In this document: positions 1 to 64,000 of the stretch, piece by piece
Position numbering within the stretch: position 1 is the stretch's first letter
Layout of the letters: every line of letters starts with the position of its first letter
Assembly (NCBI GenBank): GCA_030532685.1
Contig: JAUNKN010000004.1
Span: forward strand, 53,033-117,032
Direction: 5' to 3'
Source of the DNA: Bacteroidales bacterium
Lineage (GTDB): Bacteria > Bacteroidota > Bacteroidia > Bacteroidales > Bacteroidaceae
Length of the DNA stretch: 64,000 bases
Program-made: the position numbers and the translations under genes
Notes under the pieces: model-generated
The model's input: only the letters and a program-made list of their open reading frames with translations
Database searches by the model: none
What the model was told of the DNA's origin: nothing

Positions 1-496
1 CCGAGCCGTAAACCACAGGGAAGTTAAGCTGTTCCTCCGTACCGCCCAAGTCGAACATGAGGTCGAACACCATTTCGTGCACTTCCTCGGGGCGACAGTT
101 GGGTTTATCGACTTTGTTGACCACAACTATGGGTTTGAGTCCTATTTGCAGGGCTTTTTGAAGCACAAAGCGCGTTTGAGGCATGGGGCCTTCAAAGGCA
201 TCGACGAGGAGAATACAGCCGTCGGCCATATTGAGCACGCGCTCCACTTCGCCCCCAAAGTCGCTGTGGCCTGGAGTATCGATAATGTTGATTTTCGTGC
301 CTTTATAGTTGATCGACACGTTTTTAGAGAGAATCGTAATGCCTCGTTCGCGCTCCAAATCGTTGTTGTCGAGCATGAGCTCGCCTGCTTGTTGATTGGT
401 ACGGAAGAGGTTGCCCGCCATGAGCATCTTGTCCACGAGCGTAGTTTTGCCATGGTCGACGTGGGCGATGATGGCGATATTGCGTAAGTCTTGCAT
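1..496 (-). CDS. typA: Ribosome-associated GTPase TypA/BipA, N-terminal part
   Basis: The gene runs off the left edge, so only the first 165 residues are visible. They form the N-terminal translational-GTPase domain: P-loop HVDHGKTT at residues 12-19, switch I RGITI, DTPGH, and the guanine-specificity motif NKVD. The start [19 protein letters not shown] matches TypA/BipA rather than LepA or EF-G. TypA is a cytoplasmic GTPase that binds the 70S ribosome and supports growth under stress and large-subunit assembly. A -7 promoter box (TAACTTTG on the minus strand, 526..533) lies 30 bases upstream; no good -33 box was found. The rest of the protein is outside the window. Confidence 0.93.
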
Positions 497-535
497 TCTT
501 GTTATAGTGAGTCTTTTTCGGTCTGCAAAGTTACG

Positions 536-560
536 GAAAAAGGCTGGGATAGCCTTTTTT
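536..560 (-). terminator. Short intrinsic terminator after the DUF4294 gene
   Basis: AAAAAGGCT, loop gggat, AGCCTTTTT. On the minus strand the stem begins about 12 bases after the DUF4294 stop codon and is followed by five T. The stem is only four G/C-containing pairs flanked by A/T, so it is modest. It directly abuts the typA -7 box. Confidence 0.5.
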
Positions 561-571
561 CGAAGCAAGTA

Positions 572-1195
572 TTATAATTGTCCGCTTTCGACCATGCGCA
601 CCACTCTTTCGGTGAGACGGTCATCACCTTCGGGGTCGTAACGCTTATTGAGGTTCAGGCCAAAAAGAAAGGAAAAAGCTTGATAAAGGTTGGCTTGCAA
701 CACACCGATAAAAGCCTGGGCAATTTGAAATCCCGTTTGGTTACACTCTCTGTCTATCAACTTGATGAGTAGACGCCCCTGAGAGCGCGACATACGTGAC
801 ACTATGGGACTATAATGCTTTTTCAAATCGCGTTCCATAGCACGAATGTGTGCTTCGCGCTCCTCCTTCGTAGGCAAAGTTTGCAGATAATCGTGTGTTT
901 CGATGATAGTGATGCGCGCCAACTTTGCCAAAGGTAGCACTCTCTTCACATTGGCTACGAGGCGGTTGTAACGCTCCCGCTGTTTCTCGTTTTTGAACTC
1001 CAAAGGAGGATACTTATGAAAGGTGGGCATAATGACGTGAGGCACGATTTCGCCCTTATATTCTGCACGCCCCACTTGCAAATCGATGGCCGTCGCAGGG
1101 GCTATTTCGTTCTTTGCAGGAGCAGGTAAGTCTTCCTCTTGCGCCCAAAGCAAAAGGGGAAACAGAAGCAAAAAGAAAAAGAGAAGTCGTTTCAT
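572..1195 (-). CDS. DUF4294 family exported protein
   Basis: 207 residues from the ATG at 1195; the frame can be extended to a TTG at 1207, but the ATG gives a clean signal peptide (MKRLLFFFLLLFPLLLWAQ, cleaved near residue 19). The mature part contains PHVIMPTFHKYPPLEFKN followed by an Arg/Lys-rich helical region, a pattern I associate with the Bacteroidetes DUF4294 family, whose function is unknown. It is predicted periplasmic or membrane-associated. A -7 box TACCTTTG (minus, 1223..1230) lies just upstream, without a good -33. The gene appears monocistronic, between the frd-operon terminator and its own short terminator. Confidence 0.75.
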   Translation of the reverse strand: MKRLLFFFLLLFPLLLWAQEEDLPAPAKNEIAPATAIDLQVGRAEYKGEIVPHVIMPTFHKYPPLEFKNEKQRERYNRLVANVKRVLPLAKLARITIIETHDYLQTLPTKEEREAHIRAMERDLKKHYSPIVSRMSRSQGRLLIKLIDRECNQTGFQIAQAFIGVLQANLYQAFSFLFGLNLNKRYDPEGDDRLTERVVRMVESGQL

Positions 1196-1302
1196 CACGC
1201 TTGCCAACTAAATGTACGTGGGCAAAGGTACGAAGAAGGAGGGAGAAAACTTCTGCTTTTGCAATGTTTTGCGTTGCATTCCTCTCGTAGTGTTCCAAAT
1301 GG

Positions 1303-1342
1303 AAAGCTCCCCATCGTTCTTGCTGAACGCTGGGGAGCTTTT
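1303..1342 (-). terminator. Terminator of the sdhC-frdA-frdB operon
   Basis: Nearly perfect stem AGCTCCCCATCGTTC / GAACGCTGGGGAGCT with a 6-base loop, 20 bases after the frdB stop. T-runs are short on both strands (TTTT on plus, TTT on minus), so it may also act as an RNA 3'-end stabiliser. Confidence 0.7.
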
Positions 1343-1361
1343 CTAAAAGAGGACAAGGAGA

Positions 1362-2120
1362 TTAGTCCTTGAGCTTAGCACTGATGAATTCGCGGTTGAG
1401 ACGAGCGATGTTGGCAATGCTTTCGTTCTTGGGGCATACGGCCTCACAAGCACGAGTGTTGGTGCAGTTACCAAAGCCCAGTTCGTCCATCTTGGCCACC
1501 ATCGCCTTGGCACGCTTAGCACCTTCTACGCGACCTTGGGGAAGCAAAGCAAATTGCGACACCTTGGAAGAAACGAAGAGCATGGCCGAACCATTCTTAC
1601 AAGCGGCAACACAAGCACCGCAACCGATGCAGGTAGCGCAGTCCATAGCTTCGTCGGCCTCGGCCTTACCAATGAGGATGGCGTTGGCATCTTGAGCTTG
1701 ACCTGTGCGGATGGTGGTGTAGCCACCAGCAGCTTGGATTTTGTCGAAAGCCGTGCGATCTACCATGCAGTCCTTAATCACGGGGAATGCAGCCGAACGC
1801 CAAGGTTCAACCGTGATTACATCGCCGTCCTTGAAACGACGCATGTACAGCTGGCAGGTCGTAGCGCCCGTACCCGTCTTGCCGTGAGGCGTACCATTGA
1901 TGTAGAGCGAACACATACCGCAGATACCTTCGCGGCAGTCGTGATCGAACACGAAGGGTTCTTTGCCGTCGTTGATGAGTTCTTCGTTGAGGATGTCGAG
2001 CATCTCGAGGAAGCTGGTATCGTCGGGGATGTTCTTCATCTCGCGCTGCTCAAAGTGACCAGCATCTTTGGGACCATTTTGCTTCCAGTACTTGACTGTG
2101 AAAGATATATTCTTAGCCAT
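1362..2120 (-). CDS. frdB: Succinate dehydrogenase/fumarate reductase iron-sulfur subunit
   Basis: 252 residues, normal for the family. It carries electrons between the flavoprotein and the quinone site of the membrane anchor. The [2Fe-2S] ligands lie in HDCREGICGMCSLY plus a distal TTCQLYMR Cys (about residues 60-95). The C-terminal dicluster region has CIGCGACVAACKNGS (about 165-180) and ACEAVCPKN (about 228-236), giving the [4Fe-4S] and [3Fe-4S] ligands. It is the last gene of sdhC-frdA-frdB, 35 bases after frdA. In anaerobic Bacteroidales this enzyme normally works as a fumarate reductase in succinate formation; direction cannot be read from the sequence. Confidence 0.96.
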   Translation of the reverse strand: MAKNISFTVKYWKQNGPKDAGHFEQREMKNIPDDTSFLEMLDILNEELINDGKEPFVFDHDCREGICGMCSLYINGTPHGKTGTGATTCQLYMRRFKDGDVITVEPWRSAAFPVIKDCMVDRTAFDKIQAAGGYTTIRTGQAQDANAILIGKAEADEAMDCATCIGCGACVAACKNGSAMLFVSSKVSQFALLPQGRVEGAKRAKAMVAKMDELGFGNCTNTRACEAVCPKNESIANIARLNREFISAKLKD

Positions 2121-2155
2121 ATTGGGTTATGTCTTGTTACGATGTGGAACTTTGA

Positions 2156-4102
<1,947 letters not shown>

Positions 4103-4210
4103 ATGTTTGTTTTTAGACGTTTTCGCAGCCAGCTTTAGTGCCATCTTACAAAGGGCAAGTGCAGGATGTTACGAAAAACCTTGGTTCGCAGTTGAGATGA
4201 GATTGAACAA

Positions 4211-4927
4211 TTACATACCGCAGCAACCGCCAGTGGCGCACGAAGCAGCAGGGCAGAAGAGGTTGTAGAGCTGGAAGTAAATGACTACCAGGGCAAACAT
4301 ACCCATGACCACGGTCGAATAAATCAGGCCAATGCACTTCAAACGGGGCAACCAGATTTTACCGCTGGCACCGAGGGTGTGGAAGGCACTCCAAAAACCA
4401 TGGTTCATGTGGAACCAAATAGCTACGAGCCATACCAAATAGATGGCCGAATACAAGGGGCAAGAGAATATGGTCTTGATCCAATAATAGCCGTCGGCAG
4501 CATAGACGGCAGCAGGGCTATCGTGCGCCACCAACTCCACGAGCATCATGTTGGCCCAGAAGTCTTTGAGGTGCAGAATCATACCCAAGATAATAATTGT
4601 GCCGAGCACAAACATGTTTTGCGATGCCCAGCTCACCTTCTCAGGACGATCTACCACGGCGTAGCGGCTATTGCCACGTGCCTTGCGGTTTTGGAGCGTC
4701 AGGATGAAGGCATAAACGAAGTGGAGCACCACGAGCGCACCCAATCCTGCCGTGGCGGCCACGGCATACCAGTTGGCTCCCAGCATTTCGCAAATCATGT
4801 TGTAGGCCTCTCCCGAGAAGATGGCCACCACATTCATGCAAGCATGGAAAGTGAGGAAGAGGATGAGCGATAGGCCCGTTACGGACATAATCACCTTTCT
4901 TCCGATAGATGAGTCAGTTAACCACAT
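4211..4927 (-). CDS. sdhC: Succinate dehydrogenase/fumarate reductase cytochrome b558 subunit
   Basis: 238 residues with five hydrophobic segments: about 12-32 (VIMSVTGLSLILFLTFHA), 55-78, 100-122, 150-172 and 205-230. This is the single-subunit diheme anchor type found in Bacteroidetes and epsilonproteobacteria. Candidate heme-ligand histidines are in FLTFHACMN, VLHFVYAF, MILHLKDF and WFHMNHGFWSAFHTLG. It anchors FrdAB to the inner membrane and reacts with menaquinone. The C-terminus is Cys-rich (CPAASCATGGCCGM), which is unusual for a membrane tail. It is the first gene of the operon, with a 5' leader of about 90 bases that contains a small hairpin (4994..5012). Confidence 0.94.
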   Translation of the reverse strand: MWLTDSSIGRKVIMSVTGLSLILFLTFHACMNVVAIFSGEAYNMICEMLGANWYAVAATAGLGALVVLHFVYAFILTLQNRKARGNSRYAVVDRPEKVSWASQNMFVLGTIIILGMILHLKDFWANMMLVELVAHDSPAAVYAADGYYWIKTIFSCPLYSAIYLVWLVAIWFHMNHGFWSAFHTLGASGKIWLPRLKCIGLIYSTVVMGMFALVVIYFQLYNLFCPAASCATGGCCGM

Positions 4928-5024
4928 AGATAGGAATTTAAATTGTTGATTATTTTGTGTTGAACATTTCCTTTAGCCGGGTTGGCGCTGATGCTCCTCA
5001 AAAATGAGGAGGCTCTCCACGCTG

Positions 5025-5054
5025 CAAAAATACTTCATTTCTTTTGAAGTGCAA
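5025..5054 (-). promoter_or_regulatory. Promoter of sdhC-frdA-frdB
   Basis: On the minus strand: -33 TTG (5054..5052, within a run of T), 19 bases, then -7 box TATTTTTG (5032..5025), matching the Bacteroidetes consensus TTG-N19/20-TAnnTTTG. Transcription should start near 5018. Confidence 0.65.
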
Positions 5055-5163
5055 AAAAAAGTAGCTGTTTTCGTAGCGAGAAAAGTGCGGTTTTAAGCGT
5101 ACAAGGAGAAAAGCCAAGGGGCTTCCTTCACACAAGTGCCGAGAGTGTGCAAAAAAGCCTGTT

Positions 5164-5772
5164 TTACAGCCCCATACCTTGCAATATGCGCTCGCCTCTC
5201 GCCTCCTCACTGGCCCCCAATTCCATATATTTATAGAGGGTGTTGAGTGCCGTGCGACGCACTTCTGGGTCGGCCTTTTCATCGCCCAACTCGGTCACGA
5301 GGTGATCCAGCAGTTCGTCGGCATCGCGCTGACTGGGCGCATTGCCTTCCATGAAGAGGCGGCCCAGCAGTAGCCAAGCCACCAAACGCTCCATGTCGCG
5401 CTCGCTGGCCACCAAGCGGAAGGCCAAGGCCGAGGCAATGGGCAAGTGGCGCAACAGATGGAGCACCAACACTTGCGCTTCCTCGGCATGCACGATTTGC
5501 TCGACCCAAAGCAAGGCCAACTCCTGATCCATGCTCTCGTGGGGCATGAGCATGGGTGCCAACAGGCGTAGCTCTCGGGTGTCTTCTTTCCAGAGGGCGA
5601 TGGCCAAATCGGTGTCGTGAGGCAGCGTGGCAGCGATTTCGAGCAATCGGGGCTGGTCTACTCCAAAATTAACACGATAATTGAGACCTTGCTGGCGCAT
5701 GGAATGGCTCACCGGGCCATTCATCGTGGCGCGCAGCAGGCGACGTATTTCTCTGATTTGTTCGTTCATCAT
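5164..5772 (-). CDS. AlkD-like DNA alkylation repair / HEAT-like repeat protein
   Basis: About 202 residues, starting at MMNEQIREIRRLLRA; an ATG at 5781 adds MPP. The whole protein is alpha-helical with HEAT-like features (LAIALWKEDTRELRLLAPML, then VEQIVHAEEAQVLVLHLL, VASERDMERLVAWLLLGRL). That pattern and the opening N-G-x-V-S-x-S-M-R-x-x-G-L-N-Y resemble Bacteroidales proteins annotated as DNA alkylation repair enzymes, and the WKEDTREL stretch fits AlkD-type glycosylases. No catalytic residue could be assigned with certainty. A -7 box TAACTTTG (minus, 5792..5799) lies about 20 bases upstream, implying a very short leader. It appears monocistronic. Function is tentative. Confidence 0.62.
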   Translation of the reverse strand: MMNEQIREIRRLLRATMNGPVSHSMRQQGLNYRVNFGVDQPRLLEIAATLPHDTDLAIALWKEDTRELRLLAPMLMPHESMDQELALLWVEQIVHAEEAQVLVLHLLRHLPIASALAFRLVASERDMERLVAWLLLGRLFMEGNAPSQRDADELLDHLVTELGDEKADPEVRRTALNTLYKYMELGASEEARGERILQGMGL

Positions 5773-5822
5773 AGGGGGCATTGGATAGGTGCAAAGTTAA
5801 TCATTTCTCCTCGATTGGGCAC

Positions 5823-5861
5823 AAAAATCTCCCCACCATCCTCGTATGGGCTGGTGGGGAG
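5823..5861 (-). terminator. Terminator of the rubredoxin gene
   Basis: Perfect 10-bp stem CTCCCCACCA / TGGTGGGGAG with a 13-base loop, followed on the minus strand by TTTTT (5827..5823). It lies 27 bases past the rubredoxin stop. Confidence 0.8.
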
Positions 5862-5887
5862 CTTGCTTCTCGATTGCGTTACGATGT

Positions 5888-6052
5888 TTAGTCCTCCAGA
5901 GGGCTGAAGTCTTCCTTCGTTACACCGCAGATGGGGCATACCCAATCTTCGGGAATGTCTTCGAAAGCGGTGCCAGGAGCAATGCCAGAATCGGGATCGC
6001 CCTCAGCGGGATCGTAAATGTAGCCACAGGGGTCGCAGATATACTTTTGCAT
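5888..6052 (-). CDS. Rubredoxin
   Basis: A 54-residue gene read directly from the minus strand. The protein starts [15 protein letters not shown] and has the two CxxCG iron-binding knuckles, CDPCG (residues 6-10) and CPICG (39-43), plus the conserved [11 protein letters not shown] and W-V-C-P-x-C segments, with family-typical length. It is a small cytoplasmic one-electron carrier with a single Fe(Cys)4 centre. In anaerobes it usually feeds rubrerythrin, superoxide reductase or oxygen-reducing flavodiiron proteins. It stands alone with its own promoter (6133..6163) and terminator. No partner reductase is adjacent. Confidence 0.96.
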
Positions 6053-6132
6053 AGTCGTGGAAATTAAATTGGTTGTCTATTGTGGTTATAGCTTAGAGCG
6101 GTTCCTATCTATTTTTCCGTCTCATTGTGCTG

Positions 6133-6163
6133 CAAAGTTGGAGAAAAAAAGCGAGACGACCAA
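6133..6163 (-). promoter_or_regulatory. Probable rubredoxin promoter
   Basis: Minus strand: TTG (6163..6161), 20 bases, CAACTTTG (6140..6133). The -7 box has one mismatch to TAnnTTTG (first T is C); spacing is exact. The leader would be about 75 bases. Confidence 0.45.
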
Positions 6164-6254
6164 ATGTTTTATCCAAAAAATTATCGCACGCGACAATTTT
6201 TAGCCCGCCCGTCGTTTTTTTACCCTCAACACGTGCTGTTCCGCTCCCTTTTTC

Positions 6255-6318
6255 GAGAGGCTTTCCTCGCGCGCGCGTCCTCCCTTTCGCCTTTGTTTTT
6301 TGCTTCCACTGCTTCCAC
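6255..6318 (+). repeat. Dispersed repeat family 2, copy 1 (CGCGCGC...TTGCTTCCACTGCTTCCAC)
   Basis: Begins GAGAGGCTTTCCTCGCGCGC and ends TTGCTTCCACTGCTTCCAC. It aligns by eye over about 65 bases with the reverse complement of 59462..59527. A shorter relative (TGTGGAAGCAATGGAAG) lies at 6507..6523. Confidence 0.6.
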
Positions 6319-6612
6319 TAAAAGCGCATCTATCTATTTTTCAAAGGTTTTGCTCGTGGAAGGAAACACTACTTTTTCCTCCACTCCCTCCACAGAAACA
6401 AAACAGAAAAACACTCACGAGAGAAAGGTTTGTTTGGGAGATTGGAGATAACAATCGTCTTTCCCTCCACACGCTATCCCACTCATTTTCAAGCACAACA
6501 CTCCTACTGTGGAAGCAATGGAAGTTTTGCACCATCGACATAAGGGAAGTTACACGCGCCTGCAAGCTCCTTTCGTCGCTCCACAAGACAGGGGGCAAAA
6601 TTCGCAGCGCGG

Positions 6613-6690
6613 TTTTTCTCCTTCCCACGTAGATTCTTTTTCTTCCCACGTAGAAATTCCTGCGTCCCAAGCAGGTTTTTCTTCTTCCCA
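6613..6690. repeat. Dispersed repeat family 1, cluster A
   Basis: Three successive units of the form T(n)CTTCCCACGTAGA: near 6613..6634, 6636..6664 (CACGTAGAAATTCCTGCG at 6647..6664), and a decayed unit near 6676..6690. Related copies are at 20937..20990, 50361..50425, 56239..56301 and the right edge. Confidence 0.65.
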
Positions 6691-6995
6691 TGCCCATGAA
6701 ATTCCCTCAAATCCCAACTCCGCGACAAGCGAAACAAGGTGCAGGGACAAACGCTCTCCACGCGCCATCGACCTTTTGCTCAAATCCACGCGGGCAAAGC
6801 GAAAACGGGGATTTTAGTTTTTTTATGCCACTTGGAGGGCATAAATTCGCTAGACAAGTATGTATACCCTTGGAAGGGTTTGCAACACAGTCCAGCCCCT
6901 CTCGAAAAGGACGGAGCGCGCCTGTCCCTTTTCAAGCAGATAGGCAGTGTACAGCTGGCCACCCTTCCTCTCACATTTCAACACTCATCTTGTTT

Positions 6996-7973
6996 ATGAA
7001 CTACAATTTCAAGAATCTCGTTTTTGAAGGCGGAGGCATGAAAGGGCTCGCCTACGTGGGGGCACTCGAAGTGCTGCAAGAAAAAGGGATATATGCCCAA
7101 ATCGAACGCGTGGCAGGAGCTTCGGCAGGCGCCATCATGGCACTCCTGTTGGGGCTCAACTACAGCCCAGAGGACTTGCGCGGCTTGTTTTGGTCGCTTT
7201 GTTTCAAGGATTTCTTGGACGACTCTTGGGGTATCGTGCGCGATGGACGTCGGCTCCTATTCGATTATGGCTGGTACAAGGGCGAACGCCTGCGGGACTT
7301 TGTGGCACGACTCATCGAGCAGCACACGGGCACGCGGCACTGCACCTTTGCCCAATGGGAGCAGCTCCGTGCGAAAAAGCACTTCCGCGAGCTTTACATC
7401 GTGGGGAGCAATCTTTCCACGGGCTTCTCCGAAATTTTCTCTGCCCAGCATACGCCTCACCTGCGCATTGCCGATGCCTTGCGCATCTCAATGTCCATTC
7501 CTCTCTTCTTTGCAGCCCAACGCAATGCGCGTGGCGATGTGTATGTCGATGGAGGACTCCTCGACAACTATCCCCTGCACCTCTTTGACCAGCCTCCTTT
7601 TTGGAGTGCAGAGGAAAATGGCGCTCCTCCATACAATCCTCACACGCTGGGCTTTCGCTTGGACGCAGGACAACGCATTGCTGCATTTCGCCACAGGGCA
7701 GCTCCACCCCGTCGCGACATCCGACACTTTTTCGACTATACCCGCGCGCTTTTTGAAGCTCTCCTCACCCAGCAGGACAATCGGCACTTGCACAGCGACG
7801 ACTGGCAACGCACCATCTACATCGACACACTGGGCGTGCGCACCACCGATTTCGACATCGACGAAGGGACAAAGCGTGGACTAATCGAGTCGGGGAAACG
7901 GCACACTCGGCAGTATTTCGACTGGTACGACCAGCCAAGAAAAACCGAGAAAACAAGGCCTACAAGTCTCTAA
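6996..7973 (+). CDS. Patatin-like phospholipase family protein
   Basis: 325 residues from ATG 6996 (MNYNFKNLVFEGGGMKGLA); the frame is open further upstream but that part is not protein-like. Patatin signatures are complete: oxyanion-hole GGGMKG (residues 12-17), nucleophile elbow GASAGA (about 42-47), and the DGG of the Ser-Asp dyad in YVDGGLLDNYP (about 185-195). The family consists of serine acyl-hydrolases acting on phospholipids or other lipids. No signal peptide is visible, so it is predicted cytoplasmic or peripherally membrane-bound. It appears monocistronic, upstream of HU on the same strand but with a separate HU promoter. Confidence 0.88.
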   Translation: MNYNFKNLVFEGGGMKGLAYVGALEVLQEKGIYAQIERVAGASAGAIMALLLGLNYSPEDLRGLFWSLCFKDFLDDSWGIVRDGRRLLFDYGWYKGERLRDFVARLIEQHTGTRHCTFAQWEQLRAKKHFRELYIVGSNLSTGFSEIFSAQHTPHLRIADALRISMSIPLFFAAQRNARGDVYVDGGLLDNYPLHLFDQPPFWSAEENGAPPYNPHTLGFRLDAGQRIAAFRHRAAPPRRDIRHFFDYTRALFEALLTQQDNRHLHSDDWQRTIYIDTLGVRTTDFDIDEGTKRGLIESGKRHTRQYFDWYDQPRKTEKTRPTSL

Positions 7974-8038
7974 ACATGGGGAAAAAGTAGGGAAAATTCA
8001 TTTTTCTGGGCTTTGATGTCAAAAAAAATGCTGAAATG

Positions 8039-8070
8039 TTTGGGTGGGCGGCTATCTTACAATATATTTG
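8039..8070 (+). promoter_or_regulatory. Promoter of the HU gene
   Basis: TTTG (8039..8042), 20 bases, TATATTTG (8063..8070): a full match to the Bacteroidetes consensus. Start expected near 8077, leader about 60 bases. Confidence 0.8.
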
Positions 8071-8136
8071 CAGCACAAAGGTATCAAAAAAGCCCCATAA
8101 AGAGCGCTAAAACTATCATTCAAACCCCTATACATT

Positions 8137-8403
8137 ATGAATAAAACTGAACTCATCGCAGCCGTTGCTGCGCAGGCTGGTCTGACCAAGGAAAAGGCTA
8201 AGGCCGCTGTAGATGCAATGCTCGACGCTATTGCAGATTCTATCAAGAAGGAGCAAAAGGTAGCTATCTTGGGCTTTGGTACTTTCTCTGTAAACGAGCG
8301 TCCCGCTCGCGAGGGCATCAACCCCGCTACGAAGCAAAAGATTCAGATTCCCGCCAAGAAGGTGGTGAAGTTCAAGGCTGGTGCTCAACTCGAAGTGAAG
8401 TAA
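8137..8403 (+). CDS. HU-family nucleoid protein
   Basis: 88 residues, typical of HU/IHF. It begins MNKTELIAAVAAQAGLTKEKAK and has the dimerisation helices followed by the beta-arm region with GFGTFSVNERPAREGINPATKQ (residues about 46-67), including the arm-tip Pro within RxGxNPxTxxxI. The C-terminus is VVKFKAGAQLEVK. It binds and bends DNA as a dimer and organises the nucleoid. Strong promoter and strong terminator flank it, so it is expected to be highly expressed and monocistronic. Confidence 0.96.
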   Translation: MNKTELIAAVAAQAGLTKEKAKAAVDAMLDAIADSIKKEQKVAILGFGTFSVNERPAREGINPATKQKIQIPAKKVVKFKAGAQLEVK

Positions 8404-8430
8404 ACTTCGACACACCACGACATATCACAC

Positions 8431-8469
8431 AGCTGCACGACTCCTCTACGAGTGGTGCAGCTCTTTTTT
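8431..8469 (+). terminator. Terminator of the HU gene
   Basis: AGCTGCAC-GACTC / GAGT-GGTGCAGCT stem followed by CTTTTTTT, 28 bases after the HU stop. Confidence 0.85.
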
Positions 8470-8512
8470 TATGGAGTAGGGCTTGTCCTTCAAGTCCATC
8501 GTCTGCTTCGAC

Positions 8513-8551
8513 AAAAACTCCCCTGTCAAAACCGTGGTTTCGACAGGGGAG
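8513..8551 (-). terminator. Terminator of the C1 aminopeptidase gene
   Basis: Perfect 10-bp stem CTCCCCTGTC / GACAGGGGAG, extended inward by AAAACC/GGTTT, with TTTTT after it on the minus strand. It lies about 80 bases past the aminopeptidase stop. Confidence 0.8.
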
Positions 8552-8628
8552 TATGCTTCATTCTCCAAGAAGCAACCTTTGAGGGGCTGTTCTGAAGACA
8601 GACAACAGGGAGGTAAAATTTCTCCTCC

Positions 8629-10023
8629 TTACTCTTCGCCCTTGAAGAGGGGGTCCCAAGCGGGAAGCAACGTGGGCTTTTGCTCGAGGAGCTTCAAGGT
8701 CGCAGCAGGCACATACTTGCGCTGCACGACAAGACGGAAGGTGTATTCGTCAAACCACTCGTCGGTCATCACCAAATGGCCTTGTACTCCATTGGTAGGA
8801 CCCCAAGAATTTTCGACTTTCCACTTCGTGGGCTTGCCCTGCGCATCGAGGTCTACGGCACACAAGGTCATAGCGTGCGACGAAGCCGAGGCAAAAGTTT
8901 GGATGCGTTCGGCCTTGTTCATGGGGAAGTCGGTGTCGAAGATGCTACCATAATCGAAATTTTGGAGCGAGAGGATACCCGTCTTGCGATTGTAGAACTT
9001 GCCCACATCGCAAGAGTAGTACATGCGCACACTGTCCTTGATGCTGGCGATGGCCATTTGCTTGATTTCCTCGATGGGCAAGTTCAAGTAGGTCCAGTTG
9101 TGCCCGTCGTAGGTGTGGCGATCCAGGTCGATGGTATAGGTTTTGTGGTAGGGGCGCGAGGGGTCGTTCATGACCATCACATAGTCGCTGATGAGATCCC
9201 AGCCCACAAAACGGCGGTAGAAGGATTGAGGCGTGAACTTCTCGGTCGAAAGAGGGCGACCGTTGGCCGCACGCATGGTCCAAGTGAATTCCGTGGGAGG
9301 CTCGCCCAAGCAAGCTACAAGAATGCGGTAGATGGTGGCAAGCTGCTCGGTCTTGCGCGCTTGAAGCTTCGCACCACGTTCGCCCTTGGCATAGGCCTTG
9401 CGCAGAGCGAGGCCATATTCGCGCAACTTGAGCGAGAGGATAGAGGCCATGCGCGAGGTATTGTTGGCATTGAAGCTCTCGGGCATCACCTCGGCGGGCA
9501 CTGCTCCATATTTGCTCACAATGTCCTGCACACCCGTGAAAGTGCCGCCATCGGAAATGGGATTTTTGAAAAGCCACTCGACAGTGGGTTCGCTCATGGG
9601 CTTGTCGGCACGATCGATAATCGCTTGGAGGAACAGGTTGGCCTTTTCAAGCTGATCGTAGAAGGAATTGTAAGACTGCGAGAACTCAAAGCCCTTCAAC
9701 TGTGTGTTTTCTTGGATAATGTGGGCACGCATCACGTTCAAACCCGTGAACAGCCAGCAGCGGCCACTCGACTTCTGGTCGGTGATACCCTTAGAGGGGG
9801 CTTCGTTGGAGAAGTAAGTGTCCTGTTCCTGTGCCGTATTAGGTTTAGCCGCGAGGGCATCGATACCGCCCATGATGAGGGCGTTTTGCACGGTGCGCTG
9901 TGCTGCGCTTTCGGCACTGCGTTGCTTAAACTTGGCAAGCATCTCGGGAGTAATGCTACCCTTTTGCGCGACCAGCCCAAGAGGAAGGGCCAGGAGGGCG
10001 AGAGAGAAAAGAATTTTATGCAT
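8629..10023 (-). CDS. C1 family aminopeptidase (bleomycin hydrolase/PepC type), exported
   Basis: 464 residues with a signal peptide (MHKILFSLALLALPLGLVAQ, cleaved near residue 20). The papain-type triad is complete: Cys89 in GRCWLF, His383 in SSHAMTL, and Asn405 in VENSWG. The peptidase fold and length fit PepC/bleomycin hydrolase, which normally is a cytoplasmic hexameric aminopeptidase; here the signal peptide puts it in the periplasm or outside, as is common for Bacteroidales paralogues. A likely role is trimming peptides taken up as nutrients. It lies 100 bases after the epimerase gene on the same strand and could be co-transcribed. Confidence 0.92.
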   Translation of the reverse strand: MHKILFSLALLALPLGLVAQKGSITPEMLAKFKQRSAESAAQRTVQNALIMGGIDALAAKPNTAQEQDTYFSNEAPSKGITDQKSSGRCWLFTGLNVMRAHIIQENTQLKGFEFSQSYNSFYDQLEKANLFLQAIIDRADKPMSEPTVEWLFKNPISDGGTFTGVQDIVSKYGAVPAEVMPESFNANNTSRMASILSLKLREYGLALRKAYAKGERGAKLQARKTEQLATIYRILVACLGEPPTEFTWTMRAANGRPLSTEKFTPQSFYRRFVGWDLISDYVMVMNDPSRPYHKTYTIDLDRHTYDGHNWTYLNLPIEEIKQMAIASIKDSVRMYYSCDVGKFYNRKTGILSLQNFDYGSIFDTDFPMNKAERIQTFASASSHAMTLCAVDLDAQGKPTKWKVENSWGPTNGVQGHLVMTDEWFDEYTFRLVVQRKYVPAATLKLLEQKPTLLPAWDPLFKGEE

Positions 10024-10123
10024 AAAGAAAAGTATTGGTCGGGCGATAAAGAAAAACTACTGCGCGCAAAACCCAAACGAGGGAGCCAAAGCAAGCCCAT
10101 CGCAAGGGCACAGGTATTCAACG

Positions 10124-11170
10124 TCAAATCCAGCCTTCTTGTTTGTACCAAGCAACGGCTTCTTTCACACCCTCTTCGAGACTCCAGCGAGGAGTATAGC
10201 CCAATTCGCGCTTTGCAGGAGCGATGTCGCATTTCCAATTGCGCTGGCGCAGGAGTTGAAATTTGTCGTTGTTCAGCGTAGGCTGGCTACCCGTGAGGCG
10301 CGAGAGCCAAGTGTTGAAGGCGCACACGATGCGCAAGAACCATTCGGGGGCAATGATGTGTAGCACACCGCGCACGCCCATTTCTCGCTGCAAGAGATCG
10401 CTAAAAGCGCGGCTATCGTAGGTATGCCCATCGCTCAAGAGATAAGCGCGACCCGATTTTCCGCGTGTCAGTGCCAAGAAGCACACTTCGACAAGATCGC
10501 GCACGTAGATGAAAGTGAGCGCTTGGGGCTCGTATCCCACGGCAAAATCGATGTGTTTCTTGATGCTGTCGGCCATGAGGAAATAGTCCTTCTCGCGAGG
10601 GCCATAGACTCCTGTGGGACGCAAAATGATGTAGTTGAGCCCCTCGATACTGGCCAAGCCTTGTTCGGCAGCAAGTTTAGAGCGCCCATAGGCTGTATTG
10701 GGGCGGGGAGTATCGCTCTCGTCGAGCGGACGATAGCGTTCAAATCCAGGTAAAGGACGACCCGCAGCATCCAAGAGAGGCGCGTCATTGACATTCCCCA
10801 TAATGGAGAGCGAACTCACCATCACGAAGCGACCGCGAAGGGCTTTCGTGGCCAGCAAGATGCGAGCCAGTCGCAAGGTTCCGTCGGTATTGGTGCGGCG
10901 AAAAGTAGCCTCGTCCTTGGCTTTGGTGAGCGCTGCTGCATGAATCACATGGTCAAAGGCACCATGCAGCCCAACATGTTCGCTCAACTGAGTGCGCAAA
11001 CGCTCGTCGCTCTCTATGTTGAGCGTAAGAAAGCGGATGCGTTCATCTTGCAGGTATTGCTTGCTACTGCTGGCGCGCATGCCTGCCCACACCTCGTGCC
11101 CCAATTCAAGGGCACGCTCCACCAAAAAAGAACCCACGAAGCCCGAAGCTCCTGTGACGAGAATTTTCAT
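10124..11170 (-). CDS. NAD(P)-dependent epimerase/dehydratase (extended SDR)
   Basis: 348 residues. Rossmann dinucleotide site GASGFVGSFLVE at residues 7-18, an early Asp/Asn-containing acidic region, and the catalytic YxxxK in NTAYGRSKLAAE (about residues 161-172) with an upstream MVSSLS Ser motif. This is the extended SDR family that includes nucleotide-sugar epimerases and 3-beta-HSD-like enzymes; the substrate cannot be told. It is divergent from oxyR. A -7 box TATATTTG on the minus strand (11201..11194) is the probable promoter, without a clear -33. Confidence 0.88.
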   Translation of the reverse strand: MKILVTGASGFVGSFLVERALELGHEVWAGMRASSSKQYLQDERIRFLTLNIESDERLRTQLSEHVGLHGAFDHVIHAAALTKAKDEATFRRTNTDGTLRLARILLATKALRGRFVMVSSLSIMGNVNDAPLLDAAGRPLPGFERYRPLDESDTPRPNTAYGRSKLAAEQGLASIEGLNYIILRPTGVYGPREKDYFLMADSIKKHIDFAVGYEPQALTFIYVRDLVEVCFLALTRGKSGRAYLLSDGHTYDSRAFSDLLQREMGVRGVLHIIAPEWFLRIVCAFNTWLSRLTGSQPTLNNDKFQLLRQRNWKCDIAPAKRELGYTPRWSLEEGVKEAVAWYKQEGWI

Positions 11171-11259
11171 GCGTTGAAGGGATGATTGATGAGCAAATAT
11201 ACGATTTTTTATGGAAATGATGAGGAGAAGCGAGGCGCAAACATTCCATGCTTGCTAAA

Positions 11260-11290
11260 TTTGCCCTTTCGCTTAAAAATCTTAACTTTG
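11260..11290 (+). promoter_or_regulatory. Promoter of oxyR
   Basis: TTTG (11260..11263), 19 bases, TAACTTTG (11283..11290). Transcription should begin near 11297, leaving a leader of about 18 bases and confirming ATG 11315 as the start. Confidence 0.75.
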
Positions 11291-11314
11291 CAAGATAGAA
11301 ACCTACGCCTTCCT

Positions 11315-12241
11315 ATGACCCTGCAACAACTCGAATATATCGTGGCTGTGGCACAACATCGCCATTTTCTCAAAGCCGCCGAAGCCTGCAACGTGACGCA
11401 ACCCACTCTCAGTTCTATGGTACAAAAACTCGAAGAGGAGCTGGGTACCAAAATCTTTGACCGCAAGCAAAAACCTCTCGCCCTGACCGACGTAGGGCAA
11501 GTGGTCGTGGAGCATGCGCAGCAAATGCTACAACAAGCACGGCGCCTGCGCGAAAGCGTCGATGAAGCGCGCGGCACACTCACCGGAACTTTTCGCATCG
11601 GAGTGTTGCCCACCATTGCGCCTTACCTCATCCCTCGCTTCTTCCCAACACTGACTCGCGAGCATCCCAAACTGGACTTGCGCATTCAGGAAATGAAGAC
11701 CTCACAAATCAAAAAAGCGCTGGCACAGGGCGAAATTGATGCGGGAATTTTAGCTCAAACAGAGGGGCTGGAGGAGCTGAGCACGTACTCGCTCTTCTTC
11801 GAGCAGTATTTTGTCTATGCCGCCCAAGTCACACCGCTTCATGCTCTCTCGTCCGTGCGCACCGACGATTTGCGCAGCACCCCCCTTTGGCTACTCGACG
11901 AAGGACACTGTTTTCGTGATCAGCTCGTCAAATTTTGCCAGTTGAAAGGTGCAAGCCATAGCCAACAGGCCTATAAACTAGGAAGCATAGAAACGTTCAT
12001 GCGCATCGTCGAAAGTGGTATGGGAGCAACGTTCATTCCCGAGCTATGCATGCTCCAACTCTCGGAGGATCAGCGCGAAATGGTGAGACCCTTTGCCATT
12101 CCTGTGCCCGTGCGACAAATCCTCTTTGCCACGGCACCCGATTGTATGCGTCACGGGTTGGTCAATATGCTCATCGAAAGTATCCGCCAATCGGTGCCTG
12201 CCTCCATGCACAAACTCAGCCATGCTCACCGCTCTCTCTAA
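11315..12241 (+). CDS. oxyR: Peroxide-sensing LysR-type regulator OxyR
   Basis: 308 residues from ATG 11315 (MTLQQLEYIVAVAQHRHFLKAA); the frame is open to 11186, but the promoter at 11260..11290 rules that out. An N-terminal winged helix-turn-helix (about 1-60, AAEACNVTQPTLSSMVQKLE) is followed by the LysR substrate domain. The redox pair is present as GHCFRDQLVKFC with Cys199 and Cys208, the same numbers and spacing as in E. coli OxyR, so it should form the peroxide-induced disulfide. It is expected to activate ahpC-ahpF, whose upstream region has a matching operator (43021..43057). xerD follows after 15 bases. Confidence 0.95.
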   Translation: MTLQQLEYIVAVAQHRHFLKAAEACNVTQPTLSSMVQKLEEELGTKIFDRKQKPLALTDVGQVVVEHAQQMLQQARRLRESVDEARGTLTGTFRIGVLPTIAPYLIPRFFPTLTREHPKLDLRIQEMKTSQIKKALAQGEIDAGILAQTEGLEELSTYSLFFEQYFVYAAQVTPLHALSSVRTDDLRSTPLWLLDEGHCFRDQLVKFCQLKGASHSQQAYKLGSIETFMRIVESGMGATFIPELCMLQLSEDQREMVRPFAIPVPVRQILFATAPDCMRHGLVNMLIESIRQSVPASMHKLSHAHRSL

Positions 12242-12256
12242 GCGATTTTTCTTAGT

Positions 12257-13168
12257 ATGACGCTGACTTTAGCACAACTCACGCAACGTTACGAGCAATA
12301 CCTACTGTTGGAACAAGGCTTGTCGGCCAATAGCCGTGAGGCTTATGAGCGAGACTTGCGCCGCTATTTGGAGTATTGCCAAGAGCAGCAACTCGACGTG
12401 CTGACCGTAGCCTTGCCCGATTTGCACAACTACACTTACGCTCTGCACAACATGGGGCTTGAGGCGCGCTCCATCGCTCGTATGCTCAGCGGCGTGCGCT
12501 CTTTTTATCGCTTCCTGCAGTTGGACGGACACCTCGCTCAAGACCCGACAGAACTACTCGAAAACCCTCGCATCCCCAAGCACCTTCCCGATGTGCTTAC
12601 CTTGGAGGAAGTGGAGACCATTTTGAGTGTCATTGACCAGTCAAAGCCCGAGGGACAACGAGATCACTGCCTCATCGAACTCCTTTATTCTTGTGGCTTG
12701 CGTGTGAGCGAGGTTTGCTCCTTGAAATTGAGCGATTTATTCTTAGAGGAAGGCTTCATCCGTGTCACGGGCAAAGGCGACAAACAACGTATCGTCCCCA
12801 TTTCACCTCGCGCCATTCACGAAATACACAACTGGCTCGATGCCCGTGCCGACATCAATATCAAAGCGGGCGAAGAGGACTTTCTTTTTGTTTCGGCTAC
12901 ACGTGGGCGACACCTCTCCCGCATCACGGTGTTTCACAACATCAAGCAGTACGTCGCAGCAGCCGAAATCCACAAAGAGGTTTCGCCCCATACCTTTCGA
13001 CACACTTTTGCCACTCACCTACTCGAAGGTGGCGCTTCGCTCCGCGCCATTCAGGTGATGCTTGGACACGAAAGTATCGCGACCACCGAGATTTACACAC
13101 ATCTCGACAGCCATCTGTTGCGCGAGCAAGTACTCAAACATTTTCCACGCAACCAGTCGACCAACTGA
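12257..13168 (+). CDS. xerD: Site-specific tyrosine recombinase XerD
   Basis: 303 residues, the usual XerC/D length. The N-terminal SAM-like DNA-binding domain covers about 1-100. The catalytic set is complete: Arg149 (SCGLRVSEV), Lys173 (TGKGDKQR), His245 and Arg248 (SPHTFRHTFATH), His271 (MLGHES), and the nucleophile Tyr280 (TEIYTHL). It resolves chromosome dimers at dif and is a housekeeping recombinase; no phage or integron genes are nearby. It is 15 bases downstream of oxyR and shares its promoter, so its expression may follow oxyR. XerC versus XerD cannot be settled by sequence alone, but Bacteroidales copies of this type are usually called XerD. Confidence 0.9.
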   Translation: MTLTLAQLTQRYEQYLLLEQGLSANSREAYERDLRRYLEYCQEQQLDVLTVALPDLHNYTYALHNMGLEARSIARMLSGVRSFYRFLQLDGHLAQDPTELLENPRIPKHLPDVLTLEEVETILSVIDQSKPEGQRDHCLIELLYSCGLRVSEVCSLKLSDLFLEEGFIRVTGKGDKQRIVPISPRAIHEIHNWLDARADINIKAGEEDFLFVSATRGRHLSRITVFHNIKQYVAAAEIHKEVSPHTFRHTFATHLLEGGASLRAIQVMLGHESIATTEIYTHLDSHLLREQVLKHFPRNQSTN

Positions 13169-13220
13169 CGATGGCCTATCCTATCGCCTCCACTTCTTGC
13201 CGCGCACACCACCCTTCCCC

Positions 13221-13268
13221 CAAAAACAAGCTCCCAGCATTTTCCTCAAAGGAAATCGCTGGGAGCTG
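13221..13268 (-). terminator. Terminator of the DUF2795 gene
   Basis: AGCTCCCAGC-TTTTCC / AGGAAA-GCTGGGAGCT hairpin; on the minus strand it is followed by TTGTTTTTGGGGG. It sits between convergent xerD and the DUF2795 gene and may serve both. Confidence 0.75.
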
Positions 13269-13283
13269 TTGGTTTATCAGAAT

Positions 13284-13505
13284 TTAGTATTCGTCTTCGT
13301 TAAAGAGAAAATCCTCCTTAGTCGGATAATCGGGCCAAACATCTTCGATCGTTTCGTAGATTTCGTATTCGTCTTCGAGTTCTTGAAGATTCTCGACCAC
13401 TTCCATTGGTGCGCCCGAGCGCATGGCATAGTCGATGAGTTCTTCCTTAGAGGCGGGCCAGGGAGCGTCTTCGAGCTTTGAGGCCAATTCGAGTGTCCAG
13501 TACAT
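13284..13505 (-). CDS. DUF2795 domain-containing small acidic protein
   Basis: 73 residues from ATG 13505 (MYWTLELASKLEDAPWPAS); the frame extends 9 residues further upstream without support. It has the compact DUF2795 fold pattern: AxWPASKEELIDYAMRSGAP, then LQELEDEYEIYETIEDVWP, and an acidic tail PTKEDFLFNEDEY. The family is widespread in Bacteroidetes as a short cytoplasmic protein of unknown function. It is strongly acidic (many Asp/Glu). It is convergent with xerD and separated from the LolC/E-like gene; a variant -7 box TATTTTCG (minus, 13569..13562) with TTG 18 bases further up is a possible promoter. Confidence 0.82.
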   Translation of the reverse strand: MYWTLELASKLEDAPWPASKEELIDYAMRSGAPMEVVENLQELEDEYEIYETIEDVWPDYPTKEDFLFNEDEY

Positions 13506-13639
13506 AGGTGCGAATGCTGTGTTTGGGCGCAAGTGCGCAGGTTATGAAATCTTATCAAGCGCGAAAATACGCTTTTTCTCGGAGAGACAAAGTTTTTTGG
13601 GCAGTATTTTGCAAACAAAGCCCCATTTTCCGTCCTGTT

Positions 13640-14887
13640 CTATTGCAAGAGCCGCTTACTCAGTGCATGAACAGGATACCACACCGCCAAAAAGCCAACG
13701 GCTAATACGGTAAAGAAGACCAAAGCAATGTCGTCCAAATGCACGCTAATAGGATAGGCCCGCACAATAAAATTATTGCCATTGTTGCCCAATTTGATCA
13801 GTCCATACTCTTGTTGCAACCAGCACAACAACAATCCCAACACCACGCCCACTATCGCTCCCAAGAGCGAGATGAGTCGGCCCTCGGTCATAAAAAGACT
13901 ACGTATCCGGGCATTGTTTAATCCCAAGTGACGAAGGGTAAGGACATCACCGCGCTTTTCGATAATAAGCATCGAAAGCGAGGAGATAATGTTGAAACAA
14001 GCCAACAGAATGATGAAGGTGAGAAAAACGTAAGCAATGAGTTTCTCAAGTTGCATGATGTTATAGACCTCCGCCTGCTGCTCTACGCGATCGAGAACTT
14101 GAAACTCTTGACCCGCCCATGCGCGCAATTCTTCTTTGACACGTGCCTCGTCCACTCCTGGGCGCAAACGCAGTTCAAGACGCGAAAGCTGCCCTTCTTT
14201 TTCAAAGAGGTGGGTAGCAAAATCCAAGTCGGTCAGAATCAAGTGGTCGTCGTACTTACGCTGATCTACCTTAAAAAGCAAACCATTGGAGTGGATATTA
14301 TCGACCGAAAAGGACTCAATAGGATTGCTCAGGTTGATGCGTTCGCCCTGTTTGGGAGCGCACAACTGGAGGTCGTTGAGATTTTGCACACCGATTTGCT
14401 GCGCCAAGCCCTCTCCAATTATACCATAGGCTATCTCTGCCGCCCTCCACTGTATAGGATGAGTGGACGAAACGCGCTTGCCATTCGTATCGCTGAGAAT
14501 GGTGGGCAGTTGCGTCACTGTCGTAAATTGGCTATCCACTCCCTTGATGCGTACCACCAGGGGGTGACCACGAAAGAGAATAAGGGCATTGTCTTCAAAA
14601 GTCGCCGAGGCAGCAGCCACTCCTTTGTGTTGGCGTATGCGTTGCAAAGTAGGGTCGTCCTGAGCGGCCGTTTTTCCGAGAGCAGGCACCACGACAAGCT
14701 GAGGGTCGAAAGTCGTAAAAAGCGTAGAAATCAAATCACGAAATCCATTGAACACACTCATCGTGACCACCATTGCCATCGTGGCCAGCGCGATGCCAGC
14801 CACGGCTATGGCCGAAATGATATTGATGGCGTTGTGGCTCTTTTTAGTAAAGAGATAGCGACGCGCGATGAAAAACGAAAGGCTCAC
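13640..14887 (-). CDS. ABC transporter permease, LolC/LolE/MacB type
   Basis: 415 residues with the FtsX/MacB layout: TM1 at about 20-45 (INIISAIAVAGIALATMAMVVTMSVF), a large periplasmic domain (about 46-270), then three TMs near 275-300, 320-345 and 370-400. The N-terminus FFIARRYLFTKKSHNAINIISAIAV matches the lipoprotein-releasing LolC/LolE permeases of Bacteroidetes. It would extract lipoproteins from the inner membrane with a separate LolD ATPase, which is not in the window. It is the last gene of the ftsX-to-lolC operon, 6 bases after rbfA, a position conserved in Bacteroidales. Confidence 0.88.
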   Translation of the reverse strand: MSLSFFIARRYLFTKKSHNAINIISAIAVAGIALATMAMVVTMSVFNGFRDLISTLFTTFDPQLVVVPALGKTAAQDDPTLQRIRQHKGVAAASATFEDNALILFRGHPLVVRIKGVDSQFTTVTQLPTILSDTNGKRVSSTHPIQWRAAEIAYGIIGEGLAQQIGVQNLNDLQLCAPKQGERINLSNPIESFSVDNIHSNGLLFKVDQRKYDDHLILTDLDFATHLFEKEGQLSRLELRLRPGVDEARVKEELRAWAGQEFQVLDRVEQQAEVYNIMQLEKLIAYVFLTFIILLACFNIISSLSMLIIEKRGDVLTLRHLGLNNARIRSLFMTEGRLISLLGAIVGVVLGLLLCWLQQEYGLIKLGNNGNNFIVRAYPISVHLDDIALVFFTVLAVGFLAVWYPVHALSKRLLQ

Positions 14888-14893
14888 GGGCGA

Positions 14894-15229
14894 TTACTTT
14901 TGAAGAAGGCGGTCGATGTTCTCAAGATAATCGAGCGAGTCGTCGATGAAGAATTTCACCTCGGGAATGATGCGCAACTGATTGCGAGTGCGCTTTCCCA
15001 ATTCAAAGCGAATGCCCGAAGCATTGGCATTGACATTGTCCACAATCTCTTGGCTACGCTCCGAGGGGAACACGCTCAGATAAGCGCGACAAATGCTCAA
15101 ATCGGGACTAATGTAGCACTTGCTCACCGAAACGATAACGCCCTGCATGGCTTTGGTTTGCAGCAGGAAGATATCGCTCAGTTCTTTTTGCAGCAATCGT
15201 GCTATTTTTTGTTGGCGAGTAGTTTCCAT
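14894..15229 (-). CDS. rbfA: 30S ribosome-binding factor RbfA
   Basis: 111 residues from ATG 15229 (METTRQQKIARLLQKELSD); the open frame extends upstream into the methyltransferase gene but the RbfA family starts here. It has the KH-like fold with VSVSKCYISPDLSICRAYLSVFP and the C-terminal RTRNQLRIIPEVKFFIDDSLDY block typical of RbfA. RbfA assists late maturation of the 30S subunit and 16S 5'-end processing, and supports growth in the cold. It sits 8 bases after the methyltransferase and 6 bases before the LolC/E-like gene. Confidence 0.95.
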   Translation of the reverse strand: METTRQQKIARLLQKELSDIFLLQTKAMQGVIVSVSKCYISPDLSICRAYLSVFPSERSQEIVDNVNANASGIRFELGKRTRNQLRIIPEVKFFIDDSLDYLENIDRLLQK

Positions 15230-15237
15230 ATTTAATT

Positions 15238-15885
15238 CTATTTCTTGCGAATGAGGGTCAGCCCATCGCGAATGGGGAAAATGAGACATTCCACACGCGC
15301 ATCCTCAACGATTTTCCGATTAAACTCCCGGATGGCGCAGGTCTGCGCATCTTGTCGTTCCTCGTCTACCACATGCCCATCCCACAAAGTATTATCGGCA
15401 AGAATATATCCTCCCGAAGGGACAGCCTCAATGACAAGGTCAAAATAGCGCGCATAGTCGCGCTTGTTGGCGTCGATAAATACGAGATCGGGACACAAAT
15501 CCATCGTGGGGAAGCGTTCAAAAATATCGCCCACCACCATCTCTATTTGCACCGCCTCGCTCCATGGCGAACCTTCCAACCAAGGACGCGTAAACTCCTC
15601 CTGTTCGTCGTTAATTTCAAAGGTAACAAGTCGGCTTCCAACGGGCATACCACTGGCCATAGAGAGGGCCGAATAGCCCGAGTAGGTACCGATTTCGAGC
15701 ACCACTTTGGGCTGTATCATCTGGCACAGCATACGCAGGAGCTGCCCCTGCAAGTGCCCGCTAGCCATGCGCGCATGGACCAGCTGCAAGTGCGTGGCAC
15801 GGTACAGGGCATATAGGTAAGGATGTTCGGCCGTGGTGTGCGCCAGCACATAATCGTCGAGTGCGGTGAGCGCGTTAGAGTTCAT
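15238..15885 (-). CDS. O-methyltransferase, class I SAM-dependent (COMT-like)
   Basis: 215 residues from ATG 15885 (MNSNALTALDDYVLAHT), which overlaps the stop of the folK-GNAT gene by 11 bases. SAM-binding motif VLEIGTYSGYSALSMA at about residues 60-75, the acidic LVTFEINDEQ after strand 2, the metal/substrate region LVFIDANKRDYARYFD (about 132-147), and GGYILADNTLWDG. This is the Mg-dependent O-methyltransferase family 3 pattern (caffeoyl-CoA O-methyltransferase-like). The physiological substrate is unknown. It is translationally coupled within the nine-gene operon. Confidence 0.9.
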   Translation of the reverse strand: MNSNALTALDDYVLAHTTAEHPYLYALYRATHLQLVHARMASGHLQGQLLRMLCQMIQPKVVLEIGTYSGYSALSMASGMPVGSRLVTFEINDEQEEFTRPWLEGSPWSEAVQIEMVVGDIFERFPTMDLCPDLVFIDANKRDYARYFDLVIEAVPSGGYILADNTLWDGHVVDEERQDAQTCAIREFNRKIVEDARVECLIFPIRDGLTLIRKK

Positions 15886-16762
15886 ACTGGTATACGTTGG
15901 TCGTGCGCAGTTGGAAGTTTTCACTTTGGTAAAGGGCGTTGGCTTCCAGACGTGAGGGATGCGAGGTGAGCTGAAGCTTGCGCACTCCCAGTTCAGCGGC
16001 CTTCGTCTTGGCCCAGCTTACCAAACGGTGCGAGAGTCCACGACCTCGGTGCTTCTCGTCGATGACCACATCCTCTATCCAAGCCTTGCGGCCCGTAGGA
16101 CTGAGCGTCACACACAGTGTGGCCATTCCCACGATTTTGTCTTGGTGATGAAGTACGGCTAGATAGTTGTCGGGCGATTGAATGAGCATACTCATCTCCT
16201 CCCAGGTGGGAGGGCGTTGCAGGGTGAGTTGTGTGAGCAAACTCGTGATAGCCATCCAATCATCGAGTGTCAATACGCTGATTTCGTTCACCTGATAGTC
16301 GTTGAGCAAGCTCCATAGCTGTGCAAAACTACGATGAGGTGGCAGAGCGTGCAACACATCGGGAGCCACTTCGGCCAGCGGTTCTAAGACAAAAGCTCGC
16401 TGCAACATGTGGGGATGAGGCAAGGTGAGTTCCTCCGTTTGCAACACAACATTGCCCATCTGCAGGAGGTCGATGTCTATGGGGCGATCATAGTGACGGC
16501 CCGCAATGGTTTTTTGAGTGCGCCCGAGTTGCTGCTCAATGCGCTGCGTGATGTGCAGCACTTCAAAGGGATTGAGCGAAGTGTCGTACACAGCCACAGC
16601 GTTGAGGAAAGCATGTGAGCTTTCCATATCAACGGGCGAGGTTTCATAGTATCGGGAGCAGGCCACCAGCTGGCCCACGAGTTCATTAAGAAGTTTTACG
16701 GCTTCGTCGAGGTTGGCCTTGCGGTCGCCCAAGTTCGAGCCCAGACTGATGTAAAGGTGCAT
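15875..16762 (-). CDS. folK: FolK (hydroxymethyldihydropterin pyrophosphokinase) fused to a GNAT acetyltransferase
   Basis: 295 residues from MHLYISLGSNLGDRKANLD. Residues about 1-150 are a full FolK: SLGSNLGDR, ETSPVDMESSHAFLNAVA, and the catalytic RHYDRPIDIDLLQMG, ending LPHPHMLQRAFVLEPLAEVAP. FolK pyrophosphorylates the pterin in folate synthesis. Residues about 160-295 are a GNAT domain: VLTLDDWMAITSLLTQL, then VIDEKHRGRGLSHRLV (acetyl-CoA site) and LGVRKLQLTSHPSRLEANALYQ. FolK alone is normally about 160 residues, so the fusion is a real departure; no frameshift or stop separates the halves. The acetylation target is unknown. It is 10 bases after queA and overlaps the next gene. Confidence 0.9.
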   Translation of the reverse strand: MHLYISLGSNLGDRKANLDEAVKLLNELVGQLVACSRYYETSPVDMESSHAFLNAVAVYDTSLNPFEVLHITQRIEQQLGRTQKTIAGRHYDRPIDIDLLQMGNVVLQTEELTLPHPHMLQRAFVLEPLAEVAPDVLHALPPHRSFAQLWSLLNDYQVNEISVLTLDDWMAITSLLTQLTLQRPPTWEEMSMLIQSPDNYLAVLHHQDKIVGMATLCVTLSPTGRKAWIEDVVIDEKHRGRGLSHRLVSWAKTKAAELGVRKLQLTSHPSRLEANALYQSENFQLRTTNVYQYEL

Positions 16763-16772
16763 GCAAATAAGG

Positions 16773-17828
16773 TTAATCAACAATGAGCATCACATCGCCA
16801 TAGGTACCGAAGCGATAGCCCTCTTCAAGCGCCACTTTATAGGCATTCATCACATGGTCGTAGCCTCCAAAGGCTGCGGTGAGCATGAGCAACGTAGATT
16901 GCGACATGTGGAAATTGGAGAACATGGCACTGGCCACCGAGAAATCATGGGGAGGGAAAATGAACTTATTGGTCCAGCCCTCAAACTCCTTGATGTGCCC
17001 GTCGGCGCTTACGCTGGTTTCAAGTGCGCGTTGCACCGTTGTTCCCACAGCCACAATTTTGCGTCCAGCATCCTTTGCGCGATTCACAATGTCGCAGCAC
17101 TCTTTGGTCACAAACATCTGTTCGCTGTCCATCTTGTGCTTAGAAAGGTCCTCAACGTCCGTTTGGCGGAAGTTGCCCAAGCCGCAGTGCATGGTGATGA
17201 AAGCCGTTTCGATGCCCTTAATCTCCATGCGCTTCATGATGTTGCGCGAGAAGTGAAGCCCCGCTGTGGGAGCCGTGACAGCTCCTTCGTTCTTGGCAAA
17301 AACACACTGGAACCATTCCAAATCCTCAGGTTCGGACTTGCGCTGAATGATTTCGTGAGGAATCGGTGCTTCGCCCAAAGCATAGAGCGACTGGCGAAAC
17401 TCATCATGATCGCCATCGTAGAGAAAACGCAAGGTGCGACCGCGCGAAGTGGTATTGTCGATAACCTCGGCTACAATCGAGTTGTCGGGACCGAAATAAA
17501 GCTTGTTGCCAATGCGTATCTTACGGGCGGGATCGACCAGTACATCCCACAAGCGCAACTCGCGATTGAGCTCGCGCAGGAGGAACACTTCGATGGTGGC
17601 TCCCGTCTTCTCCTTATTGCCATACAGACGCGCCGGAAACACCTTCGTATCGTTGAACACAAACACGTCGTGCTCGTCAAAGTATTCGAGAAAGTCCTTA
17701 AAATCCCGGTGTTCTATCTCGCCCGTCGAGCGGTGCAACACCATCATGCGGCAATCGTCGCGATGGGGTGTGGGATACTCGGCAATCTTCTCTTGGGGAA
17801 TGTCTATCTTGAATTGTGAGAGTTTCAT
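16773..17828 (-). CDS. queA: tRNA preQ1(34) S-adenosylmethionine ribosyltransferase-isomerase QueA
   Basis: 351 residues, normal for QueA. It begins [19 protein letters not shown] and contains [45 protein letters not shown] and the C-terminal [16 protein letters not shown], all family hallmarks. It transfers the ribosyl part of SAM to preQ1 at tRNA position 34, giving epoxyqueuosine. It lies 7 bases after truB, so two tRNA-modification genes are adjacent. Confidence 0.97.
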
Positions 17829-17835
17829 AAGCGTC

Positions 17836-18552
17836 TTAATCTAATTCGGTTTCTATCGTTTGTGCGGCAAGCCACTGCTCAAAGTCGGCCAGATCGAAGC
17901 AACGCGCCTCGTCCCACTCACCGACCCTTGTGCGGCGCAAAGCCGTGAGGTGAGCTCCCGAGCCCAAAGCCTGCCCGATGTCGCGCGCCAAAGCACGAAT
18001 ATAGGTGCCTTTGGAGCAAACAATGCGCAAAGTGATGTGAGGCTCCTTGCCTGCCAGTGCGCAGTCCAGCAGTTCGAGTTCGTCAATGCGCAGGAGTTTG
18101 GCTTTTAGTTCCACTTCCTTGCCTTTGCGTGCCAGGTCGTAGGCGCGTTTCCCATCGACCTTACAGGCCGAAAAGGCAGGAGGAACTTGCCAAATGTCGC
18201 CCAAAAATTGCGGTAAAGTCTGCTCTACGAGTGCACGGTCTATGTGGGCGGTGGGATAGGTCGCATCGATGGGATGCTCCAAGTCAAAGCTGGGCGTGGT
18301 GGCTCCAAGTCGCAGGGTGGCCACATACTCCTTGACCCCAGCCTGCAATTCGTCGATCTTCTTCGTGGCTCGTCCTGTGCACACGACCATTACGCCCGAG
18401 GCCAGTGGGTCAAGCGTACCGGCATGGCCCACCTTGATTTTTTGCCCCCCCTGCGCACGAGTGATGAGCCATCGTACACGCGCCACGAGCTGAAAGGAAG
18501 TCAGCCCGAGAGGCTTGTCGAAGGCGAGAATTTGTCCTTTGGGAAAGTTCAT
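17836..18552 (-). CDS. truB: tRNA pseudouridine(55) synthase TruB
   Basis: 238 residues, within the range for short bacterial TruB. N-terminal [16 protein letters not shown], catalytic Asp in [16 protein letters not shown] (about residues 43-58), [15 protein letters not shown], and the [16 protein letters not shown] motif near residue 178. It makes pseudouridine 55 in the T-loop of tRNAs. It is between uppP (27 bases) and queA (7 bases) in the operon. Confidence 0.96.
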
Positions 18553-18579
18553 GTCGTCTGGTTTAGTTCTTGGAGGGCT

Positions 18580-19464
18580 TTATTGCACGGGAGGCCTTGC
18601 GGGTTGTTCAAGAGTTTCGGGAGCTTCGTCGTGCATTTTCAATTCAATGCCTGCATAAGGCAGCAACAAAATGGCGGTGCCCACGGCGATGCGATACCAG
18701 CCAAAAGCGCGGAAACCATAGCGCGACACGTAGCCTATGAAATACTTGATTGCGACTATTGCCACGACAAAAGCGACCAGGCAACCCAAGAGGAGGAGCC
18801 AGAGGTTGTCGCCCTCGAAGAGCACATTGCCCGAGCCATGCTTGATGAGGTCGTAGGTCTTTTTGAGCGTAGCTCCCAACATCGTGGGAACGGCCAAGAA
18901 AAACGAGAATTCGGCTGCTACCTTGCGCGAAAGCCCCTGCTGCATTCCTCCCACTATTGTGGCCATGGAACGCGAAGTGCCAGGCAGCAAAGCAGCAATG
19001 CACTGGTAGAGCCCCACCATCCAAGCACGGCGATAGGTGAGCGGAGCGCTCTTAGGGCCATGGTCAAAAAGACGATCGCAAAAGAGCATGAACACACCGC
19101 CCACCACAAGCATGATGGCCGTCATGGTTACGCTCTCCAAGTTTTCGTCGATAAAATCGCCCAACGTGAGCCCTACCACCACGGCAGGAAGCACTCCCAC
19201 CACGAGCTTCAGGTAGAAATGTCCCATCGCCCTCCACCAAGATTCGCCTTCTCGACGTTCGGGCAGGAAAAAGCGTCGCCAATAGAGCACCACGACCGAT
19301 AGGATGGCGCCCAACTGAATGATCACGGTGAAAGCCTTGAGAAAGGGCGTGCTCTCCATGCCCAGCAGGCCTTCGGTGATGATCATGTGCCCCGTCGAAC
19401 TTACGGGCAAAAACTCCGTGAGCCCTTCGACAATGGCGATAATGATTGTTTCAAACCAAGTCAT
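18580..19464 (-). CDS. uppP: Undecaprenyl-diphosphatase UppP (BacA)
   Basis: 294 residues, about eight hydrophobic segments. Both active-site blocks are present: EGLTEFLPVSSTGHMII (residues 14-30) and LLPGTSRSMATIVGG (about 180-195). It dephosphorylates undecaprenyl diphosphate to recycle the lipid carrier for peptidoglycan and O-antigen synthesis, and protects against bacitracin. The C-terminus has a hydrophilic Pro-rich tail (ETLEQPARPPVQ) longer than in many homologues. Its start overlaps the DUF3098 stop by 4 bases, implying translational coupling. Confidence 0.96.
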   Translation of the reverse strand: MTWFETIIIAIVEGLTEFLPVSSTGHMIITEGLLGMESTPFLKAFTVIIQLGAILSVVVLYWRRFFLPERREGESWWRAMGHFYLKLVVGVLPAVVVGLTLGDFIDENLESVTMTAIMLVVGGVFMLFCDRLFDHGPKSAPLTYRRAWMVGLYQCIAALLPGTSRSMATIVGGMQQGLSRKVAAEFSFFLAVPTMLGATLKKTYDLIKHGSGNVLFEGDNLWLLLLGCLVAFVVAIVAIKYFIGYVSRYGFRAFGWYRIAVGTAILLLPYAGIELKMHDEAPETLEQPARPPVQ

Positions 19465-19703
19465 GATGCGCTACCCTCCTCTTCGCTACGCTTGCCGCGA
19501 TATAGGATAGCCACCACAATGCCTACATAGCCTGCCAAGCACACCATGGGCGCAACCAAGGTGTGACGTGCATCGAAAATGGCTTCGTTGAACTGTTCGT
19601 GACTGCTCCCCTCACCGCTCATCAGGATAAAGCCCAAGAGAATGGTAGCTATGGAAACGGCGAGAATGATAAAGTTGATTTTCTGAAAAGCAAACTGCTT
19701 CAT
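19461..19703 (-). CDS. DUF3098 family small membrane protein
   Basis: 80 residues from ATG 19703 (MKQFAFQKINFIILAVSIATI). There are two TM helices, about 10-28 and 50-70, with a short polar segment GEGSSHEQFNEAIFDARHTLVAP between and a charged tail RGKRSEEEGSAS. The family is confined largely to Bacteroidetes and nearly always sits between ftsX and uppP, as here; function is unknown but its neighbourhood points to envelope biogenesis or division. It overlaps uppP by 4 bases. Confidence 0.9.
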   Translation of the reverse strand: MKQFAFQKINFIILAVSIATILLGFILMSGEGSSHEQFNEAIFDARHTLVAPMVCLAGYVGIVVAILYRGKRSEEEGSAS

Positions 19704-19798
19704 AACGCTAAGTTTGTGGAAAATGGAGCGGTGCGTGGCCTCAATCCGGTTGCATGGCAGGGGCATCTACCTCTCCTTAAGAAATGATGTGTATTGGC

Positions 19799-20680
19799 TT
19801 AGTAAAGATGGGCTTCCTCGCGCGACATGTACAAATGCTTATTGACCGAGAAGAAAGCCGTAATGAGCGTGAGCGCCAATCCTACGACCGCCACCACACC
19901 CAAGGTCACGCCCACCACAAGGGGAGTGATGAGCGAAGCGATGCCCGCATCCCAGCGCAACAGGGCAGCGATGCCTGCATAGAGCAGCCCATCGGCCAGC
20001 AGCACGGCCCACAATCCAATCCAAAAGGCTTGCTTCATGAAAGGACGACGAATGAAGCCCCAGCGAGCCCCAACAAGTTTCATGGTCTGAATGCTATGCC
20101 GACGGCGAGCCACACTCATGCGCATCGTATTGTTGATGAGCGAGAGGCTCACAAATCCCAAGAGCAATGCCACAGCAAGAAGCACCAAACTGGCCTTGCC
20201 GATGTTGCGATTCACATTGTCCATCAAATCCTCGGGATAGACCACGTCCGTCACCTGCGGCTGCTTGCGCAAGGCCGGCATAAAGCGGCCGAGAGAGTCG
20301 CCATTGGCATAGTCGGCTTGCAGGTACACCTCAAACGAGGCAGGAATGGGACTATAACCCAAAAATTCCTCGGGGTCGATGCCCTGAGCCTCTGCCTGTA
20401 TGCGCGTGGCTTTCTCCTTGGAGATGTAGTGTGTGGTGCGCGTATAGGGCTGTCGGCGCAAGTACGTTTGGAGTTCGCGTGCTTGCGCATTGCTCGTACT
20501 GTCGTCGATGAGCACTTCGACGGTGAAATTCTCACGCAGCGTACGGCTCAAATTGTCGGCCATGGTAGCAAAAAACACTACCATGCCCACCAGCACGAGC
20601 ACCATGCTCACGCTGATACAAGCCGTCAAGGTGCTGAAACGTCCCGAAGGGCGTGGTTTGCGCTGTCGCTTGTTTGCCAT
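19799..20680 (-). CDS. ftsX: Cell-division permease-like protein FtsX
   Basis: 293 residues. N-terminal basic tail (MANKRQRKPRPSGRF), TM1 about 20-45, a periplasmic domain (about 46-165) with the YTRTTHYISKEKATR and FEVYLQADYA segments usual in FtsX, then TM2-TM4 (about 170-195, 225-250, 260-285). FtsX works with the ATPase FtsE to link cell division with peptidoglycan hydrolase activation. ftsE is not adjacent, which is usual in Bacteroidetes. It is the first gene of the operon; a -7 box TATTTTTG (minus, 20761..20754) lies about 75 bases upstream, without a good -33. Confidence 0.93.
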   Translation of the reverse strand: MANKRQRKPRPSGRFSTLTACISVSMVLVLVGMVVFFATMADNLSRTLRENFTVEVLIDDSTSNAQARELQTYLRRQPYTRTTHYISKEKATRIQAEAQGIDPEEFLGYSPIPASFEVYLQADYANGDSLGRFMPALRKQPQVTDVVYPEDLMDNVNRNIGKASLVLLAVALLLGFVSLSLINNTMRMSVARRRHSIQTMKLVGARWGFIRRPFMKQAFWIGLWAVLLADGLLYAGIAALLRWDAGIASLITPLVVGVTLGVVAVVGLALTLITAFFSVNKHLYMSREEAHLY

Positions 20681-21310
20681 GTGTCAGGGGTTGAAAGGGT
20701 GTGTTTTGCACCCACTCTCGCTCCTTTTGGAGTGGAATAGGCGTAATCTCTTGCAAAAATACGAAATAAGCGGCTAATCCTCGCCTTTGCGAGAGTTTTT
20801 AACTTGTCCTTTCCTCACTGATGCTCCCTCTCCACCTTACACCTCGCCAAGCCCCATGTTTTCTACTGCTTTCGAGCAGCAACGCCAATGCTCGTGCGCC
20901 TCGCACAAGCATAACGGAGAGTAGCAAAAATAAAACTGGGACGCAGAAAATCCTACGTGGGACGTAGAAATTTCTGCGTCCCACGTGGGCAGTTTTAATT
21001 TATTCGTGCCACCGAGGAATTTTTTCTTCCCAAGGAGGCATTGCTCCGACGCACGTAAGATTTGCTCCAGCCCAAGAAGTTCGGCAATACTCCCTCTTCC
21101 CTCCTCCTCTATCGCAGCAGAGGACTGCTTGCCTTCCTCCAAAAACGCTGGCACTCATCGTTGGAGCACAAGCCTTGGCCAGCTGTTCGAGTGCAAGAGG
21201 AGCAGATTCGTGCTAAAAACGAAAATCAAACCGCCGCAAAAATGCCGCAAGAAGCGCGATGCACGAAAGATGCGGCACGCTTCTACCAGCATTGGTCGAG
21301 GAGCATCGTC
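20681..21310. other. Intergenic region between ftsX and asd with repeat B
   Basis: About 630 bases with no credible gene. It holds the ftsX -7 box, the palindromic repeat at 20937..20990 and a decayed repeat fragment TTTTTTCTTCCCAAGGAGG near 21020. A 105-residue minus-strand frame (20837..21154) runs through the repeat and has no protein-like features. Confidence 0.55.
20937..20990. repeat. Dispersed repeat family 1, copy B (palindromic)
   Basis: Contains ACGCAGAAAATCCTACGTGG and, after it, GGGACGTAGAAATTTCTGCG. Outer arms GGGACGCAGAAA (20938..20949) and TTTCTGCGTCCC (20970..20981) are perfect inverted repeats of 12 bp. It shares the GTAGAAAATCCTACG core with copies at 50371..50389 and 63982..63999. 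Confidence 0.75.
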
Positions 21311-21356
21311 TAAAAACTCGCTCCCCTCACGCCTATCGACAGGCATGAGGGGAGCG
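21311..21356 (-). terminator. Terminator of asd
   Basis: CGCTCCCCTCA-GCCT / AGGC-TGAGGGGAGCG hairpin, then AGTTTTTAG on the minus strand, 26 bases past the asd stop. Confidence 0.8.
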
Positions 21357-21382
21357 TTCAGTCGTGGGAGAGGAGCGAGGTG

Positions 21383-22399
21383 CTATCGCTTCAAACCATT
21401 GTTTTTTACGAGCCATTCGGCAATTTGTACGGCATTGAGAGCGGCTCCTTTCTTGATTTGGTCGCTCACGAGCCAGAAAGTCATCCCCTTGGGATTGGCC
21501 AAATCTTTGCGGATGCGACCCACGTAGACATCGTCGCAACCTGCGAGGAAAAGAGGCATGGGATAACGCTTCTCGGCGGGATTGTCATCGAGCGTGAGGC
21601 CTTCGCCTTGGGTCATTGCCTGACGCACCTCCTCGACGGTGAGTTCGCGCTCGGTTTCTACCCAAATCGCTTCGGAGTGGCTGCGCATCACGGGCACGCG
21701 CACGCAAGTGGCCGAAACGTCAATGTCGGAGTGCATGATTTTCTTCGTCTCGTGGTACATCTTCATTTCCTCCTTAGTATAGCCGTTGTCCGTGAACACG
21801 TCGATTTGAGGAATCACGTTCATGGCCAACTGGTAGGCAAACTTCTCGACCGTGGGCTTCTCGCCACGCACCAACTGTGCGGTTTGGTTTTCCAGCTCGG
21901 CCATGCCCACCGCACCAGCACCCGAAGCAGCCTGGTAGGAAGCTACGTGCACACGCTTGATGTGCGAAAGGTTTTCGATGGCTTGCAGCGCCACGACCAT
22001 CATGATGGTCGTGCAGTTGGGATTGGCGATGATGCCACGAGGACGCTCGAGCGCATCGGTAGGATTGCATTCGGGCACAACAAGAGGCACATCGCTATCC
22101 ATGCGGAAGGCCGAGGTGTTGTCGATCATCACGGCTCCGTGGCGCGTGATTTCCTCGGCAAACTCCTTGCTCGTTCCTGCTCCTGCCGAAGAGAAGCAAA
22201 TGTCGATATCCTTAAAGTCGTCGGTATCGTGCTTCAATTCGCGCACGACGATGTCCTGTCCGCGAAAATTGTAGGTGCGACCTGCACTGCGAGCCGAACC
22301 AAAAAGACGCAGTTCGCTGATGGGGAAATTGCGTTCGGCCAGTACGCTGAGAAATTCTTGGCCTACGGCGCCCGATGCGCCCACGATGGCTACTTTCAT
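21383..22399 (-). CDS. asd: Aspartate-semialdehyde dehydrogenase
   Basis: 338 residues, normal length. NADP site [15 protein letters not shown] at residues 3-17, catalytic Cys in NPNCTTIMM (about 130), [13 protein letters not shown] (about 160), and the substrate-binding [15 protein letters not shown] (about 245). It reduces aspartyl phosphate to the semialdehyde, the branch point to lysine/diaminopimelate, threonine and methionine. It is monocistronic: its own terminator follows, and a -7 box TAATTTTG (minus, 22436..22429) lies 30 bases upstream. Confidence 0.97.
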
Positions 22400-22547
22400 G
22401 TTTAGAGCTTTGAAGAGATATTATGTTGCAAAATTAGAACTTTTTGCGTGAACTACAGAACTCTTGCTTTGTTTTTTCGCCTTCCTTGGCCAAAATGACA
22501 ACAAATAGCCTCAGCTGGAGAGCAAGGAAGCATCGGGCAGCAACAGT

Positions 22548-22577
22548 ACCAGCCCTACGCTTTTGCATAGGGCTGGT
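22548..22577 (-). terminator. Hairpin after the hydrolase-PDZ gene
   Basis: Perfect 10-bp arms ACCAGCCCTA / TAGGGCTGGT with a 10-base loop, 60 bases past the hydrolase stop. There is no T-run on the minus strand, so it may be an RNA 3'-end stabiliser rather than a classical terminator. Confidence 0.45.
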
Positions 22578-22637
22578 GTATGGTCAAGTGTAAGAACAAG
22601 TCTTCTCGCCCTCTTAGAGGGGGACCGGGCGAGTAAG

Positions 22638-24017
22638 TTAGGGGGTGAAGCGCACAAGGCCTTGGGGCTTCTTGAGCCAATGCGACTTTCCATTGAGCAC
22701 AACTTCTACCTTTTTCTTGTTTTTCAAAGGCAGTTGGTCAAAGTCGATAGCCAAAGCACCCACTTGAGAGGTTTCGATGCGCAAACGCTGTTCATCGATT
22801 TGAGCGCGCACCTTACCCGAAACGGGATGTTTGGCAAATACCTCATACTGGTAGGGCGGAGGGAATGTGCCTGTGAGCAGCACCTCCTTACCTCCTCGCA
22901 AAATGGTGAGTGAGGTGCTGTCGCCGGCGCGTTTGCTGGCGGCATAGCCGAAGGAGTCCATCGGCCCTTTGATTTCCACATCGCCCATCTTGAGGATGGT
23001 GTCGCCCACCTGTACGCCCATGTCCTTGGCGCAGCTCTTTTTGCCAAATCCTGCCACGAGGAGGCCGGGGCCGCGGTGCTTAGGATTGGGCATGAGGCCG
23101 AAGCTGGCTTTGTCGTTGGTCATTTTCAGGGTGTAGACTTGGTGCCAGTCGGCTTTGGGCTTTTGGTCGGACACTTCGAGGATGGTGAGCCACTCGTAGC
23201 GGTTGTGCTTCTGGTCGGCCGTTTCGAAGGAGAGGCTGGTGGGTGTGGTGCGTGTGTTGTGGTCGATGAAGTCCTTGACCTCGCTTTGCAGGGAGGGGAA
23301 ATAGCTCAGTTCGTGATTGCCCTCGGGCGTGCGGAAGATGAAGTCGGGGTGGTGCTGTCGCATTTTCTCCACGAGCGTTCCCATCATGTGGGCTGGGTAG
23401 AGCATGTCCGACTGGGTGTTGACGACATAGAGGGGCTTGTGGTTGAAATTGTCGAGATAGAGGGGCGATTCGCCCAAGTTGGCCGCTACGGGCAGGGCGC
23501 CATTGAGGGCGATGAATCCGGCAAACTGCTCGGGGCGCGTGCTGGCGATGTAGTAGGTGCCGGAAGCGCCATCGGAGAAGCCGCTGAGGAAGATTTTCTC
23601 CTGGGCGATGGGGTAGCTGCTCAGGACTTTGTCCATTTCGCCAAAGATCATGTCGCAGCCCACTTGGTCGAACCAGGTGCAGCCTTGCTTGCCGTAGGGG
23701 TAGAGAACGTAGTAGTTGCCCTCGTCGGCCAGTTTGGACATGACGGAACGCTTGGCCGCTCCGAGAGGCTCGATGCGCATGACGGGGCTGGACACTGCGC
23801 CATGGAGGTAGACGATGAGGGGACGCTTCTCGCCAGGCTTGGCCTGCTTGGGGGTGTAGACCACGTAGGGGCGGGCTTGGCCATCGGGGGTGGTGTATTG
23901 GAATTCTTCAAACTTTCCTTCTTGGGCTTGCACGGTCAGCGTGGCGCAGAGGGTCAGGAGGAAGCTCGTGGGGCGCAGGCAGGCGCGGCGCAGGGTGTTG
24001 CGGAAATTCATTGACAT
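22638..24017 (-). CDS. Secreted alpha/beta-hydrolase with C-terminal PDZ domain
   Basis: 459 residues with a signal peptide ending near LTVQAQ (residue 32). The first half is an esterase/prolyl-oligopeptidase-like alpha/beta-hydrolase: oxyanion-side LIVYLHGAVSSP, nucleophile elbow LSGFSDGASG, an acid candidate in VVNTQSDMLYP, and the His in TPEGNHELSYF. The second half contains a PDZ domain (about 325-395: GPGLLVAGFGKKSCAKDMGV, VGDTILKMGDVEIKG) and a short beta-rich tail. PDZ domains usually bind C-termini, so substrate or partner recruitment is likely. The reaction is unknown. Its start lies inside the end of the Ig-like lipoprotein gene (10-base overlap), so the two are translationally coupled. 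Confidence 0.8.
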   Translation of the reverse strand: MSMNFRNTLRRACLRPTSFLLTLCATLTVQAQEGKFEEFQYTTPDGQARPYVVYTPKQAKPGEKRPLIVYLHGAVSSPVMRIEPLGAAKRSVMSKLADEGNYYVLYPYGKQGCTWFDQVGCDMIFGEMDKVLSSYPIAQEKIFLSGFSDGASGTYYIASTRPEQFAGFIALNGALPVAANLGESPLYLDNFNHKPLYVVNTQSDMLYPAHMMGTLVEKMRQHHPDFIFRTPEGNHELSYFPSLQSEVKDFIDHNTRTTPTSLSFETADQKHNRYEWLTILEVSDQKPKADWHQVYTLKMTNDKASFGLMPNPKHRGPGLLVAGFGKKSCAKDMGVQVGDTILKMGDVEIKGPMDSFGYAASKRAGDSTSLTILRGGKEVLLTGTFPPPYQYEVFAKHPVSGKVRAQIDEQRLRIETSQVGALAIDFDQLPLKNKKKVEVVLNGKSHWLKKPQGLVRFTP

Positions 24018-25456
24018 TTTGCGAGGAGTTGGTTGATTTCGTGATTGATGAGGTTGAGGGCTTCTTGTAGGAGCTGCAGCTCTTGGGCGGTCATTTCCTT
24101 CTTGCGCTTGCTGGCTTCTTGTGCAAGCTGCATGAGTAGGGGTTGATAATAGTCGTGGAGCTGTCCGTAGTAGTAGTCCATGTCGTCGCGATTCTTGTCG
24201 GCAATGGCTTTTTCAATGTCTTTCTTGTCGGCTTGGAACTCGGCTTGGAAGGCATCGATCTTCTTTTTCATCTCGACAAAGGTGGGGCTTTCGCCTGTGG
24301 CCTCTTGCACCTGGACTTGGCAGCTGGCTTGGTGCTGGCCATCGAGTGTGGTGACGGTGATGGTCGTTTTGCCCACTTTGAGGGCTTGCACCCTGCCTTG
24401 CTGGTCGACACTGGCCACGGTGGGGTGGCTGCTCGTCCATTTCAGCACTTTGTTGTCGGCATTGGCGGGGCGAATGGTGGCTTTGAGCTGGAAGGCTGCT
24501 CCGAGGGGGAGAGTTTTGCTCTTGCTGTCCAAGTCGATGCCGCTCACGGCGATGCGGCGAGGCAGGACGATGATGTGGCAGGTGGCGGTGTGCTTGCCAT
24601 CGGGGGTGCTCAGGGTGATGGTGACTTGCCCCTCGGCTCGTGCGCTGACGCGACCATCCTTGACCTGCACCACACTCTCGTTGCTGCTGCTCCAAAGTAC
24701 GGTGCGTTCGGTGGCTTCGGCAGGCAGCACTTCGTAGGCGAGGGTTTGGCTTTCGCCCAGGTGGAGGGTGAGTTGGGGGAGGAGATGGAGGCTGGCCACG
24801 GGGATCACTTTCTTTTTGACGGTCAGGTGGCAGGTGGCTTGCACATCGCGATCTTGGCTGTGGGCGGTGATGGTGGCGGTGCCGGCTTTGAGGGCTGTGA
24901 TTTCGCCCTCGTCATTGATGGTGCCCACATCGCTGGGCGTGCAGCTCCAAGTGACGCGAGCGTTCTGCGGATTGTCGGGCGTGAACTTCAATTTCAGAAC
25001 AAACGTCTGCTCTTCTTCCAGTTCGAGGCTTTCGGGCAGGATGTTCAGCCCCTCCACGCTGCGCTGGAGATAGACCTCTCGGGTGGCACCGTAGCTGGTG
25101 CCGGCAGGATTGGTGGCATAGGCGCGAACGTAGTATTTTTGATTGATGTCGAGCCCTTCGACGCGGTGCTCGGTGGGCAGGGTTAGGTCGGTGGGCGGTG
25201 CCAAAAGATTGGTGGAGCGTGCAGTTTGGAGCGTGGGCTGGGGCTGAGTGGCATAGACAATGCCGCAGGCCGTGATGTCGCCACTGCCCTCGTTGAGGAT
25301 GCGACAAATGTAGGAGAAACCCGTGGTGCCGATGTTGAAGACCTTGGTGGTCTCGACGCTGGGGGCTTCGAGCGGTGTGTCCTCTTGGGTGGGACCGCAG
25401 GCCCAGAGGAGGCCTAAGGTGGTCAGGAGGAGGGCGAGGGTGTGAAGGGATTTCAT
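24008..25456 (-). CDS. Surface lipoprotein with fibronectin-like and Ig-like (BIG2) domains
   Basis: 482 residues from ATG 25456. Lipoprotein signal MKSLHTLALLLTTLGLLWAC with the acylated Cys at residue 20. Order: a fibronectin-like region (about 30-120, VEGLDINQKYYVRAYATNPAG), then three Ig-like/BIG2 repeats (about 130-210, 215-300, 305-385), each ending in a G-x-(A/V)-x-(I/V)-T pattern such as GTATITAHS, GQVTITLST and GKTTITVTT. The C-terminal 95 residues are a charged helical/coiled-coil segment (MKKKIDAFQAEFQADKKDIE). It probably coats or spans the outer surface as an adhesin or scaffold; ligand unknown. It overlaps the hydrolase-PDZ gene. Confidence 0.8.
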   Translation of the reverse strand: MKSLHTLALLLTTLGLLWACGPTQEDTPLEAPSVETTKVFNIGTTGFSYICRILNEGSGDITACGIVYATQPQPTLQTARSTNLLAPPTDLTLPTEHRVEGLDINQKYYVRAYATNPAGTSYGATREVYLQRSVEGLNILPESLELEEEQTFVLKLKFTPDNPQNARVTWSCTPSDVGTINDEGEITALKAGTATITAHSQDRDVQATCHLTVKKKVIPVASLHLLPQLTLHLGESQTLAYEVLPAEATERTVLWSSSNESVVQVKDGRVSARAEGQVTITLSTPDGKHTATCHIIVLPRRIAVSGIDLDSKSKTLPLGAAFQLKATIRPANADNKVLKWTSSHPTVASVDQQGRVQALKVGKTTITVTTLDGQHQASCQVQVQEATGESPTFVEMKKKIDAFQAEFQADKKDIEKAIADKNRDDMDYYYGQLHDYYQPLLMQLAQEASKRKKEMTAQELQLLQEALNLINHEINQLLAKCQ

Positions 25457-25537
25457 GAGAAAAGGCATTTGGAGCGCACCGACAATGGGCGCTGAGATGA
25501 TGAGGAAAGTGGAGGTGCAAGAGTGCCCAACCACTGT

Positions 25538-25583
25538 GCCTCCTCGCCTCTGCCCCCGAGGGCTAAGGAGAAGGCGAGGAGGC
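25538..25583 (-). repeat. Intercistronic inverted repeat
   Basis: Perfect 12-bp arms GCCTCCTCGCCT / AGGCGAGGAGGC with a 22-base loop, in the 148-base gap between the BACON lipoprotein and the Ig-like lipoprotein. No T-run follows on the minus strand. It may terminate or process the upstream transcript. Confidence 0.6.
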
Positions 25584-25604
25584 TTGTAGTTGTGTGGCAG
25601 ATAA

Positions 25605-27251
25605 CTATCCGCCGACGTAGGTCACGCGGACACGCAGCACTCTCTTGCCGGCTGGCGTGGTGTGGATGTCCACGACGTAGGAGAGTCCCGTTTTGGGATT
25701 TTGGAAGAGGTCGGTGCCATCTCGCTGACGGCGCTTCCAGGGGAAGCCATTTTCGGCAAAGAGCTTTTTGGCGGCGGGGATGATCACGCGTTCGCCCTGC
25801 TCAAAGCGGTAGACGTAGCTGGTGTTCTCATAGAAGGCGAGGAGACCTTCGACGTCGTTGATGGCGGGATCGTTGTCGGGGAGGTTGATGCCGAGGTTGT
25901 TGATCCAGTAAGGGCCAGGGGTGATGGTCACGTAGCCGCGCACAAACTCGGGACGCTCGGGGGTGGGCTTCACTTGATAGCTGGAGAAGAAGAAGCCGGG
26001 GCGGCTGCCCGATTCCTTTTCGTCGTAGGTGCTACCTTGGGCTTGCTCCCACTTCTCGATGTCGGCCTTTTTCTTTCCAGCCGAGAAGTTGAAGGCTTTG
26101 GAGCTGATCCAGTTGATTTGCTCGGCCAAGGGGAGCTTGCTGAAGGTTTCTCCCTCATCGACATTGTTGTCGGGCGTCTTGGCACGCTCGTAGCGCACTT
26201 CGACGCGAGTGTCTTGGTTTTCATTGACCTTTGTGACGTAGGCCACGCATCGCCAAGGGGCGAGGGTTTTGGCAAAGAAAGCCAGGATGCCAGAGGGGAG
26301 CTTGCTGGAGAGCGTTTCGGAGATGTCGGTGGCTTCGATGCGCTCAAAGCCTTCGCTCTTCATGTATTGCACAAACTCGGGGTTGAGGCCGTCTTCCTCA
26401 CCGAGGAATCGGGCGGTGCCTTTGTAGACGACAGAGGCTTTGGTGTAGCGTTCCTCTTCGGCAAAGGCGTAGTCGTATTCGATGAAACCAGGGTTTCCCT
26501 CGTGTGCGCTGGCTGCGAAGTGGTAGAAGCGGAGGTTTTCGCCGCCTGGATGGCGTATGAGCTGGCTACCGCGCGCTTTTTCCTCTTCGATCATGCCCAG
26601 TACGTTGAGCTGCGTGCGAATGATGGGCAGCATGTAGTACTTTTGCGCTTCTTGGATCACTTCGACCTCTTTGGCTTCCTGTCCGAGGGTCACGATGAGC
26701 TTGGTGCGGCGCACTTCGCTGCCCACTTCGGGCTGTGCCTCGGCTCTGAGGGAGTAGAGGGTATTGGTGATTTTGCGCAGGCTGAGCCAGGGGATTTCGT
26801 TGTCGATGAGCTCCACGTTCACCTTTTTGCCGAGGGAGGCGAAGTTGAGGGTTCGTGTTCCGCCCTGATTGCTGAAGGTGATTTGAGCCTGGTCGAGGGC
26901 AAAGGCAGGCGTTTCGCCCTTTTGCTCGATTTCCACGCGTTGCTGGGCATCTCCTGCGCGCAGCAGGATGGCGGTCCTGCGTGTTTCTTCGCTGTTGTTG
27001 GCTTGGAGCGTGAGGAGCAGTTCGTTGTCTACACGCTTGAGATCGAGCCATTCGACCTTCTGAGCTTGGGTGTAGGACCACTCCTCTTGATTGGTGGTGA
27101 TGCCTACCTTGACCAAGGTGTCGCCCTTTTCGAGGGCAAACTTGCTTTGGGTGAGTTCGAGCGTTGCGTCTTCGTTCTCCAGCGTGTCACAGGCAGTGGG
27201 CAGGAGAAGCACGGCGCAACACAGACTCCATATATATAATAATCTCTTCAT
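25605..27251 (-). CDS. BACON-type surface lipoprotein B
   Basis: 548 residues with lipobox LLLPTAC (Cys 21). Two tandem BACON-like beta domains cover about 28-112 and 116-205 (TLELTQSKFALEKGDTLVKV; WLSLRKITNTLYSLRAEAQ), ending with YYMLPIIRT. The rest is a novel-looking region with two copies of a helix-strand module: NPEFVQYMKSEGFERI (about 308) and AAKKLFAENGFPWKRR (about 495), the latter followed by DLFQNPKTGLSYVVDIHT. It resembles the neighbouring 613-residue lipoprotein in architecture though identity is low. BACON domains are known in Bacteroidetes surface lipoproteins and glycosidases and may bind glycans or mucin. It starts 11 bases after the gene for lipoprotein A. Confidence 0.72.
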   Translation of the reverse strand: MKRLLYIWSLCCAVLLLPTACDTLENEDATLELTQSKFALEKGDTLVKVGITTNQEEWSYTQAQKVEWLDLKRVDNELLLTLQANNSEETRRTAILLRAGDAQQRVEIEQKGETPAFALDQAQITFSNQGGTRTLNFASLGKKVNVELIDNEIPWLSLRKITNTLYSLRAEAQPEVGSEVRRTKLIVTLGQEAKEVEVIQEAQKYYMLPIIRTQLNVLGMIEEEKARGSQLIRHPGGENLRFYHFAASAHEGNPGFIEYDYAFAEEERYTKASVVYKGTARFLGEEDGLNPEFVQYMKSEGFERIEATDISETLSSKLPSGILAFFAKTLAPWRCVAYVTKVNENQDTRVEVRYERAKTPDNNVDEGETFSKLPLAEQINWISSKAFNFSAGKKKADIEKWEQAQGSTYDEKESGSRPGFFFSSYQVKPTPERPEFVRGYVTITPGPYWINNLGINLPDNDPAINDVEGLLAFYENTSYVYRFEQGERVIIPAAKKLFAENGFPWKRRQRDGTDLFQNPKTGLSYVVDIHTTPAGKRVLRVRVTYVGG

Positions 27252-27262
27252 GGTGTGAGTGC

Positions 27263-29104
27263 TTAGCGTTTACGGGAAAAGATGGGAGAGGATGCAATTC
27301 GATCCTTGCGGAGCTGAGCGCGCTGCTTGTCGTAGCGGGCAAAGTCGCGGCGAGCCAGTGCAGCGGTGTCGCGCAGACGATTGGCATCGCGGTTGCGTGT
27401 GGCACGAATCATGATTTGCTGATTGTCCCACTCGTAGATGGTCACGGAGAGAGTTTCCTTCTCGTTGAAGAAGTAGAAGTAGTTTTCTTCCGTTCCGATG
27501 AAATCGAAGCCTTCCTTCTTCATCAGTTCCACAAACTCCTTGGTGATGCCTCGTTGTCCTGTGGGCGAAACGAAGAAGATGCGGTTGAAGTTGCCCTCGG
27601 TGGTGTAGCCCTCTGCGCGATAGATGTCGTCGAGGAGGTACTTGTACTTCTCGGGATTGGCGCCTTTTCGCTTGTAAGTGCCATCGGGGTTCTTCTCATC
27701 GTCAAAGAGGAAACCATAGTCCCACTCCGTCACCACGTGATACTTGATGCTGGAGATGTAGGGATCGTTGTTGCGGAAGAAGTAGAACCAGTAGAGATCG
27801 GGGTCAAACCAGAATTGCTTTTCGTGGAAGGTCGATCCGCGTTTGATTTCGCGTTCGAAGAGTCCGCCAGGCAGATAGTGGCCTTTGCCCTGCTTGGTGT
27901 TGGAGTCGTACTCGTCGATGATGTATTTCATCTTGATCTTTCCTGCAAAAGGCTCTCTGACGATCTCTCCGCTCTCGCTGAAGAGGGGTTCGCCACCGAG
28001 GAAGTTCATTTCTTCCTTCAAGGGGAAGACGTCGAAGGTGGGATAGCTACCGCGCTGCTCGATGCCTTGGCTCACGAAGATACCGGCTCCGTTTTCGCCA
28101 AAGTCAAAGATTTGCGCCACAAAGCCTTCGCCCGTTTCGGTGTCTTGGGAGTACTGTGTGATGCGCTGCGTGAGGTCTTTGCCCTTCTTGGGAAAGCCCA
28201 TTTCCTTCATAAAAGCGTCAAACTCGGGATTGTCGATGAGGTTCTTGCGATCGCGATAGAGCACCCAGGCCTCGTTGTAGAGGTCTTGGTTGGGCGTTAC
28301 GTATTCGTAGCTCACGAGCGCAGCAATGGGGCTGGCCAGTTCGAGACGATAGATGCCCTGGTCGGTTCGGTCGGTGGGCAGTTGTCCCAGTCGGCCCACG
28401 CGGCTGTTACGTTGATACTCATAGGTCAGCGCTTGGTTGAGCGTTACGGTTTTGCCGATCATGGGCAGGACGTAATAGAGCTTTCCGACCTGAGAAACGC
28501 GCAAGGTTTGCTTGGCCGTGAGGCTCTTGATGTAGACCACACCAGTGCGAGAGAGACGCTCGGTGTTTTCCTTGGCTTCGATCAGAAGGCCGTGCTCGTC
28601 TTTGTCCTTCACCAGCAGCCAGTCGGCGCCCTCGGCCACCTCGACTTCGATGGCTTCGTTGTTGGAGAAAAAGTCCACTCGGCGTGTGCCGCCAGCCGCA
28701 GGGAGATTGGAGAGCGTAACGACGCCGTCCTTTCCGCCGATCAGCTCGAGCTGAATATCGGCAGGGATTTGTTCGATCGTGATTTCTTTCTGCACATTGC
28801 CCGAAGCGATCACGATGTGTCCCACGCGGCGAGTGGCGATGGTGTTTTCGTCCACGACCACTCTGAGGTTGTTGTTTTCCTTGGAGAGTGTGAGCCACTT
28901 TCCCTCTTCGGCCGAGAGATAGGACCAGTCCTTGGCGTTGGTTTCGATGGAAATCAAGCGCTCTTCACCAGCACGGGGCACCACGATACTGCTTTCTTCC
29001 ACTTCCAGCGAGATGTCCTCGGCCAGATCGTTGCTCTGCACGCAAGACATGGGCAGCAGGGCGAGTAGGAGAAAGGCAAATAGGTATTTGATTTGCTGAA
29101 TCAT
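27263..29104 (-). CDS. BACON-type surface lipoprotein A
   Basis: 613 residues with lipobox ALLPMSC (Cys 21). Two BACON-like domains (about 30-113 and 115-205) end in KLYYVLPMIGKTV, as in lipoprotein B (YYMLPII). The C-terminal 400 residues contain two copies of a helix-strand module: NPEFDAFMKEMGFPKKGK (about 305) and TKEFVELMKKEGFDFIG (about 527), the second followed by NYFYFFNEKETLSVTIYEW. The last 40 residues are Arg/Asp-rich. It is probably outer-membrane anchored and surface-exposed. It is 12 bases after the PorV-like barrel gene and belongs to the protease operon. Function unknown. Confidence 0.72.
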   Translation of the reverse strand: MIQQIKYLFAFLLLALLPMSCVQSNDLAEDISLEVEESSIVVPRAGEERLISIETNAKDWSYLSAEEGKWLTLSKENNNLRVVVDENTIATRRVGHIVIASGNVQKEITIEQIPADIQLELIGGKDGVVTLSNLPAAGGTRRVDFFSNNEAIEVEVAEGADWLLVKDKDEHGLLIEAKENTERLSRTGVVYIKSLTAKQTLRVSQVGKLYYVLPMIGKTVTLNQALTYEYQRNSRVGRLGQLPTDRTDQGIYRLELASPIAALVSYEYVTPNQDLYNEAWVLYRDRKNLIDNPEFDAFMKEMGFPKKGKDLTQRITQYSQDTETGEGFVAQIFDFGENGAGIFVSQGIEQRGSYPTFDVFPLKEEMNFLGGEPLFSESGEIVREPFAGKIKMKYIIDEYDSNTKQGKGHYLPGGLFEREIKRGSTFHEKQFWFDPDLYWFYFFRNNDPYISSIKYHVVTEWDYGFLFDDEKNPDGTYKRKGANPEKYKYLLDDIYRAEGYTTEGNFNRIFFVSPTGQRGITKEFVELMKKEGFDFIGTEENYFYFFNEKETLSVTIYEWDNQQIMIRATRNRDANRLRDTAALARRDFARYDKQRAQLRKDRIASSPIFSRKR

Positions 29105-29116
29105 AACGTAGAAGTT

Positions 29117-30064
29117 TTAGAAAGCCACTCCGAGAGAGAGAGCAACTTGGGGAGAAATATTTTGGTTGTTCGGCAAAACGAGGCTCACATCGGTGCGCAG
29201 CATCTTGTAGCGTGCGCCAAGACCGAGAGAGAGTGCCGACAGGCCGTTGGTGTCATGGAAATAGCCTGCTCGCAGCATGGCCATTTGTCGGTAGGCATAT
29301 TCGGCTCCCACTTGCAGCCGTGTCGAAGCGGCTTCGCTGGGTGTCAAGAAGTGTTCGGCGCTGAGATTGGCCTTCACGCCATGCAGCGAACCTGCGTGGC
29401 TCACTTCTGCCCCCAAGCCCACAGCACTGGGGGGCTGCACGCGGCTTCCTTTCTTCAGATAGGAGAAGGAGGGGCCGAAGTTGCTGCCTTTGGCCGTGAG
29501 GACGTAGTGGAGGTCTTTGTCTTGCCAACGGAAGCTGTTGCGGTAGGACAGACCCAAGCTGGCGGCATAGGTGGCCACGCCTCGCATCTGATTGGTCGCG
29601 ATGTACGAGCCCATGGCGTAGAAGGAGAAAGCCCCCGTGCGCAGTGCATAGGCCACATCCACGGTTTGGTCGTAGAGCAGGCGCGTGCGGCGTTGGCTTT
29701 CGTTCGAGCTGATGTCGGCTTGCCGCAGTCCGCCATAGTAGCGCGTGCCGAGCATCCAGGCGTGCCGTCCTTGTCGCCAAGTGGTCGCACCGCCCAGACC
29801 AGTGAGCGTGCTTTGGTTTTCGTCTTTCAGGTTTTGGCTATGGTAGTACAGGCCTGCTTCGAAGTGTCCCTTTTGGTAGAGAGCCGAAGTGGGATTGCCG
29901 TAGAGGTAGAGGTGGTGGCTCTCGCCGTAGTGATTGCCGCCCATGGCCACGGAGGCCGCTTCTTGGCCTTGCGAGAGGATGGGCAAGGCGCGTTCTTGTT
30001 GCGCCCAGAGCCCAAGACTGCTGCTCAACAAGGCGAGAGAGAGGGTGAGATGTTTGCTGTTCAT
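29117..30064 (-). CDS. PorV/PorQ-like outer-membrane beta-barrel protein
   Basis: 315 residues with a signal peptide (MNSKHLTLSLALLSSSLGLWAQ). The mature start has AASVAMGGNHYGESHHLYLYGNPTSA, the A-x-GG...NPA pattern of the PorV/PorQ family, followed by alternating amphipathic strands and a C-terminal strand ending in Phe (SLGVAF), as in barrels inserted by BAM. PorV (LptO) shuttles T9SS cargo and acts in C-terminal signal removal; PorQ is a related T9SS protein. This copy directly follows a predicted T9SS cargo gene (23 bases) and precedes two lipoproteins (12 bases), suggesting a cargo-dedicated barrel. It could instead be an unrelated small barrel of the same fold. Confidence 0.65.
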   Translation of the reverse strand: MNSKHLTLSLALLSSSLGLWAQQERALPILSQGQEAASVAMGGNHYGESHHLYLYGNPTSALYQKGHFEAGLYYHSQNLKDENQSTLTGLGGATTWRQGRHAWMLGTRYYGGLRQADISSNESQRRTRLLYDQTVDVAYALRTGAFSFYAMGSYIATNQMRGVATYAASLGLSYRNSFRWQDKDLHYVLTAKGSNFGPSFSYLKKGSRVQPPSAVGLGAEVSHAGSLHGVKANLSAEHFLTPSEAASTRLQVGAEYAYRQMAMLRAGYFHDTNGLSALSLGLGARYKMLRTDVSLVLPNNQNISPQVALSLGVAF

Positions 30065-30087
30065 TGTATTGCGAAGAGGCTTTGCGC

Positions 30088-32922
<2,835 letters not shown>

Positions 32923-33011
32923 GATGATGGGGTTTGTATAGTATTGAAGTGTGAATTTAATGCAGAAGAAGGAGGAGCGCAGAAGGGAAGAAGGCGAGTG
33001 CTACTTGCCGT

Positions 33012-33068
33012 CTAAAAAAATCTACAAGGAAACTAAGTAGTGCTTAGTTCCTTTGTAGATTTTTTTAG
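33012..33068 (-). terminator. Long hairpin after the TonB-dependent receptor gene
   Basis: Left arm CTAAAAAAATCTACAAGG, right arm CCTTTGTAGATTTTTTTAG, continued inward by AACTAAG/CTTAGTT; about 26 bp with two mismatches and a 5-base loop. It is 120 bases past the receptor stop and has long T-runs on either strand, so it can insulate the receptor from the protease operon. Confidence 0.7.
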
Positions 33069-33188
33069 TTCCTCGCCGAGCCGTGTTTAGCTCGCAGTGC
33101 TTGCTTTTTTTCTTCCCTCGCGTTCCGTTTGTGCAGCCTCCGGTTGGGCTGTCGGAGCGAGTGTTGCGTAGCTGTTTGCGGTGAGGCC

Positions 33189-35498
33189 TTATCGCCCCTT
33201 GCTCCACAGGCGGTCGAGATCGACATAGAAGGAGGCAAAGAGTCTGCGCCCATCGGTGAGTGCCGAGGTGAAATTGTTGCGCGTGGGCTTGTAGTTGGTC
33301 AGATTGTCCACGCCCACTTGTAGGGTGTAGGTTTTGCGCCATTTGAAGGCTGCGGTGAAGCGCAGGTTGGAATAGGCATCCTCGACGTTGCGATAGTACA
33401 CGAGTGTGTTGGGGCCCGTAGGCACTTGGATTTCGTGTTCGTATTGTCGCTGGTCGTTGGCGGCTTTCTTTTGCCAAAACACGACCTCGGCCATGTAGCG
33501 TGCCGTGAGGTTGAGGTCGATGTTGGTGTGGCGCCACTTGAAGGACTGGCCGATCGTGGCGGTCAGGGAGTGGGGGCGCACGATGGAGGTGTTGTAGCCT
33601 TGGCCCTTTTGATCCTTGACGGTGCGACTGATGTTTTTCGAGAAACTATAAGAGCTTTGCCAATAGGTGCCGGTGGGCAGCTGTCCGCGCAGCATCGTTT
33701 CCACGCCATAGTAGGTCACGTGCTTGTCGGTGTTCACGCCACGCAGGTCGAAGCCTCCCTTGCCGTTGGGGAAGTTTTGATTTTCGATCAGGTCCTTGAC
33801 ATCGACGCGGAAGGCCGAACCCGAGAAGCTCCAAAGGCGATGGGTGTAGCCCAGTTGTAGGGTGTAGCGGCGACTGGTTTCGGGCTTCAAGTCGGGATTT
33901 CCTTTGTAGAAAAATCGGCCTGTGGGATCGGACACTTCGGCAAAACGCTCGGTGAAGCTGGGGCTGCGGAAGGATTCGGAATAGAGCAGGCGCAAGTCCC
34001 ACTTTTTGATTTTCTGCATCAAGGAGAGGCGTTGCAGGAAATGCCCTCCGAAGCTACTGTTGTGGTCGTAGCGCAGGCCGTAGCTCAGGTAGAAGGTGTT
34101 GCGGAAGAACTTGGCATCGTGCTGGACGTAGGCCACGGCGTTGTTTTGCGCATGCCCATCGCTGTCTTTCAGCCACTGGCTTTTGCCCTGCTCGGCCACG
34201 TTTTCGAGGCCGAGGATGGTGGTGTGCTGAGGCGTGGGCTCCCAGCTGTATTGTGCGCGTGTGATGAGCAGCAGGTTTTGGTAGTCGGAGCGTTGAGCGG
34301 TTTGCTTTGTCGTCTTGTCGTATCCCTCGATCTTGCGCTCTGCGTGGTCCACGGCCACACTGGCATCGAGCGAATGTTTGGGAGCGATTTGCCATTGCAG
34401 GCCGATTTGGCCTCCGCCACTCAGCGTGTTGTAGGCTTGCGTTCGGAAACTGTCGTCCTCGCGTTGCAGATAGATGGACGAGCGCGCGAGGTTCAGCGCG
34501 CTGCGCAAGTGCAGGCCTTCCGTGGGGCGGTAGTTGCCCGAGAGGTTGGCGGTGAACTGGTCGGAACTGGGCAAGACAACGCGCGCCAAGGAGTCGCGAC
34601 CGTTGGCCGTTTTCACGGTTTCTTCATAGCCCGTATATTCGTGGTTGCGGGTGTAGGCCGTGTTGAATCGGAAGTCGGCTTTCTTCGTGCCTCGCCCTCC
34701 GTTCAGCTCGTAGCGTTGCTGGTGGGGGAAGGTGCTGCGCAGCCCGGCCTGCAGCTGGAGGGGGCGTGTGGCTCGCTTGGTGATGATGTTCACCACGCCC
34801 CCCACGGAGTTGGACCCGTGGAGGATGGAGCCGCCACTGGGCAGATACTCGATGCGCTCGATGCTATTGACGTCAATGCGCGAGAAATCGATTTGCCCTC
34901 CGCGGCGATTCAAGAAGTTTTCGCCGTTCTTGGCCGAAAGGGGTTCGCCATCGAGCAGGAAAAGAATGTAGCTTCCTCCTAAACCTTGGATGCGCAGCGA
35001 TTGCGTTGCACCGCCACCATTGCGCTGGGCTTCAAATTGCACACCGGGAATGATCGAGGTGAGCACATCCTGCAAAGCTGGCGCCGCCAGCCGTTCTATT
35101 TGTTTGGCGGTGAAGACGTGCGTGATGACGGGTTCGTCCTTCAGGCTACGTGGCTTGCGCGTGGTCGTGACTACCACCTCGTCGAGGTTGGAAAATCGCT
35201 CTCTCAAGCGCACGACGAGCGGTTTGCGCAGTGAGGGAGAAAGCTGGAGCGTTTGCGTCACATAGCCTACCCCACTGAAAGTGAGGCGGCGCAACGAGTG
35301 GCGAGAGGCCTGAGGACAGCGAAACACGCCCTGCCCATCGGTCTTGGCCAGCAGCGTATCGCCCTGCAACACCACCACACCAGCCAGTGGTTCTCCCGTG
35401 TCCTGGTGCAGCACCTTGCCCACAATATCCTGCGCCAAAATCCTGCCGGGAAAGGACAAGCTCAACAGCAACGCGAAACAAAAATACTTGAAATACAT
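33189..35498 (-). CDS. TonB-dependent outer-membrane receptor
   Basis: 769 residues with a signal peptide (MYFKYFCFALLLSLSFPGRILAQ). Order: carboxypeptidase-regulatory-like domain (about 25-95, VGKVLHQDTGEPLAGVVVL), a short linker with the TonB-box-like DEVVVTTTRKP (about 105-115), plug domain (about 120-235, LQDVLTSIIPGVQFEAQ; LPSGGSILHGSNSVGGVVN) and a 22-strand barrel to the C-terminus YVDLDRLWSKGR. It takes up a ligand using TonB energy. The closest style is the siderophore/heme/cobalamin receptor group rather than SusC (no SusD neighbour). The ligand is unknown; no heme- or B12-specific motif was identified. Transcribed from its own promoter (35551..35581). Confidence 0.88.
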   Translation of the reverse strand: MYFKYFCFALLLSLSFPGRILAQDIVGKVLHQDTGEPLAGVVVLQGDTLLAKTDGQGVFRCPQASRHSLRRLTFSGVGYVTQTLQLSPSLRKPLVVRLRERFSNLDEVVVTTTRKPRSLKDEPVITHVFTAKQIERLAAPALQDVLTSIIPGVQFEAQRNGGGATQSLRIQGLGGSYILFLLDGEPLSAKNGENFLNRRGGQIDFSRIDVNSIERIEYLPSGGSILHGSNSVGGVVNIITKRATRPLQLQAGLRSTFPHQQRYELNGGRGTKKADFRFNTAYTRNHEYTGYEETVKTANGRDSLARVVLPSSDQFTANLSGNYRPTEGLHLRSALNLARSSIYLQREDDSFRTQAYNTLSGGGQIGLQWQIAPKHSLDASVAVDHAERKIEGYDKTTKQTAQRSDYQNLLLITRAQYSWEPTPQHTTILGLENVAEQGKSQWLKDSDGHAQNNAVAYVQHDAKFFRNTFYLSYGLRYDHNSSFGGHFLQRLSLMQKIKKWDLRLLYSESFRSPSFTERFAEVSDPTGRFFYKGNPDLKPETSRRYTLQLGYTHRLWSFSGSAFRVDVKDLIENQNFPNGKGGFDLRGVNTDKHVTYYGVETMLRGQLPTGTYWQSSYSFSKNISRTVKDQKGQGYNTSIVRPHSLTATIGQSFKWRHTNIDLNLTARYMAEVVFWQKKAANDQRQYEHEIQVPTGPNTLVYYRNVEDAYSNLRFTAAFKWRKTYTLQVGVDNLTNYKPTRNNFTSALTDGRRLFASFYVDLDRLWSKGR

Positions 35499-35550
35499 AT
35501 CGGCTTTTATTTTGTTTTTATCACATAAAATAGGGGCACAAAATTGAAAG

Positions 35551-35581
35551 CAAAGGTATATCTTCCAATTTCCATGAACAA
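35551..35581 (-). promoter_or_regulatory. Promoter of the TonB-dependent receptor
   Basis: Minus strand: TTG (35581..35579), 20 bases, TACCTTTG (35558..35551). Leader about 46 bases. No cobalamin riboswitch could be recognised in the region upstream. Confidence 0.75.
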
Positions 35582-36102
35582 TACACCATTATTTGTATTT
35601 TCAAATCCTTAAAATACCCACAAAAGGTGAATATTATTTTTTGGAGAATCCATTCTCTGTATTTTTTCTCGCACTTTAACACCGCTCATCGCTTGCTTTC
35701 GCACCTCTGTTTGAGAGGACAGTACAAAAAAGCATAATCCCCTCATTATCAGCAGCGTTTAGAAAAACAGGGGCCTGCGCCATTCATCGCGCTTGCAGGG
35801 CCTACTGTCCGTTGGAATAATGGTATAAAATTGCATACCCCAAAGCCATCATTATACCTACAAATGGTGAGCTGCTCAACAAGCCCTCCACAAGGCTTTT
35901 CGTCCTTGCAAAATGCGAGAGGGGGGAAGAAAAAGCGAGAAGCTCTGTGCCCTACTTTTGGGCAAGCCTTCAAGACTCCATTCAAAGGCGCTGTTCGTAC
36001 ATTCAAAGGCACCGAAAGTAAAATAGACGCCTTTTAATGTAAGTTCAGCGCCTTTGAATAGAACTTAGGTCGCAACTTACTTTTTTGGAATCCAGCAAAA
36101 AC
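35582..36102. other. Intergenic region upstream of the TonB receptor
   Basis: About 520 bases, AT-rich at its left end (35585..35700), with no gene supported. It holds a GGCCTGC/GCAGGGCC hairpin near 35772 and the nested palindrome at 35980..36059. Short open frames here lack protein-like composition. Confidence 0.5.
35980..36059. repeat. Nested double palindrome
   Basis: Outer arms ATTCAAAGGCGCTG (35980..35993) and CAGCGCCTTTGAAT (36046..36059) are perfect over 14 bp. Inner arms CATTCAAAGGC (36000..36010) and GCCTTTTAATG (36029..36039) pair with one mismatch. The outer and inner left arms are also direct repeats of ATTCAAAGGC. Confidence 0.75.
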
Positions 36103-36138
36103 AAAAAAAGGGCTGTGTCAAAACGCCTGACACAGCCC
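36103..36138 (-). terminator. Terminator of Omp28-like gene 1
   Basis: Perfect 11-bp stem GGGCTGTGTCA / TGACACAGCCC with a 7-base loop, then TTTTTTTG on the minus strand. It lies 90 bases past the stop. Confidence 0.88.
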
Positions 36139-36227
36139 AAAAGAATACTAAAAAAAGGTACAAGGTTGGTTTTTCAGAAGAAGCTTTGCCGCAATGTGCA
36201 AACCCAGCGACAAAGAGAGGGCGAAGT

Positions 36228-38069
36228 TTAACGCAAAACTTTGCGCCCTTCGCGGAGATACACGCCATGAGAGCTGGGTTGGAGCACACGACGACCGCTC
36301 AAGTCATAAATGGCTGGCGAGGTCTTGTGTACTGGAGCTTCGATCCAAGGAAGTCCCGTAAGAATACCAGCACGGAAAGTGTAGCCCTGAGAGGCAGCCT
36401 GAACATTGGGAAGAGCCAAATAGGCACGCCCTTCGATGCGACTCACAAACTCGCCACGAGTGCCCTGTTGCCAATAGAAGCCAATGCCCGCTTGAGCATC
36501 TTCGGCAAGAATGTAGAGTTTTTCGTTGAAATGACGCATACGAGCAGGACTCAAAGCAGGATGGAGCAAATGGCCTTCAGGAAGAGCAGCCGTTGCCACC
36601 CCATCGGGAGCTGGAGAGAAGGTGAGGGAAGTGCCTGGAGCTCCCTCGACTAAGAAGCCTGCATTGGCAGGAAGGTGCTGCCCCTCGGTGGCAATGGTTG
36701 CCAAGCGTAGCTGTCCATGATTGGCTGGCAAAACCGACGAAACGCGTGCACCCGGCGGAACTGTAAGAACGCGCGATGTGGCCAGAGTTGCCATGCCGGA
36801 TTCGCCCAGTTCGAGACGTACGGATTTATCTTTGGTAGAGAGCACGACGGGGGCACTATCGGCATTGACAATGCGACGAGTGCGCGTGTTGATGAGCATC
36901 ACCACGGCAGTGAGCTTGTTTTTGTCTTGAATGATATGCTCATTGGAAATTTCATAGCTCTCCGTACGGCTCACATCGAAAGCGTGCTTGTGGGAATAGG
37001 CAATACCTTCCTGATAGTTGGCGGGAAGCGTAGCCTCGTCGCCTCTCAGCACGTCGGTGGCACGCACTACGGTGTGGTCAAATTTGATGGCTACGCGGCT
37101 TGCAGCTTTGAAAAATTGAGGGATAAGATGCTCATAGTATTTGTTGCCAGAGTAGTTATTCAGCTGATACCAATAATAAGAATTTCCCGTAAGACCATCG
37201 GCGGTGAGCACATAAGCTAGACGATAGGGGGAGTCTGTACCACTCATGCCAAAGGTTGTGTTTGTTTCAATGTTTACCCTATTGCTTTCGGGATCGTAGG
37301 TGGCTTTGGATATTTTGATAGCAGCCTCGGTCACGACCTTCTCTTCGGCTTCAATGTCCAAGAGCAAACCGTAAGGAGTGCCTTTCTTGTAGTCTTCTCC
37401 GAGTCGAACGTAGCTATCCTTGTAACGATTGACCCGAACGGAAGGAAAGCCTTTGACATAGGTGCCCACAACAGACGAATAGGCAGGAGAGCGCATCACA
37501 TCCCTGTGGACATGCACAGCAAGAGGAATGACACGATCTTTGAAATCGCGGCCCAAAATCTCCATCGCTCCGATGGCCACAGGACAATAGCGACACCAAG
37601 TGGCAGTAAAATCCTCGACCACGATTTTACGCTTGGCACTTTGGGAAATCACGGCCAAGAAGCCCGAGGCATAAGCCTGTGAGAGGTCGGCTTCGTTCTT
37701 CTGGTCGTTGACACTCTTAATGCGCAGCGTGAGACGTCCAGAGCCCGACTTCTTCATAGCAGGAATGGGGAGGCTCAACCTGGTCGTTTCGCCCTTGTAA
37801 CTAAGTGGAAAGGGCAAACGATAGACCCACTCGGAACTGGACTTACCCGCAAACTCGTAGGTATAACCTATGGAGTGCACAGGTTCCGTGCCTTGATTGG
37901 TGATTTCGACGGTAGCATCAAAGGCCTTTCCGATAAGCACGACTTGCTCGCTAAAAGAGCTATGAGCCGTTACGGCATAACGGTGAGTAGAAGTTTGCGC
38001 AAGAAGAAAATCGGCTTTCCCCAAAAGGAGGGCGAGAGCAAACGAGAAGAGGAGGAAGAAACGGGACAT
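36228..38069 (-). CDS. Omp28-like secreted protein with thioredoxin motif, copy 1
   Basis: 613 residues, signal peptide ending at LLAQ (about residue 25). After an N-terminal beta domain (about 30-130) comes a thioredoxin-like region with VEDFTATWCRYCPVAIGAM, a CxxC pair near residues 158-161, then a long C-terminal beta-rich half. The C-terminus IYDLSGRRVLQPSSHGVYLREGRKVLR has the D-L-x-G-R-R-V...G-V-Y-x-x-x-G-R-K-V pattern found at the end of many Bacteroidales secreted proteins and related to T9SS type-A signals. It resembles the Omp28 family. It is a tandem paralogue of the gene at 38285. A role as an extracellular thiol-disulfide enzyme is possible but unproven. Confidence 0.78.
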   Translation of the reverse strand: MSRFFLLFSFALALLLGKADFLLAQTSTHRYAVTAHSSFSEQVVLIGKAFDATVEITNQGTEPVHSIGYTYEFAGKSSSEWVYRLPFPLSYKGETTRLSLPIPAMKKSGSGRLTLRIKSVNDQKNEADLSQAYASGFLAVISQSAKRKIVVEDFTATWCRYCPVAIGAMEILGRDFKDRVIPLAVHVHRDVMRSPAYSSVVGTYVKGFPSVRVNRYKDSYVRLGEDYKKGTPYGLLLDIEAEEKVVTEAAIKISKATYDPESNRVNIETNTTFGMSGTDSPYRLAYVLTADGLTGNSYYWYQLNNYSGNKYYEHLIPQFFKAASRVAIKFDHTVVRATDVLRGDEATLPANYQEGIAYSHKHAFDVSRTESYEISNEHIIQDKNKLTAVVMLINTRTRRIVNADSAPVVLSTKDKSVRLELGESGMATLATSRVLTVPPGARVSSVLPANHGQLRLATIATEGQHLPANAGFLVEGAPGTSLTFSPAPDGVATAALPEGHLLHPALSPARMRHFNEKLYILAEDAQAGIGFYWQQGTRGEFVSRIEGRAYLALPNVQAASQGYTFRAGILTGLPWIEAPVHKTSPAIYDLSGRRVLQPSSHGVYLREGRKVLR

Positions 38070-38146
38070 GTATTAGTAGTATAAGCGGTGAACAAATGAA
38101 GAAACGCAAATGCTGAAAGGTAGCTCCTTGCCAACAGAATGCTGCG

Positions 38147-38178
38147 CGAAGTTACAATTTTCCGGAATGGTTCGCCAA
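38147..38178 (-). promoter_or_regulatory. Promoter of Omp28-like gene 1
   Basis: Minus strand: TTG (38178..38176), 21 bases, TAACTTCG (38154..38147). The surrounding GCTGCGCGAAGTTACAATTTT is almost identical to the region upstream of copy 2. The -7 box is the TAnnTTCG variant also used at 43192 and 55999. Confidence 0.55.
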
Positions 38179-38284
38179 TAATTCTCCTCTAAGTTTAAGC
38201 CGATGCCTTTCTTTTTCCTGAAAAAAGCGGCCGCACTCTCCCACACTCACGAAAAATCTACGCTCACCAAAAGGGCAATAAGGT

Positions 38285-40126
38285 TTAGCGCAGCACTTTG
38301 CGACCTCCACGAAGATAGACTCCATGGGGAGCTGGCTGGAGCACGCGACGACCGCTCAAGTCATAAAGCGACGTCGAAGTCTTTGCGGTCGAAGTCGCAA
38401 GAGTTTGAATCCCCGTGAGAAGACCTCCGCGGAAGGTGTAGCCTTGTGCAGCGGCTTGGGAGCGAGGAAGAGCCAAATAAGCCTTGCCCTCGAGCTGTTC
38501 CACCCAATCGCCTTGACTCTCCTTTTGCCAGTAGAAACCAAGCCCCGACTGGGCATCGTTGGCTAGAATATAGAGTTTTTCGTCAAGATGATGCACACGA
38601 GCAGCACTCAAAGCGGGATGAAGCAAATGCCCTGTAGGAAGAGCTACCGTTGCTACCCCTGCGGGAGCCGGAGCAAAGGTGAGGCGAGTGCCGGGGGCAG
38701 CTTCGACCAAGAAGCCGGTCTCGGCGGGGAGGTGCTGGCCAGCAGTGGCCACAGCCTCTAAACGCAACTGCCCATGAGCCGCGGGCAACACGGCCGAAAC
38801 GCGTGCGCCAACGGGAACGGTTAGGACGCGAGGAGTGGCCAAGGTGCACATCCCCGACTCGCCCAGCTCAAGCTGTACGGACTTGTCTTGAGTAGACAGC
38901 TCCACAGGAGCGCTATCGGCATTGACAATGTGACGAGTGCGGGTGTTGATGAGCAGCACCACGGCATGAAGTTTACTCTTGTCTTGAATGATGTGCTCAC
39001 CGGGAAAGGGAGGACTCTCGGTGTTACTCACGTCAAAACCATGCACATGGCTGTAAGCCCTTCCTTCTTGAAAACTTGCAGGAAGAGTGCCGGCATCTCC
39101 TTGCAACACATCGCTGGCGCGCACCACTGTGTGATTGAACTCAGGGTATACTGGACTGGAAGCATTGGTAAATGCTGAAGGTAGAAAGCGTAAATCACTT
39201 GGATCAAGGTAGGCATTGGCTTGGGTCCAATACTTAGAAGTTCCCTTGAGGCCATCGGCCGTGAGCACATAGGCCAAACGATAAGGGGACTCTTCGCCAC
39301 TCATACCAAAAGTGGTTTGCGTTTCAATGTTTACCCTATCTTTCTCTGGGTCGAGCGTAGCTTTTGTTATTTTGATAGCAGCCTCGGTCACCGCTCGTTC
39401 TTCCGCTTCGATGTCCTCCAGCAAGTCGTACGATTCGCCTTTTTTATAATCGCGGGGCAAAGCGGTACGACTTGTCTTATAACGATTGATACGAACTTCG
39501 GGGAAGCCGCCAACATAAGCGCGAACCAATGGAGCATAGTCCTGAGAGAACATCACGTCTTTCCAACCATGAATGGCGATGGGAATGACACGATCTTTAA
39601 AGTTGATGGACAAGGATTCCATCGCTCCCATGGCCAGTGGACACAAGGGACACCAAGTGGCTGTGAAGTCCTCGACGAGAACTTTTCGTTTTGCACTGTG
39701 GGAGGACACAGCAAGATAGTTAGAAACGGCGGCTAAAGTTTGAGTCGCTTCATTGGGCTGGCCATTGACGCTTTTGATACGCAGCACAAATTTGCCCAAA
39801 CCCGTCTTGGAAACTCCAGGAATGGAAAGACGGAGAGTTCTAACGGCTCCCATTCGGTTCAGAGGAATAGGCAGATGATAAACCTGCTCTGCACTCACGA
39901 TGCCGCCAAATTCGCAGGTATAACCGATAGAACGAACAGTTTCAGTGCCTTGATTGGCTACCTTCACTTCGGTTTCAAAGGGCTGTCCCACCAGTACCGT
40001 TTTTTCTTTGAGGGTGGATTCGATGACCACGGCATTGCGTAAAGGAGTTGCTTGGGCAAAGAGCGTACTTACAACACCTCCAAGAAGCCCAAGGAGGAGA
40101 AGAAGGCGGAGCAAGAATCGGTACAT
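38285..40126 (-). CDS. Omp28-like secreted protein with thioredoxin motif, copy 2
   Basis: 613 residues from ATG 40126 (MYRFLLRLLLLLGLLGG); the frame can be extended three codons to a TTG. Layout is the same as the neighbour: signal peptide, N-terminal beta domain, thioredoxin-like VEDFTATWCPLCPLAMGAM with CxxC, shared IEAEERAVTEAAIKITKAT and FGMSGEESPYRLAYVLTADG blocks, and the C-terminus YDLSGRRVLQPAPHGVYLRG. The CxxC dipeptide differs (PL instead of RY), which in thioredoxin-fold proteins changes redox potential. The duplicated gene keeps its own promoter, so the copies are separately transcribed. They lie next to ahpF, in keeping with, but not proving, a redox role. Confidence 0.78.
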   Translation of the reverse strand: MYRFLLRLLLLLGLLGGVVSTLFAQATPLRNAVVIESTLKEKTVLVGQPFETEVKVANQGTETVRSIGYTCEFGGIVSAEQVYHLPIPLNRMGAVRTLRLSIPGVSKTGLGKFVLRIKSVNGQPNEATQTLAAVSNYLAVSSHSAKRKVLVEDFTATWCPLCPLAMGAMESLSINFKDRVIPIAIHGWKDVMFSQDYAPLVRAYVGGFPEVRINRYKTSRTALPRDYKKGESYDLLEDIEAEERAVTEAAIKITKATLDPEKDRVNIETQTTFGMSGEESPYRLAYVLTADGLKGTSKYWTQANAYLDPSDLRFLPSAFTNASSPVYPEFNHTVVRASDVLQGDAGTLPASFQEGRAYSHVHGFDVSNTESPPFPGEHIIQDKSKLHAVVLLINTRTRHIVNADSAPVELSTQDKSVQLELGESGMCTLATPRVLTVPVGARVSAVLPAAHGQLRLEAVATAGQHLPAETGFLVEAAPGTRLTFAPAPAGVATVALPTGHLLHPALSAARVHHLDEKLYILANDAQSGLGFYWQKESQGDWVEQLEGKAYLALPRSQAAAQGYTFRGGLLTGIQTLATSTAKTSTSLYDLSGRRVLQPAPHGVYLRGGRKVLR

Positions 40127-40562
40127 GTGTATCAAAATAAGCGGTTAACAAGTAGGGAGGGGAAGACGGTACAACTGCCTCCCTCGTAGAAAAAGGCTGC
40201 GCGAAGTTACAATTTTCGGAATGGCTGGCCAATAGCTCCCCTGCAACTTTAAGAATCAGCCTTTTCCTTTTCAGAAAAACATTTACACAAAACGATAAAA
40301 ACCAACAACAAAACACTCTCTCGCAAAAGCGAGGAGAAAAAACTAAAGGAGGAAACAAGAGATACAGCCTGCTCATTCTCTGCATTTTGAAGGAAACTCG
40401 CGTGTTTCGACTACGTTTTTCAGAATATAAAAAGCCGACAAAAGTAAAAGAGCGACAAAGAAAAGGAGTGCAAAATCGTCAGAGAATCTAAAAGAAACAG
40501 GCTCCACAACACAGAAAAGGCGCAAGCGATACAAAAACCTCATCTTTGTTGCATACACTCCT
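40127..40562. other. Intergenic region between Omp28-like gene 2 and ahpF
   Basis: About 435 bases holding the promoter of Omp28-like gene 2 near the left end. The rest (40270..40560) is A-rich with no supported gene. Confidence 0.5.
40202..40232 (-). promoter_or_regulatory. Promoter of Omp28-like gene 2
   Basis: Minus strand: TTG (40232..40230), 20 bases, TAACTTCG (40209..40202). Sequence around it duplicates 38141..38180. Confidence 0.6.
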
Positions 40563-40603
40563 CAAAAACAAGTGGCCGCACTTCAACTGAAGAGCGGCCA
40601 CTT
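40563..40603 (-). terminator. Terminator of ahpF
   Basis: Perfect 10-bp arms AAGTGGCCGC / GCGGCCACTT with an inner CTTCA/TGAAG stem, followed by GTTTTTG on the minus strand, 24 bases past the stop. Confidence 0.85.
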
Positions 40604-40626
40604 GGGGCAAATGAATAACCAAAAAC

Positions 40627-42180
40627 TTAGATGACGCCGCGCACACGGTCGTCAAAAGCAGCAAGAGCGGCCTTGGCGCCTTCGCCCATAGCTACAATAA
40701 TTTGCTTGTAAGGAACGGTGCTCACATCGCCCGCTGCATAAACACCAGGAGTGGTAGTACGGCAGAAGGCGTCTACAGGAATCTCACCACGCGAACTGAG
40801 CTCGATTTGATCAGCAAAAGCAGCGGCATTGGGCGAAAGACCAATTTGCACAAAGACACCATCGAGAGCAATCTCACGTTCTTGTTCGTTGGTGCGGTCC
40901 TTCACACGTAGCGCGGTGAGGCGCTCTCCATCCCCTAAAACTGCGGTAGTTTGTGAAGAAAGGTAGATGTCTACGTTCGAAAGGCTCTTTGCCTTGTCTT
41001 GCAATACGGTATCGGCACGCAACGTATCGGCAAATTCTAAAACCGTAACGTGCTCGGCAATACCTGCCAAGTCGATGGCTGCTTCGATACCTGAATTACC
41101 ACCACCTACAACTGCAATGCGCTTATCCTTATAGAAAGGTCCATCGCAGTGCGGGCAGAAATGTACACCGCGTCCCATATAGTCGGCTTCGCCCTCTACA
41201 CCAAGTTTGCGCCAGCTGGCTCCCGTAGCAATAATCACAGCAGGAGCAACAAAGACTTCGCCTCCTCGCACATAAACGCGCTTTTGAGCATCACGCAACT
41301 CGCTGCGCTCCACACGACGATTCTCAAAGACGTCTATGGGATAGTCGGCTATGTGTTCGCCCAAACGAGCTGCAAGTTCCGCTCCCGTAGTATGAGTCAC
41401 AGAAATCAAATTTTCGATGCCTACGGTCTCTTTGACCTGTCCACCAATGCGCTCTGCAACGACTGCTACACGCAATCCCTTGCGCGCAGAATAGATCGCA
41501 GCCGAAGCGCCAGCAGGACCGCCTCCCACCACAACGAGGTCGTATTCACGCTCGATGGGTTCTTGTTCCACTTCTTCTGTACCAAAGGCTGCCTCCAACT
41601 CATCCAAAATTTCTGCCAGCGAACCACGGCCACTGTGCACCAAAGTATTATCGCTCAACACGGCAGGCACACCTTGCAGACGCAAAGCGTCGGCTTCTGC
41701 CTGGAAGAGCGCGCCATCGACCACTTCGTGTTCAAAATCGCCATGCAACAGCGCCATCACATTGAGTGCCTGCACCACATCAGGGCAGTTGGTACAAGTG
41801 AGCGAAACATAGGTGCGCAAGCGTATGGGACCACGCAGTGATTGGATGCGACGAGCGAGGGCTTCGTCGGGCAGGTTTTTCCCCTTACCATCGGCATTGA
41901 GCACAGCAAGCAGGAGGGAAGAAAACTCGTGACCGCCAGGGATACCGCGGAACACTATGCCTGTGGGCTGACCATCCTTGAGAAGAGAAAATTGAAGTTT
42001 CTCGGCCACCTCGGTATGGCGCAAGGTGATGCGCTCAGAGGTGGAAGCAAACTCGCTGAGGAAAGTACTAAAATCTCCGAAGCTCTCGTGGCTGCTATCG
42101 GCCAAGAAGTCGAGCGTATAGTCCGATTGGAGAGAAGAAAAAATATCTTTAACTTGGGAAAGAAGGGCTGCGTCTAACAT
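40627..42180 (-). CDS. ahpF: Alkyl hydroperoxide reductase subunit F
   Basis: 517 residues, normal for AhpF. The N-terminal tandem thioredoxin-fold domain has the CTNC pair at Cys129/Cys132, the same positions as in Salmonella/E. coli AhpF. The thioredoxin-reductase half starts near 210 with the FAD site DLVVVGGGPAGASAA, the NADH site IAVVGGGNSGIEAA, and the redox CPHC in GVHFCPHCDGPF (about 342-345), ending with the FAD motif GVYAAGDVSTVPYKQ. It uses NADH to reduce AhpC. It lies 159 bases after ahpC with a hairpin between, and has no promoter of its own that I can see, so it is probably read through from ahpC at a lower level. Confidence 0.97.
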   Translation of the reverse strand: MLDAALLSQVKDIFSSLQSDYTLDFLADSSHESFGDFSTFLSEFASTSERITLRHTEVAEKLQFSLLKDGQPTGIVFRGIPGGHEFSSLLLAVLNADGKGKNLPDEALARRIQSLRGPIRLRTYVSLTCTNCPDVVQALNVMALLHGDFEHEVVDGALFQAEADALRLQGVPAVLSDNTLVHSGRGSLAEILDELEAAFGTEEVEQEPIEREYDLVVVGGGPAGASAAIYSARKGLRVAVVAERIGGQVKETVGIENLISVTHTTGAELAARLGEHIADYPIDVFENRRVERSELRDAQKRVYVRGGEVFVAPAVIIATGASWRKLGVEGEADYMGRGVHFCPHCDGPFYKDKRIAVVGGGNSGIEAAIDLAGIAEHVTVLEFADTLRADTVLQDKAKSLSNVDIYLSSQTTAVLGDGERLTALRVKDRTNEQEREIALDGVFVQIGLSPNAAAFADQIELSSRGEIPVDAFCRTTTPGVYAAGDVSTVPYKQIIVAMGEGAKAALAAFDDRVRGVI

Positions 42181-42255
42181 ATCGAGAAATGGGTATGGTG
42201 GAGCGGAATATCAAGGCATAGCCGAAACAATGGGCTCCAAGCAGGGATATAAAGA

Positions 42256-42296
42256 GAGAGCGGCGGAGCGGAGTTTGCACTCTCTCCACCGCTCTC
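42256..42296 (-). terminator. Hairpin between ahpC and ahpF
   Basis: Arms GAGAGCGG / CCGCTCTC (8 bp) with an inner GGAG/CTCC stem. Only TCTTTATAT follows on the minus strand, so it is likely a partial terminator or processing site that sets the AhpC:AhpF ratio. Confidence 0.45.
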
Positions 42297-42339
42297 GGGT
42301 TGAAACCTAATATATCTGTTTTTGTGTTGTCCTCAGAGA

Positions 42340-42906
42340 TTAAATCTTACCCACCAAATCGATGCTGGGCTTGAGGGTCTCTGCACCCTTCTTCCACTTA
42401 GCGGGGCAAACTTCGCCGTCGTGGCTGGCTACGAAGAGAGCAGCCTCAACCTTGCGAAGAAGTTCGTCGGCATTACGACCGATGCTGTTGTCTTGAATTT
42501 CGGCAATCTTGATTTTGCCTTCGGGATTCACGAGGAACGTACCACGATAAGCCAAACCTTCTTCCTCAATGTGCACACCGAAGCCACGGCTCAATACGCC
42601 AGTGGGGTCAGCAAGCATGGGATAAGTGATTTTCTTGATGCTATCGCTTGTATCGTGCCAAGCCTTGTGCGTGAAGTGAGTATCAGTGCTCACCGAATAC
42701 ACTTCTACACCTTGTGCCTTGAAAGCTTCGTACTTCTCGGCCAAGTCTACCAATTCCGTGGGGCACACGAAAGTAAAGTCAGCGGGATAGAAGAAGAAGA
42801 TGGCCCACTTGCCAGCGATGTCAGCATTGCTTACGGTCTTAAACTCACCATTGTGATAGGCTTGCACCTTGAATTCAGGAGCTTGAGCATTGATAATAGA
42901 TTGCAT
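42340..42906 (-). CDS. ahpC: Peroxiredoxin AhpC
   Basis: 188 residues, typical 2-Cys Prx1/AhpC. Peroxidatic Cys48 lies in FFYPADFTFVCPTELVDLAE and the resolving Cys167 in HDGEVCPAKWKKG. The start MQSIINAQAPEFKVQAYHNG is family-typical. It reduces hydrogen peroxide, organic peroxides and peroxynitrite, and is recycled by AhpF encoded just downstream. Upstream are a clear promoter (42991..43021) and an OxyR-type operator (43021..43057), so peroxide induction through the OxyR encoded at 11315 is likely. Confidence 0.98.
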   Translation of the reverse strand: MQSIINAQAPEFKVQAYHNGEFKTVSNADIAGKWAIFFFYPADFTFVCPTELVDLAEKYEAFKAQGVEVYSVSTDTHFTHKAWHDTSDSIKKITYPMLADPTGVLSRGFGVHIEEEGLAYRGTFLVNPEGKIKIAEIQDNSIGRNADELLRKVEAALFVASHDGEVCPAKWKKGAETLKPSIDLVGKI

Positions 42907-42990
42907 AGTTCTTTGATGTTAAAGGGTAAGGGCTTTTTTCTATATCTGTTCTGCGAGGGAATGTATCCGTCGTTGTCTGTTAAGATGCTG

Positions 42991-43021
42991 CAAAGATACA
43001 CTCTTCTACTATCTATAACAA
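42991..43021 (-). promoter_or_regulatory. Promoter of ahpC
   Basis: Minus strand: TTG (43021..43019), 20 bases, TATCTTTG (42998..42991). Start expected near 42984, leader about 78 bases. The -33 box touches the OxyR operator. Confidence 0.8.
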
Positions 43022-43057
43022 TAGACAAAGGCTTATACATAGATAGAGAAAAGCTAT
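43021..43057. promoter_or_regulatory. Probable OxyR operator of ahpC-ahpF
   Basis: Two 15-base half-sites, ATAGACAAAGGCTTA (43021..43035) and ATAGAGAAAAGCTAT (43043..43057), separated by exactly 7 bases. This is the spacing of the E. coli consensus ATAG-N7-CTAT-N7-ATAG-N7-CTAT; three of the four elements match fully and the remaining one (CTTA) matches in two bases. It sits immediately upstream of the -33 box, the position expected for a LysR-type activator. Confidence 0.75.
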
Positions 43058-43167
43058 CCATATAGCATTTCTGACTGATAGACAACAAATTAAAGAGCTT
43101 CCTCCGGAAGAAAAAGAAAAGAGAAATTAGACACAGCTAAAGGGAAGAAAAGATTTCAACACTTTTG

Positions 43168-43199
43168 TTTGCCCACTTCACATCAAACCTTTATATTCG
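43168..43199 (+). promoter_or_regulatory. Promoter of the SLC13-type transporter
   Basis: TTTG (43168..43171), 20 bases, TATATTCG (43192..43199). The -7 box is the TAnnTTCG variant. Leader about 27 bases. Confidence 0.55.
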
Positions 43200-43231
43200 C
43201 GTTTGCGAACTCTACATTTCATCTCAACACT

Positions 43232-45106
43232 ATGAACACCCTACATGACCTCATGGCCAACACCCCTGCGGTGCTCACCATTCTTATCTTTGCGCTCACG
43301 ATTATTGCCTTTGCGGCCAACAAGGTACGCAGCGACATTGTCGCTCTGTGCTGTATGGCTGCGCTAATGGCTTTCGGAATTGTCGGTCCGAAAGAGGCTT
43401 TGGCAGGATTTAGCAATTCGAGTGTGGTCATCATGCTCGCGCTCTTTATCGTGGGCGGAGCGGTGTTTCAAACAGGGCTTGCCAAAACCGTTTCGCGCAA
43501 GCTACTCCGCATGGCTGGAACGAGCGAAACAAAACTCTTTTTCCTCGTCATGGGAGTAACGGCCTTTGTTGCGGCCTTTGTCAGCAACACGGGCACCGTG
43601 GCCTTGCTCCTTCCCATTCTCTTGGCCATGGCGAAGAGTGCGAAGATAAGCCCTTCAAAACTCATGATTCCTTTGGCCTTTGCCTCCTCCATGGGAGGCA
43701 TGTTCACGCTCATTGGCACTCCGCCCAACTTGATCGTCGATGGCTATCTGCGCGACCATAACTTGGGGGGCTTTGGCTTTTTCGACTTCACCTTGGTAGG
43801 CGCGGCTTGCTTCGTCGTGGGGATTGTGCTACTCTACCCCCTGAGCAAATTTTTCATGGGAGGCAAAAAACACCATAAAGAAAGCGACGACGAGGGACAC
43901 AATCTCTTGGCTTTGCTTCAGGAATACGAGCTCAATCAACTCATCTTCAAGTTGCAAGTGGGCGACCACTCTCCCATGATTGGAAAAACAGCTCAAGAAT
44001 TGGATTTGCACCGCCGCTATGGAGTCACCCTGCTTGAGGAACGCCACCGCAACAAACTCTTAGGCACGGTGGTGCAAAGCACCGTAAGGCCCGACACGAT
44101 ATTCCAGCCTGGCGATGTGCTTTATGCTATGGGGACGCGGGAGCACCTCAACGAAATGACTCACATATTCAACCTCACGCTCTTTGCCGAGGAAATGCGC
44201 GAGGATCATGCCAAACTCGACTTCTATGATTTGGGCTTGAGCGAGATACTCATCTCCCCCGAAAGCAAACTGATCAATCAGACTGTCCAAGAAGCTGGTT
44301 TTCGCCAGCGCAATAATGTAAATATCTTAGCCATTAAGCGCTCACAACATTGCATCACCGAAAACGTGCAGCAAGAAACACTCCACGCAGGCGATATGAT
44401 GCTCGTTCACGGAGCCTGGAGCGACATCAAAAAGATGAAGACCAACCTGCGCGAATGGATCATCATTGGCGACCCTTCCGAAGAGCTCGAGAACGTGGCA
44501 CTCGATCACAAAGCTCCCTTGGCCGCAGGCATCATGATCGCCATGGTCTTGCTCATGGTCTTCGCCGACCAAATTGGTATTCCCCCCGTCACCACTGTCG
44601 TGGTCGCAGGTCTGCTCATGGTGTTATTGGGCTGTGTGCGCTCGGTCGATACGGCCTACAAAATGATTGGTTGGGAAAGTATCGTGCTCATCGCCGCCAT
44701 GATGTCTATGAGCAGTGCACTCTCCTCGACAGGCATTTCCGATTTCATTGCAACCAACGTGGTGCAAGGGCTTCAAGCACAAGGACCATGGGCTGTGCTG
44801 ATTGGCGTTTATATCGTCACGTCTTTGCTCTCGACCTTCATTAGCAATTCGGCCACAGCCATTCTCGTTGCTCCCATTGCGTGGAGCGCAGCACAGCAGT
44901 TGGGGGTATCGCCCACTCCCTTCATGATGGCTGCCGCTATCGCGGCTTCTGCCGTCTTTGCCTTGCCCATCTCCACCCCTCCCAACGCAATGGTCATGAA
45001 TGCAGGACGCTACACCTTCATGGACTACGTAAAGGTGGGCGTACCTCTCCAGATTGCAATGGGCATCGTAGCGGTTTTAATCATCCCTCTCCTGTTTCCT
45101 TTCTAA
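43232..45106 (+). CDS. SLC13/DASS-type transporter with two regulatory TrkA-C domains
   Basis: 624 residues from ATG 43232 (MNTLHDLMANTPAVLTILIF); the frame extends upstream over the promoter, so this start is preferred. About five to six TMs at residues 10-200, two soluble TrkA-C/RCK_C domains (about 215-380, with VQSTVRPDTIFQPGDVLYAMG and VQQETLHAGDMMLVHG), then six or more TMs (about 405-620). SLC13 signatures S-N-T in VAAFVSNTGTVALLLP and LSTFISNSATAILVAP, followed by IGTPPNLIV and PISTPPNAMV, are present in both halves. These transporters import sodium-coupled dicarboxylates, citrate or sulfate; the substrate cannot be assigned. It stands alone, divergent from ahpC. Confidence 0.9.
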   Translation: MNTLHDLMANTPAVLTILIFALTIIAFAANKVRSDIVALCCMAALMAFGIVGPKEALAGFSNSSVVIMLALFIVGGAVFQTGLAKTVSRKLLRMAGTSETKLFFLVMGVTAFVAAFVSNTGTVALLLPILLAMAKSAKISPSKLMIPLAFASSMGGMFTLIGTPPNLIVDGYLRDHNLGGFGFFDFTLVGAACFVVGIVLLYPLSKFFMGGKKHHKESDDEGHNLLALLQEYELNQLIFKLQVGDHSPMIGKTAQELDLHRRYGVTLLEERHRNKLLGTVVQSTVRPDTIFQPGDVLYAMGTREHLNEMTHIFNLTLFAEEMREDHAKLDFYDLGLSEILISPESKLINQTVQEAGFRQRNNVNILAIKRSQHCITENVQQETLHAGDMMLVHGAWSDIKKMKTNLREWIIIGDPSEELENVALDHKAPLAAGIMIAMVLLMVFADQIGIPPVTTVVVAGLLMVLLGCVRSVDTAYKMIGWESIVLIAAMMSMSSALSSTGISDFIATNVVQGLQAQGPWAVLIGVYIVTSLLSTFISNSATAILVAPIAWSAAQQLGVSPTPFMMAAAIAASAVFALPISTPPNAMVMNAGRYTFMDYVKVGVPLQIAMGIVAVLIIPLLFPF

Positions 45107-45172
45107 GGAAAACAAGCTCATTGTGCTTACACAAGCCTTTTTCGGTGCTCACTCACTCGTCGAAGTCCAACA

Positions 45173-45216
45173 ATTTGGGGCGGCTTTCTTTGCGAAGGCC
45201 GCCCCAAATGCTTTTC
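45173..45216 (+). terminator. Terminator of the SLC13-type transporter gene
   Basis: Perfect 12-bp arms ATTTGGGGCGGC / GCCGCCCCAAAT with a 13-base loop, then GCTTTTC, 66 bases past the stop. Confidence 0.8.
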
Positions 45217-45290
45217 TACACTTTCCCCGAAAAGGAAGAAGAGCTCAAAATCTTATCGTTCGCCTCCCTTTCTTTGCTGACAGCAATTCA

Positions 45291-45328
45291 AAAAACTCCT
45301 CCCACGCAGCAGCACCCGCGTGGGAGGA
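45291..45328 (-). terminator. Terminator of the exporter operon
   Basis: Perfect 11-bp arms TCCTCCCACGC / GCGTGGGAGGA with a 10-base loop; on the minus strand followed by GTTTTT, 26 bases past the stop of the second ABC-2 permease. Confidence 0.85.
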
Positions 45329-45353
45329 AAAATTCTCACAGAAAGCCCGCTAA

Positions 45354-46583
45354 CTACAAGGCTCGCAAACTATTTTTCAGCATTTCGTTGCACCGTGTAG
45401 CCCACCAGGCCGTGAGGCCATACAAGAGGCAAAGCCCCCAAAGCCAGAACCACTCGGCTTGCACATCGGCCAAACTGGCGCCCATGCTATTCAATCGCAC
45501 GTAGCCCATGATGCCATGGGTAGAGGGAAAGAAACTGGCCACCATCTTCCAAAACCAAGAGAAAGCACTCATGGGCCAGCTCACCCCACTAAGGAACATG
45601 AGGGGAACAGACGAGAACACGACCAGAAGAATGATGCTCTCACGACTGCGCACCAGAGCAGCCACCGAAATGGCCAACAGCACGCAGGCCAACAAATAAG
45701 GAGTGGCAAAAAGCAAGAGGTCGAAGGCAGCTCCAAGTTGCGGTAGGCTAAACAAGCGGGGCACCACGCCCAACAAGTAAACCACAACGGGGATGTAAAT
45801 CAAGAAAAAGGCCGCGGTGCGCCCCGTAAGCGCACGCCAAGCACGGCGCGAAACGTGGTAATTTACAGGACGAAGCGAGGTGGAGGAGGCTTCGGCTTGG
45901 GCAAAGAGAGCCTCTTTGTCGAGCCCTACGGTGCGCAACTTGTGTGTGCGCAGCTGTCGCTCCAAGCGTGTTCCAGCCTCAAGCCCTGCACTCAACGCCA
46001 ATGTTTGCTGAATGATAAGCAAGAGCACAGCAGGAAGGAGAAAGGAAGCAAATCCACTTTGAGGGTTAAACAGGGCTACTTCCTCATACTCCAAAGGTTG
46101 GGCAGCCACTTCCTCTTGTCGCGCTGTGCTGAGGTGCGCGCGCTCCACTTTGATGGCTCTTCCCATATCGAGCGCTACATTGGTCGCAGCACTGAGCAAC
46201 GCCTTATAGTAGAGCATACCAGCCATGTCGCAATATACGCGCACCACCGCTTGCTCCCCTCGGGCTATGCGTTGCTCAAAATCTTCGGGCAGATAGAGAA
46301 TGCCGTGGGCTTCTTGATGCTCTATGCGTGCTTCGGCCTCGGCCAGCGAAGCGTCGTGCGAGAAGATGGCCACATCGGGAGTAGCTTCCAAACGGCGCAA
46401 ATAGTCGCGCGAGGCTGGGCTTTGCGCAGCATCGACCACAGCTATGGGAACTTCCCGCACCGCTTCGCCAGTATAGATAAAGGCGTAGATAAGTGGATAA
46501 ACAAAGGGAACGAGAAATATAAAAATGAGCAGACCGCCATCGTTGAAAATGTCACGCAGGGTGTTACGAAAGGCTTTGTTCAT
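45354..46583 (-). CDS. ABC-2 type permease (exporter subunit 2)
   Basis: 409 residues. TM1 at about 15-38 (DGGLLIFIFLVPFVYPLIYAFIY), a periplasmic domain (about 40-175), then five TMs (about 180-205, 255-280, 295-320, 325-350, 380-400), the YhhJ/YbhR-type ABC-2 layout. The C-terminal half has FSSVPLMFLSGVSWPMSAFSWFW, characteristic of ABC-2 exporters. With the preceding permease, HlyD-type adaptor and TolC it would make a tripartite efflux or secretion pathway across both membranes. It starts 12 bases after the other permease. No ABC ATPase is encoded here. Confidence 0.88.
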   Translation of the reverse strand: MNKAFRNTLRDIFNDGGLLIFIFLVPFVYPLIYAFIYTGEAVREVPIAVVDAAQSPASRDYLRRLEATPDVAIFSHDASLAEAEARIEHQEAHGILYLPEDFEQRIARGEQAVVRVYCDMAGMLYYKALLSAATNVALDMGRAIKVERAHLSTARQEEVAAQPLEYEEVALFNPQSGFASFLLPAVLLLIIQQTLALSAGLEAGTRLERQLRTHKLRTVGLDKEALFAQAEASSTSLRPVNYHVSRRAWRALTGRTAAFFLIYIPVVVYLLGVVPRLFSLPQLGAAFDLLLFATPYLLACVLLAISVAALVRSRESIILLVVFSSVPLMFLSGVSWPMSAFSWFWKMVASFFPSTHGIMGYVRLNSMGASLADVQAEWFWLWGLCLLYGLTAWWATRCNEMLKNSLRAL

Positions 46584-46595
46584 AGTCGAGAGGGC

Positions 46596-47744
46596 TTAAG
46601 GTTGATAGGCCACGGTGCGCCAAATCTTGCCAATGCGTCCCCACAGCAGGAGGGGCAAGAGGGCAAATGCGCAGAGAGCGGCCACGTGGGGCCATATTGT
46701 GGCCAAGGGATAGCCATAAAGGGCTGTGTGCACATAGGTGAGGTAGTAGTGGCGCAGCGGAAAGAGTTGGGCAGCGCCTTGCAGCACGGGATGCATGGCC
46801 ATCGTGGGAAACGACATACCACAAATGCTAAACGACAGCACACCCACCAAACTGGCAAAACTCAATCCCAAACGAGGAGTAGGCAACACGGCAATAAAGA
46901 GAACGCCCATGCCCTGCGAAGCCACCACCATGAGCGCCATGAGCAGCAGCATCGTGGGAATACCCGCCCGAGCGGGGAATCCCAAGAAGCCATAGAGGTA
47001 GAGCGTGAGCATGGCTCCTACAAGTAGAAAGAGGAGGCCTTGAGCCGCGAGTTTTCCCATCAGCGCGGGGGCATCGCCGCCGCCCATACGCACCAAGGCG
47101 GCTCCGGTTCCGGCTTTGATTTCCTGCCCGATGCCAAACACCGTGACAAAGAAAATCATGAGCGAAAGCATACCCGGCACCAAGATATTGGAAAGATAGA
47201 TGTTGTAATTCATCGAAGGGTTGCCCAATGCCTGCGATTCGACCACGATGGGTTGCAACCAAGCCATGGCCTGCTTGTCGGTGGCACCACGTGCCAAGAG
47301 TTGAGTGCGGCCCGCCGCTCCTCCTGCCAACTCGCTCATGGTGCGCATGTCCTTATAGAGCAGAGAGCCTGCCATGAGAAAGGCGTTATTGGTATAGAAC
47401 GACACTTTGGGACGCTCGCCACGAGTGAGCTGGCGCGTAGTGCCTTCGGGCAAATAGTAGAAACCATAAATGTGCCCCCGCTGCACAGCACGGCGAGCCT
47501 CGCCTATCGAGCTGTAATGAGCCACTACCGACGAGTTTTGGAAAGCATCTAAACGCTGAATGATGGCTCGTGTGGTAGCCGTGTGGTCTTGGTCTACCAC
47601 TCCCACGGGCAAGCTACTGGGCAAACCCTCGTCCATGAGCGTGGTGAGCAGTAGCGCACAAAACAAGGGCACTACAAAAATGCAAAAGCGATAAATGGGC
47701 CGCGTGAAGAGTCGCTCCCACTCTCGCAAAAAGACTTTCCGCAT
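46596..47744 (-). CDS. ABC-2 type permease (exporter subunit 1)
   Basis: 382 residues with the same layout as its neighbour: TM1 at about 15-38 (IYRFCIFVVPLFCALLLTTLM), a periplasmic region to about 170, and about five C-terminal TMs (about 190-365) with AQLFPLRHYYLTYVHTALYG near the end, a typical ABC-2 motif. Identity to subunit 2 is low, so they probably form a heterodimer. It starts 4 bases after the HlyD-type gene. Confidence 0.88.
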   Translation of the reverse strand: MRKVFLREWERLFTRPIYRFCIFVVPLFCALLLTTLMDEGLPSSLPVGVVDQDHTATTRAIIQRLDAFQNSSVVAHYSSIGEARRAVQRGHIYGFYYLPEGTTRQLTRGERPKVSFYTNNAFLMAGSLLYKDMRTMSELAGGAAGRTQLLARGATDKQAMAWLQPIVVESQALGNPSMNYNIYLSNILVPGMLSLMIFFVTVFGIGQEIKAGTGAALVRMGGGDAPALMGKLAAQGLLFLLVGAMLTLYLYGFLGFPARAGIPTMLLLMALMVVASQGMGVLFIAVLPTPRLGLSFASLVGVLSFSICGMSFPTMAMHPVLQGAAQLFPLRHYYLTYVHTALYGYPLATIWPHVAALCAFALLPLLLWGRIGKIWRTVAYQP

Positions 47745-47748
47745 AGGA

Positions 47749-48732
47749 CTATTTTTTGAGCACCACCGTCATACCAGGGCGCAAACCTTCGATGGGACGG
47801 GTGGGACGCGCCTTGACGGCAAATGTTTTCATATCGACCTGTCCGGTTGCTTTCGTGGCACGCCAAGCGGCATACACGCCCATGTCACGGAGCGACACGA
47901 CGCGCAGTTCTATGGCACGCCCCTCCAGTGCAGGCACGCTGGCTGAGAGCGTTTGGCCCACGCGGAAAGCACCGAGCTGATCCTCGCGCACGTTAAACAC
48001 GACCTTCATTTCCTCCATCAGAGCCACATTCATAATGGGGGCTCCCGTACCTACGAGTTCGCCCAAGGAGGGAAAAATCTCGCCCACCTCGCCAGCCTGG
48101 CGAGCCGTGAGCACCATTTCGCGCACGTAGCTGCTCACCTCCTTGATGGCACCTTGCGCACGAGCCTGAACGGCACGGGCCGCTTGGATATCTTCGCGTT
48201 GCGCACCATTGCGAGCCATGTCATACTGCGATTTGGCAGCTTGCTCAGTGGCCACTGCGGCATCGCGCATGGCCTGCGCTTCATCAAGTTTTTGGGCCGT
48301 CGTGACGCCCTCGTCAAAAAGACGCTTCACACGAGCATAGCTCTTCTCGGCCACCTCACGGCCCGCCACAGCCTTCTGCCACAGGGCTTCAGCCCCTTGG
48401 ATTTGCTCGGAGCGCGCGCCTTGTTCAGCCTTGCGGCTTTGAGCTTGGGCAGCTGCCTCGGCCGATTGGGCTTGGGAGAGTTTGGCTTCCACATCGGGGG
48501 CTTCGAGCAGCGCCAAGGTATCGCCGGCTTCGACCTTTTGCCCTTCTTCGACGAGAATGCGGGCTATACGACCAGGTACCTTGCTCGACACGCGATATTC
48601 CGTCACCTCGACTTGCCCTTGTATGGGGGTGTCGACGGGACGAAAGGCATACCAGCCAAAGAGGGCAGAGAGGGCGACCACGCTACCCACTAAGAGCAGA
48701 GGAAAGAGAAAACTCGGAGCTTGCTTTTTCAT
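47749..48732 (-). CDS. HlyD/YhiI-type periplasmic adaptor protein
   Basis: 327 residues. An N-terminal membrane anchor (about 10-30, FLFPLLLVGSVVALSALFGWYAF) is followed by a split biotinyl-lipoyl domain (VEVTEYRVSSKVPGRIARIL, DTLALLEAPDVEAKL), a long alpha-helical hairpin (about 75-205), then beta-barrel domains (MKVVFNVREDQLGAFRVGQ) and the C-terminal LRPGMTVVLKK. It bridges the inner-membrane permeases and TolC. It is between the tolC-like gene (65 bases) and the first permease (4 bases). Confidence 0.92.
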   Translation of the reverse strand: MKKQAPSFLFPLLLVGSVVALSALFGWYAFRPVDTPIQGQVEVTEYRVSSKVPGRIARILVEEGQKVEAGDTLALLEAPDVEAKLSQAQSAEAAAQAQSRKAEQGARSEQIQGAEALWQKAVAGREVAEKSYARVKRLFDEGVTTAQKLDEAQAMRDAAVATEQAAKSQYDMARNGAQREDIQAARAVQARAQGAIKEVSSYVREMVLTARQAGEVGEIFPSLGELVGTGAPIMNVALMEEMKVVFNVREDQLGAFRVGQTLSASVPALEGRAIELRVVSLRDMGVYAAWRATKATGQVDMKTFAVKARPTRPIEGLRPGMTVVLKK

Positions 48733-48797
48733 ATATAAAGAGAGTTGAGAAGTTTGAGGGAAATTTGCAGTGGTAAAAGGGAAAGAAACGCCGTGGT

Positions 48798-50279
48798 CTA
48801 TCGGCCTATGGATTGTTCATAGGCCGCACGAGCCAGACGAATATCGATTTGAGCATCCAAGCGTTCGTTTTGTGCCAAGAGCCATGCGGTTTGAGCGGCC
48901 AGGAGGTCGCTGGTGGGCACTACGCCCTCGGCAAAACCGATGCGCGACATGCGCAGATTTTCGTCGGCCTTGGAAAGATTGCGCTCGGTGAGCAGGAGGT
49001 GACGATTGGCCTCATTGACGGCCAGTGCTGTTTGATTGACTTGCAGCTCGATGCGCTCGCGCACTTCGCTGGCCCGCAACTGCGCCATACGAGCTTCGAC
49101 CTTGGCTGCGCGCACTTTGTGACGCCCCTCGCCCCATTCCCAAAGGGGCATGCGCAGCATCAAACCTGCGTGCCAAGTGCCATGAAATTTCTTTGCAAAA
49201 CCATCGGCAAAGGAGGGATAGGTGGTGCTCCAACCGCCCACAAGTGCCAGTTGGGGCAAGAAAGCCGAACGTTCCACCTTGACCTTCTCTCCATAAATAC
49301 GGCTGGCCAAGTCGAGCTGTCGCAACTCGGGGCGCAAACTCCAAGCGGTGCTCACCTCGGGCTCCACGGTTTGTGCCGTGGTGGGCAAAGAGGCTTGCTG
49401 CTCATCGGCCAAGCGGAAGGGGGCGGTGAGCTCCAGCCCGCAAAGTTGAGCCAGCAGCATGCGCGAGAGCGTCAGTCCGTCGTTCACTTTCGTCAATGTC
49501 ATCTCGGCCTTGTTGAGTTCGACCTCGACCGTCAGCTCATTGGCGCGAGTGGCCACGCCTGCTTGTCGCATTTTCTGAACATCAAGACGCAAAGAGTCGA
49601 GCATGTCGCGATAGGCCGTGGCAAGCCCTTGCTTGCCATGCAAACTCACGACCTGCCAATAGGCCTTCTGCACATCAAGGCGCAAAGCCTGCTCTTGAGC
49701 GCGCAGCTGCTCAGTAGCGACGGTTTGCCGCAGCTGAGTGATGCGGTTGTAGGCTTGGATTTTTCCACCCATGTACAAGGGTTGCGTGAGCAGTACAGAG
49801 CCGACGGCCACATTGCGTGTGTCCATATTGAAGGCATCGGCCAATTGCCGCCCTGCGGCATTCAACCGTTCGGCCACTTGAGGCACGCTCGACATGGATT
49901 TTTGCAGCAAAGGCGCCAACTCCGGATGCAACTGTAAGAGGCCCTGTGCCATTTGTTGCAGTTGAGGAGCAAGGCCGCCCACCAGCGTCGTGCCCACTTG
50001 CGAAAGTACCTCCTGCTGATGACCACTCAAAAGCGAGGGACTCTCGCCCAAGCGCATATAACTGGCCGTCAAGGACACCTTGGGCAGGTAGTGGGTGCGC
50101 GCTGCACGTTGTTCATGCTGGGCTTGTTCTATCGACAGTCCAGCGAGCTGTACTTGTTTGTTGCGTTGCTGCGCCAAGCGCTGACACTCGTCGAGCGTGA
50201 GCACCTGCTCTTGCGCCCACGCAGGGAGTGCGAGCAGCAACATGAGAGAGAGAAAAGAGGTGCGGAAAATGCGTTTCAT
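48798..50279 (-). CDS. TolC-family outer-membrane efflux protein
   Basis: 493 residues from ATG 50279, signal peptide MKRIFRTSFLSLMLLLALPAWAQ; the frame extends upstream without support. Two OEP repeats: the first opens LTLDECQRLAQQRNKQVQLA (about 28-47), and the second contains AWSLRPELRQLDLASRIYGE. SLTASYMRL and LALVGGWSTTYPSFADG are the outer-membrane strands. It forms the trimeric exit duct for the exporter encoded downstream and is the first gene of that operon. The leader of about 190 bases carries repeat C (50361..50425). Confidence 0.92.
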   Translation of the reverse strand: MKRIFRTSFLSLMLLLALPAWAQEQVLTLDECQRLAQQRNKQVQLAGLSIEQAQHEQRAARTHYLPKVSLTASYMRLGESPSLLSGHQQEVLSQVGTTLVGGLAPQLQQMAQGLLQLHPELAPLLQKSMSSVPQVAERLNAAGRQLADAFNMDTRNVAVGSVLLTQPLYMGGKIQAYNRITQLRQTVATEQLRAQEQALRLDVQKAYWQVVSLHGKQGLATAYRDMLDSLRLDVQKMRQAGVATRANELTVEVELNKAEMTLTKVNDGLTLSRMLLAQLCGLELTAPFRLADEQQASLPTTAQTVEPEVSTAWSLRPELRQLDLASRIYGEKVKVERSAFLPQLALVGGWSTTYPSFADGFAKKFHGTWHAGLMLRMPLWEWGEGRHKVRAAKVEARMAQLRASEVRERIELQVNQTALAVNEANRHLLLTERNLSKADENLRMSRIGFAEGVVPTSDLLAAQTAWLLAQNERLDAQIDIRLARAAYEQSIGR

Positions 50280-50360
50280 AAAGACGATAAGCAAAAAGAG
50301 GAGAAAGGGGAAAAGCAACACGCCATCGTAGCGACAATTATTGGGCTACGAACTGCGCAA

Positions 50361-50425
50361 TTCTTCTTCCCACGTAGAAAATCCTACGTGCGTCGTAGGA
50401 TTTTTTTCTTCCCACGTAGAATTTC
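50361..50425. repeat. Dispersed repeat family 1, copy C, in the exporter leader
   Basis: Units TTCTTCTTCCCACGTAGAAA, ATCCTACGTGCGTCGTAGGA and TTCTTCCCACGTAGAATTTC in succession; CACGTAGAAAATCCTACG (50371..50388) is identical to 63982..63999. It lies between the exporter promoter (50479..50509) and the tolC-like start and would fold in the mRNA leader. Confidence 0.75.
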
Positions 50426-50478
50426 GAGACTGCGAGCTTCAAAAACAACCCTCGCAGGTTGAAGTGGAAAGTTGGGAG

Positions 50479-50509
50479 CAAAGATACGCTCTTTGCTTTA
50501 ATCTCGCAA
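50479..50509 (-). promoter_or_regulatory. Promoter of the TolC-HlyD-ABC-2 operon
   Basis: Minus strand: TTG (50509..50507), 20 bases, TATCTTTG (50486..50479). Start near 50472 gives a leader of about 190 bases. Confidence 0.75.
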
Positions 50510-51006
50510 GAGGAATAAAGAAATATAGCACAAGGTTAGATTTCCTCACACAGAAGTAAAATCTATGGAAACACAAACAAATAAAGGGAGAAAACCTCCC
50601 CATAAAAGAAAGACAGAACAGAAAAATAGAAGAATAAGACGATAAACACTGCACTCAGCTTTCCCTTCACGACTTCCTCGGCATAGCAAAATAAAAAACT
50701 CCTACCCTTCGCTCTCCCCTACGGGCTTTCTCTTCGACCAGCCTTCTCGCTGCTTTTCCCTCATTTAGCGTCGTAGCCCTCCTGCTTGGAGGCCTCTACA
50801 ATACAGAATAACAACACGATTGCAAAGGCCTCCCAAGAGGTTCGGAATGTACGCGCTTTTGTCGAATCAGACCGCAGTAGAGTCGCTTCCAGCCACTCAA
50901 AAAAACTCGAGAAAAAGCAGTCTATCTCCTCATGGTCATGAAACAGGATTTTAGGAAGACCATCGGGCATTTCGCCCTGTAGACTCTCCTTTTTTCATAC
51001 GGACAA
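50510..51006. other. Intergenic region between the exporter promoter and pgl
   Basis: About 500 bases without a supported gene. A 69-residue minus-strand frame (50761..50970) is the only candidate; it has no promoter box, no recognisable family and a weak composition, so it is not called. Confidence 0.45.
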
Positions 51007-51714
51007 CTACGAAAGCGTTTGATCGGTATAGAGCAAAATATCGGAACGCTGGCACACAAAATAGTAGGAAGGATAAGCCTTTGCCTCGGAGGAGTGATTG
51101 TGTATCTGCTCGAGAATGGCTCGCTTACCACTGCCCACGGCATGGAAAACAAGCGTCTTGGCCTGCAAGATAGTGGGGCCAGTGAGGCAAATGCGGTGCT
51201 GACCACTCAGGTGCTGTGCCACGACATAGGGCGTGGACTCTTCAAGCAACTCCATTTGATGGGGGAAAATAGAGGAGGTGTGCCCATCGTCGCCAATGCC
51301 CAAAAGAACAAGGTCGAAGATGGGAAGCCCACTTGCCGTGCAAGGCAACTGCTGCTGCACGAGATGGGTGTAGCGCTGTGCCTCATCTTCGGGGGCATTC
51401 TCGCCCTGTATGCGATAGATGTGCTCTGCCTGAAGTGGCAAACGCTCTAAGTCTAAGGCCTTTGCCGTCATGCCGTAGTTGCTCTGCTCATCGGTGGGAG
51501 AAACACAACGTTCGTCGACCCAATACAAGCGAAGATTTTCCCAAGCTATCTGTTCACGAAACTCGGAACTGGCCATCAATTCAAACAGCTGCTTGGGTGT
51601 GCTGCCACCAGACACGGCGACGGCACAAACACCTTGACGAAGGCGAGGAATCAACAAGTCGCGAATGAGCCCGATGGCCGTCGCCTTGGGATCACTATGG
51701 GTGTGTATAATCAT
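51007..51714 (-). CDS. pgl: 6-phosphogluconolactonase
   Basis: 235 residues from ATG 51714 (MIIHTHSDPKATAIGLIRDL); the frame can be extended four codons to a TTG inside zwf. Family motifs AVAVSGGSTPKQLFELM (about 32-48), LRLYWVDERCVSPTDEQSNYG (about 68-88) and LLGIGDDGHTSSIFP (about 135-149). It hydrolyses 6-phosphogluconolactone. Its start overlaps the zwf stop by one base (TAATG), a translational coupling signal. Confidence 0.95.
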   Translation of the reverse strand: MIIHTHSDPKATAIGLIRDLLIPRLRQGVCAVAVSGGSTPKQLFELMASSEFREQIAWENLRLYWVDERCVSPTDEQSNYGMTAKALDLERLPLQAEHIYRIQGENAPEDEAQRYTHLVQQQLPCTASGLPIFDLVLLGIGDDGHTSSIFPHQMELLEESTPYVVAQHLSGQHRICLTGPTILQAKTLVFHAVGSGKRAILEQIHNHSSEAKAYPSYYFVCQRSDILLYTDQTLS

Positions 51715-53303
51715 TATAGTTCGCAATAAAGTTCACAATTGGTGAGGTTCTTACAAGGATTGGTCCAAGTTGTGCCCTCGTCAAATAGTGCGTCGCTTTG
51801 CTTGGGCCCCCAAGTGCCTGCGGGATAGCCAAAGAGAGGGAAGTTCTTGTCCTCCTGCCACGCTTTTAGAATGGGATCGAAGAAACGCCAACTCATTTCT
51901 ACGGCATCGCTGCGCGTGAAGAGGGTGGAGTCGCCAATCATACAATCCTCAAGCAGTCGAGAATAGGCATCTCCAGAGGCTAAACCGCCAAGCTGGTTGT
52001 AGGTAAAGTTCATGGACACTTTCTTAACCTCAAAACCTGAACCTGGCACCTTGGCCGCAAACTTCAGAACGATGCCTTCGTCGGGCTGTATGCGTATCAC
52101 AAGTTGATTGGGAACGGTGCTCCCCTCTGCCGTAGCAAACATCTTGTGTGGAGTTTGCTTGAAATGCACCACAATTTCCGTCACCTTAGTGGGCATCATC
52201 TTGCCCGAACGCACATAGAAGGGAACGCCCAGCCAACGCCAGTTGTCGATAAAGAGTTTCATGGCAAAGAAGGTCTCGGTGCGACTCTCGGCATCGACCT
52301 TTTCCTCGTGGCGATAGGCAAGATGCGACTGCCCTTTCCACTCGCTCTCGGTGTACTGTCCACGCACGACGTGCTGCACTATATCTTCTTGGCTTAAGGG
52401 GCGAAAAGACTGATAGACCTTGACCACTTCGTTGCGGAAGTGGTCGGCATTGAACTGCACGGGAGGTTCCATGGCCACCAAAGCCAAGAGCTGAGAGAGG
52501 TGGTTTTGCACCATATCGCGCATGGCTCCAGTCTGATCGTAGAACCCACCGCGACTCTCGACACCCATATTCTCGACTGCCGAGATCTCGACGCGGTCTA
52601 TGTAGTTGCGATTCCAAAGCGGCTCGAATATTCCATTGGCAAATCGCAGTGCCATGATGTTTTGTACCGTTTCCTTGCCCAAGAAGTGATCAATGCGATA
52701 GAGCTGATGCTCCAAGAAGTGCTCTTCGTAGATCTCATTGAGAGCCAGCGCGGTCTTGAGGTCGGTACCAAAGGGCTTTTCGATGATGATGCGGCGAATG
52801 GGACGAGGGATACCGTCTTCGTCGCGATGCGCACCTATGCGGCAACGCCCGCTCTCGCACTCCTCCTTGTTCAAGCCTACGCTGGCAAGATGTTGGGGAA
52901 TCACACCATAAAGCGATGGGGGAGTGGAAAGGTAGTAAATGTAGTTGGAAGGATTGTTGATGCTCTCGTCAAGCTCCTCAAGGCGTGCTTTGAGACGGTG
53001 ATACTCCTCTGCCACGGCAGGATCGGCCGAAAGGTAGTGAAGCATCGAGAGAAATTGCCCCACAAGCGAGGATTCATACTCGTCTTGCGCCAAATACTTT
53101 TGGAGATTTTCGTCCAAATGCGCACGAAAAGCCTCGTCAGTATAGGCCGTACGCCCGAGGCCTAACACAGCAAAACGCTCGGGAAGTTTTCCCTGCTTGA
53201 AGAGTTGATAGAGCGAGGGAATGAGTTTACGCTTGGTCAAGTCGCCCGATGCCCCGAAAATGACGAGGATCAGACTCTTGGGTTTACAAAGATTCTGTTT
53301 CAT
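51714..53303 (-). CDS. zwf: Glucose-6-phosphate 1-dehydrogenase
   Basis: 529 residues. NADP site VIFGASGDLTKRKLIPSLYQ (about 14-33), substrate motif YRIDHFLGKETVQN with the catalytic His/Lys (about 195-208), and a full C-terminal domain (YVRSGKMMPTKVTEIVVHFK). It catalyses the first step of the oxidative pentose phosphate pathway, making NADPH. Second gene of gnd-zwf-pgl, 14 bases after gnd. Confidence 0.97.
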   Translation of the reverse strand: MKQNLCKPKSLILVIFGASGDLTKRKLIPSLYQLFKQGKLPERFAVLGLGRTAYTDEAFRAHLDENLQKYLAQDEYESSLVGQFLSMLHYLSADPAVAEEYHRLKARLEELDESINNPSNYIYYLSTPPSLYGVIPQHLASVGLNKEECESGRCRIGAHRDEDGIPRPIRRIIIEKPFGTDLKTALALNEIYEEHFLEHQLYRIDHFLGKETVQNIMALRFANGIFEPLWNRNYIDRVEISAVENMGVESRGGFYDQTGAMRDMVQNHLSQLLALVAMEPPVQFNADHFRNEVVKVYQSFRPLSQEDIVQHVVRGQYTESEWKGQSHLAYRHEEKVDAESRTETFFAMKLFIDNWRWLGVPFYVRSGKMMPTKVTEIVVHFKQTPHKMFATAEGSTVPNQLVIRIQPDEGIVLKFAAKVPGSGFEVKKVSMNFTYNQLGGLASGDAYSRLLEDCMIGDSTLFTRSDAVEMSWRFFDPILKAWQEDKNFPLFGYPAGTWGPKQSDALFDEGTTWTNPCKNLTNCELYCEL

Positions 53304-53317
53304 CGCGGGGAGGGGTT

Positions 53318-54775
53318 TTAGACGTTATAGGTGGTAGAAGCGGTGCTTCCTCCTTGGCCAGTCCAATTCTCGTGGAAGAACTCACCACGAGGCTTGTCTA
53401 CACGTTCAAAGGTGTGCGCCCCGAAATAATCGCGCTGAGCTTGCAACATATTGGCAGGCAAACGCTCGGTCGTGAGCGAATAGAAATAGTTGAGCGCAGT
53501 AGCAAAGGCTTGTACAGGAATGCCCGCCAAGCTCGCTTGCGAAACAACTCGTCGCCAAGCAGGAAGGGCGGCTTGCATCTCGCTCTTGAAGTAGTCGTCA
53601 AGAAGGAGGTGCGAGAGCTCGGCCTTACGCTCGTAGGCACTGGCGATTTCTCCGAGGAAGCCTGAACGAATAATGCAGCCTCCACGCCACATGCGAGCAA
53701 TGGCTGCTAAGTCCAAGCCCCAGCCTCGCTCCTTGGAAGCTTGCTGCATGAGCCCAAAACCTTGGGCATAGCTCACAAGTTTGCTGGCATACAAGCAATC
53801 GTGCAGATCGGCTACTAATTGTTGGGCATCGGCCTCCAATTGCACCTCGCGAGCGAAAGCTTGAGCCGCCTCCACACGAAGGGCCTTTGCAGAAGAAAGG
53901 CTGCGCTCGTAGACGGCAGCAGAGATGAGGTTCAGGGGAGAACCATATTCCAAAGAATTGATGACGCTCCATTTTCCTGTTCCTTTTTGCCCCGCAGCAT
54001 CAAGAATGAAGTCGATGAGTGCTTCTCCTTCGGCGTTTTTGTGAGCTAAAATCGCCGAACTAATCTCAATGAGATAGCTGTTGAGCTTTCCCTTGTTCCA
54101 TTCGGAAAAGATAGCACTCATCGCCGCGTTGTCGATACCGCCCTGCTTCATCATACCATAAGCTTCGGCGATGAGCTGCATGTCGCCATATTCGATGCCA
54201 TTGTGCACCATCTTCACAAAGTGGCCAGAGCCACCGCCACCTACCCAGCTGCAGCAAGGACTACCGTCTTGAGCCTTAGCTGCGATTTTCGTGAAGATGG
54301 GGGCTATATGCTGCCATGCCTCTACGGCACCTCCAGGCATGATAGCAGGGCCATTGAGCGCGCCTTCTTCTCCACCAGAGATACCAGCTCCGACGAAATA
54401 GATGCCACGCTCTCTCAGATAAGCCTCACGGCGTTCGCTATCTTCCCAGTTGCTATTGCCGCCATCGATCACGATGTCGCCTGCTTCAAGATAAGGCAGC
54501 AAGCCCTCTATCACAAGGTCTACGGGCTTTCCTGCTCGAATCATCATCATAATTTTGCGTGGACGCTCGATCGACTCGACAAAGGCTTTCAAATCGGTGT
54601 ATCCTTGGAAATTCTTGCCAGCTCCTCGTCCTGAGATAAAGTTCTTGACAATCTCGGCCTCGGCACCTTCGGCACGATTGTAGACCGAAACATGAAATCC
54701 ATTGCGCTCCATATTGAGGGCGAGGTTCTCACCCATCACAGCTAAGCCTATCAATCCTATATTTGTCTTGTTCAT
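53318..54775 (-). CDS. gnd: 6-phosphogluconate dehydrogenase (decarboxylating)
   Basis: 485 residues. NADP site IGLIGLAVMGENLALNMERNG (positions about 6-26, G-x-x-x-M-G-x-N-L), catalytic GISGGEEGALNGPAIMPGG (about 130-148), FVKMVHNGIEYGDMQ with the active Lys/Asn, and the C-terminal GAHTFERVDKPRGEFFHENW. It converts 6-phosphogluconate to ribulose 5-phosphate and NADPH. It is the first gene of the operon. A -7 box TATATTTG on the minus strand (54972..54965) is about 190 bases upstream, without a good -33. Confidence 0.97.
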   Translation of the reverse strand: MNKTNIGLIGLAVMGENLALNMERNGFHVSVYNRAEGAEAEIVKNFISGRGAGKNFQGYTDLKAFVESIERPRKIMMMIRAGKPVDLVIEGLLPYLEAGDIVIDGGNSNWEDSERREAYLRERGIYFVGAGISGGEEGALNGPAIMPGGAVEAWQHIAPIFTKIAAKAQDGSPCCSWVGGGGSGHFVKMVHNGIEYGDMQLIAEAYGMMKQGGIDNAAMSAIFSEWNKGKLNSYLIEISSAILAHKNAEGEALIDFILDAAGQKGTGKWSVINSLEYGSPLNLISAAVYERSLSSAKALRVEAAQAFAREVQLEADAQQLVADLHDCLYASKLVSYAQGFGLMQQASKERGWGLDLAAIARMWRGGCIIRSGFLGEIASAYERKAELSHLLLDDYFKSEMQAALPAWRRVVSQASLAGIPVQAFATALNYFYSLTTERLPANMLQAQRDYFGAHTFERVDKPRGEFFHENWTGQGGSTASTTYNV

Positions 54776-55194
54776 AATTGTACTGATTACGTCTAAATAG
54801 TTGAATAAATATCTTTCCCCACTCTACGAGCAACCCTTACGAACCGTTGCCCTTCATCCAAGGTTCTCCTTTTGAGTACAAATCTCTGCCAACGCAGACT
54901 TGCAGGCGAGACATGAAAACTCGTGCCCGAGATAGGGAAGATGGATGAAAAATAGGGTTTTCCGCAAATATATGAAATACTATCAGAAAAAACGAATGGT
55001 TTTCTCCCTTTCTCGCTTATCCATGGCTATCCTTATGTTTCGTTAGCTTTCCAATCTTACGACAGACACTCCCCTCTAAGTGCAGCCCCTTTGAGCACAA
55101 CAAGCCTGCTCCTTTCCGCATGTGGAAAAGGTTGCACTCGACACCTCCATGCCTTATGGGCACTCTGTCGTGCACACCATGCGACGATGCCCCT
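54776..55194. other. Intergenic region upstream of gnd
   Basis: About 420 bases. Apart from the -7 box at 54965..54972 I see nothing that supports a gene or structured RNA. Confidence 0.45.
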
Positions 55195-55812
55195 CTAAAA
55201 ATAGTTGAGAAGATAGTTCTGCTTGTTGAGCGCGGGGCGTAGATAGATGACTCCCAAACGATAAAGGTCAAAACAAATGGTAGTGGCCTCGCTCATTTGT
55301 AGCTGCTGCCAAATCTGGCGACTTTCTGCCGAAAGATAAATACCACACAACACCAAAACCCCTGACTGAGTGGGAGAAGTGGGCTGTGCCATAAACGTAG
55401 CAAGAGAAGGAAGAGCTGCTTCCACAGGACTTGTCACAACGACCATATCATAGTGCACAAAAGCCTCCGACAAATCGTCGAGAACGGGAAGCTGCACAAT
55501 AGCCGCTTGTCGCCTAGCGGCTTGAAGATAGGCCATGGTCCGCTCCGTGTCCTTTCCTACAATCAAAATTCGCTGTGCCCCCTGATGGTTGGCTATCCGA
55601 AAGAGCAATTGGTCATCCTTTTCTGAAAGCTGCCCGACAAGGCTCTCTCTCTGTTCGGAAAGAGTATCGTAAGCGTAATAAGCTTCACGACAATAGGCCA
55701 CTCCCGTAACCCATTGAAAAGCGAAAGGGGAGTGAATACCATATCCGCAACGATGCCGAAAACGACGTATCCATTGCCAAATACGAGTAAAAAGACAATA
55801 ATTCCTTTCCAT
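55195..55812 (-). CDS. SAM-dependent methyltransferase-like protein
   Basis: 205 residues from ATG 55812 (MERNYCLFTRIWQWIRRFRH); the frame extends to a TTG 12 codons upstream, but a promoter there makes ATG 55812 the better start. The N-terminus has CGYGIHSPFAFQWVTGVAY, a block I associate with a Bacteroidetes family annotated as class I SAM-dependent methyltransferases. Then comes a Rossmann-like region (RILIVGKDTERTMAYLQAA, VHYDMVVVTSPVEA, SGVLVLCGIYL). The usual G-x-G-x-G SAM loop is poorly conserved (VGKDTER), so catalysis is uncertain. Product cautious. Confidence 0.6.
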   Translation of the reverse strand: MERNYCLFTRIWQWIRRFRHRCGYGIHSPFAFQWVTGVAYCREAYYAYDTLSEQRESLVGQLSEKDDQLLFRIANHQGAQRILIVGKDTERTMAYLQAARRQAAIVQLPVLDDLSEAFVHYDMVVVTSPVEAALPSLATFMAQPTSPTQSGVLVLCGIYLSAESRQIWQQLQMSEATTICFDLYRLGVIYLRPALNKQNYLLNYF

Positions 55813-55817
55813 AAGGG

Positions 55818-55848
55818 CAAAAGTAAGCACTTCATTTCTGTGTACCAA
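55818..55848 (-). promoter_or_regulatory. Promoter with predicted leaderless start
   Basis: Minus strand: TTG (55848..55846), 20 bases, TACTTTTG (55825..55818). The expected start point falls at about 55812, on the A of the ATG, so the mRNA would have essentially no leader. Confidence 0.6.
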
Positions 55849-55974
55849 ATAATCCCATTGAAATCAGCACCACACAAGCCCGCCTCCGATGCGCCCATTT
55901 TGCTACCCGAGCATACCTAAACAAGGCGCAGGCTGTTAAAACTATCGCTCAAGCATAAGGTTTCCACTGGAATA

Positions 55975-56006
55975 TTTGTTTATCCTCCTGCGAGGGCTTA
56001 CTTTCG
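55975..56006 (+). promoter_or_regulatory. Promoter of the candidate small RNA
   Basis: TTTG (55975..55978), 20 bases, TACTTTCG (55999..56006), the TAnnTTCG variant seen at three other promoters here. Confidence 0.6.
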
Positions 56007-56012
56007 CGTTGT

Positions 56013-56074
56013 GTTTTTCATAGTATTAGATTTAAGGTTAACAAGGTTGGGATACAGCGGTATCCCTTTTTTTT
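56013..56074 (+). ncRNA. Candidate small RNA of about 60 bases
   Basis: No plus-strand gene lies within 10 kb upstream, yet there is a promoter (55975..56006) followed by an intrinsic terminator: GGGATAC (56049..56055), loop AGCG, GTATCCC (56060..56066), then eight T. Between them is an unstructured AU-rich segment with TTTAAGGTTAACAAGGTT. No start codon with a useful frame is present. This is the layout of a Bacteroidales sRNA; whether it belongs to a published family could not be checked. Confidence 0.6.
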
Positions 56075-56238
56075 GCTCCTTACTCTCTTACTTTCCCATA
56101 TTTCTCAATTACAGCTTTTGCCTATGCGAGGCTATTGGCACAAAAGGCCGCACCGCAACCAAGGAGAAAAAGGCCTTACCACTCAGAGAGCAAAGCGCCA
56201 GACAAACCCTCGGAGCATCGCGAACATAGGAAGAAAAA

Positions 56239-56301
56239 AACGAAACTCGCAGCGGGGATTTTCTACGTTTCATGTAGAAAATCCCCGCTGCGAGTTTCGT
56301 T
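56239..56301 (-). terminator. Giant perfect hairpin (28 bp), also a repeat family 1 copy
   Basis: Arms 56239..56266 and 56274..56301 are perfectly complementary over 28 bp, from AACGAAACTCGCAGCGGGG inward to GATTTTCTAC, with a 7-base loop GTTTCAT. On the minus strand TTTTTTTCTTCC follows. It includes the stop codon region of the 56-residue protein gene, so it acts as that gene's terminator. The GTAGAAAATCC core links it to the dispersed palindromes. Confidence 0.85.
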
Positions 56302-56470
56302 ATGGCTCCGTGTAATGAGAGCGACGACCAGGAGAACCTGGGTGATAGGTGCGACCTTTGCTGATGCGAGGATCACGAGGGTCGGACATCTTCAAACAAA
56401 AGAGAACGAAGAGGATCACGGGAATGGCAAGCACCAGAAGAGTAGCCAAAACTTCTAAATCGGGTATCAT
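56300..56470 (-). CDS. Small single-pass membrane protein
   Basis: 56 residues from ATG 56470 (MIPDLEVLATLLVLAIPVIL). One TM helix at about 6-27, then a basic, Pro-rich tail (KMSDPRDPRISKGRTYHPGS). I do not recognise the family. It is supported as a real gene by a full promoter just upstream (56500..56530), a 23-base leader, and a strong terminator at its stop. Longer frame extends upstream past the promoter and is not used. Function unknown; it might modulate a membrane complex. Confidence 0.6.
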   Translation of the reverse strand: MIPDLEVLATLLVLAIPVILFVLFCLKMSDPRDPRISKGRTYHPGSPGRRSHYTEP

Positions 56471-56499
56471 AGCAAGTGTCTTTGAGGGTTTGATGCTGC

Positions 56500-56530
56500 C
56501 AAAGATAAACAATCAATTCGAAACAGACAA
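56500..56530 (-). promoter_or_regulatory. Promoter of the small membrane protein gene
   Basis: Minus strand: TTG (56530..56528), 20 bases, TATCTTTG (56507..56500). Leader about 23 bases. Confidence 0.7.
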
Positions 56531-56629
56531 ACAAAAAATCAGCAACTACCCTATTCGACTTGCCAACGTTTTTCCTACTCGAAACAGCACTCACCGCAAC
56601 TTTTCAATACAGAGGACACAAATCCTCGA

Positions 56630-58234
56630 CTATTTGTTCGACAGGGACATCTCTTCGGGCTTTCGAGGATAGTCTATCGTATAGTGCAATCCTCGACTCT
56701 CTTTGCGCTCTATGGCCCAACGGGTAATGAGATACCCCACGTTGATCATATTGCGGAGCTCGCAGAGTTCGGGAGTGGCCGAAGCCCGCTTGAAGAGCTC
56801 TTCCGTTTCGATATAAAGCTGGTCAAGACGCGCCCAAGCACGACGCAGGCGCAAGTCAGAGCGCACGATACCGACATAGGCCGACATGATTTGCCCCACT
56901 TCGCGTTCTGCTTGCGTAATCAGAACTCGCTCATCGTTGGAAAGCGTCCCCTCGTCGTTCCATTCGGGCACATCGGTTCGAAGCTGACAGTTGTCTATAC
57001 GTTCAAGAGAATGTTGGGCAGCCGCCTCGGCATAAACCACCGCTTCTGTGAGGGAATTGGAGGCCAAACGATTGCCGCCATGCAAGCCCGTGCAAGCACA
57101 CTCCCCAATGGCATAAAGACGATCGATGCTCGACTGACCATCTAAATCGACCTTGATACCTCCGCACATATAGTGAGCCGCTGGAGCAACAGGAATCATT
57201 TGCCGTGTAATGTCCAGCCCCAAAGAGAGGCATTTGGCGTAGATATTGGGGAAATGTCGTCGCGTTTCCTCGGGATCCTTGTGGCGCACATCGAGACAAA
57301 CATGGTCGAGGCCGCCTCGCTTCATTTCGGCATCGATGGCACGCGCCACGACATCTCGAGGAGCAAGGGACAGCCGCTCGTCATAGCGATGCATGAACTC
57401 CTCTCCCGTGGGCAAACGCAAGATGCCTCCATAGCCACGCATGGCTTCTGTGATGAGATAAGCGGGGTGAGTTTCGCTGGGATTAAACAATACCGTGGGA
57501 TGAAACTGAACAAACTCCATGTCCTGCACCGTTGCCTTGGCGCGATAGGCCATGGCTATACCATCGCCCGTAGCGATATTAGGATTGCTCGTCGTGGAGT
57601 AGACGGCTCCACAGCCTCCCGTAGCCAATACTGTAACGCGCGACAGATAGGTATCAATCTTTCCCCTACGAGCATCCAGGATGTAGGCTCCGTAGCATTC
57701 TATATCAGGAGTGCGGCGGGTCACCTCTACACCAAGATGGTGCTGAGTGATGATCTCTACCGCAAAATGATGTTCAAGCACAGCAATATTCGTGGCTCGA
57801 TGCACGGCAGCGATGAGCCCACGCTGTATTTCGGCACCAGTATCGTCGGCATGGTGCAAAATACGGAATTCCGAGTGCCCTCCTTCGCGATGCAAATCAT
57901 ACTGCCCATCGTTTTTCTTATCGAATTGCACCCCCCAACGCACCAAACGCTCTATGGCCGCGGGCCCACCCTCAACCACACGACGCACAGCTTGCAGGTC
58001 ATTGAGATGATCGCCCGCAATCAAGGTGTCCTCAATGTGTTTTTGAAAATTGTCTACTTCAAAATTGGTCACACTCGACACTCCTCCCTGAGCCTTAGTC
58101 GTGTTGGCTTCGGCAATGGTGGTTTTGCACACTAATGCCACCTTGCAATCGGGTCTTGCTTCTGCCACTTGGAGAGCATAGCTCATACCGGCCACACCTG
58201 CTCCAATGATTAGAAAATCGTAATTTCGAGTCAT
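56630..58234 (-). CDS. nadB: L-aspartate oxidase
   Basis: 534 residues. FAD site DFLIIGAGVAGMSYALQVAE (from residue 5), substrate-binding HREGGHSEFRILHHADDTG (about 115-133), GGCGAVYSTTSNPNIATGDG (about 207-226), and the second FAD block IGECACTGLHGGNRLASNS (about 375-393). The Glu/Ser-containing HREGGHS motif separates NadB from the related FrdA/SdhA. It oxidises L-aspartate to iminoaspartate, the first step of de novo NAD synthesis, and can use fumarate as acceptor in anaerobes. nadA and nadC are not adjacent. No clear promoter was found. Confidence 0.96.
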   Translation of the reverse strand: MTRNYDFLIIGAGVAGMSYALQVAEARPDCKVALVCKTTIAEANTTKAQGGVSSVTNFEVDNFQKHIEDTLIAGDHLNDLQAVRRVVEGGPAAIERLVRWGVQFDKKNDGQYDLHREGGHSEFRILHHADDTGAEIQRGLIAAVHRATNIAVLEHHFAVEIITQHHLGVEVTRRTPDIECYGAYILDARRGKIDTYLSRVTVLATGGCGAVYSTTSNPNIATGDGIAMAYRAKATVQDMEFVQFHPTVLFNPSETHPAYLITEAMRGYGGILRLPTGEEFMHRYDERLSLAPRDVVARAIDAEMKRGGLDHVCLDVRHKDPEETRRHFPNIYAKCLSLGLDITRQMIPVAPAAHYMCGGIKVDLDGQSSIDRLYAIGECACTGLHGGNRLASNSLTEAVVYAEAAAQHSLERIDNCQLRTDVPEWNDEGTLSNDERVLITQAEREVGQIMSAYVGIVRSDLRLRRAWARLDQLYIETEELFKRASATPELCELRNMINVGYLITRWAIERKESRGLHYTIDYPRKPEEMSLSNK

Positions 58235-58335
58235 GAAAAAGTCTTATTTTGAAAGAATCGACGAATCGCTCCCTTGCTTCCTCTCCCTTATAAGTATAGA
58301 TATTTGCAATATGTTCTTTAGCGCAACACTTATCC

Positions 58336-58525
58336 GATGTGCTAGGTAGCATTTGGTAAGCAATTCACAACTACACACTCACATTTGTAAACATCGGTGA
58401 GGATGTTGTTGCTACTGCAAAGGTAGCATTCGGTAAGCAATTCACAACCATGCCCGAGAACACCCAATTGCTACGTTGGATGTTGTTGCTACTGCAAAGG
58501 TAGCATTCGGTAAGCAATTCACAGC
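58336..58525 (-). CRISPR. Two-spacer CRISPR array, type II-C-like repeat, no cas genes nearby
   Basis: Repeats: 58479..58525 (47 bases, one change near one end), 58402..58448 (47 bases) and 58336..58371 (36 bases, degenerate). Spacers are both exactly 30 bases: 58449..58478 and 58372..58401; the period is 77. On the minus strand the repeat opens GTTGTGAATTGCTTACCG and closes GTAGCAACAACATC, like the long Bacteroidetes type II-C repeats. Each full repeat contains TACCTTTG. The degenerate repeat marks the trailer end, so transcription should run on the minus strand. No cas gene lies in the window, so interference would need cas9 elsewhere. Confidence 0.8.
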
Positions 58526-58744
58526 TAAACTTACCGAAAAAAGACAAGAAAACAAACGAGAACACCGCAAATCGACCAACAGAAAGCAAGAAGAGGAAAC
58601 GCTTTGCGTAAAACAGAGTAGCGCGCAAACAAATTCTCCGCAAAACAAGCATCTTGGGGCGTCGCCCAATGAGGTAGGACATCGCACAACTGTGGTCACA
58701 AATAGGGGAGCGACTATTTTCCTTGCCCCTCGCCAACCCATAAA

Positions 58745-58784
58745 AACAAAAAGAAACCCACCAACCTGGACAGGCTGATGGGTT
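58745..58784 (-). terminator. Terminator of tRNA-Pro
   Basis: On the minus strand AACCCATCAGCCTG / AGGTTGGTGGGTT hairpin, then TCTTTTTG. Confidence 0.75.
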
Positions 58785-58787
58785 TTG

Positions 58788-58861
58788 TCGGGGTGACTGG
58801 ACTCGAACCAGCGACCTCACGCCCCCCAGACGCGTACTCTAACCAACTGAGCTACACCCCG
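58788..58861 (-). tRNA. tRNA-Pro (anticodon GGG)
   Basis: Reads CGGGGTGTAGCTCAGTTGGT at the 5' end on the minus strand. Acceptor stem CGGGGTG/CACCCCG with C1-G72 and discriminator A73, both typical of bacterial tRNA-Pro. D-loop AGTTGGTTA, anticodon loop CTGGGGG with anticodon GGG, T-arm GCTGG-TTCGAGT-CCAGT. No CCA is encoded. The promoter is at 58916..58946. Confidence 0.95.
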
Positions 58862-58915
58862 ATTTCTAAGGAGGGACTTCAAGGAGCATTGCTGCCTCCT
58901 TGCTGTTTGCGAGTG

Positions 58916-58946
58916 CAAAAGTACAATAAGTTTTCTGTTGCACCAA
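58916..58946 (-). promoter_or_regulatory. Promoter of tRNA-Pro
   Basis: Minus strand: TTG (58946..58944), 20 bases, TACTTTTG (58923..58916). Confidence 0.75.
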
Positions 58947-59226
58947 ATATTTTCTCTCTTTTTTTATTCTCAAAGTGCAAAGCCACTGTTTTTTCCAAGA
59001 ATCTTCGAGAACTTTCTCCCTCATCTTCCTGCCTATCTTGGACAACAAGCGTCGAAGTTTCATCAGCAAAAGCGTAGAGAGAATTCTCCCCCTACCTACG
59101 CATCGACTTTTTCGAGCACCGCTCTCCCATTCCTATTCACCGCCTTCCCACTCCCGTTGTCCGCGTTCCCACTTTTGTAGTTTTAGTTGCGAGTTTCATC
59201 TTTCCCACTGCGACTTGGACACGTGC

Positions 59227-59263
59227 TCTCACGCGCGCGCACTCACTATGTTTTATTTTTTTG
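59227..59263 (+). repeat. Dispersed repeat family 2, copy 3 (partial)
   Basis: TCTCACGCGCGCGCACTCAC followed by TATGTTTTATTTTTTTG; aligns by eye with the CGCGCGC end of copies 1 and 2. Confidence 0.45.
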
Positions 59264-59461
59264 AGATACATTCCCTCCACGATGGAAGATAAGAAATTGT
59301 TTTTCAAGGGAATAACACATGGAAGGAAAGAGATATTTTACTTCCACAATCCTCCAACCTCAAAAGGCGGACTCGCTCCACTATCCTCTGCAATTGTGGA
59401 AGCAAAAAGGGCTTTGCCTCCATCGTCACAAGCACTGATCAACAAGCACTTATCGCCAACT

Positions 59462-59527
59462 GTGGAAGCAGTGGAAGCAAAAACACAAAACGCATAGAGA
59501 GGGTGCGCGCGCGAGGCTAAGCTCCTC
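59462..59527 (-). repeat. Dispersed repeat family 2, copy 2
   Basis: On the plus strand it starts GTGGAAGCAGTGGAAGCAAA and ends CGCGCGCGAGGCTAAGCTCC; its reverse complement aligns with 6255..6318, sharing GCTTCCACTGCTTCCAC exactly. Confidence 0.6.
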
Positions 59528-59832
59528 GCACACGAAATGCAACGATGCGATGCCTGCATTCCTACCCCGTAAAGGTCCCTCCCCGCTCTCGAAAATGAAG
59601 AAGCGAGAGCGACAAAGGAGAAATGGGCAGCCCACGGCTCGCGACCTCTCGACTTTCCCGTGTTGCAGGACGGTCGGCGGAGAAGACAAAATTCGGGAGG
59701 AAGCAAAGGAGGAAAAGTTTGGATATTTCCCCTCTAAAATCGCCCCAGATTCAGCTTTTTTCTTTACATTTGCCATAGCGTAGTCGGGGAAATCACTTTG
59801 CGCTGCGCTGTTTCTCACCCATACTTGTTCCG

Positions 59833-61491
59833 ATGAAAACGATACGCATCTACTGCCTCAACACCCAGCAATATCACGATGTCGAGAAAGGCTCGACACT
59901 CGAAGAAGTCTACAACACACTACAACTGGACCTGCCTCACGGCGTGACAAGTTGCAAGGTCAACAATCGCGTAGAGGGCCTACACTACACGCTCAACGAT
60001 GCACGCGACATCGAATATCTCGACATCACCTCTCCCTCGGGCCTTCGCACCTACACGCGTTCCCTCTTTTTTGTGCTGCACAAGGCGGCTTGCGAACTTT
60101 TCCCCGAAGTGCCCTTGCGCATCGAGTCGCCCGTGAGTGGGGGCTACTTTTGTCGCCTTGACGTGGAAGGTGGCATCACGGTCGAGGTGCTCGAAGCGCT
60201 ACGCCAACGCATGGCCGACATCGTAGCCCGCGACCTTCCCTTTCGCCGCGTCACAGCACACACCAGGGAGGCCGTCGAACTGTTTCGCAATCAGGGCCTG
60301 ACGCAAAAGGTCAAACTACTCGAGAGCATAGGCAGCCTGTACACACACTACTATGTACTCGACGGACTGGCCAACTACTTTTACGGTTCGCTCCTCCTGC
60401 GCACCTCACAACTCACGCTCTTCGACCTCGTAGTCTATCGCGACGGCCTGCTCCTGCGCGTGCCCGATAGCGAGCACCCCACACAGCTCCGCCCCATGCG
60501 TGAGCAGAGCAAGGTATTTGAGGCCTTCCAAGAACAACACCGCTGGCAAAACATCTTGGGATGTTCCACCGTAGGCGAGCTCAACCAAGCAATTCGCGCA
60601 GGACAGACCAACGATTTGGTCAATGTGGCCGAGGCTTTGCAGGAGAAAAAGATCGCCCAAATTGCCGACCACATCGCCGCCAACCCTAAGCTCCGCGTGG
60701 TGCTCATTGCAGGACCTTCGTCCTCGGGCAAGACCACCTTTGCCCACCGCCTCTCGGTGCAGCTGCGCGCCAGCGGAAAGCACCCTCGCAGCATCTCGCT
60801 CGACAACTACTACGTCGACCGCCATCTCTCCCCACGCGACGAACGCGGCGACTACGACTTCGAGCACATCGAGGCCATCAATCTCCCCCTCTTCAACGAG
60901 CAGATGTGCCAACTCTTGGCCGGCGAAACGGTGGAACTGCCTCGCTACGACTTTCCCACGGGCAAGAGTTTGCCCAGTGGCGAAATGTTGCAGCTACAGC
61001 CCGAAACGATTCTCATCCTCGAGGGCAACCATGCCTTGAACCCTCGCATGAGCGAGCGCATCCCCGAAGAGGCCAAGTTCAAGATTTATGCCTCGGCACT
61101 CACCACCATCATGCTCGACGACCACAACTATATCCCCACGACCGACAGCCGATTGTTGCGCCGCATTTGCCGCGACTATAAGTATCGTGGCTATATGCCC
61201 CAAGAGGTGATTCGTCGCTGCCCTTCGGTCACGGCGGGCGAAGAAAAATGGATTTTCCCCTACCAGGAGGAAGCCGACGTGATGTTCAACTCTCATCTCA
61301 TCTACGAGTTGGCCGCCCTACGTGAGCAAGCACTCCCTCTATTGGAAACGGTGCCCGAATGTGCGCCCGAGTACAGCGAGGCCTACCGCCTGCGCAAGTT
61401 TATTGCCTACTTCACCCCCATGCCCATGGACGCAGTGCCTCCCACCTCGCTTCTGCGCGAGTTTTTGGGCAAGAGCATTTTCCAGGCTTAG
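59833..61491 (+). CDS. TGS/threonyl-tRNA-synthetase-like nucleoside (uridine) kinase
   Basis: 552 residues. N-terminal TGS domain (about 1-65, KTIRIYCLNTQQYHDVEKGS), then a ThrRS second-additional-domain-like region (about 80-200, RIESPVSGGYFCRLDV), and a C-terminal P-loop kinase (about 285-500) with Walker A AGPSSSGKTTFAHRL, SLDNYYVDR, and YDFEHIEAINLPLFNEQ. The kinase half is uridine kinase/phosphoribulokinase-like. The fused architecture is widespread in Bacteroidetes and Firmicutes; the natural substrate is assumed to be a nucleoside but is not proven. A -7 box TACATTTG (59765..59772) lies upstream. It appears monocistronic. Confidence 0.87.
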   Translation: MKTIRIYCLNTQQYHDVEKGSTLEEVYNTLQLDLPHGVTSCKVNNRVEGLHYTLNDARDIEYLDITSPSGLRTYTRSLFFVLHKAACELFPEVPLRIESPVSGGYFCRLDVEGGITVEVLEALRQRMADIVARDLPFRRVTAHTREAVELFRNQGLTQKVKLLESIGSLYTHYYVLDGLANYFYGSLLLRTSQLTLFDLVVYRDGLLLRVPDSEHPTQLRPMREQSKVFEAFQEQHRWQNILGCSTVGELNQAIRAGQTNDLVNVAEALQEKKIAQIADHIAANPKLRVVLIAGPSSSGKTTFAHRLSVQLRASGKHPRSISLDNYYVDRHLSPRDERGDYDFEHIEAINLPLFNEQMCQLLAGETVELPRYDFPTGKSLPSGEMLQLQPETILILEGNHALNPRMSERIPEEAKFKIYASALTTIMLDDHNYIPTTDSRLLRRICRDYKYRGYMPQEVIRRCPSVTAGEEKWIFPYQEEADVMFNSHLIYELAALREQALPLLETVPECAPEYSEAYRLRKFIAYFTPMPMDAVPPTSLLREFLGKSIFQA

Positions 61492-61670
61492 CCCCTCCCT
61501 CCTCGCTTGGCCTCACGCGCCCCACACGCTCCCTTCCCCACGCACAAAGCAGCAAGAGCTTTTTGACACGGCATGAGAGACAATTCTCTCCATGCCCAGA
61601 GCGAGAAACACAAATGAGGCTCTACACGCAGGGATATTGCTGAGTGCAAAGGGAATAAGCGGAAAGAAGA
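61492..61670. other. Gap between the kinase gene and the helicase promoter
   Basis: About 180 bases between the kinase stop and the helicase promoter. No terminator for the kinase was seen before that promoter, and no gene is supported. Confidence 0.4.
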
Positions 61671-61758
61671 TTTGGTGATGTGAGCAAAAAATCCTACCTT
61701 TGCACCCGAATTACGGCTCCCACAACCGCAGTAGTTGTGGGAGCCGTTTGTGTTTTTT
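61671..61758 (+). promoter_or_regulatory. Promoter plus immediate terminator hairpin (attenuator) before the helicase
   Basis: TTTG (61671..61674), 20 bases, TACCTTTG (61695..61702) predicts a start near 61709. Only a few bases later lies a strong hairpin, CGGCTCCCACAAC (61714..61726) / GTTGTGGGAGCCG (61734..61746), a perfect 13-bp stem, followed by TTTGTGTTTTTT. This would end transcription after about 50 bases unless it is suppressed. A second, weaker inverted repeat (61767..61779 with 61817..61830) precedes the coding sequence. Alternatively the hairpin is the kinase terminator. Confidence 0.65.
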
Positions 61759-61854
61759 GCGAAACAATGAACGGCGAACATCTATCGTATGGCTGCTTTT
61801 GGGTTCAAGTTTCATTGTTCGCCCATTCATTTCTCGTTACAACACTTTCTTATT

Positions 61855-63738
61855 TTGAAAACATTTTCTCAATTGGGCTTGAAGGAAGAACTCCTCACGG
61901 CCATTGCCGAAATTGGCTATGCCACGCCCACTCCCGTACAGGAAGCCGTCGTGCCCCTCCTGTTGCACGACCCTGCCCAAGCCGAAACCCAGCGCGACAT
62001 CATCGCCTTGGCGCAAACCGGCACAGGAAAAACGGCCGCTTATGGTCTGCCCGTGCTCCACAACATCGATGCTGCCGATCGCACCACACAGGTTGTGATT
62101 CTCAGCCCTACGCGCGAACTCTGTTTGCAAATCTCCGACGATTTGAAAGCCTATTCGCGCTATATCGACGGCCTTCACGTAGTCGCCGTGTATGGCGGAA
62201 CAGCCATTGGCGACCAGATACGGCAGCTTCGCAAGGGGGCACAAATCATCGTGGCCACTCCTGGCCGCCTCATCGACCTCATGCAGCGCGGCGTTGCCCA
62301 ACTCGAAGGGGTGCGCCACGTGGTGCTCGACGAGGCCGACGAGATGCTCAACATGGGATTTACCGAGAGCATCAACGAAATTTTGGCTGGCGTGCCTGCT
62401 GAGCGACAAATTTTGCTCTTCTCGGCCACCATGGGGCCAGAGATAGAACGCATCGCCAAGAGCTACCTGCGCGACTATCAAGAAGTGGTCGTAGGTTCGC
62501 GCAACGAAGGCGCGGAGCACGTGAACCACACCTACTACTTGGTCAAAGCACAAGACAAATATCTCGCGCTCAAGCGCATCGTAGACTACTATCCGCGCAT
62601 CTACGGCATCGTCTTTTGCCGCACCCGCATGGAAACTCAAGAAGTAGCCGACTGGCTCATTCGCGATGGCTACTCGGCCGAGGCCTTGCACGGCGATTTG
62701 GCACAAGCGCAGCGCGACCTGACGATGCAAAAATTTCGTCAGCATCGCACACAAATCCTCGTGGCCACCGACGTGGCGGCTCGAGGATTGGATGTGAACG
62801 ACCTGACCCACGTCATCAACTACGGTCTGCCCGACGATGTCGAGAACTATACCCACCGCTCTGGGCGCACAGGGCGTGCAGGCAAGCGCGGCACCTCTAT
62901 CTCCATCATTCACCTGCGCGAACGCAGCAAGGTGCGCAACATCGAACGCATCATCGGCAAGAAATTTGAGGCGGGTACCCTACCCGAACCCAAAGAAATC
63001 TGTTCCAAGCAGCTCTACAAAGTAATCGACCAAATCGAGCACACAGAAGTCGACGAGGAACAAATCGCCCCCTTCCTGCCCGAGGTGATGCACACGCTCG
63101 AGTGGCTCTCGAAGGAGGAACTCATCAAACGCATCGTGCAGCACGAGTTTGGACACTTCCTCAACTATTATGCTTCGGCTCCCGAAATTGTTCAGCCCAG
63201 CGAACGCCCCGAACGCAACACGGGCAAGCAGGCCGATCGGGAAGTGCGCCGCGAGCGCAACGCCAGCGGCGAACACGTGGCCGAGGAGGGCTACAAGCGT
63301 TTATTCCTCAATTTTGGCAAGCGCGACAACTTCTTTGCCCGCGAAATCATCAATCTGCTCAACCGCTACATTAAGGGCAAGGTAGAGATAGGTCGCATAG
63401 ACCTGCTGCCCAATTGCTCCTTTTTCGAGGTTCCCGAGGACGATGCCGCGATGGTCATCGCCAAAATGTCCAAGGCCAAAGTGGGCGATCGCCGCGTCGT
63501 GGTTGATTGGGCCGACGGTTCGCCAGGCGACGGCAGCCCCTCAAAGACACACCCTGCGCGCCACCGCAAACCTGCCGCCATGCGCGACGAGCCCCGCTCT
63601 GCCCACTACGTGAAGGGCAAAGCCCCTGCTCCCGATCGCCCGAAGAAGGAAAAGAAGCGTCGAGGGGGCGACGAAGGTTTTGCTCCGCTTCCTAAGAAAT
63701 ACACCAAGGACGACTGGCGACAATTCTTCGAGTCCTAA
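61855..63738 (+). CDS. DEAD-box ATP-dependent RNA helicase with DbpA-type RNA-binding domain
   Basis: 627 residues if read from TTG 61855, giving (M)KTFSQLGLKEELL, the usual start of this Bacteroidales family; ATG 61789 would add 22 atypical residues. Motifs in order: Q-motif GYATPTPVQ, Walker A AQTGTGKT, PTREL, TPGRL, DEAD, SAT, and HRSGRTGRAG. An Arg-rich linker (ERPERNTGKQADREVRRERN) leads to a DbpA-type RNA-binding domain (about 505-580, RLFLNFGKRDNFFAREIINLL). The basic tail contains RPKKEKKRRGGDEGFAPLP. It likely remodels rRNA or mRNA, as in ribosome assembly and cold adaptation. Confidence 0.92.
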   Translation: MKTFSQLGLKEELLTAIAEIGYATPTPVQEAVVPLLLHDPAQAETQRDIIALAQTGTGKTAAYGLPVLHNIDAADRTTQVVILSPTRELCLQISDDLKAYSRYIDGLHVVAVYGGTAIGDQIRQLRKGAQIIVATPGRLIDLMQRGVAQLEGVRHVVLDEADEMLNMGFTESINEILAGVPAERQILLFSATMGPEIERIAKSYLRDYQEVVVGSRNEGAEHVNHTYYLVKAQDKYLALKRIVDYYPRIYGIVFCRTRMETQEVADWLIRDGYSAEALHGDLAQAQRDLTMQKFRQHRTQILVATDVAARGLDVNDLTHVINYGLPDDVENYTHRSGRTGRAGKRGTSISIIHLRERSKVRNIERIIGKKFEAGTLPEPKEICSKQLYKVIDQIEHTEVDEEQIAPFLPEVMHTLEWLSKEELIKRIVQHEFGHFLNYYASAPEIVQPSERPERNTGKQADREVRRERNASGEHVAEEGYKRLFLNFGKRDNFFAREIINLLNRYIKGKVEIGRIDLLPNCSFFEVPEDDAAMVIAKMSKAKVGDRRVVVDWADGSPGDGSPSKTHPARHRKPAAMRDEPRSAHYVKGKAPAPDRPKKEKKRRGGDEGFAPLPKKYTKDDWRQFFES

Positions 63739-63825
63739 GACTCAAGCCCCACACAAAGGAAGCCATCTCCGCTCCTCCACCTCATAAAGAGGGAGCATTG
63801 AAGGGCGCTCTCCTCTCACCGCTTG

Positions 63826-63864
63826 TGGACGATGGAACTCAACGTTCCATCGTCCGTTTTTTTT
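63826..63864 (+). terminator. Terminator of the helicase gene
   Basis: Perfect 12-bp arms GGACGATGGAAC / GTTCCATCGTCC with a 5-base loop, then GTTTTTTTT, about 90 bases past the stop. Confidence 0.88.
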
Positions 63865-63978
63865 ATTTCTCTCCTCATGCAGCCTCCCACTTGCTCGGTC
63901 ATAGGCCAACAGTATACTGAGGATTTGCGCGCTGAACAAGGCCCGTTTTCGAGCACTCCAAAGGCACTTATACCAACT

Positions 63979-64000
63979 TCGCACGTAGAAAATCCTACGA
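63979..64000. repeat. Dispersed repeat family 1, copy E (cut by the window edge)
   Basis: CACGTAGAAAATCCTACG (63982..63999), identical to 50371..50388. The unit continues outside the window. Confidence 0.7.

Follow-up and report, generated by a model that had tools for sequence, protein, structure and literature searches.

The locus analysed here raises the question of how CRISPR spacers could be expressed from a short piece of array that lies between a tRNA gene and nadB in a Bacteroidales genome. The sequence-only reading of this DNA had described an orphan mini array in which each repeat carries a complete Bacteroidota promoter, so that every spacer could be transcribed singly. Its claims were followed up in the window (the whole stretch of 64,000 nucleotides that was analysed), in the rest of the genome and in related genomes.

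The array fragment and the CRISPR-Cas system of its genome

The features of the locus are listed in the order of the crRNA sense (minus strand), followed by the neighbours:

58479..58525, minus strand: repeat 1, 46/47 identical to the genome's repeat, with CTG replacing TTG at positions 2-4
58495..58502, minus strand: -7 box TACCTTTG of repeat 1
58449..58478, minus strand: spacer 1, 30 nt
58402..58448, minus strand: repeat 2, perfect, the repeat of the arrays on contig C42, with TTG at 58447-58445
58418..58425, minus strand: -7 box TACCTTTG of repeat 2
58372..58401, minus strand: spacer 2, 30 nt
58325..58371, minus strand: last repeat, truncated, whose box reads TACCTAGC
58754..58785, minus strand: terminator-like hairpin 3' of tRNA-Pro, between the tRNA and the array
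58787..58861, minus strand: tRNA-Pro(ggg), upstream neighbour
56630..58234, minus strand (as the fragment): nadB, L-aspartate oxidase, downstream neighbour

The array is real: it consists of three 47-nt repeats (the last one truncated) and two 30-nt spacers with a period of 77, as was confirmed from the coordinates of all three repeats, and the 46-nt exact direct repeat within it excludes a chance resemblance. The minus-strand sequence of repeat 2 is GTTGTGAATTGCTTACCGAATGCTACCTTTGCAGTAGCAACAACATC, with TTG at positions 2-4, 19 nt, and then TACCTTTG at positions 24-31, just as had been read. The claim of a complete promoter in each repeat held for repeat 2 (1/3): the -7 box TAnnTTTG of the sigma-ABfr promoter is intact in two of the three repeats, but repeat 1 has CTG for TTG and the last repeat has no box. 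That last repeat, said to have lost exactly the TTTG of its box, has indeed lost the box, but the whole 3' 19 nt are gone with it (5/19 matching, i.e. chance level) and positions 1-28 are kept (58344-58371, 27/28 matching). The box went with the rest of the repeat's 3' part, and its loss says little by itself and need not have been selected, because the six-repeat array on C42 is also truncated and its last repeat keeps the box. All three repeats of the fragment retain a complete tracrRNA-pairing part.

The assembly is a draft (1.87 Mb, 54 contigs, 85.5% complete). It contains three further arrays, with 6 and 20 repeats on C42 (the fragment's repeat) and 36 repeats on C11 (a 2-base variant); these counts include decayed end copies, and a few C42 copies vary. 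Most repeats in the two C42 arrays have exactly the fragment's repeat sequence, which differs from that of C11 by two changes. A 201-base query over the array found 28 matching places in the genome, itself included. The 556-bp intergenic stretch with the array had matches in 7 of 58 same-genus genomes (its own included), within the array part of the query; a mobile element was considered and set aside. Off-target integration by Cas1-Cas2 at a chance site was ruled out, as the fragment's repeats agree with the genome's own repeat at 46-47 of 47 positions.

Two observations concern the other arrays. The 5'-end (older) repeats of both C42 arrays bear the two bases of the C11 variant (L010, L011, L012), which suggests that the C11 form of the repeat is older than the C42 form. 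In the C11 array (L012), two adjacent spacers occur twice (18546-18700 and 19624-19778), as a duplicated segment.

When the genome was searched for the HNH domain of Cas9 and for Cas1, each query had a single match, located in either case on contig C46; the window had neither, in agreement with the reported absence of cas genes from it. At that locus (L013), matches above cut-off were obtained to TIGR01865 (6930-11429), TIGR03639 (type II Cas1, 11445-12350) and TIGR01573 (12402-12776). A search for cas4 (II-B marker, PF01930) gave no match in the 85.5%-complete draft genome, with a control that matched in 8 of 14 genomes; csn2 (II-A marker, PF09711) gave no match in the genome, and its control likewise matched in 0 of 14 genomes. 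The array is assigned to the genome's CRISPR-Cas system, classed as type II-C, with one cas9-cas1-cas2 operon on C46. Among the 80 loci listed of 568, the closest named relative of its Cas9 is from Alloprevotella (55% identity), followed by Prevotellaceae, so the host probably belongs there. A tracrRNA lies upstream of cas9 on the other strand; its anti-repeat matches repeat positions 2-17 (16/16) and it folds with a terminal hairpin (z -3.3). The term "orphan" is thus apt for the window, which had no Cas9 or Cas1 match, but not for the genome, where the search for cas9 and an anti-repeat found both on C46, together with cas1 and cas2. No repeat was found on C46, and the stretch inspected around the cas genes has no array next to them; every array detected in the assembly, with the caution due to a draft, stands apart from cas genes. 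Two identical 78-nt tandem copies (3508-3585 and 3626-3703) were also seen in L013, and these, judged by eye, presumably resemble tRNA genes.

The TAnnTTTG box in repeats and before tracrRNAs

In Bacteroides thetaiotaomicron, elements centred at -7 and -33 stand before 81% of primary starts, according to the pertinent passages of PMC7366714. The window contains 48 matches to TAnnTTTG against 24.9 in 100 shuffles (sd 4.4, largest 37), as expected if the genome uses the Bacteroidota promoter.

Repeats from Bacteroidota Cas9 loci were collected with an array finder followed by filtering. Set 1 was drawn from 60 stretches of the same order with a Cas9 match, hand-picked from 163 other genomes (strong matches first, then a divergent selection), and gave 45 distinct repeats, including two of the fragment's own genome, after L094 (32 nt) and L097 (30 nt) were dropped. 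Set 2 was drawn from 80 named loci out of the 568 encoding a Cas9 relative, 26 of them without an array; 5 of 57 rows were dropped on length or orientation score, and 51 distinct repeats were obtained (47 new). The combined collection comprised 92 distinct repeats of 44-51 nt.

An exact TAnnTTTG starting at position 23-28 was present in 66 of the 92 repeats, and shuffling positions 17 to the end gave a mean of 1.5 (sd 1.2) and a maximum of 7 of 92 in 1000 shuffles. The box occurred in 34/45 repeats of set 1 (maximum 4 in 2000 shuffles; 0 on the other strand), in 32/38 new Bacteroidales-type repeats of set 2 and in 0/9 from outside the Bacteroidales, where the 38 were assigned by record titles, some of which read only Bacteroidota, Bacteroidia or Marinilabiliaceae. 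These counts are not independent, because the repeats are related by descent; in a subset with dissimilar tails (11-nt tails agreeing at no more than 5 positions) the box was found in 13/18 repeats, with 8/11 at a limit of 4 positions and 24/36 at a limit of 6.

The box start lies 18-19 nt past TTG in 51/66 repeats and its distance to the spacer is 16 nt in 46/66. TTG itself is present at positions 2-4 in 90/92 repeats, a conservation that proves nothing alone, as these bases are also inside the tracrRNA-pairing part. By column information, positions 1-14, the box and the 3' end are conserved blocks, and the stretches on either side of the box are variable. A purine stands five nt after the box in 55/66 repeats; other offsets are equally rich, so this is weak as start-site evidence. 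Three repeats (L065, L086, L103) lack a box at 23-28 and have GATCTTTG at 32-34, possibly a shifted promoter.

Beyond repeat position 18, identity between repeat and tracrRNA locus was 23.5% (24 loci) and 24.9% (30 confirmed loci), i.e. at chance level, so on this comparison conservation of the box would not be due to tracrRNA pairing. An anti-repeat was not found in 21/45 (set 1) and 18/52 loci (set 2). The tracrRNAs that were located have TAnnTTTG upstream in 18/24 cases within 70 nt (set 1, in which the L054 match was counted though unlike a tracrRNA) and in 23/30 cases at 10-25 nt (set 2). The fragment's own genome has TTTG-N19-TATCTTTG before its tracrRNA, a layout like that of the repeat, TTG-N19-TACCTTTG. 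In a Chitinophaga locus (L231), the repeat contains TACCTTAG and TATCTTAG stands upstream of the tracrRNA, a shared box variant.

The box could be conserved for a cause other than transcription: Cas1-Cas2 may recognise it, it may matter for the structure or processing of RNA, or it may simply be shared by descent. The 3'-end positions of the repeat, outside the tracrRNA-pairing part, are conserved too, and repeats from outside the Bacteroidales have a similar core that lacks the final G: they are among the 26/92 repeats without an exact box and often have TTTA or TTAG at its end, and with one mismatch allowed the count rises to 83/92 overall (null 17.0, sd 3.5, maximum 29) and to 7/9 outside the Bacteroidales. 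Yet the commonest gapped word in this part of the repeat is exactly the group's promoter element (66/92, against 47 for the runner-up, an overlapping word), its distance to TTG suits the -33/-7 geometry, and it recurs before the tracrRNA, where Cas1-Cas2 recognition has no part; the dissimilar-tail repeats speak against shared descent in the same way. We regard such other causes as improbable. The comparison strongly supports the promoter reading, in which TAnnTTTG in the repeats would be an element of the phylum's housekeeping (sigma-ABfr) promoter. With the box centred at position 27.5 and TTG at 3, the -7/-33 geometry (relevant passages of PMC7366714) predicts a start near repeat position 35-36, which for repeat 2 corresponds to a predicted start near 58414-58413.

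Repeat-borne promoters are already known in type II-C systems, from Neisseria, and a TTG element has been proposed in Flavobacterium. In the type II-C system of Neisseria meningitidis a promoter has reportedly been mapped in each repeat, and spacers are said to be transcribed singly without a leader promoter. These repeat promoters are treated in passages of PMC7038990 and PMC5006608. The fragment would resemble that system in being type II-C with one in-repeat promoter per spacer, read here from sequence alone, whereas starts have been shown in Neisseria; the Neisseria promoter is an extended -10 promoter within the nine final nt of the repeat, unlike the -33/-7 kind proposed here, with its box mostly 16 nt before the spacer. 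For the type II-C systems of Flavobacterium columnare and F. psychrophilum, passages of PMC8092290 and PMC10309648 propose a repeat-encoded TTG promoter element with transcription toward the leader. Flavobacterium belongs to the same phylum as the fragment's host, but those passages name TTG alone and mention no -7 box within the repeat; the F. columnare repeat has 36 nt, against 47 nt here, and Flavobacterium is among the nine non-Bacteroidales repeats surveyed, none of which has the exact box.

The CRISPR1 locus of Riemerella anatipestifer is alike in its type II-C class, 47-nt repeat, cas9-cas1-cas2 genes and 16-nt anti-repeat; its leader lies between cas2 and the array, and in the passages concerned (PMC5006608) the authors found no potential promoter in the repeats and placed promoters in the leader. 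For Prevotella intermedia CRISPR-I (type II-C), the 47-nt repeat printed in PMC5608340 has TATCTTTG at position 24 on the other strand; the paper's passages on anti-repeat loci describe these as without a strongly predicted promoter and do not mention a repeat promoter. Among the matches listed from the open-licence literature, no description of a full Bacteroidota promoter, or of TAnnTTTG, inside long type II-C repeats was found.

Array polarity and decay

Scored in the crRNA sense, the 5' end was degenerate in 25/40 arrays (own-genome arrays included, and L048 counted twice, its 5' flank being duplicated), and the 3' end was flagged in 5/54, including the fragment and the six-repeat C42 array, with L066 and L096 looking spurious. 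The 20-repeat C42 array and the C11 array have a common leader at their 3' end (83.5% identity over 170 bp, with an inverted repeat). That leader is absent from the fragment and from the six-repeat C42 array, and no copy of the C42 leader was found beside cas2 on C46. Because 5' ends decay and the leader sits at the 3' end, spacer acquisition probably takes place there, transcription running toward the leader, and leaderless fragments probably cannot grow. The polarity of type II-C arrays given in passages of PMC8092290 and PMC6737040 agrees with this, and the portion of a B. fragilis survey dealing with type II-C arrays (PMC5704556) assigned no definite leader to them.

In the 20 arrays with the consensus box, the 5'-terminal repeat keeps the box in 14, has lost it in 6 and keeps TTG at 2-4 in 3. 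Terminal-repeat decay was considered as proof of promoter use and rejected, because the outer side of terminal repeats decays in any array; it is compatible with such use and no more. Truncation points were seen at repeat positions 26 (L048), 28 (the window's fragment) and 31 (C42). In L048, the main array is preceded by a short one that is truncated at position 26; both have the same degenerate repeat at their 5' end, which looks like a duplication of the array start.

Proposed expression of the fragment, and its neighbour nadB

The preferred reading, to which we give a probability of about 0.65, is that the fragment is a leaderless piece of a type II-C array in which the repeats' own sigma-ABfr promoters would make crRNAs for Cas9 in trans. 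The long repeat would be a module of three parts: a 5' tracrRNA-pairing part, a central -7 box and a conserved 3' end. The central TAnnTTTG and the TTG at 2-4 would together form the group's housekeeping promoter, and RNA polymerase would begin transcription from it near position 35-36, some 12 nt short of the spacer. Each of the two intact boxes would thereby give a short transcript that comprises those 12 or so nt of repeat, then a spacer, then the following repeat, and since the truncated last repeat keeps the whole tracrRNA-pairing part, both spacers would have a usable 3' handle. Cas9 and the tracrRNA, encoded on another contig, could then load and use these crRNAs in trans. A piece cut from its leader and cas genes could still make crRNAs because its repeats would bring their own promoter. 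The earlier proposal of single-spacer transcription from an in-repeat promoter accordingly gains from the survey counts and the unpaired box, as a prediction drawn from comparison.

Counted against this reading are, in the survey, the 26/92 repeats without the exact box (all nine from outside the Bacteroidales among them), the relatedness of the repeats and the 6/20 arrays whose 5'-terminal repeat has lost the box. On the side of the fragment, it is leaderless, its last repeat is decayed, its repeat 1 has no TTG and its spacers had no target found. The phage and plasmid search proposed with the sequence-only reading yielded no target: exact scans of viral contigs gave 0 matches for either spacer, none of the phage records (10 and 6 for the two spacers) or plasmid records (17 and 6) covers 80% of a spacer, and in the own genome, with up to 3 mismatches, the spacers match themselves only. 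With these features the fragment may be a relic, a dead piece cut from a longer array and without useful expression, whatever promoters do in full arrays. Missing targets weigh little with a draft assembly and limited collections, however, and repeat 2 is perfect, repeat 1 has a single change, the tracrRNA-pairing part is whole in all three repeats and two boxes are intact; a dead relic is possible but doubtful.

Read-through from tRNA-Pro was set aside as the main source of transcripts. A terminator-like hairpin follows the tRNA, and upstream of the fragment's own boxes, from 58503 to 58915, the minus strand has no exact TAnnTTTG; read-through as a minor source is possible. The scan of 58100-58900 gave three terminator-like sites (mean 1.0 in shuffles). 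Elsewhere in the window, 56011-56076 (plus strand) matches Rfam RF04319 (BTncRNA_FopS, a paralogous Bacteroidetes sRNA family) at 75.1 bits.

The same promoters could have been put to another use: a stranded fragment taken over as a gene promoter would now drive nadB, whose own box is missing, and would be kept for that reason. The fragment lies on the strand of nadB and its repeats hold the nearest exact TAnnTTTG upstream of that gene (-191 and -268), and the scan reported no terminator-like site between the array and nadB. Among 40 relatives (29 of 47 same-genus and 11 of 60 family genomes), 27 have an exact box no more than 100 nt from the start of nadB (at -34 and -31 for the two closest). 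The other 13 are likewise boxless within 100 nt, though, so the absence here is not unusual; a promoter of weaker resemblance may lie closer, and the 5' UTR would be long. We consider it rather unlikely that the fragment serves nadB. Because tRNA-Pro was not found in the nadB stretches of the 40 relatives, the tRNA-array-nadB arrangement is seen in the fragment's own genome only. A comparable case is the B. fragilis orphan CRISPR upstream of hipB, for which passages of PMC5704556 suggest a regulatory role: it too has three repeats, no adjacent cas genes and an unrelated gene behind it, but its repeat is 24 nt and not type II-C, whereas the fragment's repeat is the genome's own type II-C repeat.

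Repeats are typically 36 nt elsewhere (passages of PMC5006608 and PMC5704556), and those of Bacteroidota type II-C systems are unusually long (46-49 nt here). The starts of their crRNAs have so far been left open, ascribed to TTG or placed in the leader. The in-repeat promoter reading gives one start-site prediction per repeat and invites a second look at the Riemerella paper, in which no potential promoter was seen in such repeats. If true, a -33/-7 promoter inside the repeat would account for one conserved block left unexplained by tracrRNA pairing, and spacers would be expressible however old or displaced they are. Were the takeover by nadB also true, arrays whose repeats all carry a promoter would supply ready-made promoters, taken along by any piece of array that moves.
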